This document shows positions 1-32,665 of a DNA stretch of 32,665 nt, piece by piece (the first letter of the stretch is position 1; each line of letters starts with the position of its first letter). The notes beneath the pieces were generated by a model. The model made no database searches, was not told the DNA's origin, and worked only from the letters and a program-made list of their open reading frames with translations. Source of the DNA: a virus; the IMG/VR virus record IMGVR_UViG_3300042881_000733, positions 1 through 32,665 of that record; one strand, 5' to 3'. The translations under genes were made by a program, and so were the position numbers.

Positions 1-31
1 AGTATATAACGAATATGAGTTAGATGCTTAA
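1..31 (+). CDS. 3' end of the 126-aa Cys-containing phage protein (partial)
   Basis: The reading frame from base 2 encodes VYNEYELDA and stops at 29-31. It is identical to the end of the complete gene at 31333-31713, so the window opens inside the last codons of another copy of that gene. The next gene's ATG (24) overlaps this tail by 8 nt, exactly as in the right-hand copy. See the entry at 31333 for the protein. Confidence 0.8.
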   Translation, partial: VYNEYELDA

Positions 32-416
32 TTGGAAAGAAGAAGATTTATTTAATTGGTTAAAGGAAAATAAATTTCCTGATTTGGTTAAATCTAAAAA
101 TCAAATGTCAAGGTGGGATTGTTACTCGCCTGATACTAAATTTAGATTAGAATTGAAATGCAGAAAAGCACATTACGATACTTTGCTACTTGAAAAGAAA
201 AAGTACGATGCAATGATAGAAGAATGTGAAAAGCATTTAGATATTCCTTTGTATATTAATTCAACACCGCAAGGTATATTTTCGTTTAACCTTTTAAAAA
301 TATTCCCAATATGGGAAATTAACTATCTGAATCCTGCAACTACGCAATTTACAAACACAAATAGAATAGCAAAAGAAGTAACATATTTACAAATTAAATT
401 AGCAGAACAATTATGA
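24..416 (+). CDS. PD-(D/E)XK nuclease-like protein, 130 aa (left copy)
   Basis: I do not recognise a named family. The segment around residues 31-50 (WDCYSPDTKFRLELKCRKA) resembles a PD-(D/E)XK core: an aspartate before a beta strand that ends in E-L-K, followed by a helix. Many small resolvase-like or Vsr-like nucleases share this shape, so a DNA nuclease role is plausible but inferred. The gene overlaps both its upstream neighbour (by 8 nt) and its downstream neighbour (ATGA, 4 nt), which suggests translational coupling. A second copy at 31706-32098 encodes the identical 130 residues but has many silent differences, so the protein is under purifying selection. Confidence 0.6.
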   Translation: MLNWKEEDLFNWLKENKFPDLVKSKNQMSRWDCYSPDTKFRLELKCRKAHYDTLLLEKKKYDAMIEECEKHLDIPLYINSTPQGIFSFNLLKIFPIWEINYLNPATTQFTNTNRIAKEVTYLQIKLAEQL

Positions 417-769
417 AAGACAACCCAATACAATTAGAATACCTAAAATCGGTTTTACTATCGCAGTTATTACTTGAATCGAATGAAAATTTATTCTTTA
501 CGAAACAATATAAGCAGCAGATTAAACACAAAATAAATTCTTTAAATAAAGATTTAGAAGAAATTGTTAGAACAGAATATGCAACTATTTACAAAACGGA
601 TGCAGAAATGACTACAAACATTTTAAATGCAATAGATGATGTAATTACAAAACTGCAAACTTGTACTATAGATGAAATAGTAATGATAAATGCAGTAATT
701 GATAAATACAAAGAAAATAAAGAATGGTTTGCTGAATATGCACAGGCAGAATTTCTAAGAATAGAATAA
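413..769 (+). CDS. Hypothetical helical protein, 118 aa (left copy)
   Basis: No recognised domain. The sequence is predicted largely alpha-helical and charged, with no membrane segment or signal peptide. It starts at the ATGA overlap with the putative nuclease gene, so the two are probably co-translated. The right-hand copy (32095-32454) matches through residue 117 and then ends I-D-G instead of I-E, because the downstream junction differs: here the methyltransferase gene follows, there the 86-aa gene follows directly. Confidence 0.7.
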   Translation: MKDNPIQLEYLKSVLLSQLLLESNENLFFTKQYKQQIKHKINSLNKDLEEIVRTEYATIYKTDAEMTTNILNAIDDVITKLQTCTIDEIVMINAVIDKYKENKEWFAEYAQAEFLRIE

Positions 770-785
770 TTTTATTTAATTATAT

Positions 786-1349
786 ATGAAATATAAAATA
801 ATTTATGCTGACCCGCCTTGGAGTTATTATAATGATAGTACTGCAAAACAAAATTGCACAACTATAAAAGGAATGAGGCGCCCACCATATCCTGTTATGA
901 GTTCAAATGATATAAAAAATTTACCTGTAAAAGAAATTACTGATGATGATGCTATTCTTTTTATATGGACTACAGATTATCATTTATCAAAATGTATTGA
1001 TGTTATAAATTCTTGGGGATTTAATTATAAAACAATAGGTTTTGTTTGGAATAAAAAAAATAAAAAAGGTTTGCCTGTTTGTTTTATGGGTGCTTATACA
1101 ATGAAAAGTGGAACAGAATTATGCCTTCTTGCTACAAAAGGAAAAAATGCTCATAAATTAGTTTTAAAGCATAATGTTAGAGCATTAATTGAAAGTGAAA
1201 GAGAACATCACTCAAAAAAACCAAATGAAGTAAGGACAAGAATAGTTGAACTTCTTGGAGATTTACCAAGAGTAGAATTATTTGCTCGTGAAAAATTTGA
1301 AGGATGGGATGTTTGGGGTAATGAAATAAATAATTCATTTTCTTTTTAA
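786..1349 (+). CDS. MT-A70 family adenine-N6 DNA methyltransferase
   Basis: Residues 5-16 (IIYADPPWSYYN) contain the DPPW catalytic motif of MT-A70 enzymes, which transfer methyl from S-adenosylmethionine to N6 of adenine. The segments FIWTT and TIGFVWNKK, with the C-terminal EHHSKKP...VELLGDLPRVELFAR, match the usual family layout, and 187 aa is a normal phage length. The likely role is methylation of phage DNA to escape host restriction. The gene has a separate AT-rich leader (770-785), while its stop overlaps the next start. It is missing from the second copy of this locus, which marks it as a recently gained or lost moron. Its sequence looks even more AT-rich than its neighbours. Confidence 0.9.
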   Translation: MKYKIIYADPPWSYYNDSTAKQNCTTIKGMRRPPYPVMSSNDIKNLPVKEITDDDAILFIWTTDYHLSKCIDVINSWGFNYKTIGFVWNKKNKKGLPVCFMGAYTMKSGTELCLLATKGKNAHKLVLKHNVRALIESEREHHSKKPNEVRTRIVELLGDLPRVELFAREKFEGWDVWGNEINNSFSF

Positions 1350-1609
1350 TGGCAAAAAAACAAGAAATAAAATATCATCCTGATTATAAAGAATTAAATG
1401 ATATGCGTATTTGCCACCAAAACAATTTAGCCTATGTAATTGTGCCTACAGGTGGTAATAAGTATTGGATTAGCAAGTACAGTTTAAACGATTTACACAG
1501 GGTAATTTATTTAGAAGAAAATAACGTAAGAAAAGAATTTAGCCAATACGAAGCAGACAAAAAGATTATGGAACTTTACACACAACACTCAAAACGATTT
1601 AAAAAATGA
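1349..1609 (+). CDS. Hypothetical protein, 86 aa
   Basis: No recognised function. It is a short, basic, soluble protein without membrane segments. Its start overlaps the last base of the methyltransferase stop. A homologous copy begins at 32447; the N-terminal third differs (KYHPDYK versus RFYPAHQ), but the core around residues 16-31 and everything after residue 37 are the same. This gradient suggests recombination within the gene. Confidence 0.7.
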   Translation: MAKKQEIKYHPDYKELNDMRICHQNNLAYVIVPTGGNKYWISKYSLNDLHRVIYLEENNVRKEFSQYEADKKIMELYTQHSKRFKK

Positions 1610-1827
1610 CACCTAACCACTACGAAAATAACAAAAGCTACGATGTAATAGATTTTGTAAAAGATTATGATTTGAACTTTAATGAAGGTAACGTGATTAA
1701 ATATGTAGCACGGGCAAGAAAGAAAGACAACCAAATAAAAGATTTAGAAAAAGCTATAGATTATTTAGAAAGAGAATTAACACACGTAAGAAAAGAACAA
1801 GCAAAATGGATAGAACTGAACAAATAG
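1606..1827 (+). CDS. DUF3310 family protein
   Basis: This 73-aa protein has the DUF3310 signature: HY near the N-terminus, DVIDFV at residues 13-18, then LNFNEGNVIKYVARARKK (23-40) and DLEKAIDYLERE (46-57). The family is widespread in phages, often near nucleotide-metabolism or modification genes. Some members are annotated as nucleotide kinases, but the biochemistry is not settled and the protein is too short for a kinase fold. It starts in a 4-nt overlap with the previous stop. Confidence 0.85.
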   Translation: MTPNHYENNKSYDVIDFVKDYDLNFNEGNVIKYVARARKKDNQIKDLEKAIDYLERELTHVRKEQAKWIELNK

Positions 1828-1973
1828 TATTTGAAACATTAGAATTAGAGTTTAAATTAACTCAGCTACTAAAGAAACGTGAACAATTATACTTAAAAGG
1901 TGGCAATGATGAAAAGCTAAATGATAAGATTAGAGCAGTACAACAGGAATTAAGAAATAAGGGTAGCAATTAG
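1806..1973 (+). CDS. Small coiled-coil-like protein, 55 aa
   Basis: The ORF begins at an ATG that overlaps the end of the DUF3310 gene by 22 nt. It encodes MDRTEQIVFE...RNKGSN, a highly charged helix with leucines spaced as in a coiled coil (LEFKLTQLLKKREQLYLK). No function is recognised. Its stop codon lies inside the stem of the hairpin at 1962-1981, so it probably ends this operon. Confidence 0.55.
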   Translation: MDRTEQIVFETLELEFKLTQLLKKREQLYLKGGNDEKLNDKIRAVQQELRNKGSN

Positions 1974-1981
1974 CTACCTTT
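1962..1981 (+). terminator. Hairpin terminator, weak T tail
   Basis: GGTAGC (1962-1967), loop AATTA, GCTACC (1973-1978) form a perfect 6-bp stem followed by TTTG. The U tail is short, so termination may be partial. It sits at the end of the 55-aa gene and about 60 bp before a class I promoter. The arms resemble those of the terminators at 9542 and 27647. Confidence 0.5.
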
Positions 1982-2039
1982 GTTCGTTAAAATAGTTTGT
2001 TCACGTAAACGTAAACACAGAATAAAAGTGAACAGTAAG

Positions 2040-2100
2040 TGTTAAAGTTTTGTTAAAATTATAATAACTTGTTTATAACTGAAAAATAGGTGTATATTTG
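2040..2100 (+). promoter_or_regulatory. Class I promoter module, copy 1
   Basis: The exact 19-mer TGTTAAAGTTTTGTTAAAA lies at 2040-2058 and contains two TGTTAAA repeats 11 bp apart, one helical turn. TATATTTG at 2093-2100 matches the Bacteroidota -7 consensus TAnnTTTG, with a TTG about 21 bp upstream of it as a possible -33. An A-rich leader (ATAACAACAAA) leads to the ATG at 2134. The same layout occurs at 8544 and 27681. I infer an early promoter with an operator or activator site. Confidence 0.75.
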
Positions 2101-2133
2101 TACTCAGATAACAACAAATAAAACAAAGAAATT

Positions 2134-2352
2134 ATGACAACTATTCAAAAAAACAGTATCTTAAAAGCAACTTCAGTATGTGATTCAAACTGTGTATGGT
2201 TTGCTAAAGTAATTGAGCGCAAAGGTAATTTTATCGTTGCAGTAATTGACAATCAAATTGTACGTAAAAAAGTAAATGTTTTCAACGGACAGGAGTACGT
2301 TTATTTGTTAGGTAAATATTCAATGGCTCCAATTTTTAAACTTCAAAATTAA
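2134..2352 (+). CDS. Hypothetical protein, 72 aa, first gene after class I promoter
   Basis: No recognised domain. The protein looks like a small mixed alpha/beta fold, with a central beta-rich stretch (CVWFAKVIERKGNFIVAVIDNQIVRKKV). It is the first gene behind the promoter at 2040-2100. It shares the start context ATTATGACAACT with the gene at 8637, the first gene behind the second copy of that promoter. A host-takeover role would fit an immediate-early position but is speculation. Confidence 0.7.
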   Translation: MTTIQKNSILKATSVCDSNCVWFAKVIERKGNFIVAVIDNQIVRKKVNVFNGQEYVYLLGKYSMAPIFKLQN

Positions 2353-2353
2353 T

Positions 2354-2569
2354 ATGAAAACAGCAGTACAAGAATTATTTTCAAAATTAGAAAAAGAACA
2401 TCCAAATTTATTTAATGTTTATTCAGTAGAAGGTAGAGAATTTATAAATAATTACTACTACATTTTAGAAATGGAAAAGCAGCAAATTATAAACGCTTTT
2501 GATGTAGCTTGTGAAGATGAAAATAGAATAGGAATAGAATATTATAATGAAACTTATAAAACTGAATAA
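2354..2569 (+). CDS. Hypothetical protein, 71 aa
   Basis: A short acidic protein (MKTAVQELFSKLEKEHPNLF...). The segment FINNYYYILEMEKQQIINAFDVACE looks helical. The pattern of a start helix followed by EMEKQQIINA(F/Y) resembles small phage proteins seen repeatedly in Bacteroidota phages, but no function is known to me. It starts 1 nt after the previous stop, so it belongs to the same operon. Confidence 0.65.
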   Translation: MKTAVQELFSKLEKEHPNLFNVYSVEGREFINNYYYILEMEKQQIINAFDVACEDENRIGIEYYNETYKTE

Positions 2570-2571
2570 GA

Positions 2572-2724
2572 ATGGCATACTCAAAAAATCCTTTACCAAA
2601 CCGAGAAACTATATTTGAAATACAATATAGATTAAAGCAAGAAGCAAAAGAATTATTAAAAAAACTAAAACAAGAAAACAATGACAAAAACAGAAATTTT
2701 ACAAGAACTACAGTTACTAACTGA
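2572..2724 (+). CDS. Hypothetical protein, 50 aa
   Basis: ATG at 2572 opens a 50-codon frame (MAYSKNPLPN...) with a basic helical middle (YRLKQEAKELLKKLKQE). It starts 2 nt after the previous stop and overlaps the next gene's start by 44 nt. Function unknown. The long overlap lowers confidence, but without it a 111-nt gap would be left in an otherwise tightly packed operon. Confidence 0.5.
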   Translation: MAYSKNPLPNRETIFEIQYRLKQEAKELLKKLKQENNDKNRNFTRTTVTN

Positions 2725-2890
2725 TTTAGCAAGTACAATGAATGATTCATTTACTTATAACAAGCTAACTAAAGTTATAACTTCTTTAGAATCTTTATGG
2801 CAAACAGAATATGCCTACTTTGAAGAAATTAAACAGGTATTGAACTACGATGAAACAATGGACAATTTAAACCAATTAAACATTAGATAA
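2681..2890 (+). CDS. Hypothetical helical protein, 69 aa
   Basis: A small, probably all-helical protein (MTKTEILQELQLLTDLASTMNDSF...). No known domain. Its stop overlaps the ATG of the exonuclease gene by 1 nt, so it is probably translated together with the recombination nuclease. A similar start (KTEI/KTEL) appears in the ERF gene at 28047, but I consider that chance. Confidence 0.65.
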   Translation: MTKTEILQELQLLTDLASTMNDSFTYNKLTKVITSLESLWQTEYAYFEEIKQVLNYDETMDNLNQLNIR

Positions 2891-3657
2891 TGATTACAAC
2901 TTTAGACAGCAAGATTTGGGATAAACAAGAAATTTTGGACAATATGTACAACGATGAGTTTTACTACGGTTATTTAGGAAAACAAGCATTATCATCTTCT
3001 ACATTAAAAATGGTGCTTAAATCGCCTAAAACATATAAATACGTAACTAAGTATGGCCAAGCAGAAACGCAGCCATTACGTGATGGTAAACTATTCCATA
3101 CATTGATATTAGAACCCGAAAAGATAGATACATTTGTAATTGTAGATGCAGCAACAAAAGCAGCAAAAGCATACAAAGAAGCAAAGGCAGAAGGTAAAGA
3201 AGTTTACACATCTTCAGAAATGCGTGATGCAGAACGTTTAGCTGATGCAATTTTAAAGAATGATGAAGCAGTACACTATATGAGTAAAGCAGGATTTGAA
3301 GTACCTGAAATAGCAATGATAGACGGATTACCATTTAGGGCAAAAGCAGATATATTAAAAGACAATATGATAGTAGATTTAAAAACTACTACAGGATTAA
3401 ATGAATTTAGATATTCAGCAGATAAATACAGCTACGATTTGCAGGCTTATTTATATCGTGAAATGTTTGGTGTAGATGAATTTGTTTTTGTATGTATTGA
3501 CAAAGGTAGTTTAGATATTGGTATCTTTGAATGTTCAGATGAATTTTACCAAAGAGGAAAAGAAAAGTTAGAACAAGGAATTAGTAACTATAAATACTTT
3601 TTTGGTCAAGATAGCGATGTAGATTTGAATCAGTATGTATTACGTGGAATTTTATAA
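2890..3657 (+). CDS. PD-(D/E)XK exonuclease, DUF3799/RecE-like
   Basis: This 255-aa protein matches phage PD-(D/E)XK exonucleases of the DUF3799 (PF12684) type. It has an N-terminal part with SSSTLK (36-41), a helical H70 motif (GKLFHTLIL), the metal-binding aspartate in RAKADIL (D154), VDLKTT (D163, K165) and the Q185-AYLYRE helix. Such enzymes resect DNA ends 5' to 3' to give single strands for a phage annealing protein. The partner here is probably the ERF protein at 28047, unusually encoded about 25 kb away in linear coordinates. The ATG overlaps the upstream stop. Confidence 0.88.
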   Translation: MITTLDSKIWDKQEILDNMYNDEFYYGYLGKQALSSSTLKMVLKSPKTYKYVTKYGQAETQPLRDGKLFHTLILEPEKIDTFVIVDAATKAAKAYKEAKAEGKEVYTSSEMRDAERLADAILKNDEAVHYMSKAGFEVPEIAMIDGLPFRAKADILKDNMIVDLKTTTGLNEFRYSADKYSYDLQAYLYREMFGVDEFVFVCIDKGSLDIGIFECSDEFYQRGKEKLEQGISNYKYFFGQDSDVDLNQYVLRGIL

Positions 3658-3665
3658 ATAAAAAA

Positions 3666-4802
3666 ATGAAAATTAATTTAACACATAAAATCAATAACGA
3701 TAAATATACTGAATATATTTACGAAGCATTTGATATTCAAAACAAAGATGAATCTAATGTAATAGTTGAAGCTAATTTAGAAAATTTACCTAAACAATGG
3801 AACATAGGTGTAGTTTATGGTGGTAGTGGAACAGGTAAAACAACTATATTAAAAAACTACTTTAAAAAAGAAATGGATAAATCATACTTTGATAATTCAA
3901 AATCTTTAATAAGTAATTTTGATTGGTTAGAACCTAAAGATGCTACTTTTTTATTATCAGCTATGGGTTTAAGTTCTGTGCCAACTTGGTTGCGACCTTT
4001 CAATACTTTATCTAATGGAGAACAATATCGTGCTAATCTTGCTTATATTGTAGGAAGCGCAAAAGAAAACGAAGTAATACTAATTGATGAATATACATCT
4101 GTAGTAGATAGAGATGTCGCTAAAGCTATGTCTAATGCGTTACAAAAGTATATAAGACGCACAAACAAAAAAATAGTACTTGCTTCTTGTCATTTTGATA
4201 TTATGGAATGGTTGCAACCTGATTGGATTTATTCACCATCTAAAGGGCGTCTTGAAATAGCGCCATCACTTCGGCAACCAAAAATTGAACTTCAGATATT
4301 TCGATGTAGATATGAAACTTGGAACTTATTCAAACAACATCATTATTTAACTGAAGATTTAAACAAAGCAGCAAATAATTATATAGTTTTGTGGAATGAT
4401 AAACCGATTTGCTTTATAGGTATATTACCTTTTCCGGGAGTAGGTGATGAAAAAACAAGAAGAATCAGTAGAATAGTAGTGTTACCTGATTTTCAAGGTT
4501 TAGGTTTAGGAAAAAATATATTAAATTATATTTCTTCTTTATACGCAAAAGAAAAAAGTACAATGTATATTAGAACTATGTCGCCTGCTTTAGGATTAGC
4601 TTTATCAAAAGACGTGAATTGGATAGCAACATCTTCAAATCTAAAAATACCTCAGCAGGATTCAAATGGCAGAAAATTAATTGAAAGACCAAGCTACAGT
4701 TATAAATACATAGGACAAGAATCAAATGATGATACTTCAATAATTAAATTTAAAACAGAAGTTTATAGAGATGTAGCACAAAATCAAATATCAATGTTTT
4801 AA
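3666..4802 (+). CDS. ABC-type ATPase fused to a GNAT (Mom-like) acyltransferase
   Basis: The N-terminal half is a soluble ABC ATPase: Walker A GGSGTGKTT (52-60), signature LSNGEQ (115-120), Walker B with D-loop ILIDEYTSVVD (138-148) and an H-loop histidine at 176. There is no membrane domain, so it is not a transporter. Residues from about 205 onward form a GNAT domain with HHYL (225-228) and the acyl-CoA loop RIVVLPDFQGLGLG (269-282). The GNAT part resembles phage Mom-like proteins; Mu Mom is the GNAT-fold enzyme that hypermodifies adenine in phage DNA to block restriction. I infer a DNA-modification or anti-restriction role. The full length, 378 aa, appears intact. Confidence 0.8.
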   Translation: MKINLTHKINNDKYTEYIYEAFDIQNKDESNVIVEANLENLPKQWNIGVVYGGSGTGKTTILKNYFKKEMDKSYFDNSKSLISNFDWLEPKDATFLLSAMGLSSVPTWLRPFNTLSNGEQYRANLAYIVGSAKENEVILIDEYTSVVDRDVAKAMSNALQKYIRRTNKKIVLASCHFDIMEWLQPDWIYSPSKGRLEIAPSLRQPKIELQIFRCRYETWNLFKQHHYLTEDLNKAANNYIVLWNDKPICFIGILPFPGVGDEKTRRISRIVVLPDFQGLGLGKNILNYISSLYAKEKSTMYIRTMSPALGLALSKDVNWIATSSNLKIPQQDSNGRKLIERPSYSYKYIGQESNDDTSIIKFKTEVYRDVAQNQISMF

Positions 4803-5035
4803 TGAAAGAAATTACTGCTGAACATTACAACCTTGCAATATACGAATACGAACAAGGAATGACTTTAGAAGAACTACGTGAAGTTATAAAGCATTACGAA
4901 GATTTAGAACTATTTGAAGTATGTCAGGGTGTGCATTTAGCACTAGAAGTAATTAGATTTCATATCTTATTTGATTTAGCAAGAAAAGAACCAATAAAAA
5001 CAAAAAAATTAAAATGGAAATTAACGAAAAAATAA
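4802..5035 (+). CDS. Hypothetical protein, 77 aa
   Basis: A helical, acidic protein with a basic C-terminal tail (KTKKLKWKLTKK). Its ATG shares a base with the stop of the ABC/GNAT gene. Its 3' end overlaps the DnaA-like gene by 22 nt. No domain recognised. Its position between a putative modification gene and a replication-type gene does not define a role. Confidence 0.65.
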   Translation: MKEITAEHYNLAIYEYEQGMTLEELREVIKHYEDLELFEVCQGVHLALEVIRFHILFDLARKEPIKTKKLKWKLTKK

Positions 5036-5526
5036 AAGAATTAGTATTGCAACAAACAAACATAAACGTAGATGATACTACACGTACACGTGAGCAAGTA
5101 GAAGCACGTAGTTTATACTACACACTAATAAAAGAAATAGCACCTAAAACAACTTTAAAGCAAATAGGTAATTCAGTTAAAAAGAATCACGCTACAGTTA
5201 TCTATGGATTAAATCAATGGGATATGCTTGTAAGATACAACCCAACACTAAACAAGTACAAAGAACGCATTTTAAAGATGTTTGATAAAGAAATAGATTC
5301 AACTGATATAGATTTACTTCGCAAACAAGTTAATCGCTTACAAGGTGAATTAATAGACTTACAAATAGAGAATGAAAGACTAAGAAAAGAACTATTAAAC
5401 GACGAACAAGAAACGATTAAAAACATCAAAGAACTATTACATAGATTTGAAGGAACTGAACACCACGAATTGTTTTTGTTTAGATTAAATCAATTAGTAG
5501 ATATAAATAGTAAAAGAAAATTATGA
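5014..5526 (+). CDS. DnaA domain IV-like DNA-binding protein with C-terminal coiled coil
   Basis: Residues 24-66 (RTREQVEARSLYY...TTLKQIGNSVKKNHATVIYG) follow the C-terminal helix-turn-helix of bacterial DnaA, where the RDHSTV signature contacts DnaA boxes; here it reads KNHATV. There is no AAA+ ATPase domain. Residues about 98-135 (LRKQVNRLQGELIDLQIENERLRKELL) form a strong coiled coil. It probably binds specific DNA sites as a dimer. It could mark the phage origin or compete with host DnaA, but that is inference. It overlaps the previous gene by 22 nt. Confidence 0.75.
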   Translation: MEINEKIKELVLQQTNINVDDTTRTREQVEARSLYYTLIKEIAPKTTLKQIGNSVKKNHATVIYGLNQWDMLVRYNPTLNKYKERILKMFDKEIDSTDIDLLRKQVNRLQGELIDLQIENERLRKELLNDEQETIKNIKELLHRFEGTEHHELFLFRLNQLVDINSKRKL

Positions 5527-5756
5527 AACAACCGTGTAACGCTCACGCATACGAGCAAGAAGCAAAAGAACGTGCGCAGATATTAATGCGATTAAAAGCA
5601 GGATACAAACCAATACATAAATACAATAATGGTTTAGGTGCTACACTATGTAATAAATGCAGCATAATAATAACAACAGGATTACAAGATGAAATAATGT
5701 GTGAAAGTTGTATAAAAGAAATAGAAGTTAAACTAATAGATGAAGATAAAGAATGA
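5523..5756 (+). CDS. Small protein with C-x2-C pairs (zinc-ribbon-like)
   Basis: This 77-aa protein carries CNKC at about residues 44-47 and CESC at about 60-63, spaced like a zinc ribbon, after a helical N-terminus that also has one cysteine. It may bind zinc and nucleic acid or protein, but the family is not recognised. It starts in an ATGA overlap with the DnaA-like gene and ends in an ATGA overlap with the next gene. Confidence 0.65.
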   Translation: MKQPCNAHAYEQEAKERAQILMRLKAGYKPIHKYNNGLGATLCNKCSIIITTGLQDEIMCESCIKEIEVKLIDEDKE

Positions 5757-5968
5757 CACCAAGAGAAAAAGCAGTAGAGTTAATGGTAAAGTATTGGAAA
5801 TTAGATGTAGATAATCAAGCACCTATATTTACTAAAATATGTAAACAATGTTGTTTAATTGCAGTTGATGAAATATTAAAATCTAATCCCTGCCAATTTG
5901 ATGATTATAATTATCAACCTAATTTTAAATATTGGCAAAAAGTAAAAGAAGAAATAGAACTATTATGA
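5753..5968 (+). CDS. Hypothetical protein, 71 aa, paralog A of a tandem set
   Basis: Starts MTPREKAVELMVKYW and ends NFKYWQKVKEEIELL. The following gene (5965) starts MKPKEKAKELYFKM and ends NPYWLEVRNEIEKL, with a shared middle (A-x-DEIL / A-EELL). The two are clearly tandem paralogs. The cysteine group KICKQCCLIA might bind metal. Function unknown; proteins of this P-(R/K)-EKA-EL type are common small ORFs in Bacteroidota phages. Confidence 0.65.
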   Translation: MTPREKAVELMVKYWKLDVDNQAPIFTKICKQCCLIAVDEILKSNPCQFDDYNYQPNFKYWQKVKEEIELL

Positions 5969-6186
5969 AACCAAAAGAAAAAGCAAAAGAGTTATATTTT
6001 AAAATGTTAAGATACCAACATCAAAGCAATTTATATATTGAAAGAAATATAATTTGTCCAATGGCAATAGAATGCGCTTTAATAGTAGCAGAAGAACTAT
6101 TATCTGAAACAGAAGAAATAGATGGTATGCGAGTTATAAATAATCCGTATTGGTTAGAAGTAAGAAACGAAATAGAAAAGCTATGA
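5965..6186 (+). CDS. Hypothetical protein, 73 aa, paralog B
   Basis: The true start is taken as ATG 5965, in an ATGA overlap with paralog A, rather than an in-frame upstream ATG at 5932 that would lie deep in the previous gene. From 5965 the protein aligns with paralog A from its first residue, which supports this choice. It keeps the (P)KEKA-EL start, the A-L-I-VAEELL helix and the YW-x-EVRNEIEKL ending. Confidence 0.65.
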   Translation: MKPKEKAKELYFKMLRYQHQSNLYIERNIICPMAIECALIVAEELLSETEEIDGMRVINNPYWLEVRNEIEKL

Positions 6187-6323
6187 CAAATAAAGAAAGA
6201 GCAGAACTACTACATAAGAAATACACTAAAGACTATTTAAGATTTGTAGTAAGTGGATATATTAAACAAGGTTATCCGGAATGGATAGAAATAGGAAAAG
6301 AACTAAAACAACTTTACAAATGA
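6183..6323 (+). CDS. Hypothetical protein, 46 aa, possible third paralog
   Basis: ATG 6183 lies in an ATGA overlap with paralog B. The start MTNKERAELLHKKY matches the (K/R)E(K/R)A-EL pattern of the two upstream genes, and the end (YPEWIEIGKELKQLYK) recalls their YW...EIE-L ending. It looks like a shortened third member. No function known. Confidence 0.5.
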   Translation: MTNKERAELLHKKYTKDYLRFVVSGYIKQGYPEWIEIGKELKQLYK

Positions 6324-6439
6324 AACTAACAGAACAAGACAGAAAAGAAATTAAATTTTTAGCAAAGACTGCTTTTAAAGTTTATGTAGCTTTATTATTA
6401 ACTTTAGGAATAATGTATATATCTATTAATGTGCTTTAA
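6320..6439 (+). CDS. Small single-pass membrane protein, 39 aa
   Basis: ATG 6320 overlaps the previous stop. After a charged 15-residue start (MKLTEQDRKEIKFLA) comes a hydrophobic stretch VYVALLLTLGIMYISINVL that fits one transmembrane helix, N-terminus probably inside. Small membrane proteins early in phage genomes can alter the host envelope or block superinfection, but nothing here shows that. Confidence 0.5.
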   Translation: MKLTEQDRKEIKFLAKTAFKVYVALLLTLGIMYISINVL

Positions 6440-6524
6440 ATTGCACTATTTAATTAAATTATATAAGAAAATAAAAGAAATATAAACGATAGTGTATTAA
6501 GAAGCATTTTTAAATAAAAAAAAT

Positions 6525-6698
6525 ATGAAACTAATATTAGAACATTATAAAACCATTTATTCAATAGAAACTGAATTTGAAGATTTAGGAATTGATGAAC
6601 ATATTAATAATTTTTTTGGATTATTACACCAAGCAGGATTCCATCAAGATAGTATAAAAGAAACTATAATAGAATTAGCAGAATCATTTAAAAAATAA
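6525..6698 (+). CDS. Hypothetical protein, 57 aa
   Basis: ATG 6525 follows an A-rich leader (TTTTTAAATAAAAAAAAT) after an 85-nt gap, so it may have its own translation signal or start a sub-operon. The product is acidic and helical (MKLILEHYKTIYS...IELAESFKK). No recognised domain. Confidence 0.5.
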   Translation: MKLILEHYKTIYSIETEFEDLGIDEHINNFFGLLHQAGFHQDSIKETIIELAESFKK

Positions 6699-6702
6699 AA
6701 AT

Positions 6703-6882
6703 ATGCCTGATATAAGTAAATGCATTGGTAGGCAATGTGAACTAAAAGAAACTTGCTATAGGTATACATCTAAACCAAGTGAGTACAAGCAATCTTATTT
6801 CAGTACACCACCATTAACACTAAATGAAAATGGTGAACAAGAATGTGAATACTATATTGATAATAAACAAAAAGCAAAATAG
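6703..6882 (+). CDS. Small cysteine-containing protein, 59 aa
   Basis: The sequence has C7-x4-C12-x5-C18 and a later C48, with the stretch CYRYTSKPSEYKQSYF between them. I recall very similar small Cys proteins in many Bacteroidota phages, usually upstream of the terminase genes. A metal-binding fold is likely, but the role is unknown. It begins 4 nt after the previous stop. Confidence 0.6.
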   Translation: MPDISKCIGRQCELKETCYRYTSKPSEYKQSYFSTPPLTLNENGEQECEYYIDNKQKAK

Positions 6883-6922
6883 ATTATTTTTATTGAAATA
6901 TATTTAAACATTACTTTTAACT

Positions 6923-7219
6923 ATGGGATTTGAAAAAGGAAATAAATTAGGGAAAGGTAGACCACCTAAAGTAGAAGAAGAAAAAGTAAACAATATTTTT
7001 CTAAAAGCATTAGGCCAACTTTACAATAAAGAAACTGAAGAAGAAACAAAGATTGCATTTGTTAAAACTACTTTAATGGAATCACAGCGTGGGCAGTTGT
7101 TTATAGCTGAACACATATTCGGTAAACCAAAAGAAATAATAGAAGCTACACACAACGTAAACGATTTTAATATAAAAGACATCTTCAAAGTTGGGAATAG
7201 CAATAAATCAGAAATATAA
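6923..7219 (+). CDS. terS: Terminase small subunit, probable
   Basis: This 98-aa protein starts FEKGNKLGKGRPPK, a basic start typical of small phage packaging proteins, followed by a helical region. It directly precedes and overlaps the large terminase gene by 29 nt. Small subunits recognise the packaging site and recruit the motor. The assignment rests mainly on position, size and the GNK-x2-KGRP start. Confidence 0.65.
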   Translation: MGFEKGNKLGKGRPPKVEEEKVNNIFLKALGQLYNKETEEETKIAFVKTTLMESQRGQLFIAEHIFGKPKEIIEATHNVNDFNIKDIFKVGNSNKSEI

Positions 7220-8399
7220 TTTACTTGGTTCTGATAGTAGATACTTTGTAATTACAGGTGGAAGGGGAAGTGGTAAATCATATTCCCTTAATTCCTTTTT
7301 ACTATTGCTTACTTATGAATCAGGACACGTTATATTATTTACACGTTACACTTTAACTTCTGCAAACGTTTCTATTATTCCCGAATTTATAGATAAGATT
7401 GAAAGAGCCGATTTAAGCAACGATTTTTATATAACTAAGGATGAAATAGTAAATCTAAAAACAGGTTCTAAGATTCTATTTAAAGGTATAAAAACAAGTA
7501 GTGGAACACAAACTGCTTCTTTAAAATCTTTAGCAGGAGTTACTACGTGGGTGTTAGATGAAGCAGAAGAATTAACAGATGAAGAAACATTTGAAAAGAT
7601 TGATTTTAGTATTCGTACTAAAGGAATACACAATAGAGTTTTATTAGTGTTGAATCCTGCAACAAAAGAACACTTTATTTATAAAAAGTTTTTTGAAGAT
7701 AAAGGTGTACAAGCAGGAAGCAATTTAATAAAAGGTGATACTACATACATACATACTACATACTTAGATAATATAGAAAACCTATCTGAATCATTTATAA
7801 CACAGATAGAAAACATAAAACAACGTAGACCGGAAAAGTATAACCACCAAATATTAGGTGGATGGATGGACAAAGCAGAAGGAGTTATATTTACTAATTG
7901 GACTATAGGAGAATATAAGCAAATAGGCAAATCTATCTTTGGTCAGGATTACGGATTTGCAGCAGATGAATCTACACTATTAGAATGCAATATAGATACA
8001 TCTAACAAACGTATTTACATTAACGAAAGGTTTTACTTAAAAGGTTTAACAACGTCTCAGATATACAGTTTAAACAAGCAACACGCAAACGATGCTTTAA
8101 TAGTTGCTGATTCAGCAGAACCAAGATTAATTAGTGAACTACAAACATTAGGTTTGAATATTGTACCTGCAATTAAAGGCCCTGATTCAGTAACGTACGG
8201 CATTAGCATTTTACAAGATTATGATTTAATAGTTTCACCTGAATCTATTAATTTAATCAGGGAACTAAATAACTACTGTTGGTTAGAAAAGAAATCTAAA
8301 ACTCCACAAGATGCGCACAACCATTTATTAGACCCATTGCGTTATTGCGTTACATACCAATTAGAAAATAAAAACAAGGGTAATTACTTTGTGTACTAA
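7191..8399 (+). CDS. terL: Terminase large subunit (PBSX/Terminase_3 type)
   Basis: The packaging ATPase and nuclease. Walker A GGRGSGKS is at 23-30 and Walker B with catalytic glutamate VLDEAEE at 121-127. The C-terminal RNase H-like nuclease shows the acidic motifs FGQDYG, VADSAEP and HNHLLDPLRY. At 402 aa it is complete. No ATG exists in frame before residue 226, and an in-frame stop at 7173 limits the choice, so the start is probably TTG at 7191, with the ATPase motif at the expected distance. It overlaps the small subunit. Confidence 0.92.
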   Translation: MGIAINQKYNLLGSDSRYFVITGGRGSGKSYSLNSFLLLLTYESGHVILFTRYTLTSANVSIIPEFIDKIERADLSNDFYITKDEIVNLKTGSKILFKGIKTSSGTQTASLKSLAGVTTWVLDEAEELTDEETFEKIDFSIRTKGIHNRVLLVLNPATKEHFIYKKFFEDKGVQAGSNLIKGDTTYIHTTYLDNIENLSESFITQIENIKQRRPEKYNHQILGGWMDKAEGVIFTNWTIGEYKQIGKSIFGQDYGFAADESTLLECNIDTSNKRIYINERFYLKGLTTSQIYSLNKQHANDALIVADSAEPRLISELQTLGLNIVPAIKGPDSVTYGISILQDYDLIVSPESINLIRELNNYCWLEKKSKTPQDAHNHLLDPLRYCVTYQLENKNKGNYFVY

Positions 8400-8549
8400 A
8401 TGACATACGGACAATTCATAGCTACAATACAATGCTACATACATCACGTTAAAGATGTAGAAGTAAATATAGCTTTACCAAGAAACATTGGTGAAATAAA
8501 GCTAATGAAGAAAATGTACGAAATAGCAGCAGCATACTTAAAATGTTAA
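8400..8549 (+). CDS. Hypothetical protein, 49 aa
   Basis: ATG 8400 shares a base run with the terminase stop. The product (MTYGQFIATIQCYIHHVKDVEVNI...AAAYLKC) is a short helical protein. Its final codons TGT TAA form the first bases of the class I 19-mer at 8544, so the gene end and the next regulatory element are fused. Function unknown. Confidence 0.5.
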   Translation: MTYGQFIATIQCYIHHVKDVEVNIALPRNIGEIKLMKKMYEIAAAYLKC

Positions 8550-8605
8550 AGTTTTGTTAAAATTAACATTGAGTGTTGATAATGTCAAAAGTACGTGTAT
8601 ATTTG
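8544..8605 (+). promoter_or_regulatory. Class I promoter module, copy 2
   Basis: The same 19-mer as at 2040 lies at 8544-8562, and TATATTTG at 8598-8605, followed by TAC as in copy 1. A TTG 19 bp before the -7 box fits the Bacteroidota -33 element. The distance from 19-mer to -7 box is 54 bp, versus 53 in copy 1. The A-rich leader (ATAACAACAAA) and the start context ATTATGACAACT are also shared with copy 1. Confidence 0.78.
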
Positions 8606-8636
8606 TACAAGAAATAACAACAAACAAAAACACATT

Positions 8637-8807
8637 ATGACAACTCAAGAAAAAATTAAACAATCATTCGAACAAGAATTTAATCAAACTGCAGAAGTAA
8701 TTACATTAGACCAACGCAATGCTTTTGTAATTTCAGAAAATAAAAGTTTTTGGTGTGTATTAACTTCAAAAGGAGTTAAAAAAAATAGTTGGAGAATAGA
8801 ATGGTAA
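8637..8807 (+). CDS. Hypothetical protein, 56 aa, first gene of promoter-terminator cassette
   Basis: The start is ATG 8637. A longer in-frame GTG start at 8595 is rejected because it would put the -7 promoter box inside the gene. The product (MTTQEKIKQSFEQEF...) ends with a small beta-rich part (NAFVISENKSFWCVLTSKGVKKNSWRIEW). Function unknown. It is the first gene after promoter copy 2. Confidence 0.6.
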   Translation: MTTQEKIKQSFEQEFNQTAEVITLDQRNAFVISENKSFWCVLTSKGVKKNSWRIEW

Positions 8808-8929
8808 AAGGTATTTCAAACGGCATTAGTTATGATTTAATTGATGCCGATTATTCTAATAGCACAGAACTAATAGATTCAGTTTGGGGTTTTCCTGTTT
8901 GGTGTAAATTTGAAAAAATAATATTATGA
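8801..8929 (+). CDS. Hypothetical protein, 42 aa
   Basis: ATG 8801 overlaps the previous gene by 7 nt and the stop overlaps the next ATG by 4 nt. The product MVKGISNGISYDLIDADYSN...FPVWCKFEKIIL has no recognised domain. It is supported by its tight packing between two other small frames. Confidence 0.4.
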   Translation: MVKGISNGISYDLIDADYSNSTELIDSVWGFPVWCKFEKIIL

Positions 8930-9093
8930 TTTATATAATAATTTGGGCAGTTACTATTTCATTTATAATAGGAATTCAATTAGGCAAAAAAACTTACCAT
9001 ATTGAATTAAAAAACAAATTAAAAAATAGATTGAAAGTTTCAGAAGAAGCATTGTTGGATTATACAGTTAATTATTTTGAATTATGGAAATAG
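8926..9093 (+). CDS. Small membrane-anchored protein, 55 aa
   Basis: The first about 20 residues (MIYIIIWAVTISFIIGIQLG) are a hydrophobic segment, either an anchor or an uncleaved signal, followed by a charged, helical tail of about 35 residues. There is no lipobox. It starts in an ATGA overlap and overlaps the next ATG by 10 nt. It could act at the host membrane, but no family is recognised. Confidence 0.5.
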   Translation: MIYIIIWAVTISFIIGIQLGKKTYHIELKNKLKNRLKVSEEALLDYTVNYFELWK

Positions 9094-9245
9094 AATACAA
9101 ATATCAAAGTTTTGAAATAATGTTAAATGAATTAAAATCTTTAATAGAATTAAACAAAATCAAACAAGAACAAATAGATAAATTAAAAGAAGAAAATATT
9201 AAACTAAAAACTGATTTAATATATTTAACAACAAAGAACAAATGA
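9084..9245 (+). CDS. Small coiled-coil protein, 53 aa
   Basis: ATG 9084 lies inside the previous gene's end and the stop overlaps the next ATG at 9242. The sequence (LKSLIELNKIKQEQIDKLKEENIKLKTDL) has a leucine/isoleucine heptad pattern typical of a coiled coil. Role unknown; it may oligomerise with itself or with a neighbour. Confidence 0.5.
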   Translation: MEIEYKYQSFEIMLNELKSLIELNKIKQEQIDKLKEENIKLKTDLIYLTTKNK

Positions 9246-9514
9246 GAACCTACAAAATAAGTTACTACACAGAATACGCTGATGAATGTTTTGATTCAGA
9301 AGCAGAGATTGAAGCTACAGGTATTTACGATGCGCTTATAACGTTTAATTCTAAGAATGTATGTAAACGTATTTACAAGATAGAAGAAATGCCTGAGATG
9401 TCTTTAGAACGAAGAATAGAACTAAAGGTAAACGAAGGAAATGATGTATGGATACCATACGCACAAATATCACAATCACTTAGGGATTTTTGGATAGAGT
9501 ATTTTAAAAAATAA
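9242..9514 (+). CDS. Hypothetical protein, 90 aa, last gene of the small cassette
   Basis: The product begins with a beta-hairpin-like stretch (TYKISYYTEYADECFDSEAEIEATGIYDALITFNSK) recalling small alpha/beta phage proteins, then a helical C-terminus. No certain family. It is followed by a clear terminator at 9542, so it closes the cassette begun at promoter copy 2. Confidence 0.65.
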   Translation: MRTYKISYYTEYADECFDSEAEIEATGIYDALITFNSKNVCKRIYKIEEMPEMSLERRIELKVNEGNDVWIPYAQISQSLRDFWIEYFKK

Positions 9515-9541
9515 AATTGGTTGGTTAAATAGTTGAAATTA

Positions 9542-9568
9542 GGGTAGCAGAAATGTTACCCTTTTTTT
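9542..9568 (+). terminator. Rho-independent terminator
   Basis: GGGTAGC (9542-9548), a 6-nt loop, and GTTACCC (9555-9561) pair over 7 bp with one G-U, followed by seven Ts. It separates the small-gene cassette from the virion genes. The class II element starts 7 nt after the T run. Confidence 0.85.
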
Positions 9569-9575
9569 GTTTAAT

Positions 9576-9610
9576 ACAATTTCACATAAAAGTTATTATT
9601 AAATAAAAAA
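9576..9610 (+). promoter_or_regulatory. Class II bipartite element, copy 1 (candidate late promoter)
   Basis: ACAATTT (9576-9582), exactly 10 bp, then TTATTATTAAATAAAAAA (9593-9610), which ends 4 nt before the ATG of the tail chaperone. It has no TAnnTTTG box. The same two blocks with the same spacing occur at 16571, 17667 and 19913, each before a virion gene. Part of the A-rich block may be a translation leader. Confidence 0.6.
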
Positions 9611-9614
9611 CTTT

Positions 9615-10292
9615 ATGAAGTTAGAAATTTCTATACCTACATCTTTAAAAGAAATAACATTAGAACAATACCAAAGATTTACGAGTATAGCTAAATCAAA
9701 TCCTGAAGGTGATTTTTTGCAGCATAAGATGATAGAGATATTTTGCAACGTTTCACTCAAAGAAATATCACTAATGAAGTTAAAAGACATTAACGCAATA
9801 ACAAATAAGTTAGGCGAAATGTTCAATAACAATTACCCATTGATTCAAACATTTAAACACAAAGGTTTAGAGTTTGGTTTTATTCCTAATTTAGATGAAA
9901 TCAGTTTGGGAGAATATACCGATTTAGAAACATACATTTCTGATTGGGATAATATGAATAAAGCAATGGCAGTTTTATACAGACCTATAATAAACAAGCT
10001 AAACAAAAAATATCTAATAGAAGAATACAAAGGTTCAGCAGAATATTCAGAAGCAATGTTACAAATGCCTTTAGATGTAGCTTTAGGTGCAATGGTTTTT
10101 TTTTATCATTTAGGGAACGCATTATTAATCTCTACCCTGAATTATTTGGAGAAGGACAAAGCGCTGATGGATTTAGCCGAGAAGCACAGTTTGGAAAAAA
10201 ATGGAGTTGGTATAGCTCCTACTATGGCCTTGCTCAGGGAGACATTAGAAGATTTGATGAAGTTTCCAAACTTAGACTTACAACCTGCTTAA
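9615..10292 (+). CDS. Tail assembly chaperone, zero-frame product (gpG-like)
   Basis: The zero frame gives 225 aa. The first 163 residues form the shared N-terminal part (ends ...VALGAMVFF). A run of nine Ts (10096-10104) follows, and a -1 shift there opens a second, conserved-looking frame (10103-10366). In lambda-like phages such paired G and GT proteins coat the tape measure during tail assembly and are absent from the mature tail. Here the zero frame continues 62 codons past the slip, longer than usual. It is the first gene of the late region, before the tail genes. The overall homology of the N-terminus is not certain. Confidence 0.75.
   Translation: MKLEISIPTSLKEITLEQYQRFTSIAKSNPEGDFLQHKMIEIFCNVSLKEISLMKLKDINAITNKLGEMFNNNYPLIQTFKHKGLEFGFIPNLDEISLGEYTDLETYISDWDNMNKAMAVLYRPIINKLNKKYLIEEYKGSAEYSEAMLQMPLDVALGAMVFFYHLGNALLISTLNYLEKDKALMDLAEKHSLEKNGVGIAPTMALLRETLEDLMKFPNLDLQPA
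10096..10104 (+). other. T9 slippery site for -1 frameshift
   Basis: Nine consecutive Ts, read in frame 0 as GTT TTT TTT TAT. T-TTT-TTT satisfies the X-XXY-YYZ pattern. After a -1 slip the next codon is TTA at 10103. A sequencing or assembly length error in this homopolymer is the main alternative. Confidence 0.7.
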
Positions 10293-10366
10293 CATATTTA
10301 TCTTTTGAAAAAGAAAAAAACGAATTAGAAGCACAACAATTAAGAAGAAATGAAAACATATTATAA
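10103..10366 (+). CDS. Tail assembly chaperone, -1 frame extension (T domain of gpGT-like fusion)
   Basis: In the -1 frame, 87 codons are open until TAA 10364-10366, overlapping the next gene's ATG by 17 nt. The product includes GKKWSWYSSYYGLAQGD, then IRRFDEVSKLRLTTCLTYLSFEKEKNELE, which has the usual pattern of phage chaperone T domains (K-W-x-W-Y, LA-x-GD, F-x-EV, a helix, then L-x-x-E-K-x-E-x-E). A fusion of 163 + 87 = 250 aa is expected. There is no start codon at the head of this frame, so it depends on frameshifting or on a homopolymer error. Confidence 0.75.
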   Translation, partial: LSFRERIINLYPELFGEGQSADGFSREAQFGKKWSWYSSYYGLAQGDIRRFDEVSKLRLTTCLTYLSFEKEKNELEAQQLRRNENIL

Positions 10367-10811
10367 AGTTACAGAAGCACTAAGAGATTCACTACTACAG
10401 GATGGTATAGTAAACAACTGTTCTACCGGTGATATATTCAACGTAGATTTAAACAAGCGTACTATATTTCCTTTAGCACACGTTATTGTAAATAGTGTAG
10501 CAGAATCAGCTACAGGTAATACAAACCTATTTAACGTTTCTGTATTACTTATGGATGTATGCGATATATCACCTGATGAATCTACTGATTTGTGGTTAGA
10601 TAACGATAACGAGCAGGACATATTTAACACACAGTTTGAAGTAGGTAAACGATTTGTTGAATCAATGCGTAGAGGCGATTTATATACCTTAGGTTATCAA
10701 TTAAATGGTAATGCAAATTACGAAGCGTTTAGTGATAGGTTTGAAAACAAGTTAGTAGGGTGGACAATTACATTTAATGTAGAAGCAGCAAACGATACAA
10801 CTATTTGCTAA
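10350..10811 (+). CDS. Probable tail protein, 153 aa
   Basis: Not a named family to me. The N-terminal segment is helical (KVTEALRDSLLQDG); the rest is beta-rich with VIVNSVAESATGNTNLFNVSVLLMDV, and the C-terminus (KLVGWTITFNVEAANDTTIC) fits a virion beta fold. Its place after the chaperone and before a tail-completion-like gene suggests a tail-terminator or related role. The start lies within the -1 frame of the chaperone. Confidence 0.55.
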   Translation: MKTYYKVTEALRDSLLQDGIVNNCSTGDIFNVDLNKRTIFPLAHVIVNSVAESATGNTNLFNVSVLLMDVCDISPDESTDLWLDNDNEQDIFNTQFEVGKRFVESMRRGDLYTLGYQLNGNANYEAFSDRFENKLVGWTITFNVEAANDTTIC

Positions 10812-11353
10812 TGGCATATAATTTAATAAATACACAAAAGACATTAGAACGCTTTAGAGACTATGTAATACAACAAAGTAGAACTAATCTAACTAAAGGT
10901 GATAAAAACGTTACAAGCGAACTGTATAGAGGTTTAAAAGGCGAAGTAAAAGCAATGCCTAATTCAATAGGTGTATATTTTGAAATGCCACAATATGGTC
11001 AATTTCAGGACAAAGGTGTAAAAGGTAAATTCAGTTCGTTAAAAGCACCAAGTTCACCGTTTAAATTTGGTTCAGGTACAGGAAAGAAAGGCGGATTAAC
11101 AGAAGGAATAAACAAGTGGGTTAAAGCACGTAGGATTCAATTTAAAAAGAAAGATGGTAAGTTTATGTCTTATGAATCTACTGCATTTATGATTACACGC
11201 AGTATTTACAACAAAGGAATAAGGCCAAGTTTATTTTTTACCAAACCATTTGAAGCAGGATACAAGAAATACATCACAGAAGATTTAATAAAAGGCTTTG
11301 CTTTAGATGTAGAAGATTTAATGAAAACAAGTTTAAAAGATAATAAGAAATGA
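10811..11353 (+). CDS. Tail completion/minor tail protein, probable, 180 aa
   Basis: Start ATG 10811 is in a TAATG overlap; an upstream in-frame TTG at 10805 is less likely. The motif YGQFQDKGVKG and the later GIRPSLFFTKPFE resemble HK97 gp10-like tail-completion proteins, which have a Y-A-x-F-x-E-x-G motif early and an RPF/RPSFF motif late. Such proteins sit at the head-tail joint or tail end. The identification rests on these two motifs and position. Confidence 0.6.
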   Translation: MAYNLINTQKTLERFRDYVIQQSRTNLTKGDKNVTSELYRGLKGEVKAMPNSIGVYFEMPQYGQFQDKGVKGKFSSLKAPSSPFKFGSGTGKKGGLTEGINKWVKARRIQFKKKDGKFMSYESTAFMITRSIYNKGIRPSLFFTKPFEAGYKKYITEDLIKGFALDVEDLMKTSLKDNKK

Positions 11354-12450
11354 GAGTAATTAACGCACGTACACCATACTTTATAGAAGTAGATGAAGAA
11401 GGTCAAGCAGGAGCATTATTAAAGCTATGGGTTTGGCATAAATACGAAACACAACCTGCTACAGCTACATACACTTTACAGAAAAATATTGCTTCTGATA
11501 CACAGACTGCTATAGTGTTTAATATCTCGCCTTACATAGCAGAACAAATAGAAACTATTAATGCATATATTGAATTATACCCGAAAGAAGATAATGATGA
11601 TATGTGGGTTTATGTGTATGCTGAATGGTATTACAATACAGAAGAAGTAAAAGATTGGGAGTTAGTAAGAAGCAGGTATTTTGTAGGTGTTCAAGGATTT
11701 ACTGATTATTTAGGTGGTGCAAACCAAGTAATAGTTGAACAAATAAGATATTTAACAAACCCTGATATTATTCAGTATTATAACGAAGATTCTACACAAG
11801 CAGAACTACCATACTTTAACGTATTGATTGAACACGATGGTACGGCTATTACTGAAGTTAAATGGACAAATAGAAGAACTTTATCTTCAAGTACATTTAC
11901 TATTTTAGATGATACTTTTGATGCAGGAACTTATATGTTTAAAATACCTGCAAAGAATACAGAAATTACAAACCATAACTTCGGGAACGATGTAATTATA
12001 GAATCTGAATTAGTAGAAACTATTTTACCTACAGTTACGTTTTTACCTGTGTGTGAAATGAAATACACGCCTGTAGTTTGTACGTTTATTAATCGTTATG
12101 GTGGATGGCAGTTCTTAAACTTTTGGAAGGCACAAACAAACAACGTAGAAGTAAAAAATAGTGAATTTAGATTACTACCGGATAATTGGGATTACAATCC
12201 ATTAAGAAACCAAACGCAGCAGTTTAATTTTGTAGGTACACAATCAGTTAAACTAAATACAGGTTGGGTAGATGAAAACTATTCTGATTTGATGTTTGAT
12301 TTAATGGCTTCTGAAACTATTTTATTAGATGATAAACCTGCTAATATAAAAACTAAATCAATGCCTATTAAAACAGGTTTAATGGATAAAATGATTAATT
12401 ATGAAGTAGAGTTTGAATATAGTTATAACCTAATAAACGATGTAGTATAA
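11350..12450 (+). CDS. Tail-associated virion protein, 366 aa
   Basis: Mostly predicted beta structure with many aromatic residues and no membrane segment or coiled coil. Stretches like PYFIEVDEEGQAGALLKLWVW and FLNFWKAQ...EFRLLP are typical of tail and baseplate proteins found in Bacteroidota phages, but no specific fold is recognised. It overlaps the previous gene by ATGA and the next by 1 nt, so it is co-translated with the large tail protein at 12450. Confidence 0.55.
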   Translation: MRVINARTPYFIEVDEEGQAGALLKLWVWHKYETQPATATYTLQKNIASDTQTAIVFNISPYIAEQIETINAYIELYPKEDNDDMWVYVYAEWYYNTEEVKDWELVRSRYFVGVQGFTDYLGGANQVIVEQIRYLTNPDIIQYYNEDSTQAELPYFNVLIEHDGTAITEVKWTNRRTLSSSTFTILDDTFDAGTYMFKIPAKNTEITNHNFGNDVIIESELVETILPTVTFLPVCEMKYTPVVCTFINRYGGWQFLNFWKAQTNNVEVKNSEFRLLPDNWDYNPLRNQTQQFNFVGTQSVKLNTGWVDENYSDLMFDLMASETILLDDKPANIKTKSMPIKTGLMDKMINYEVEFEYSYNLINDVV

Positions 12451-14819
12451 TGCAAACTGTACAATTATTTATTTATGTTGATGGTGTTGCTAATCGTATT
12501 GAATTGTTTAAAGATGAAAAGATTTCGGTAACTTCTTCTATTCAAAATTTCAACGATATTGGTAAACTATTTACTGACTATTCACAATCGTTTACTATTC
12601 CTGCAAGCAAACACAATAACGCTATTTTCAGGCATTGGTACGAATCAGCAGTAGGTGAAACAGATTTAGATTCGCCACAAAATGTAGATGGTGCTTTCGA
12701 CCATAGAATAAAGTATTACGGATTCATTGAAATAGATACTATTCCTTTTCGTGATGGTAAATTTACAATGGAAAAAGCAAATAAGAAAAACGGCTATATT
12801 GAAAGTTACACAATTAACTTTATAGGGAATTTAGTTCAGCTAAAAGATAAATTTAAAGATGATAAGCTAAATACTTTAGCAGGATATGATGAATTAAACT
12901 TTGGATACACATTAACAAATGTTTTCAATAAATGTACAAGTTCACCTACACCTGATGTAGCTTTTCCATTAGTAGGTAGTACACGTAGGTTTGAATACGA
13001 TACAGGCGATACAGTAAACGATATTGCTTTATTAAGTGGTGGTATTAACTATCGGGAGTTATTTCCTGCAATTAGAGTTACTAAGATATTTGAATACATA
13101 CAGGATGCTTACGGATTAGAATTTACAGGTGAGTTTTTAAATAGTCAAACATTTAGCAAGTTGTATTTATACTGCAAAAATGCAGAAACAATGCAGGTTA
13201 GAACTGAATTAATGCAAGTTAATTTAACAAGTCAAAGTGGCACACCCGCAGCAGGAGTAGAATACAATTTAACTACAAATACTTTAAACGTACAATATAG
13301 ACAAATCTATATGGATTGGTTTAGCAGTTACATAACTGACTATCCGCAATCAAATATTTTCAATATTAAAATAACTACAACTTCAACTAATTATAATGTA
13401 CACGTTTATAATAACGGATTACCTTTTACAAGTTTCTTAAATCAAAATGGAACTCAAACGTTAAGATTTTTAACTAAAGGACAATTTTTCCCTGAAGTTT
13501 ACAATTTTACATTTTTTATAAATTCAGATGAAGGGCCTGTAACTTTTACAAGTGAAATTATAAGTAGTTATGTTAAGTTTGTTTCTACAGTTGCGGGTTC
13601 AGCAAGTGATATTTATTCTGCTACACATAGAGCGTTTGGTACATCACAAACCACTTTAGCTAATTTAAGTATTAGAAATTATGTACCTGATATTACAGTT
13701 AATGATTTTCTAACAGGATTAGTTAAAATGTTCAATATGGTAATTATGCCTACTGCTGAAAATACATTTGAATTTACACCTTTAGAAAAGTGGTATCAGG
13801 ATGGCGATACAATAGATATTACTAAATTTATTCAAGCAGAAGAATTAGAAATAAATAAACCTAAACTATTTAAAAAAATTGATTTTAAACACGAAAAATC
13901 AGATAACATTTTAAATAACATTTATAGAGGAATATTTAACCAAGAATATGGTGATTTATTTTTTGATAATCCTAATTCAGCATTTACAGAAAATTACGAA
14001 GTTAAAACACCTTTTGAAGATGTAATGTGGGAACGTACTACCGGTACAAACTTTTTAACTGCTACAATGTGGGATAAAGACCAAAACCCATACACACCTA
14101 AACCAATTTTAATGTATGATAATGGTATAACTGATTTGGGGGATTATTGGTATATGATTGATGGGTTAGGTAGTAACTTTGGTGCAGTTGTTTATTCAAG
14201 ATTTTCAAATGAAATACAATTAGGAGCAAGTGATTTATCATATTTACAAACGCTAAATTGGGGTGTAGAAAATTCAGTTTGGAATTTAAACTTTGCACCA
14301 AATGGATTGTATCAGCAGTTTTATAGCCAATACATAAACAACTTATACAACCAACGTACAAGAGTTATAAAAGCAAAAGGATTTTTTACACCTTATTTAC
14401 TATCTTCTTTAAAGTTAAATGATAGGGTAATAGTTTCTAATAAAAGATATATTATAAACACACTTACAACTGATTTAACTACAGGTGAAGTAGAATTAGA
14501 ACTACTAAACGACTTTAGGGATATAACACAAGATACAACGTATTTTAGATTTTCAAATATACCGGGTTTAATTGTAGATAATACTGCACAAGAAGTAGAA
14601 TTTATAATATACAAAAATAACTACGATACGTTTGATGTAAAGCTATCTACAGACTTTTTAAGTTATACATTAACAACTGATAACGATGCTGATATATTAT
14701 TAAACGTAACTATTCCTGCAAATACTACGGCAGCAGATAGAAGCGATGTAGTAGTATTAGAATACTTTAAAAACGGAATTGGAACTATAATACAAATACC
14801 TGTACTACAATATGCTTAA
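12450..14819 (+). CDS. Large tail protein, 789 aa, with BACON-like C-terminal domain
   Basis: The largest protein in the window. The N-terminal segment (VQLFIYVDGVANRIELFKDEKISVTSSIQNFNDIGK) and the long beta-rich body suggest a distal-tail or tail-tip structural protein. The last about 80 residues (VEFIIYKNNYDTFDVKLS..., then ILLNVTIPANTTAADRSDVVVL...IPVLQY) follow the BACON domain pattern, an Ig-like module common in Bacteroidota proteins and their phages, often linked to glycan or mucin binding. A role in host-surface contact is possible. Located upstream of the tape measure. Confidence 0.6.
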   Translation: MQTVQLFIYVDGVANRIELFKDEKISVTSSIQNFNDIGKLFTDYSQSFTIPASKHNNAIFRHWYESAVGETDLDSPQNVDGAFDHRIKYYGFIEIDTIPFRDGKFTMEKANKKNGYIESYTINFIGNLVQLKDKFKDDKLNTLAGYDELNFGYTLTNVFNKCTSSPTPDVAFPLVGSTRRFEYDTGDTVNDIALLSGGINYRELFPAIRVTKIFEYIQDAYGLEFTGEFLNSQTFSKLYLYCKNAETMQVRTELMQVNLTSQSGTPAAGVEYNLTTNTLNVQYRQIYMDWFSSYITDYPQSNIFNIKITTTSTNYNVHVYNNGLPFTSFLNQNGTQTLRFLTKGQFFPEVYNFTFFINSDEGPVTFTSEIISSYVKFVSTVAGSASDIYSATHRAFGTSQTTLANLSIRNYVPDITVNDFLTGLVKMFNMVIMPTAENTFEFTPLEKWYQDGDTIDITKFIQAEELEINKPKLFKKIDFKHEKSDNILNNIYRGIFNQEYGDLFFDNPNSAFTENYEVKTPFEDVMWERTTGTNFLTATMWDKDQNPYTPKPILMYDNGITDLGDYWYMIDGLGSNFGAVVYSRFSNEIQLGASDLSYLQTLNWGVENSVWNLNFAPNGLYQQFYSQYINNLYNQRTRVIKAKGFFTPYLLSSLKLNDRVIVSNKRYIINTLTTDLTTGEVELELLNDFRDITQDTTYFRFSNIPGLIVDNTAQEVEFIIYKNNYDTFDVKLSTDFLSYTLTTDNDADILLNVTIPANTTAADRSDVVVLEYFKNGIGTIIQIPVLQYA

Positions 14820-14964
14820 ACAAATATTAGAACTTCTGCAATGCACAGAGCATTACGGACAAAGCGAATTAATAGAAATTGCTAAAGGTAAATATGAACT
14901 ACCTACAACATTTAAAAAAGGATATACACAACTTAAACGAGAAATAAAATGGCAGAAAAAATAG
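14812..14964 (+). CDS. Hypothetical protein, 50 aa
   Basis: ATG 14812 overlaps the end of the large tail gene by 8 nt, and the frame ends 16 nt inside the tape-measure gene. MLKQILELLQCTEHYGQSELIEIAKGKYELPTTFKK looks like a small helical or winged-helix-like domain. The function is unknown. It fills an otherwise unexplained 129-nt gap. Confidence 0.5.
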   Translation: MLKQILELLQCTEHYGQSELIEIAKGKYELPTTFKKGYTQLKREIKWQKK

Positions 14965-16565
14965 AAGTTGACTTAGAAGTAAAAAGTAATTTAGAGCCAA
15001 CGATTCAGAATTTAAGAGAATTAAAAAATCAGTTAAAACAAACTGCTGCAGGTAGTTCTGAATTTAATAAAATTTCTGCTCAAATTCGTGATATGGATGA
15101 TGCCATATCTGATGCTAAAGCTACCAATGATGATTTTCTTGGTCAATTAGAAAATGCTTCAGGGCCATTAGGTATGTTAGGCCAAACTATACGTGGTGCT
15201 GAAAGAACATTTAGTTCCTTTAATGGTGCTTTAAAGGCTTCTATAATTGGTTTAATAGTAGCTTTAATTGGTGGTTTAGTAAAAGCGTTCCAAGATAATG
15301 AAGTAGCAATGAAAAAGCTACAACCATTATTACAAGGAATGGAAAAAATATTTCAAGGGATATTTCGTGTAGTTGAACCTTTGTTTAACATATTAGTAGA
15401 TTTAGCTTTAAAAGCATTGCCTTACGTTTCCCAAGCGTTTAACGTAGTTTATTCAAGTGTTACTGCGGTATTTCAGTCTTTGGGAATGTTGGGCGGTGCA
15501 GTAAAGAAATTAATTTCAGGTGATTTTAGCGGTGCTTGGGAAGATGCAAAAAAATCAGTAACATCATTTAGCCAAAACTATGATGAGGCTTCTAAACGTT
15601 TTATTTCAGGAACTAAAGAAATGACTGATGCAGAACGTGAAGCAGCAGAAAAACAAAAGGAATTATTAGAAAAGCAAAAAGAAGCAAGAAGAAAAGCAGC
15701 AGAAGAATTAGCAGCACAAAGAAAAAGGGATTTAGATGCTTTAAAGGCGGCTTTAAAAGCCCAACAAGATGCAACGCAAACTACATATAATGAAGTTACA
15801 CAAGCTATAGGTGATGCACAAGATAAACAATCTGAATTTTTTATGACTGCTACAGAAGCAGAAATAAGAAATGTACAGGATAAATATTTTAGATTATTAG
15901 AATTAGCTAAACAACAAAATAGAAGCAAAGAAGAAATAGATGCTTTAGAAATTGCACGTGATAACGAAGTAAACGATATAAAGCTAAAGAATAAAGAAGA
16001 TGCAGCAAAAAAAGAAGAAGATATTGAAAAGAAGTTAGCTGCTGCAAAAAAAGATATTCAAGATGCTTCGCTTTCCGTTGTAGAAGGTGGTATTGGTTTA
16101 TTAAAAGGATTATTTGAAAAGAATAAAGGAATACAAAAAGCATTATTAATAGCTGAAAGTGCTACAGGTATTGCAAGAATTATTACTAATACATCAGCAG
16201 CTAATGCAGCAGATACATTTACTGCTTCTACAATGGGTCCTGCAGGTGCAGCATATTTAGCAACAAAATTAGCTTTAAATAAAGTTAGTGCAGGTATTGG
16301 TATTGCAGCTAACGTACTTGCTACAACAAAAGCATTAAGTGCTTTAGGTGGTGGTGGAGCAGGTGGTGGTGGTTCTGCACCAAATAGCGGTGGAGCAGGT
16401 TCTGCACCACAGTTTAACGTAGTAGGTGCTACAGGTGTAAATCAATTAGCAGGAGTAATGGCAAATAGACAACAAGCACCAATAGAAACTTATGTTGTGG
16501 CTAACAACGTTAGTACTGCGATGGCCTTAGACCGCAATATAATCCGTTCAGCTACATTAGGATAA
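14949..16565 (+). CDS. Tail tape measure protein, short
   Basis: A 538-aa protein with an N-terminal coiled coil, a hydrophobic stretch near residues 94-114 (IIGLIVALIGGLVKAF), a long charged coiled coil at about residues 215-385 (DAEREAAEKQKELLEKQKEARRK region), an Ala/Gly-rich segment, and a glycine-rich linker near residue 470. This is the usual layout of siphophage tape measures, which set tail length and deliver DNA. At 538 residues the tail would be short, of the order of 80 nm by the common 0.15 nm per residue rule. Confidence 0.75.
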   Translation: MAEKIEVDLEVKSNLEPTIQNLRELKNQLKQTAAGSSEFNKISAQIRDMDDAISDAKATNDDFLGQLENASGPLGMLGQTIRGAERTFSSFNGALKASIIGLIVALIGGLVKAFQDNEVAMKKLQPLLQGMEKIFQGIFRVVEPLFNILVDLALKALPYVSQAFNVVYSSVTAVFQSLGMLGGAVKKLISGDFSGAWEDAKKSVTSFSQNYDEASKRFISGTKEMTDAEREAAEKQKELLEKQKEARRKAAEELAAQRKRDLDALKAALKAQQDATQTTYNEVTQAIGDAQDKQSEFFMTATEAEIRNVQDKYFRLLELAKQQNRSKEEIDALEIARDNEVNDIKLKNKEDAAKKEEDIEKKLAAAKKDIQDASLSVVEGGIGLLKGLFEKNKGIQKALLIAESATGIARIITNTSAANAADTFTASTMGPAGAAYLATKLALNKVSAGIGIAANVLATTKALSALGGGGAGGGGSAPNSGGAGSAPQFNVVGATGVNQLAGVMANRQQAPIETYVVANNVSTAMALDRNIIRSATLG

Positions 16566-16570
16566 ATAAA

Positions 16571-16605
16571 ACAAAATCAGTATAAATTAATTTTAAAATA
16601 AAAAA
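16571..16605 (+). promoter_or_regulatory. Class II bipartite element, copy 2 (more divergent)
   Basis: ACAAAAT (16571-16577), 10 bp, then TAATTTTAAAATAAAAAA (16588-16605), two bases before the ATG of the prohead protease. Both halves differ from the other copies at a few sites, but the spacing is the same. It starts a group of head genes after the tape measure. Confidence 0.45.
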
Positions 16606-16607
16606 CG

Positions 16608-17210
16608 ATGGCTAAATTAGATACTATAGAATTATTCATTGATGAAAATACCGATAAAGACGGAATTGAAGCATTAAGTTTAGTAAAGTTTCCTGCTACT
16701 GAAGAAACTTGGGTAGCTTTAAATAATCATAGAATAGAATTTAAATCTATTGATGATGAAAAACGAATCATTATAGGTTTGGCTTTAGTCCCTGATAAAC
16801 TTATTTATAGAAGAAATGGTGATTATGAATATAACATTACATTTTCAAAAGATACAGTAAATAAGGCAGCAAGATTATACTTAAAAAAGTTAAATAATAA
16901 CAACGCTACTTTAGAACATAAAACAGAAGTTGAAGGTGTTTCAGTTGTTGAATCTTGGACAGTTGAAAATCCTAAAATGGATAAAACTGCTTTGTATGAT
17001 TTAAACGCTACAGAAGGTTCTTGGGCGGTTATTATGAGTATTGATAACGACAAAGTTTGGGCAGAAATTAAAAATGGAACTTATTTAGGCATAAGTGTTG
17101 AAGGTTATTTTAGTGATGAACAAAAACTATCAGCTCAAAATAAAGAACTTGAATTGATTGAAAAAATTAAAGAATTGATTTTATCAAACGAAAAAAAAAA
17201 GTCCAATTAG
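16608..17210 (+). CDS. Prohead protease, XkdF-like (peptidase S78_2), zero-frame product
   Basis: The pattern IIIGLALVPDKLIYRR (54-69), FSKDTVNKAARLYLKK (79-94), LEH (H104 candidate catalytic), ESW (115-117) and YLGISVEGYF (159-168) matches the XkdF/S78_2 putative prohead protease family, which trims the scaffold and capsid during head maturation. The zero frame ends just after A10 (17191-17200) with KKKSN. The -1 frame past the run carries a conserved-looking domain, so a longer fusion is likely. Context (scaffold-like gene and capsid gene follow) fits. Confidence 0.85.
   Translation: MAKLDTIELFIDENTDKDGIEALSLVKFPATEETWVALNNHRIEFKSIDDEKRIIIGLALVPDKLIYRRNGDYEYNITFSKDTVNKAARLYLKKLNNNNATLEHKTEVEGVSVVESWTVENPKMDKTALYDLNATEGSWAVIMSIDNDKVWAEIKNGTYLGISVEGYFSDEQKLSAQNKELELIEKIKELILSNEKKKSN
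17191..17201 (+). other. A10-G slippery site for -1 frameshift
   Basis: Zero-frame codons are GAA AAA AAA AAG. The heptamer A-AAA-AAG (17195-17201) is in register and is the same site as in E. coli dnaX. After a -1 slip the next codon is GTC at 17201. A homopolymer length error is the alternative. Confidence 0.7.
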
Positions 17211-17512
17211 AAACATATAACGACTACCCAAAAAAAGCTACAGAAAATGCTAAAATAGCTTTGCGTTGGGCAGAAGAAAACGGTTGGGGTTCTTGTGGAA
17301 CTGCTGTAGGTAAAGCAAGGGCAAACCAATTAGCTAATCGTGAAAACATTAGTGAAGATACTATAGCACGTATGGCTTCATTTGAAAGACAAAGACAAAA
17401 TTCAAATAAAGAATTAGGTGATGGTTGCGGTAGATTAATGTGGTTAGCTTGGGGTGGTGATGCAGGTATAGAATGGGCACAACGAAAACTAAAACAAATT
17501 AGAAATGAATAA
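17201..17512 (+). CDS. Prohead protease -1 frame C-terminal domain (WGG-rich)
   Basis: The -1 frame reads VQLETYNDYPKKATENAKIA...LRWAEENGWGSCGT and ends GCGRLMWLAWGGDAGIEWAQRKLKQIRNE. I recall this Y-x-D-Y-P / NGWGSCGT / WGGDAG-x-EWA domain fused to head or protease proteins of other Bacteroidota phages. The first ATG in frame (17261) would cut off the conserved YNDYP...NAK start, so translation by frameshifting from 16608 is more likely. The expected fusion is 198 + 103 = 301 aa. The domain's own role is unknown; it is probably structural in the capsid shell or scaffold. Confidence 0.7.
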   Translation, partial: VQLETYNDYPKKATENAKIALRWAEENGWGSCGTAVGKARANQLANRENISEDTIARMASFERQRQNSNKELGDGCGRLMWLAWGGDAGIEWAQRKLKQIRNE

Positions 17513-17660
17513 GAAACTAAAAGTAACATCACCAAAAGGTGGTAAACGTGGGTGTTTGTGTAAAGATAACACTTACAACTCTAAATGCTGCACCGGTGAA
17601 TTAAAAGCGCAAGGTATAGGCAGTTTAGTAGGTCAAGGTAACGAACCTGCACCAAACTAA
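17505..17660 (+). CDS. Small Cys-rich protein, 51 aa
   Basis: MNKKLKVTSPKGGKRGCLCK, then a CC pair and KAQGIGSLVGQG. The layout G-C-L-C-K...CC-x-G-x-L-x-AQGIG is one I have seen in small ORFs beside head genes of flavobacterial phages. The four cysteines might bind metal or form disulfides. Starts 8 nt inside the previous frame. Role unknown, perhaps a minor head protein. Confidence 0.6.
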   Translation: MNKKLKVTSPKGGKRGCLCKDNTYNSKCCTGELKAQGIGSLVGQGNEPAPN

Positions 17661-17666
17661 TTTATA

Positions 17667-17701
17667 ACAATTTAAAACAACAATTATTAATAAATAAAAA
17701 A
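17667..17701 (+). promoter_or_regulatory. Class II bipartite element, copy 3
   Basis: ACAATTT (17667-17673), 10 bp, then TTATTAATAAATAAAAAA (17684-17701), 6 nt before ATG 17708. It precedes the scaffold-like and major capsid genes, the ones that need strongest late expression. Confidence 0.6.
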
Positions 17702-17707
17702 TGTATT

Positions 17708-18259
17708 ATGAATGTAATTAACGAAATCAAAACGTTATTGGGAATGGAGGTAAAACTTGCCCAAATGAAACTTGAAGATGGTGTTACAGTAATTGAAGCA
17801 GAAGTGTTTGAACCTGAAGCAGCCGTATTCATTGTAAATGGTGAAGATAGAATTGCTTTGCCTGTAGGAGAATACAAACTTGAAGATGGCAGTGAATTAA
17901 AAGTTGAAGTAGAAGGTGTTATTGCTTCTATTGAAATGCCTGAAGAAGAAGAAGTTGTTGCACCTGAAACTGAAGAAGTAGAAACTACTACAGAAGAAGA
18001 AATGAGTGCTGCACCTGCTACTCCTAAACGTGTAGTTGAATCAATCACTAAAGAAATGTTCTTTTCTGAAATTGAAAAACTACGTGCTGAAATTGCTGAA
18101 TTAAAATCAGTAAAAGAAGAAGTACAATTAAGTGCTGAAGTTGATGTTCAACCTTTAACACATTCACCTGAAGTTACTTCAACTATTAAATTAAATAAAA
18201 TATCACCTAATCGAGCAATGTCTACACAAGATATTGTAATGTCTAAACTTTTTAACTAA
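17708..18259 (+). CDS. Scaffold-like capsid assembly protein, 183 aa
   Basis: A highly acidic protein with a glutamate/threonine-rich linker (about residues 78-98), then a helical or coiled-coil segment (SEIEKLRAEIAELKSVKEE) and a C-terminal KLNKISPNRAMSTQDIVMSKLFN. Location between the prohead protease and the major capsid gene, together with this composition, is typical of scaffolding proteins. No specific family is recognised, and it could also be a capsid-associated or decoration protein. Nine nucleotides separate it from the capsid gene. Confidence 0.65.
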   Translation: MNVINEIKTLLGMEVKLAQMKLEDGVTVIEAEVFEPEAAVFIVNGEDRIALPVGEYKLEDGSELKVEVEGVIASIEMPEEEEVVAPETEEVETTTEEEMSAAPATPKRVVESITKEMFFSEIEKLRAEIAELKSVKEEVQLSAEVDVQPLTHSPEVTSTIKLNKISPNRAMSTQDIVMSKLFN

Positions 18260-18268
18260 ATATAAAAA

Positions 18269-19213
18269 ATGGCTACTACTACTTCTATTACTTCGACCTA
18301 TGCAGGCGAATTCGCAGGAAAATATATTTCTGCTGCATTACTTTCAGGTTCTACTATTGCAAATGGTGGAATCGAAGTTATGCCTAACGTAAAATACAAA
18401 CAAGTAATTCAAAGAATTGCTACAGATGGTATCGTTAAAGATGCTACTTGTGATTTTGATGCTACTTCTACAGTTACTTTAACTGAAAGAATTTTGCAAC
18501 CTGAAGAATTCCAAGTGAACTTGCAATTGTGTAAAAAAGACTTTCACCAAACTTGGGAAGCTATCACAATGGGTTATTCTGCCTTTGATACTTTGCCTCC
18601 TTCATTTGCTGATTATTTGATTTCACACGTAGCTGCTAAAGTTGCTGAAAAAACAGAACAAAACATTTGGAAAGGTGTTAACGCTAATGCAGGTGAGTTT
18701 GCAGGTCTTGTAACATTGGCTACTGCTGATTCTACTGTTATTGATGTTGCTTCACCTGCTTCAGGTGGTATTACTGCTGCTAACGTAATTGCTGAACTTG
18801 GAAAAGTTGTAGACGCTATTCCTGCTGCATTGTACGGAAAAGAAGATTTATACTTGTACCTTTCACAATCAGCTGCTCGTGCTTATGTACGTGCTTTGGG
18901 TGGTTTTGGTGCTTCAGGTTTAGGTGCTAATGGTACTAACTCAATGGGTACACAATGGTGGAACAACGGAAGTTTGTCTTTTGATGGTGTAAAAATCTTC
19001 GTTGCAAACGGAATGGCTGATGATTACGTAATGGCTGCACAAAAATCTAATTTATTCTTCGGAACTGGTTTGTTATCAGACCAAAACGAAGTTCAATTAA
19101 TTGATATGTCGCCAATCGATGGTTCACAAAATGTAAGAGTTGTAATGCGTTTTACTGCTACCGTTAACTACGGAATTGGAAGTGAAATTGTATTGTACAC
19201 TCCTGCTGCATAA
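18269..19213 (+). CDS. Major capsid protein, probable
   Basis: A 314-aa protein in the position expected of the HK97-type capsid protein: after protease and scaffold and followed by a strong terminator. It has an N-terminal segment with STYAGEFAGKYISAALL, a mixed middle, LYLYLSQSAARAYVRALGG, and a beta-rich end NVRVVMRFTATVNYGIGSEIVLYT that fits capsid P-domain strands. Codon use appears more even (more GCT, CTT, TTG) than neighbours, consistent with high expression. Bacteroidota phage capsids of this size are common. Confidence 0.75.
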   Translation: MATTTSITSTYAGEFAGKYISAALLSGSTIANGGIEVMPNVKYKQVIQRIATDGIVKDATCDFDATSTVTLTERILQPEEFQVNLQLCKKDFHQTWEAITMGYSAFDTLPPSFADYLISHVAAKVAEKTEQNIWKGVNANAGEFAGLVTLATADSTVIDVASPASGGITAANVIAELGKVVDAIPAALYGKEDLYLYLSQSAARAYVRALGGFGASGLGANGTNSMGTQWWNNGSLSFDGVKIFVANGMADDYVMAAQKSNLFFGTGLLSDQNEVQLIDMSPIDGSQNVRVVMRFTATVNYGIGSEIVLYTPAA

Positions 19214-19236
19214 TCATAACAAATAAACAAGAAAAG

Positions 19237-19266
19237 GGTGGTGGAATAAACACCACCTTTTTTTTT
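19237..19266 (+). terminator. Strong rho-independent terminator after capsid gene
   Basis: GGTGGTG (19237-19243), loop GAATAAA, CACCACC (19251-19257): a perfect 7-bp GC-rich stem followed by nine Ts. It ends the capsid transcript. Confidence 0.9.
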
Positions 19267-19330
19267 ATTATTACTTAAAATAAAAAAAGATAATTAACTG
19301 ATTATCAATAACTTATAAAAAAATATAAAA

Positions 19331-19858
19331 ATGGCTTGTGATTTAACACTTGGAAGATTAGAACCCTGTAAATCAGCAGTAGGCGGTTTAAAAGCCGTTT
19401 ATTTTGTTAATTGGGGTGATGCAACAGGATACACATACAATGGTACAAATACAGATGTAATTGATACTGTTACAGGTACACCTACTGCATACAAATACGA
19501 ATTAAAAGGAACTAATAGTTTTGACCAAACTATAACTTCATCACGTGAGAACGGAACTACGTTTTTTGACCAAAGTTTAAAACTTCAATTAAAAAGTTTA
19601 GATGTAGTTACACACAAACAAATTAAACTACTTGCTTATGGTAGACCACAAGTAATCGTAGAAGATAACAACGGAAACTTCTTCTACTGTGGTTTAGAAC
19701 ACGGAATGGATGTTACAGGTGGAACTATTGTTACCGGTACTGCAATGGGTGATTTATCAGGATACACATTGGAGCTAAAGGGGATGGAACGTGTAGCAGC
19801 TAACTTCTTAGGTGATACTTTAGCTGATGTAGGGTTTACTGTAGTTTCAGGAACTTAA
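19331..19858 (+). CDS. Major tail tube protein, probable
   Basis: A 175-aa, beta-rich protein (MACDLTLGRLEPCKSAVGGLKAVYFVNWGDATGY..., FYCGLEHGMDVTGGTIVTGTAMGDLSGYTLELKGME). The G-M-x-V-T-G-G-T-x-x-T-G pattern and the last beta-rich segment resemble phage tube proteins. It has a long A-rich leader (19267-19330) and is isolated by terminators on both sides, as expected for a strongly expressed virion protein. Two nearby cysteines (C3, C13) might pair. A minor head protein is an alternative. Confidence 0.6.
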   Translation: MACDLTLGRLEPCKSAVGGLKAVYFVNWGDATGYTYNGTNTDVIDTVTGTPTAYKYELKGTNSFDQTITSSRENGTTFFDQSLKLQLKSLDVVTHKQIKLLAYGRPQVIVEDNNGNFFYCGLEHGMDVTGGTIVTGTAMGDLSGYTLELKGMERVAANFLGDTLADVGFTVVSGT

Positions 19859-19880
19859 TTTATTCTTACAATTTAATTAA

Positions 19881-19904
19881 GGGTGGCATTAGCTGCCCTT
19901 TTTT
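19881..19904 (+). terminator. Rho-independent terminator after tube-like gene
   Basis: GGGTGGC (19881-19887), loop ATTA, GCTGCCC (19892-19898) pair over 7 bp with two G-U, followed by six Ts. A class II element starts 8 nt later. Confidence 0.8.
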
Positions 19905-19912
19905 ATTTTAAA

Positions 19913-19947
19913 ACAATTTCGACTTTTATTTATTATTTAATAAAAAA
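19913..19947 (+). promoter_or_regulatory. Class II bipartite element, copy 4
   Basis: ACAATTT (19913-19919), 10 bp, TTATTATTTAATAAAAAA (19930-19947), ending 4 nt before ATG 19952. The layout terminator, 7-8 nt, ACAATTT, N10, box, 4 nt, ATG is the same as at 9542-9615. Confidence 0.6.
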
Positions 19948-19951
19948 TAGA

Positions 19952-20293
19952 ATGATAGTTTTAAAGGATTCTACATACTCACAAAATTTCAAGTTTATGC
20001 CACGTAGTTGTAATATTACTTCTATGGTGTTTAAAGATGAATTAGCAAATGTAGACCACGAAATAGAAAACCCTGTACTTGTAGTAGAAAAGTATTGGAT
20101 GCAATTTCAAGAAGATTTAACGTTTGAATTCTTAATAGATGGTCGTACTTATGCTTTAACTTGTTTTGATGGCGCAAATGTCGTTTATAGGGATAAAGTA
20201 ATGTGTACAAATCAATCTATTTCTACTTACACAATTAATCAGGGTGTTTACGTTGCAAACGCTACATCTAATGAATTTATAATTTATGGATAA
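19952..20293 (+). CDS. Virion-region protein, 113 aa
   Basis: Start ATG 19952 follows class II copy 4. An upstream in-frame GTG (19883) is rejected because it would place the terminator and this element inside the gene. The product (MIVLKDSTYSQNFKFMPRSCNITSMVFKDELANVDHEI...) is beta-rich and resembles small head-tail or tail proteins in position only. It overlaps the portal start by 8 nt, so it is co-translated with it. Confidence 0.6.
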   Translation: MIVLKDSTYSQNFKFMPRSCNITSMVFKDELANVDHEIENPVLVVEKYWMQFQEDLTFEFLIDGRTYALTCFDGANVVYRDKVMCTNQSISTYTINQGVYVANATSNEFIIYG

Positions 20294-22067
20294 TAATATT
20301 TCAATAGTTAATTTATCGGCTTATACATCGCCTGAGATTAAGGAGAATAAAAAAGCTAATTACATTGAATACGGAAACGATAATAATTACTTTCAGTATT
20401 TAATAGATAGATACTTGTATAGTACTTCAAATGGTGCTATTATTACCGGTATTACTAATATGATATATGGTAAAGGTATCGGTGCATTAGATGCTAATAA
20501 AAAGCCTAATGAGTATGCGCAAATGATTTCTTTAATTAAACCTGATTGTTTAAAAAAAGTAGCATTAGAACGCAAATTATTGGGAATGGCTGCAATGCAG
20601 GTTGTAATGGAAAAGAAACAAGTAAAATCTATTTCACACTTTCCTATGCATACTTTACGTGCTGAAAAATGCAACGATAAAGGCGAAATTGAAAATTGGT
20701 ATTATTTCCCTGATTGGACAAAGAAAAAACCAAGTGAAGAACCTAAAAAGATTCCTGCTTTTGGTTTTGGTAATGGCAACGAAGTAGAAATTTATATTGT
20801 AAAACCTTACGTTAGTGGCTTTCACTACTATACACCCATAGATTATTCAGGTGCGTTACCTTATGCCTATCTTGAGGAAACTATCTCGGATTATCTAATT
20901 AATGATATTTCTAACGGATTTAGTGGTACTAAAGTTATCAATTTTAACAATGGTATTCCTTCTGAAGAAATGCGTGATAGAATAAAAAGCGATGTGCTTT
21001 CTAAACTAACAGGCGCACGTGGTGAAAAAGTAATTGTAGCTTTTAACGCTAATGCAGAAAGTAAAACTACAGTTGATGATTTACCTTTAACTGATGCACC
21101 TGCACACTACGAATACTTAAGTAAAGAATGTTTTGAAAAACTAATTGTAGGACATCGTGTAACTTCGCCTATGCTTTTAGGAGTTCGTACAGGTGATGGT
21201 GGTTTAGGTAATAATGCAGATGAAATTAAAACTGCTACTTTGTTAATGGATAACATTGTTATTAAACCATACCAAGAAGAACTATGTGCTGCTTTAGATG
21301 AAATTTTAGCAGTTAATGGTATTTCTTTAAAATTATACTTTAAAACTATTCAACCATTAGAATTTACTGATTTAGAAAATACACAAACACAAGAACAAGT
21401 AGCAGAAGAAACAGGTTTAAGTTCACACACTTGTTTAAGCTCAGATTTTACAGATGAAGAAGGCGAAGCGTTATTTGATTCTTTAGCAGGTGAAACAATA
21501 GATGATGAATGGGAATTAGTAGATAAACGTGAGTATTCAGATTCAAATATATCTATTGAAGAATGGGCAAATTCTAAAATTAAAGCTAAACAAACTTTAT
21601 TTGAAAAGTTAGCTGATGTTATTAAATCTAATCCAAGTGCTAAAAGTACATTAGATAAAAAAACTTTTAAAGTACGTTATGAATATGCTGAAAAGTATTC
21701 AAGCGGTAATTCACGTACTTTTTGCAAACGAATGATGGGTAGAACTGCAAATGGTGTTGTTTACAGAAAAGAAGATATAGACCAAGCGAGTTTTATAGGT
21801 GTAAATAATTCTTTTGGGCATAAAGGTCAAAATTATTCTTTGTTCAAATATAAGGGCGGAGTTAACTGTGGCCACGTATGGAATGAGAATCTTTATAGAT
21901 TAAAAACAAAAACAGATGGTACACCTTATGTAGATAAATCATTAAGTTCAAGTGAAGAAGTTTCATCTATTGCGGGTTACAATCCAAATCCTGCAGGTTG
22001 GTCAGAAGCACAAATTGCACCAATAGATATGCCAAACAGAGGACACCACCCAAATTTTAAAAATTAA
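20286..22067 (+). CDS. Portal protein with C-terminal capsid-associated extension
   Basis: Residues 1-380 look like a phage portal: NGAIITGITNMIYGKGI, YYTPIDYSGALPYAYLEETISDYLINDISNGF, IVAFNANAESKT, then HYEYLSKECFEKLIVGHRVTSPMLLGVRTGDGGLGNNADEIKTA, the usual portal region with the crown helices. A portal forms the 12-mer ring at the head vertex. Residues about 410-593 are an extra domain with NSRTFCKRMMG, KEDIDQASF, GGVNCGHVW and NPAGWSEAQIAPIDMPNRGHHP; similar domains are fused to other head proteins in related phages. The role of this domain is unknown. Confidence 0.82.
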   Translation: MDNNISIVNLSAYTSPEIKENKKANYIEYGNDNNYFQYLIDRYLYSTSNGAIITGITNMIYGKGIGALDANKKPNEYAQMISLIKPDCLKKVALERKLLGMAAMQVVMEKKQVKSISHFPMHTLRAEKCNDKGEIENWYYFPDWTKKKPSEEPKKIPAFGFGNGNEVEIYIVKPYVSGFHYYTPIDYSGALPYAYLEETISDYLINDISNGFSGTKVINFNNGIPSEEMRDRIKSDVLSKLTGARGEKVIVAFNANAESKTTVDDLPLTDAPAHYEYLSKECFEKLIVGHRVTSPMLLGVRTGDGGLGNNADEIKTATLLMDNIVIKPYQEELCAALDEILAVNGISLKLYFKTIQPLEFTDLENTQTQEQVAEETGLSSHTCLSSDFTDEEGEALFDSLAGETIDDEWELVDKREYSDSNISIEEWANSKIKAKQTLFEKLADVIKSNPSAKSTLDKKTFKVRYEYAEKYSSGNSRTFCKRMMGRTANGVVYRKEDIDQASFIGVNNSFGHKGQNYSLFKYKGGVNCGHVWNENLYRLKTKTDGTPYVDKSLSSSEEVSSIAGYNPNPAGWSEAQIAPIDMPNRGHHPNFKN

Positions 22068-22070
22068 CAA

Positions 22071-22571
22071 ATGGCACAGGCACTATTTATAACACGTGAT
22101 GATATTGTAAAATTTACTGCATTAAATGGGAACATTGATACTGATAAATTTATACAGTTTATTAAAATCGCTCAGGATATTCATATACAGAACTATCTTG
22201 GTACTCGATTATTTAAAAGGATTAATGATGATATAGTTTCAGGTGATTTAGAAGAACCATATACAACGCTTTTAAGCACGTATATTAAACCTATGGTAAT
22301 ACATTGGTCTATGGTAGAATATTTGCCCTACGCTGCTTATACTATTGCTAATAAAGGTGTATTCAAACATTCAAGCGAAGCAAGTACAAACGTAGATAAA
22401 AACGAAATAGATTTCTTGATTGAAAAAGAGCGTGATGTAGCACAATCTTATACAAATAGATTTATAGATTATATGTGTTTTAATCAATCTTCGTTTCCTG
22501 AATATAACCAAAATTCAAACGCTGATGTTTACCCTGATTCTTCTGCAAACTTTACAGGATGGATACTATAA
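22071..22571 (+). CDS. Head-tail connector-like protein (DUF6712-like), 166 aa
   Basis: Starts 3 nt after the portal. The pattern FITRDDIVKFTALNGNIDTDKFIQFIKIAQDIHIQNYLGTRLFKRI, then KPMVIHWSMVEYLPYAAYTIANKGVFKHSSEAS, matches the all-helical DUF6712 or gp6-like adaptor family in Bacteroidota phages. These adaptors sit below the portal and close the head-tail junction. Family recall is from memory, so moderate confidence. Confidence 0.65.
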   Translation: MAQALFITRDDIVKFTALNGNIDTDKFIQFIKIAQDIHIQNYLGTRLFKRINDDIVSGDLEEPYTTLLSTYIKPMVIHWSMVEYLPYAAYTIANKGVFKHSSEASTNVDKNEIDFLIEKERDVAQSYTNRFIDYMCFNQSSFPEYNQNSNADVYPDSSANFTGWIL

Positions 22572-22699
22572 AAGAAACATACAAACCCAAAGAAAAGAAC
22601 GTACAAAAATTACAATTATTTTTAAATAAAATAGAAAATGAGTTTAAACTTCACACACATAAAGTCAGATACGTTCGAGGCAGTAAACTTCGAGATTAA
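22559..22699 (+). CDS. Possible small ORF, 46 aa
   Basis: ATG 22559 overlaps the end of the connector gene by 13 nt, and the frame runs 62 nt into the next gene. The product (MDTIKETYKPKEKNVQKLQLFLNKIENEFKLHTHKVRYVRG) is basic and helical. The long overlap makes this uncertain; it is kept because the 66-nt gap lacks any other signal except an A/T-rich leader before 22638. Confidence 0.3.
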   Translation: MDTIKETYKPKEKNVQKLQLFLNKIENEFKLHTHKVRYVRGSKLRD

Positions 22700-22970
22700 T
22701 GTAGATACTGTACCGGTAGATTTAACAGATACTATTATTCGTATGCAACTGCGCAAAGAATACGGTGGTGTAGTTGGTTTATCATTAACTTCTGTAGGTA
22801 ATGCAGGAATTACTATTACAGATGCTCCAAATGGCTTATTTCGTATCAATCAGCAAATTATAGATATACCTGCTTTTAATTACATTTATGATATTGAATT
22901 CGATTTTGATGGAGTTGTAAAAACTTATATTTCAGGGAATTTTTTAATTAAAAATGATGTAACCCGCTAA
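22638..22970 (+). CDS. Small baseplate/fibre-associated beta-sandwich protein (BppU_N-like)
   Basis: A 110-aa beta-rich protein: FTHIKSDTFEAVNFEINVDTVPVDLTDTIIRMQLRK, then ITITDAPNGLFRINQQ and YIYDIEFDFDGVVKTYISGNFLIKNDVTR. This is like the N-terminal domain of BppU/phage fibre proteins, where the pattern (V-D-L-T-x-A-x-I-x-M-x-x-R) and a final G-x-F-x-(I/V) repeat. It directly precedes and touches the fibre gene, so it probably anchors the fibre to the baseplate. Confidence 0.55.
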   Translation: MSLNFTHIKSDTFEAVNFEINVDTVPVDLTDTIIRMQLRKEYGGVVGLSLTSVGNAGITITDAPNGLFRINQQIIDIPAFNYIYDIEFDFDGVVKTYISGNFLIKNDVTR

Positions 22971-25114
22971 TGTGTGAAAATGTAAACATAAACGTTTCTG
23001 AAACTAACGAAACAATTAATATAGTATCTTCTGAAATTCAAGAAGTAATTGATATTAATGTGTTTGAAACTGCTGAAGATGTTACTTTAAATATTACTGA
23101 ACAACTAATTCAAGTAAACGTAAACAAAGTAACTGCTGCTGAACAAATACAATCTGATTGGAATCAAACAGATGTAGATGCATTAGATTTCATTAAAAAC
23201 AAACCTACTTCTACTTCTGACTTTATAAACGATGGTGAAGATGGTGTAAACCCATTTATAACGGCTGCCGATATTCCCGCTGCGGTCACTTCGGTAGGAT
23301 TGACAATGCCCTCAGCGTTTAGCGTAGCAAATAGTCCAATCACAAGCGCAGGAACTTTAGAAGTTACAGGTGCAGGTACTGTTAGTCAATACGTGCGAGG
23401 CGATGGCTCACTTGCAAACTTCCCTACATCAACAGGTGGAGGGTCGTCTTTGGCTTTTTATTTAAACGGCTCAGTTTCGCAAGGCACATTTGGTGGTGTT
23501 GCATTTAAAGAGATGGACAGAACTCCGATATTAGGAGCAGGGACTGATTTTACAATAAGTTCTAACGGATATATTCAATCATTTATAACTGATGCAAACG
23601 TTCCTAATTTATTGGAAATTCCTGCGGGTAATTGGAATTTTGAAACGTATTTTAGTGCGTCAAGTAATGGCGGTAGTCCTTCATTTTACATTGAGTTATA
23701 CAAATGGGATGGAACAACTTTATCTTTGATAGCGTCAAACTCAGCAAATCCCGAAGGCATTACAAACGGAACGGCAACACATCTTTATCTTAGTGCATTA
23801 CCTATCCCACAAACAACGTTAGCTTTGACCGATAGATTGGCGGTAAGAATATATGTAAACAATTCGGGCCGTACAATTAAACTACATACTGAAAACGGAC
23901 ACCTTTGCGAAGTCATTACAACATTTTCGACAGGATTAACTGCGCTAAACGGATTGACTGCGCAAGTCCAATCATTTGCAACAGGCACAAGCGGAACGGA
24001 TTTTGCTATAAGTTCAACAACTGCAACGCACACCTTTAATCTTCCAACGGCTTCGGCTGCAAATCGTGGAGCTTTATCATCTACGGATTGGAGTACATTT
24101 AACGGCAAATTCACTTTACCCGCACTAACAAGCGGCAGCGTTTTATTTTCAAATGGCACGACCATAGCGCAAGACAATAGCAACCTATTTTGGGATGACA
24201 CGAATAATCGTTTAGGAATTGGAACGGCAACTCCAACATCAAGGCTTCACATTGCTGCTCAAGGTGCGTTATCAACTGACATAGCTTTTAAAATTAGAAA
24301 TTCTGCAAATACAGCAGACATTTTAAATGTGAATGGATTAGGTGTGATGGAAATGATAAACACTGCTCTTTCATTACAATTACTTAATACAACAGGTGTA
24401 GGAGTTCAATTTAGAAATGGTGCAGGTTCAACATCATATACATTAAGAGGATGGAATACAAATACAGGTGTTTATACTCCGCTTAATATTGATGCTAATC
24501 AATTAAATTTAAACACATTATCAAATTCAAATGTAATTTTTGGAAGTGGAAACGTACTAATAAACACCATAACCGACGCAGGTTTTAAATTAGACGTAAA
24601 CGGCACGGCGAGGGTTAACGGCTCAACTACATTTGGAACACTCGGAACAGGCACAGGGATGTTTTGGGATAATACGAATAATGGGTTAACTTTAGGAGGC
24701 ACTACTTTAGATTCAAATATTATTTTTCAAATAAATGGAAGTAAAGGCGCAAGGATAAGCGGAACAGGTGCGGGATTTGGATATAGTTTAGTAAGAGGTA
24801 GTGAAACTTCATCTTTTTTAAATAGTGCAAGTGCAGGAGTTTTATCAAGTACAACTACTTTAGCTTTTAATACTGCAGCAACTATAAGGGTGCTTGTTAA
24901 TTCAAGCGGAAATATATTAATAAACACTACAAGCGATGTTCCAAGTTCAAAGCTAACAATTGCAAGTACTACTCAAGGATTCCTGCCACCGAGAATGACG
25001 ACTACACAAAAAAACGCAATAGCTACACCCGCTGCGGGATTGGTTGTTTACGATACAACTTTGAATAAATTATGTTTATATACAACAACTTGGGAAACCA
25101 TAACTTCATTATAA
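22970..25114 (+). CDS. Tail fibre / receptor-binding protein, 714 aa
   Basis: Domains in order: a threonine/isoleucine/valine-rich beta start (1-60), AEQIQSDWNQTDVDALDFIKNKPT linker (about 57-80), a V-x-SVGLTMPSAF collagen-free fibre repeat, a beta-sandwich of about 150 residues (about 190-320, FYIELYKWDGTTLSLIAS...), a TASAANRGALSSTDWSTFNGK motif, then GNVLINT-type repeats and a C-terminal LPPRMTTTQKNAIATPAAGLVVYDTTLNKLCLY box seen in many Bacteroidota phage fibres. It probably determines host range. No intramolecular chaperone is evident. Confidence 0.75.
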   Translation: MCENVNINVSETNETINIVSSEIQEVIDINVFETAEDVTLNITEQLIQVNVNKVTAAEQIQSDWNQTDVDALDFIKNKPTSTSDFINDGEDGVNPFITAADIPAAVTSVGLTMPSAFSVANSPITSAGTLEVTGAGTVSQYVRGDGSLANFPTSTGGGSSLAFYLNGSVSQGTFGGVAFKEMDRTPILGAGTDFTISSNGYIQSFITDANVPNLLEIPAGNWNFETYFSASSNGGSPSFYIELYKWDGTTLSLIASNSANPEGITNGTATHLYLSALPIPQTTLALTDRLAVRIYVNNSGRTIKLHTENGHLCEVITTFSTGLTALNGLTAQVQSFATGTSGTDFAISSTTATHTFNLPTASAANRGALSSTDWSTFNGKFTLPALTSGSVLFSNGTTIAQDNSNLFWDDTNNRLGIGTATPTSRLHIAAQGALSTDIAFKIRNSANTADILNVNGLGVMEMINTALSLQLLNTTGVGVQFRNGAGSTSYTLRGWNTNTGVYTPLNIDANQLNLNTLSNSNVIFGSGNVLINTITDAGFKLDVNGTARVNGSTTFGTLGTGTGMFWDNTNNGLTLGGTTLDSNIIFQINGSKGARISGTGAGFGYSLVRGSETSSFLNSASAGVLSSTTTLAFNTAATIRVLVNSSGNILINTTSDVPSSKLTIASTTQGFLPPRMTTTQKNAIATPAAGLVVYDTTLNKLCLYTTTWETITSL

Positions 25115-25115
25115 A

Positions 25116-25367
25116 ATGGCACAAATACAACCGATTAATTTCCCCTTTACAGGCGAAGCGACACAATTAAAAGTTTTAATACTTAACTTTGAAACGACTG
25201 CGAACACTTGCACGACTTACAACGAACTATTGACCGACGAAGGTATAGTATGTTCGTCTTGGAATTACACCTTAACTGATGAGGAGTTTTCAGCGTGGGG
25301 CGAAGACAATACGTGGATTGAATCTTGCGTAGCAAAAGACAAAAACATTACTATTTTAACATACTAA
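25116..25367 (+). CDS. Small fibre-adjacent protein, 83 aa
   Basis: Starts 1 nt after the fibre gene. The product (MAQIQPINFPFTGEATQLKVLILNFETTANTCTTYNELLTDEGIVCSSWNYTLTDEEFSAWGEDNTWIESCVAKDKNITILTY) is acidic and beta-like. A fibre tip, a fibre chaperone or a small virion protein is possible; no family is known to me. Base composition resembles the second half of the fibre gene (more GC), so it likely moves with it. Confidence 0.6.
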   Translation: MAQIQPINFPFTGEATQLKVLILNFETTANTCTTYNELLTDEGIVCSSWNYTLTDEEFSAWGEDNTWIESCVAKDKNITILTY

Positions 25368-25369
25368 AA

Positions 25370-25507
25370 ATGGAAGAATTAAACGTACTTAAACAAGCGA
25401 TTGAAATAGCAGTAAAAGCGGGAGTTTATCAAATGGCTGACGTGGTTGCTTTGTCGCAAATACTTGACAAATTAGCGGCTAAATTGCAAGACGATGAAGC
25501 AAATTAA
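25370..25507 (+). CDS. Hypothetical protein, 45 aa
   Basis: Start taken at ATG 25370, 2 nt after the previous stop, rather than an upstream in-frame ATG at 25325 that overlaps the previous gene by 43 nt. The product MEELNVLKQAIEIAVKAGVYQMADVVALSQILDKLAAKLQDDEAN is a compact helical protein, a type often found before lysis genes in these phages. Function unknown. Confidence 0.55.
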   Translation: MEELNVLKQAIEIAVKAGVYQMADVVALSQILDKLAAKLQDDEAN

Positions 25508-25694
25508 GGAGCATTTATTGCCTATTATTTTAATCGTTTTGGGAATACTTGACCAAACGACACACTTGCTTGTAGAGTTGATTAGTCAGTTAGGTTTACC
25601 TGAATACGTAGGAACTATATTTAAAATATTAGTAATTGTACTTGGTGCTGCAAAACTATATTTAGCACAACCAAATAAATTTAAAAATGAGTAA
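25494..25694 (+). CDS. Holin-like membrane protein, 66 aa
   Basis: Two hydrophobic stretches (LLPIILIVLGILDQTTHLLVELI and YVGTIFKILVIVLGAAKLYLA) separated by a short turn, a charged C-terminus (QPNKFKNE), and a length usual for class II holins. It lies in the lysis cassette before the endolysin, as expected. Holins form pores at a set time so that the endolysin can reach the cell wall. Assignment by topology and position. Confidence 0.65.
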   Translation: MKQIKEHLLPIILIVLGILDQTTHLLVELISQLGLPEYVGTIFKILVIVLGAAKLYLAQPNKFKNE

Positions 25695-25980
25695 TTTAGA
25701 AAGTGAAAGATTAGACAGAATAGAACAACACTTAAAACTATTAAAACAAGATAGTGAAATTCGTTCTGCTGATATAAAAGAGATTAAAATAGCTTTAATA
25801 GGTTCTGCTTTAAACGATTTTAAGGGTTTAGTTTGGAAAGTATCAGATATTGATAACAGAGTAACTGAACTTGAAGATAACGATAACGAAATGAAAGTTT
25901 ACGTTAAACAAGCTAAATTTGTTATAGCTGCTTTTACTGCTGCATTAGTTACTTTACTTTTTAAAACATTTTCTAAATGA
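25687..25980 (+). CDS. Coiled-coil protein with C-terminal membrane segment (holin-like/XhlA-like)
   Basis: Residues 1-75 are charged and helical (ESERLDRIEQHLKLLKQDSEIRSADIKEIK...DNRVTELEDNDNEMKVYVKQ), then KFVIAAFTAALVTLLFKTF forms one transmembrane helix at the C-terminus. This is the layout of XhlA-type haemolysin/holin accessory proteins. It overlaps the holin-like gene by 8 nt and the endolysin by 4 nt, so the three are coupled. Confidence 0.65.
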   Translation: MSNLESERLDRIEQHLKLLKQDSEIRSADIKEIKIALIGSALNDFKGLVWKVSDIDNRVTELEDNDNEMKVYVKQAKFVIAAFTAALVTLLFKTFSK

Positions 25981-26423
25981 AATTAAATTCAGAAGGTTAC
26001 AGATTAATAACGAAATTTGAAGGATTTAGTGCTAAACCATATTTGTGTTCTGCTAAAGTTCCTACGATTGGGTATGGGAATTGTTATTATACAAATGGTA
26101 AAAAAGTAACGTTATTAGACAAACCAATTACAGAATCAGAAGCGTTTGAAATGTTTAAAGAAATAGCTGATAGATTTGCTGATAAAGTAAGTAAGTTAGT
26201 TACATACCCTATAAATCAAAATCAATTTAATTCTTTAGTTTCACTTTGTTACAACATTGGAGTATCAGCGTTTCAGTTATCTACTTTGCTTAAAATGGTA
26301 AATGAAAATGCAAAGAATCCAAAAATAAAAGACCAATTTTTACGTTGGAATAAAGCAGGTGGTAGAGTATTACGTGGATTAACATTAAGAAGAAATGAAG
26401 AAGCATTTATATATTTTAGTTAG
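25977..26423 (+). CDS. Endolysin, GH24 lysozyme family
   Basis: The catalytic pattern is E15-8 residues-C24-5 residues-T30 (KFEGFSAKPYLCSAKVPTIGYG), the GH24 triad in its Glu-Cys-Thr variant, in place of the Glu-Asp-Thr seen in T4 lysozyme. YPINQNQFNSLVSLCYNIG and the end RWNKAGGRVLRGLTLRRNEEA match the T4/P22-type family. It cleaves the glycan strand of peptidoglycan. At 148 aa it is of normal length, has no signal peptide, and so relies on the holin. Confidence 0.93.
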   Translation: MKLNSEGYRLITKFEGFSAKPYLCSAKVPTIGYGNCYYTNGKKVTLLDKPITESEAFEMFKEIADRFADKVSKLVTYPINQNQFNSLVSLCYNIGVSAFQLSTLLKMVNENAKNPKIKDQFLRWNKAGGRVLRGLTLRRNEEAFIYFS

Positions 26424-26883
26424 TTTAGTATTACTATCTTGCGGTTCAAGAAAAGTACAATTAAATACTACAGAAATAAAAAAAGATTCAAGTGTAACTA
26501 CAACTCAAATTGATAGTAGTAAATCTATTAAAACTACAGATGATTCTACTAATATTAATATTGATACTGAAGAAACTGAAATTTGTATAATTCCGTTAGA
26601 TTCTACCAAAGAAATTAAAGTAAATGGTAAAACTTATTTTAACGTGAAATTACGCATTAAAAAACGTAAAGATAACACTACATACCAAAATACAAATAAA
26701 GTTGCTCAAATCGATTTAAAACACGTTGTAAAGCATACTGAGGCTAAAACTTCTACTAAACAAAACACTAAAGTTAAAAATATAGACAGAAAAGAAAGTA
26801 TTTTAAACTATTGGTGGATTTTATTAATTCTAATTATAATTTATTCTGCATACAAATGGCAAAACAAACTGCGGTTATTGTAA
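26395..26883 (+). CDS. Unimolecular spanin candidate (lipoprotein with C-terminal TM)
   Basis: The N-terminus MKKHLYILVSLVLLSCGS has a lipobox LLSC with Cys16, so it should be an outer-membrane lipoprotein. The C-terminus has one transmembrane helix (about 138-152, NYWWILLILIIIYSAY). The middle is charged and polar with predicted beta structure. A lipoprotein anchored at both ends is the definition of a u-spanin, which fuses inner and outer membranes after cell wall loss. It overlaps the endolysin by 29 nt, which fits a lysis cassette. Confidence 0.75.
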   Translation: MKKHLYILVSLVLLSCGSRKVQLNTTEIKKDSSVTTTQIDSSKSIKTTDDSTNINIDTEETEICIIPLDSTKEIKVNGKTYFNVKLRIKKRKDNTTYQNTNKVAQIDLKHVVKHTEAKTSTKQNTKVKNIDRKESILNYWWILLILIIIYSAYKWQNKLRLL

Positions 26884-26990
26884 AAGTTGAACGTGATATT
26901 AACAGGCCAAATATCCACGCTAAAAGTAAAACTTCTAAATTAAAAACTTCCAAGAATTATAAAAAGAAATATGCAGGTCAAGGAAGATAA
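26856..26990 (+). CDS. Small basic protein, 44 aa
   Basis: ATG 26856 overlaps the spanin gene by 28 nt. The product MAKQTAVIVKVERDINRPNIHAKSKTSKLKTSKNYKKKYAGQGR is lysine-rich, with an end (KNYKKKY-x-GQGR) that I have seen in tiny ORFs of related phages. It may bind nucleic acid; function unknown. The stop codon lies within the loop of the terminator that follows. Confidence 0.55.
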   Translation: MAKQTAVIVKVERDINRPNIHAKSKTSKLKTSKNYKKKYAGQGR

Positions 26991-27003
26991 GAATTCCTTT
27001 TTT
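26980..27003 (+). terminator. AT-rich hairpin terminator after lysis operon
   Basis: AAGGAA (26980-26985), an 8-nt loop, TTCCTT (26994-26999) then Ts to 27003. The stem is weak (two G-C pairs), but it lies at the end of the late operon and before the AT-rich block. Confidence 0.5.
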
Positions 27004-27216
27004 GCTTATTTTATATATTTATATTATATTATATATATTATTATATTTTTTAGTTATATATTTAACTATATTTAGTGTTATATTATATATATTATTAAAA
27101 TTAAAAATAAAATAAATCAGCCGTTTTAACGCATTGTTTTTATGTTAGGTATACAAGTATACTAAAAACTAAAGAAAGTTGTTTAAAACGCTTTAAAATG
27201 CTATATTCGATATGTT
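26991..27216. other. Extremely AT-rich intergenic block with repeats
   Basis: About 226 bases without a credible gene. Bases 27004-27117 contain almost only A and T. The 20-mer TTATATTATATATATTATTA occurs twice, at 27024-27043 and 27078-27097. Further on, GTATAC occurs twice with 2 bp between (27149-27154, 27157-27162), and TTTAAAACGC / TTTAAAATGC form a tandem 10-bp repeat (27182-27201). It sits between the lysis genes and NinG, at the boundary of late and recombination genes. A replication origin or a regulatory region is possible. Confidence 0.5.
27179..27209 (+). promoter_or_regulatory. Candidate promoter for NinG gene
   Basis: TTG (27179-27181), 20 bp, then TATATTCG (27202-27209), one base from the TAnnTTTG consensus. 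The tandem 10-bp repeat lies in the spacer, and the ATG at 27217 is only 7 nt after the box, so the mRNA would be nearly leaderless. Weak evidence. Confidence 0.35.
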
Positions 27217-27585
27217 ATGGCTAAAAAAGTAAGTAGAAGTTCGTTAGTTAAAAAGTTAGATACTGTTTTCAGTCAATACATACGGCAAAGATACGCTGTA
27301 AATGGTGTAGCTGAATGCGTTACTTGTGGTAAACAAGATGAATGGCGCAAACTACAGGCCGGACATTTTATGAGTAGAAGGCATTACTCTACACGTTGGA
27401 ACGAAGATAACGTACAAGTTCAATGTTATGGGTGTAATGTTATGCGAAGTGGTGAACAATACTTATACTCAAAATACTTGGGTGAAACAATGTCAATAAC
27501 TTTATTAAATGAATCGAGAAAAACAGTTAAATTTGCTGATGTAGATTTACTCGAAAAAATAGAATACTATAAAAGTAAAATATAA
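27217..27585 (+). CDS. ninG: NinG/Rap recombination protein
   Basis: This 122-aa protein has the NinG (lambda Rap) pattern: CVTCGK (C34, C37), the LQAGHFMSRRHYSTRWNEDNVQVQCYGCN stretch with H50, R60 and the second Cys pair (C70, C73). Rap is a structure-specific endonuclease that cleaves branched recombination intermediates and supports Red-type recombination. Partners here are probably the ERF protein (28047) and the exonuclease (2890). It is shorter than lambda Rap (about 200 aa), as usual in Bacteroidota phages. Followed by a terminator. Confidence 0.88.
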   Translation: MAKKVSRSSLVKKLDTVFSQYIRQRYAVNGVAECVTCGKQDEWRKLQAGHFMSRRHYSTRWNEDNVQVQCYGCNVMRSGEQYLYSKYLGETMSITLLNESRKTVKFADVDLLEKIEYYKSKI

Positions 27586-27646
27586 AATTTATGTATTTGC
27601 GGTACTAAATTAAATTTGTCTGTTCTTTGTTATTTCTTTGAAAATT

Positions 27647-27674
27647 GGGTAGTTTAACGGCTACCCTTTTTTTT
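27647..27674 (+). terminator. Rho-independent terminator after NinG
   Basis: GGGTAG (27647-27652), loop TTTAACGG, CTACCC (27661-27666), then eight Ts. The class I 19-mer of the next operon starts only 6 nt after the T run. Confidence 0.88.
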
Positions 27675-27680
27675 GCTATA

Positions 27681-27732
27681 TGTTAAAGTTTTGTTAAAAA
27701 AAATTAGTATATACTTTTTTGATATACATTTG
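27681..27732 (+). promoter_or_regulatory. Class I promoter module, copy 3
   Basis: The exact 19-mer lies at 27681-27699 and TACATTTG (27725-27732) fits TAnnTTTG. The distance between them is 44 bp, about one helical turn less than the 53-54 bp of copies 1 and 2. I see no -33 TTG at the usual spacing. The leader AATAACAAATAACAAATTATG is similar to the other two copies. Confidence 0.7.
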
Positions 27733-27761
27733 CTTCATCAAACAATAACAAATAACAAATT

Positions 27762-27866
27762 ATGAAACAATTTATTAAGGATTTTTTCCAAAAACGTGAG
27801 TACCAATACACATTCTGCTTTGTATGCGCAATGTATTTTATTTTACAATTAATTTTTAGAAGCTAA
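27762..27866 (+). CDS. Small membrane protein, 34 aa
   Basis: ATG 27762 is the first start after promoter copy 3, in the same ATTATG context as the other class I first genes. MKQFIKDFFQKREYQYTFCFVCAMYFILQLIFRS has one hydrophobic segment (about 17-31). The stop overlaps the next ATG (TAATG). Function unknown; it is analogous in position to the first genes of the other class I operons. Confidence 0.5.
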   Translation: MKQFIKDFFQKREYQYTFCFVCAMYFILQLIFRS

Positions 27867-28054
27867 TGAAAGATTTAATAGACTACCAAAGATTTCAAAT
27901 TGAAGCATTACAAAGAAATGTATGCAAATTGAATAGTTTACTATCACAGTTAGAAACTTACTGCTTCGAGTTAGCAGCAGATGATTGCCCAACAGATTAC
28001 AAAAGAATAATTAAACAACAAATTTATAATTTAAAACAAGAAAACAATGCCTAA
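27866..28054 (+). CDS. Hypothetical helical protein, 62 aa
   Basis: A helical protein (YQRFQIEALQRNVCKLNSLLSQLETYCFELAADDCPTDYKRIIKQQIYNLKQE) with three cysteines, overlapping the ERF gene by 8 nt. A small partner or regulator of the recombination protein is conceivable, but nothing shows it. Confidence 0.6.
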   Translation: MKDLIDYQRFQIEALQRNVCKLNSLLSQLETYCFELAADDCPTDYKRIIKQQIYNLKQENNA

Positions 28055-28622
28055 AACAGAATTAAGTTTAGCAGAAAAACTATCTAAAATACAGGTAGAA
28101 TTTAAGTCGAATAAGAGTAGATTTAATAGCTTTGGTAAATATAACTTTAGAAGTGCTGAAGATATATTAGAAGGTTTAAAACCATTTAACGAAAAGTACG
28201 GTGTTTACTTTACGATTCGTGAAGAAGTAAATGTAATATTTGAAACTACACCAATTATTGTTTCTACTGCTACTATTCACGATAATAACGAAATTAACGA
28301 AATAGAAGCTACTGCTATTGTAGGTGTAGATTTACAACAAAAAGGTATGCAAACACCACAAGCATTTGGTTCTGCTTCAAGTTATGGTAAAAAGTATGCG
28401 TTAGGTAACCTATTATTAATTGATGATACACAAGATGCTGATGCTACTAACTCACACGGTAAAGAAAGCAAACCGGTAACAGAAGAAAAGTGGTTAAACA
28501 AAAATACACCTGAATTTAATCAAGCAATTGAATATTTAAAAAAAGGTGGTAATATTGCAACGATAGAAGCAAAATATAAATTAGCAAAATCAGTAAAAGA
28601 AGAACTTTTAAAAATTAAGTAA
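28047..28622 (+). CDS. erf: ERF-family single-strand annealing protein
   Basis: The 191-aa protein has the ERF core: an N-terminal helix, NFRSAEDILEGLKPF (33-47), a beta sheet, GMQTPQAFGSASSYGKKYALGNLLLIDD (100-127) and DADATN (130-135). P22-type Erf and Sak proteins of this family anneal complementary single strands during recombination or replication. The C-terminal part (145-191) is helical and probably binds a partner such as the SSB-like protein downstream. Works with the exonuclease at 2890 and NinG. Confidence 0.9.
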   Translation: MPKTELSLAEKLSKIQVEFKSNKSRFNSFGKYNFRSAEDILEGLKPFNEKYGVYFTIREEVNVIFETTPIIVSTATIHDNNEINEIEATAIVGVDLQQKGMQTPQAFGSASSYGKKYALGNLLLIDDTQDADATNSHGKESKPVTEEKWLNKNTPEFNQAIEYLKKGGNIATIEAKYKLAKSVKEELLKIK

Positions 28623-28813
28623 TGGATGAAGAATTAGAAAAAGATTTGATAAACGAAATTGAAAATCAAAAGCACAAAAAATTTTTTATGTCTATTCCAC
28701 AGGAACATTATAAAATTTTAGAACAAAATGCTAAAAAATTTAAAACCACAAGAACTGCTATTTTAAAATTCTTAATTAAAAATTATTTACCTTATAATGA
28801 ACGGGAAGAATAA
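28622..28813 (+). CDS. Ribbon-helix-helix-like protein, 63 aa
   Basis: KKFFMSIPQEHYKILEQNAKKFKTTRTAILKFLIKNYL matches the beta strand-helix-helix pattern of Arc/CopG-like repressors, with a short acidic N-terminal helix before it. It probably binds DNA as a dimer and could regulate phage genes, including the class I 19-mer with its repeated TGTTAAA; that link is speculation. Starts 1 nt into the end of the ERF stop and overlaps the next gene by 17 nt. Confidence 0.6.
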   Translation: MDEELEKDLINEIENQKHKKFFMSIPQEHYKILEQNAKKFKTTRTAILKFLIKNYLPYNEREE

Positions 28814-29105
28814 TAAAGATTTTAAATATGAATTTATTTCTTGCGGGAATAGAAAGATAGATGAAGTTATAATACAATTTGATAAGCAAATTAAAAAAGA
28901 ATATTTAAATGCTGATGGTCAAAAAGAATTATGTTCTTCTTATTGGAAAAAATTATTATTTATTAATTCAATAGATTTAGATATTTCAGATTGGAAAAAA
29001 ATTAGAGATGAAGAATATTGGAGTAATATGATTGAATTAACAGGAATTGAAAAAGATAAATATAAATTAGATAAAATTTTAAATTACAATAAAACAAATA
29101 AATAA
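28797..29105 (+). CDS. Hypothetical protein, 102 aa
   Basis: A highly charged, lysine- and isoleucine-rich protein (MNGKNNKDFKYEFISCGNRKIDEVIIQFDKQIKKEYL...). Many AAA and ATT codons make its base composition more AT-rich than the recombination genes around it, like the MT-A70 gene. No recognised domain. It may be a recent arrival between the RHH protein and the SSB-like gene. Confidence 0.6.
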   Translation: MNGKNNKDFKYEFISCGNRKIDEVIIQFDKQIKKEYLNADGQKELCSSYWKKLLFINSIDLDISDWKKIRDEEYWSNMIELTGIEKDKYKLDKILNYNKTNK

Positions 29106-29111
29106 ATAAAT

Positions 29112-29408
29112 ATGAGTGCATTAATTAATTTTAGTTTAAGGGTAGACAAACTACCAAAGGAGAAATTTGTAATTGGTAAAGATGGGGCAGTATATTATAA
29201 CGGCACTATATCAATTAGTGATGAAACAAACCAATGGGGACAAAATGTTTCTATTACTGATTCACAAACACAAGAAGAACGTGAGGCTAAAAAAACTAAA
29301 AACTATCTTGGAAATGGTAAAGTAGTTTGGACTGATGGTAAAGTAGCAACTGCTACAAAGCAAGAAGCAAAAGTTGCAGTAGAAGAAACTTCGGATTTAC
29401 CATTTTAG
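29112..29408 (+). CDS. SSB-like single-stranded DNA-binding protein, probable
   Basis: A 98-aa protein of OB-fold appearance: FSLRVDKLPKEKFVIGKDGAVYYNGTISISDETNQWGQNVSI, then a lysine-rich linker and the acidic end EETSDLPF. The tip D-L-P-F resembles the SSB C-terminal D-(I/L)-P-F, which recruits replication and repair proteins. It follows ERF and precedes the RecA-fold ATPase, as SSB genes often do. The protein is short for a canonical SSB, but phage-type SSB-like proteins of this size exist. Confidence 0.65.
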   Translation: MSALINFSLRVDKLPKEKFVIGKDGAVYYNGTISISDETNQWGQNVSITDSQTQEEREAKKTKNYLGNGKVVWTDGKVATATKQEAKVAVEETSDLPF

Positions 29409-29416
29409 ATTTAACA

Positions 29417-29439
29417 GGGGTGTAAAAGCCCCTTTTTTT
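29417..29439 (+). terminator. Rho-independent terminator after SSB-like gene
   Basis: GGGG (29417-29420), an 8-nt loop, CCCC (29429-29432), then seven Ts. The stem is short but GC-rich. It may only partly stop transcription, since the next gene starts 12 nt after it without a visible promoter. Confidence 0.7.
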
Positions 29440-29450
29440 AATAAAGACAA

Positions 29451-30299
29451 ATGACAATAGACAAAGACTCACACAGATTAATAATGCAATTGTATGAAGA
29501 AGAATGTTACATAAACCCTTTAGAAAAAATAGAATATCCGTTACCTGCTATTTCATTTGGAACTAAACAATTTGAAACAAAAGATGGTGTAATTGAATAT
29601 CCGATACCTGTAGGAACTTATGGAAACTTTAGCTTTGTACAAGCACCACCAAAAAGCAAGAAAACATTTTTTATTAGTTTACTTTCAGCAGTATATTTAA
29701 ACGATGAAATAAACGGAATTTCGGGTGATTTAAAAGGCAATAGAAATGGTAAACATTTAATACATTTTGACACAGAGCAAGGAAATTTCCACGCTTCTTT
29801 AGTTTTTAAAAGGCCAATGGAAATGTCCGGTAATAAAATAGAAAACTACCATACATACGCATTAAGGCAATTAAGCGCAAAAGATAGAATTGATTTTATA
29901 GAGTTTTGTCTATATGATAAATTAGAAGGCAAAGAAATAGGTTTAGTAATTATAGATGGTATTGCAGATTTATGTTCAGATGTAAATAATATTGAAGAAT
30001 CTAATTTAGTAGTTCAAAAGTTAATGAAATGGACAAAGGAATTACATTGTCACATAGTAACTGTTATTCACTCTAACTTTGGGACTGATAAACCAACAGG
30101 ACATTTAGGTTCAGCATTAGAAAAGAAGGCAGAAACACAAATACAATTAGAACTAAACACAGTCAATAAAGAATTAGTAACCGTATCGTGTAAAAGAAGT
30201 AGAAATACAAGTTTTGAAAGTTTTAGCTTTAAAGTAAATAAGGCAGGTTTACCACAAGTAGAAGGTAATTTATACGATGTATTGAAAGGGGTATTTTAA
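29451..30299 (+). CDS. RecA-fold ATPase, RepA/DnaB-like, divergent P-loop
   Basis: The protein is a RecA-fold ATPase of the RepA/DnaB group. After an N-terminal part, the P-loop reads APPKSKKTF (65-73) where canonical Walker A has GxxxxGK(S/T); FDTEQ (106-110) and the Walker B-like GLVIIDGIADL (164-174) follow, then VIHSNF (205-210) and a helix with GHLGSALEKKAETQIQLE. Such proteins are used in phage replication initiation or as helicases or loaders. Whether it hydrolyses ATP is uncertain, given the P-loop. It probably acts with the SSB-like protein upstream. Confidence 0.75.
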   Translation: MTIDKDSHRLIMQLYEEECYINPLEKIEYPLPAISFGTKQFETKDGVIEYPIPVGTYGNFSFVQAPPKSKKTFFISLLSAVYLNDEINGISGDLKGNRNGKHLIHFDTEQGNFHASLVFKRPMEMSGNKIENYHTYALRQLSAKDRIDFIEFCLYDKLEGKEIGLVIIDGIADLCSDVNNIEESNLVVQKLMKWTKELHCHIVTVIHSNFGTDKPTGHLGSALEKKAETQIQLELNTVNKELVTVSCKRSRNTSFESFSFKVNKAGLPQVEGNLYDVLKGVF

Positions 30300-30300
30300 G

Positions 30301-30594
30301 ATGATAACACTAAAAAATAAGATTCAAGAATTACAAAACGATGCTGCACGTATGGAATTACATTGGTGTGATAACAACGAATTACTGCATTATTTTAGAA
30401 ACATACAAACGAGTTTAGGTTTAATTGAACAATTATGTGCATTGGAATCTAAATTTGATTATATTGCGCTTGAAGATTTAATGAATGGATTGCAAGATAA
30501 AGATGAAACATTAACAGATATAACAGTAAATTTTAGAATTAAACCAATACAACGTGAACGAAAAGAAGCACGTATAACCGCTAAAATGTTTTAA
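30301..30594 (+). CDS. Hypothetical helical protein, 97 aa
   Basis: Starts 1 nt after the ATPase gene. The sequence (KIQELQNDAARMELHWCDNNELLHYFRNIQTSLGLIEQLCALES...) is helical with a basic end (RIKPIQRERKEARITAKMF). No family known. Its placement suggests a role in replication, possibly as a partner of the ATPase, by position only. Confidence 0.65.
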   Translation: MITLKNKIQELQNDAARMELHWCDNNELLHYFRNIQTSLGLIEQLCALESKFDYIALEDLMNGLQDKDETLTDITVNFRIKPIQRERKEARITAKMF

Positions 30595-30596
30595 AT

Positions 30597-30809
30597 ATGA
30601 TTTTATTTCTTGTTTGCTTTTGCTTAATTTGTTTAATAGTATTTCAGTTTGTAGACTGCGAAATTATTATAACTCCAATTAAAGGTGTAATGCTTGGTGC
30701 ATTATATAACGACGATGTTTATGAAGATGAAACTGAACATACTATACAAGTGCTTTTATTCGTAATTTCATTTTCTTTTGTATGGATAACAAATGGCTCA
30801 ACCAAGTAG
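30597..30809 (+). CDS. Small membrane protein, 70 aa, two hydrophobic segments
   Basis: The N-terminal 20 residues (MILFLVCFCLICLIVFQFVD) and a second stretch (IQVLLFVISFSFVWI, about 50-64) should span the membrane, with an acidic loop (YNDDVYEDETEH) between them. It overlaps the sigma-like gene by 28 nt. Function unknown. Confidence 0.6.
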   Translation: MILFLVCFCLICLIVFQFVDCEIIITPIKGVMLGALYNDDVYEDETEHTIQVLLFVISFSFVWITNGSTK

Positions 30810-31321
30810 CAGCACATCACGCTGAATGGATTAAAATTATTAATTCGTTTGGTGAATATGATTACGCTGAAGATATTGTTCAGGAAACTTACATAGCTTT
30901 GCATAAGTATGCAGATGCTACAAAGATTATAGATGCTTCGGGCAATGTTAGAAAAGGCTACGTGTTTTTTACGCTTAAAAGTTTATTCTTTCAGTACTAT
31001 AATAAGAAAATGAAAGTAAATAAAGTTTCTATAGATGAACAATTTACTTTATTTGATGATTCTAATTTAGATGAACACAATGCTTATAATGATATTTGTT
31101 TGCTAATAGATGAGGAAATAAAAAATTGGCATTGGTATGATGAAAAGCTATTTAAACTATACCGTGATTCTGATATGAGTATGCGTGATATAGCTAAAGA
31201 AACAAACATCAGTTTAATTTCAATTTTTAATTCAATCAAAAACTACAAAGAAATTTTAAATACTAAATTCGGTAAAGATTACCAAGATTACATTAATAAC
31301 GATTATAACGGAATTTATTAA
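30782..31321 (+). CDS. Sigma-70-like factor, short (ECF-type layout)
   Basis: Residues 28-45 (YAEDIVQETYIALHKYAD) match sigma region 2.2, with AEDIVQET in place of the usual AEDLxQEx. Residues 121-160 (EKLFKLYRDSDMSMRDIAKETNISLISIFNSIKNYKEIL) match region 4, a helix-turn-helix that would contact a -35 element. The protein is 179 aa, as ECF sigmas are. Phage-encoded sigma-like proteins typically direct late transcription. It may read the class II elements (9576, 16571, 17667, 19913); this is inference. Confidence 0.75.
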   Translation: MDNKWLNQVAAHHAEWIKIINSFGEYDYAEDIVQETYIALHKYADATKIIDASGNVRKGYVFFTLKSLFFQYYNKKMKVNKVSIDEQFTLFDDSNLDEHNAYNDICLLIDEEIKNWHWYDEKLFKLYRDSDMSMRDIAKETNISLISIFNSIKNYKEILNTKFGKDYQDYINNDYNGIY

Positions 31322-31332
31322 AACTAAAAATT

Positions 31333-31713
31333 ATGGCACGAGGTAGAAAAAAAGCACAAGGTTTAGGTGATACAATAGAACAAATCACAGAAGCAACAGG
31401 AATTAAAGCAGTAGTAGAAAAGTTTAGCAAAGCTACCGGTGCTGATTGTGGATGTGATAAACGAAAAGAAGTATTAAACAAATTATTTCCTTATCACAAA
31501 CCAAATTGTTTAAACGAAGAAGATTACAACTATTTAACTGAATTTTTTATTGTGGTTAAAGACCAATTAACAGTTAATCAGCAATACAAATTAATCGATA
31601 TTTATTTTAGAATTTTTAATAAGAAATTAGAAAATTCAAATTGTGGTTCTTGTTGGAGGGATAGAATAGCTGAAATTAGAAAAGTATATAACGAATATGA
31701 GTTAGATGCTTAA
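31333..31713 (+). CDS. Hypothetical Cys-containing protein, 126 aa
   Basis: N-terminus MARGRKKAQGLGDTIEQITEATGIKAVVEKFSKATGADCGCDKRKEVLNKLFPY, then a helical segment and NCGSCWRDRIAEIRKVYN. The GDT-x-E-x-x-T-x-x-TGIK-x-V-x-x-F, then DCGCDKRK pattern is one I have seen widely in Bacteroidota phages, near replication or packaging genes; a metal-binding role is likely. The last codons also form the first bases of the window (1-31). Confidence 0.7.
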   Translation: MARGRKKAQGLGDTIEQITEATGIKAVVEKFSKATGADCGCDKRKEVLNKLFPYHKPNCLNEEDYNYLTEFFIVVKDQLTVNQQYKLIDIYFRIFNKKLENSNCGSCWRDRIAEIRKVYNEYELDA

Positions 31714-32098
31714 TTGGAAAGAAGAAGATTTATTTAATTGGTTAAAGGAAAATAAATTTCCTGATTTGGTTAAATCTAAAAATCAAATGTCAAGGTGGGA
31801 TTGTTACTCACCTGACACTAAATTTAGATTGGAACTTAAATGTAGAAAAGCACATTACGATACTTTACTACTTGAAAAGAAAAAGTACGATGCAATGATA
31901 GAAGAATGTGAAAAGCATTTAGATATTCCTTTGTATATTAATTCAACACCACAAGGTATATTCTCGTTTAACCTTTTAAAAATATTCCCAATATGGGAAA
32001 TTAATTATCTGAATCCTGCAACTACGCAATTTACAAACACAAATAGAATAGCAAAAGAAGTAACATATTTACAAATTAAATTAGCAGAACAATTATGA
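31706..32098 (+). CDS. PD-(D/E)XK nuclease-like protein, 130 aa (right copy)
   Basis: Identical in all 130 residues to the protein at 24-416, with several silent changes (for example the Ser at codon 35, TCG versus TCA, and Leu/Lys/Cys codons that follow). The window's end therefore repeats its beginning. See the left copy for the nuclease-like motif. Confidence 0.6.
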   Translation: MLNWKEEDLFNWLKENKFPDLVKSKNQMSRWDCYSPDTKFRLELKCRKAHYDTLLLEKKKYDAMIEECEKHLDIPLYINSTPQGIFSFNLLKIFPIWEINYLNPATTQFTNTNRIAKEVTYLQIKLAEQL

Positions 32099-32454
32099 AA
32101 GATAATCCAATACAATTAGAATACCTAAAATCAGTTTTACTATCGCAGTTATTGTTAGAATCGAATGAAAATTTATTTTTTACAAAGCAATACAAGCAGC
32201 AGATAAAACACAAAATAAATTCTTTAAACAAGGATTTAGAAGAAATAGTTAGAACTGAGTACGCAACGATTTACAAAACTGATGCAGAAATGACTACAAA
32301 CATTTTAAATGCAATAGATGATGTAATTACAAAACTACAAACTTGCACTATAGATGAAATAGTAATGATTAATGCAGTAATTGATAAATACAAAGAAAAC
32401 AAAGAATGGTTTGCTGAATATGCACAGGCAGAATTTTTACGAATCGATGGCTAA
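32095..32454 (+). CDS. Hypothetical helical protein, 119 aa (right copy)
   Basis: Same protein as at 413-769 except for the last residues, I-D-G instead of I-E. The DNA differs at many silent sites. The frame overlaps the next ATG (32447) by 8 nt. In the left copy this overlap is broken by the methyltransferase cassette. Confidence 0.7.
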   Translation: MKDNPIQLEYLKSVLLSQLLLESNENLFFTKQYKQQIKHKINSLNKDLEEIVRTEYATIYKTDAEMTTNILNAIDDVITKLQTCTIDEIVMINAVIDKYKENKEWFAEYAQAEFLRIDG

Positions 32455-32665
32455 AAAGCAAGAAGTTAGATTTTATCCTGCACATCAAGAATTAAATGAT
32501 ATGCGAATTTGCCACCAAAACAATTTAGCTTATGTAATTGTACCGGCAGGAAATAATAAGTATTGGATTAGCAAGTACAGTTTAAACGATTTACACAGGG
32601 TAATTTATTTAGAAGAAAATAACGTAAGAAAAGAATTTAGCCAATACGAAGCAGACAAAAAGATT
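32447..32665 (+). CDS. Hypothetical protein, right copy of the 86-aa gene (3' truncated by window end)
   Basis: 73 codons are visible (MAKKQEVRFYPAHQELNDMRICHQNN...FSQYEADKKI). The last 112 bases of the window (32554-32665) are identical to 1456-1567. Upstream of that the two copies diverge in both DNA and protein. This allele directly follows the 119-aa gene, with no methyltransferase between. Confidence 0.7.
   Translation, partial: MAKKQEVRFYPAHQELNDMRICHQNNLAYVIVPAGNNKYWISKYSLNDLHRVIYLEENNVRKEFSQYEADKKI

Follow-up and report, generated by a model that had tools for sequence, protein, structure and literature searches.

We found that the 19-mer TGTTAAAGTTTTGTTAAAA, which precedes three promoters of this virus, is probably a tandem operator for a host response regulator of the OmpR family, here called RprY-like, and that this regulator likely activates all three promoters. 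The window, i.e., the whole stretch of 32,665 bases that was analyzed, contains three exact copies, all on the + strand and at the positions given in the earlier note (Table 1). When up to three mismatches were allowed, no further copy appeared in the window, the chance expectation at that threshold being 0.30. Each element is followed by a perfect TAnnTTTG box ahead of a first gene, i.e., a sigma-70-type promoter of Bacteroidota at all three sites. The distances from the start of the 19-mer to the start of the box are 53, 54 and 44 nt for elements 1, 2 and 3, which agrees with the range of 44-54 bp proposed earlier. The small first genes with a common ATTATG start, also pointed out in that note, were recovered here, and the same arrangement recurred among 178 non-redundant in-phase viral promoters, where the first ORF had a median length of 67 aa and ATT preceded the ATG in 67 of 161 cases.

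Table 1. Elements, promoter boxes, hairpins and first genes in the window
Feature	Position	Strand	Description
Element 1	2040..2058	+	TGTTAAA-GTTT-TGTTAAA(A), tandem half-sites at 11 bp, forward; end to -7 box 34 nt; in-phase class 34-38
Element 2	8544..8562	+	Forward; end to -7 box 35 nt; overlaps stop/last codons of a 49-aa ORF (8400-8549)
Element 3	27681..27699	+	Forward; end to -7 box 25 nt, about one helical turn nearer; in-phase class 24-28
-7 box, promoter 1	2093..2100	+	TATATTTG; Bacteroidota vegetative promoter type
-7 box, promoter 2	8598..8605	+	TATATTTG
-7 box, promoter 3	27725..27732	+	TACATTTG
Terminator-like hairpin	1962..1978	+	GGTAGC-AATTA-GCTACC; closes unit upstream of element 1
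Terminator-like hairpin and T run	27647..27674	+	6 bp 5' of element 3
Terminator-like hairpin	9542-9568		Closes unit of promoter 2; from the sequence
Small first gene, promoter 1	2134..2352	+	72 aa; ATTATG start
Small first gene, promoter 2	8637..8807	+	56 aa counted from ATG; ATTATG start
Start of short first ORF, promoter 3	27762..27764	+	ATTATG

Sites 1 and 3 lie directly 3' of terminator-like hairpins, and thus each begins a new transcription unit; at promoter 1, transcription should start a few nucleotides 3' of the -7 box. A PHROG search with the 72-aa product of the first gene returned no match. The unit of promoter 3 leads to an Erf-like annealing protein (28047), an SSB-like protein (29112), an ATPase (29451) and a sigma-like protein (30782). 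The last of these (30782-31321) resembles sigma-70/ECF factors weakly (TIGR02985, 7.6e-8, below the cut-off; phrog_1740) and may be a sigma factor for late genes; a sigma region 2 protein is encoded by Nonlabens phage P12024L as well. Elsewhere in the window, positions 3666-4802 encode an ABC-type ATPase fused to an acetyltransferase-like part (phrog_11143). Positions 1-769 are repeated at 31683-32454 with approximately 90-97% identity. From this repeat, and from the absence of the methyltransferase-like gene (786-1349) in the right copy, it is probable that the genome is circularly permuted and that two of its strain variants were joined in the record. The terminase has 55% identity to that of Nonlabens phage P12024L and the portal was matched by Nonlabens phages only; therefore, the host of the source phage is probably a member of Flavobacteriaceae.

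The occurrence of the element in other viruses was analyzed by searching IMG/VR for the exact 19-mer, with the same letters read backwards as the control. At least 120 viral contig stretches contained the exact word versus 2 for the reversed word, which revealed that the element is not private to the source phage, a question for which the earlier note had proposed a search of related phages. Among cellular genomes from about 85,000 species, just 72 stretches with an exact copy were found, most of them scattered background; thus, the exact 19-mer is much more frequent in viral than in cellular DNA. Viral loci with in-phase sites fell into 22 groups, one of them large, that share no detectable protein, and the carriers include a 77-kb Cbastvirus and 60-kb podoviruses. 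An exact site was also found in a Chryseobacterium phage.

Several isolated phages were examined as well. Tenacibaculum phage Larrie, a Cbastvirus with its own RNA polymerase gene, has 16 sites in reverse orientation (15 perfect and one with a single mismatch; control, 0) at 31, 32 or 42 nt from the box, all inside approximately 9 kb of small genes. In Flavobacterium phage elemoA, two perfect forward sites were detected, both in phase, with the box at 26 nt. No convincing perfect in-phase site was observed in P12024L, phage 1/32 or the parts of pT24 that were searched. Flavobacterium phage 11b has a core promoter and leader like those of site 1 (88% over 64 nt) and no element was found in it, which indicates that the element forms a module separate from the core promoter. 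The leader TATATTTGTACTCAGATAACAACAA after the -7 box (window 2093-2120) is common to many phages, including phage 11b, which has no element.

To describe the geometry, viral contigs were scanned for two TGTTAAA words in both orientations, leaving free both the spacer (1-12) and the distance to TAnnTTTG (15-45). Spacers of 4 and 3, corresponding to periods of 11 and 10 bp, dominated (43 and 16 of 94 forward sites, and 30 and 26 of 104 reverse sites, respectively). At these two spacers, the distance to the box clustered at 25-28 or 35-38 nt for forward elements, and at 21-23, 31-33 or 41-44 nt for reversed ones. The periodicity of the distances had a p value of approximately 0.0005, which is the floor set by 2,000 simulations, whereas p was 1 for all other spacers; in the reversed-word control, both spacers and distances were flat. 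Among the 132 viral exact-19-mer sites listed, the 19-mer was followed by the -7 box after 24-27 (12 sites), 34-37 (51) or 45-47 (2) nt, and few sites had the box elsewhere. After removal of redundancy, the phasing of 10-11 bp holds on 100 viral sites in forward and 56 in reverse orientation, all with spacers of 3-4 bp. Thus, two earlier suggestions made for the source phage, that the TGTTAAA units lie on one face of the DNA and that their distance to the -7 box depends on phase, hold at the scale of many viruses. A direct half-site repeat with a period of 10-11 bp is what was found, as in operators of the OmpR/PhoB family. If the binding center is placed about 2 bp 3' of the center of TGTTAAA, the registers of the two orientations become the same; hence, a single protein may act in both, from the same face of the DNA.

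In host genomes, TGTTAAA-N4-TGTTAAA was present in 92 of 149 Flavobacteriaceae genomes, several-fold above the reversed-word control, and 107 of 114 host sites (most of them from Flavobacteriaceae) were located outside ORFs longer than 120 aa. Five recurrent host promoters were aligned, namely those of LytTR regulator/rpsF, a membrane protein, LETM1-like/DUF4331, DUF4870/DUF4442 and a CAP lipoprotein. In nearly all rows, the half-sites were invariant and the spacer was free; one of the five has the reverse orientation with the box at 31 nt, like phage Larrie. Upstream of the LytTR regulator beside rpsF, about 60 nt are extremely conserved in Flavobacteriaceae (TTTTTTGGTTTTTA..CCGAATTTTTTGTACTATTGTCGATATCTTAACC; L234, L235, L237, L247, L260, L284 and others). 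In Clostridia, 11 of 15 loci inspected (L134, L138, L144, L148, L149, L151, L152, L157, L179, L181 and L195) carry the exact 19-mer at the promoter of a gene whose product is an OmpR-family regulator and has a similar helix, in most of these loci just 5' of a -10 element; this probably reflects self-regulation and would be a striking convergence.

Identification of the probable binder started from Riemerella anatipestifer, for whose regulator 'PhoP' the text of a DAP-seq report gives 583 peaks, an ArcA-like motif with TTTAACA as its most conserved letters, gel shifts for eight targets as well as self-binding, and repression in the majority of directly affected genes (34 repressed versus 16; PMC9603813). 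The 19-mer agrees with the TTTAACA core stated for this motif. Published qPCR primers for the R. anatipestifer kinase and regulator (PMC5399024) encode the peptides GEEGLK, GYQLGADD, KGMGME and KGQGLG. In three Weeksellaceae genomes, the peptides correspond to the RprY-like regulator and the adjoining kinase (GYQ[LI]GADD, [KH]GMGME and KGQGLG) and not to the PhoB-like regulator (L317 type), which is thereby rejected as Riemerella PhoP. Based on these primer-encoded peptides, R. anatipestifer PhoP (RAYM_RS09740) is likely the RprY-like regulator. The best NCBIfam family of these regulators is RprY; since their scores (278-302 bits) fall under the equivalog cut-off of 370, we use the name RprY-like. 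Such a regulator was present in 16 of 18 element-bearing genomes, the other two having no strong match, and its recognition helix RSMDVYIAKLRK is identical between Flavobacteriaceae and Weeksellaceae.

The operon of the RprY-like kinase and regulator has, in its own promoter, a conserved array of 5-6 half-sites per 95 nt in all five Flavobacteriaceae analyzed (26 half-sites observed versus 1.1 in shuffles). The word TGTTAATGTAAGGTTAAA is present in four of them and the fifth has a one-letter variant. A scan of the region directly upstream of the RprY-like regulator gene detected no half-site, because the kinase gene is the first in the operon and it is the kinase promoter that has the array. 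Such an array is the footprint that would be expected under self-regulation. Most promoters of other regulators had none or one half-site.

A different winged-helix regulator of the OmpR family in the host (the PhoB-like L317 type, the L323 type, or a membrane-anchored one such as L330) might use the same 11-bp direct-repeat mode, which we regard as unlikely but the strongest of the alternatives. A head-to-tail direct repeat of 10-11 bp is typical of the whole OmpR/PhoB family. Parts of the recognition helix of the RprY-like protein recur in the PhoB-like and L323-type regulators, and OmpR-family regulators with similar helices, such as the L323 type, could share the site. Furthermore, in one Flavobacteriaceae genome, an array of 11-bp TGTAAAA repeats precedes the gene of the membrane-anchored regulator L330, which thus has an array of its own. 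However, the Riemerella primer peptides match only the RprY-like pair, and the L317- and L323-type promoters mostly contain 0-1 half-sites, the two exceptions among 14 having 4 and 3. A classical Pho regulon with its Pho box was rejected, as PhoU is absent from 14 of 17 motif-bearing genomes.

It is considerably less probable that the element is bound by the LytTR-family response regulator encoded beside rpsF in Flavobacteriaceae, whose own promoter carries the element, with about 16 host sites located between the LytTR gene and rpsF. LytTR half-sites do resemble the GTTAA core, but their usual spacing is 21 bp. In addition, orthologues with at least 58% identity were found only in the Flavobacteriaceae tested, whereas the best matches in Chryseobacterium, Elizabethkingia and Prevotella had 29-40% identity, and the Chryseobacterium phage has its exact site although Chryseobacterium lacks such an orthologue.

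The earlier note had also left a choice between an operator and an UP-like element. The first part was supported, whereas a UP-type element in direct contact with the alpha subunit of host RNA polymerase, with no regulator involved, seems slightly more improbable even than the LytTR protein. Such an element would suit the AT-rich composition, the location 5' of -33 and the helical phasing. On the other hand, two exact half-sites, each with a conserved G, are required at the fixed spacing of 10-11 bp, and no phasing was observed at other spacings; both orientations of the element appeared to function, the register being shifted between them, and host copies also occur at 57 nt from a box as well as within regulator operons. 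Finally, binding by a phage-encoded protein, such as the RHH protein (28622) or the DnaA-like protein (5014) proposed in the earlier note, would match the far greater richness of viral DNA in the exact 19-mer but is the least credible alternative of all, as the carriers include groups with no detectable protein in common and the same element, which matches the motif of a host regulator, stands in conserved host promoters. The sole recognisable domain of the product of 5014-5526 is a DnaA C-terminal DNA-binding domain (PF08299).

With the RprY-like regulator as the preferred binder, a mechanism can be proposed. The two TGTTAAA half-sites, with their 11-bp period, would each be occupied by one regulator monomer, in head-to-tail arrangement and on a single face of the DNA. 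Relative to the start site, the element would span approximately -37 to -65, with an integral number of helical turns between it and the -7/-33 promoter, which would allow the bound regulator to contact host RNA polymerase at the adjoining promoter. All three promoters, which precede small genes of the takeover type as well as replication genes, would thereby be activated. We infer that the regulator binds at these three phage sites, that it activates these three promoters and that they act early. Activation is favored because the distance counts in whole helical turns, which is unnecessary for repression; phage promoters may nevertheless be repressed, given that most of the directly affected genes in Riemerella were.

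Regulation in Bacteroidota phages is a little-studied field. Here, one cis-element recognisable from its sequence marks promoters of small first genes in unrelated phages and directs attention to a single host regulator, and control of phage genes thereby becomes testable by one mutant and one reporter. In addition, our results provide a well-supported regulon footprint for the RprY-like regulator of Flavobacteriaceae, namely TGTTAAA repeats at 10-11 bp that are helically phased with TAnnTTTG, and suggest that phages borrow a host sensing system to switch on their small first genes. It is quite possible, if somewhat more doubtful than not, that a single host two-component system has come to control the early promoters of a broad set of unrelated Bacteroidota phages; the strength of takeover would then be set by the stress or redox state that the host kinase senses, with near-consensus boxes kept in phages and weaker ones in the host. 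The operator type is already known; what appears to be new is its systematic, strictly phased use in both orientations by many unrelated Bacteroidota phages. A search of the open-access literature found no description of such phage use of the operator, and nothing relevant was returned on phage promoter elements or on the word TGTTAAA in Flavobacterium.

Compared with known systems, the three phage promoters resemble the vegetative promoter of Bacteroidota (-33 TTTG/-7 TAnnTTTG) in having a perfect box after every element, and differ from it in that the element is an extra upstream module, the core promoter of phage 11b being without it. When its other strand is read, the B. subtilis-type PhoP box (TTAACA-N5-TTAACA) has the same half-site and 11-bp repeat as the 19-mer; however, a link to the phosphate regulon is unsupported in these hosts. 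The 19-mer also resembles the motif of R. anatipestifer PhoP, an OmpR-family regulator with a TTTAACA core, an ArcA-like repeat, self-binding and an orthologue in most element-bearing hosts, whereas the text of that report describes the motif for host genes and mentions neither phage promoters nor phasing. The E. coli ArcA consensus, TGTTAA-N5-TGTTAA (PMC7303359), has an identical half-site core and the same 11-bp repeat, but the RprY-like regulator of Flavobacteriaceae scores only 110-112 bits on the ArcA model, versus a cut-off of 334. An ArcA box is used by a mobile element too, at positions -76 to -60 of the PY promoter of plasmid R1 (PMC7303359).
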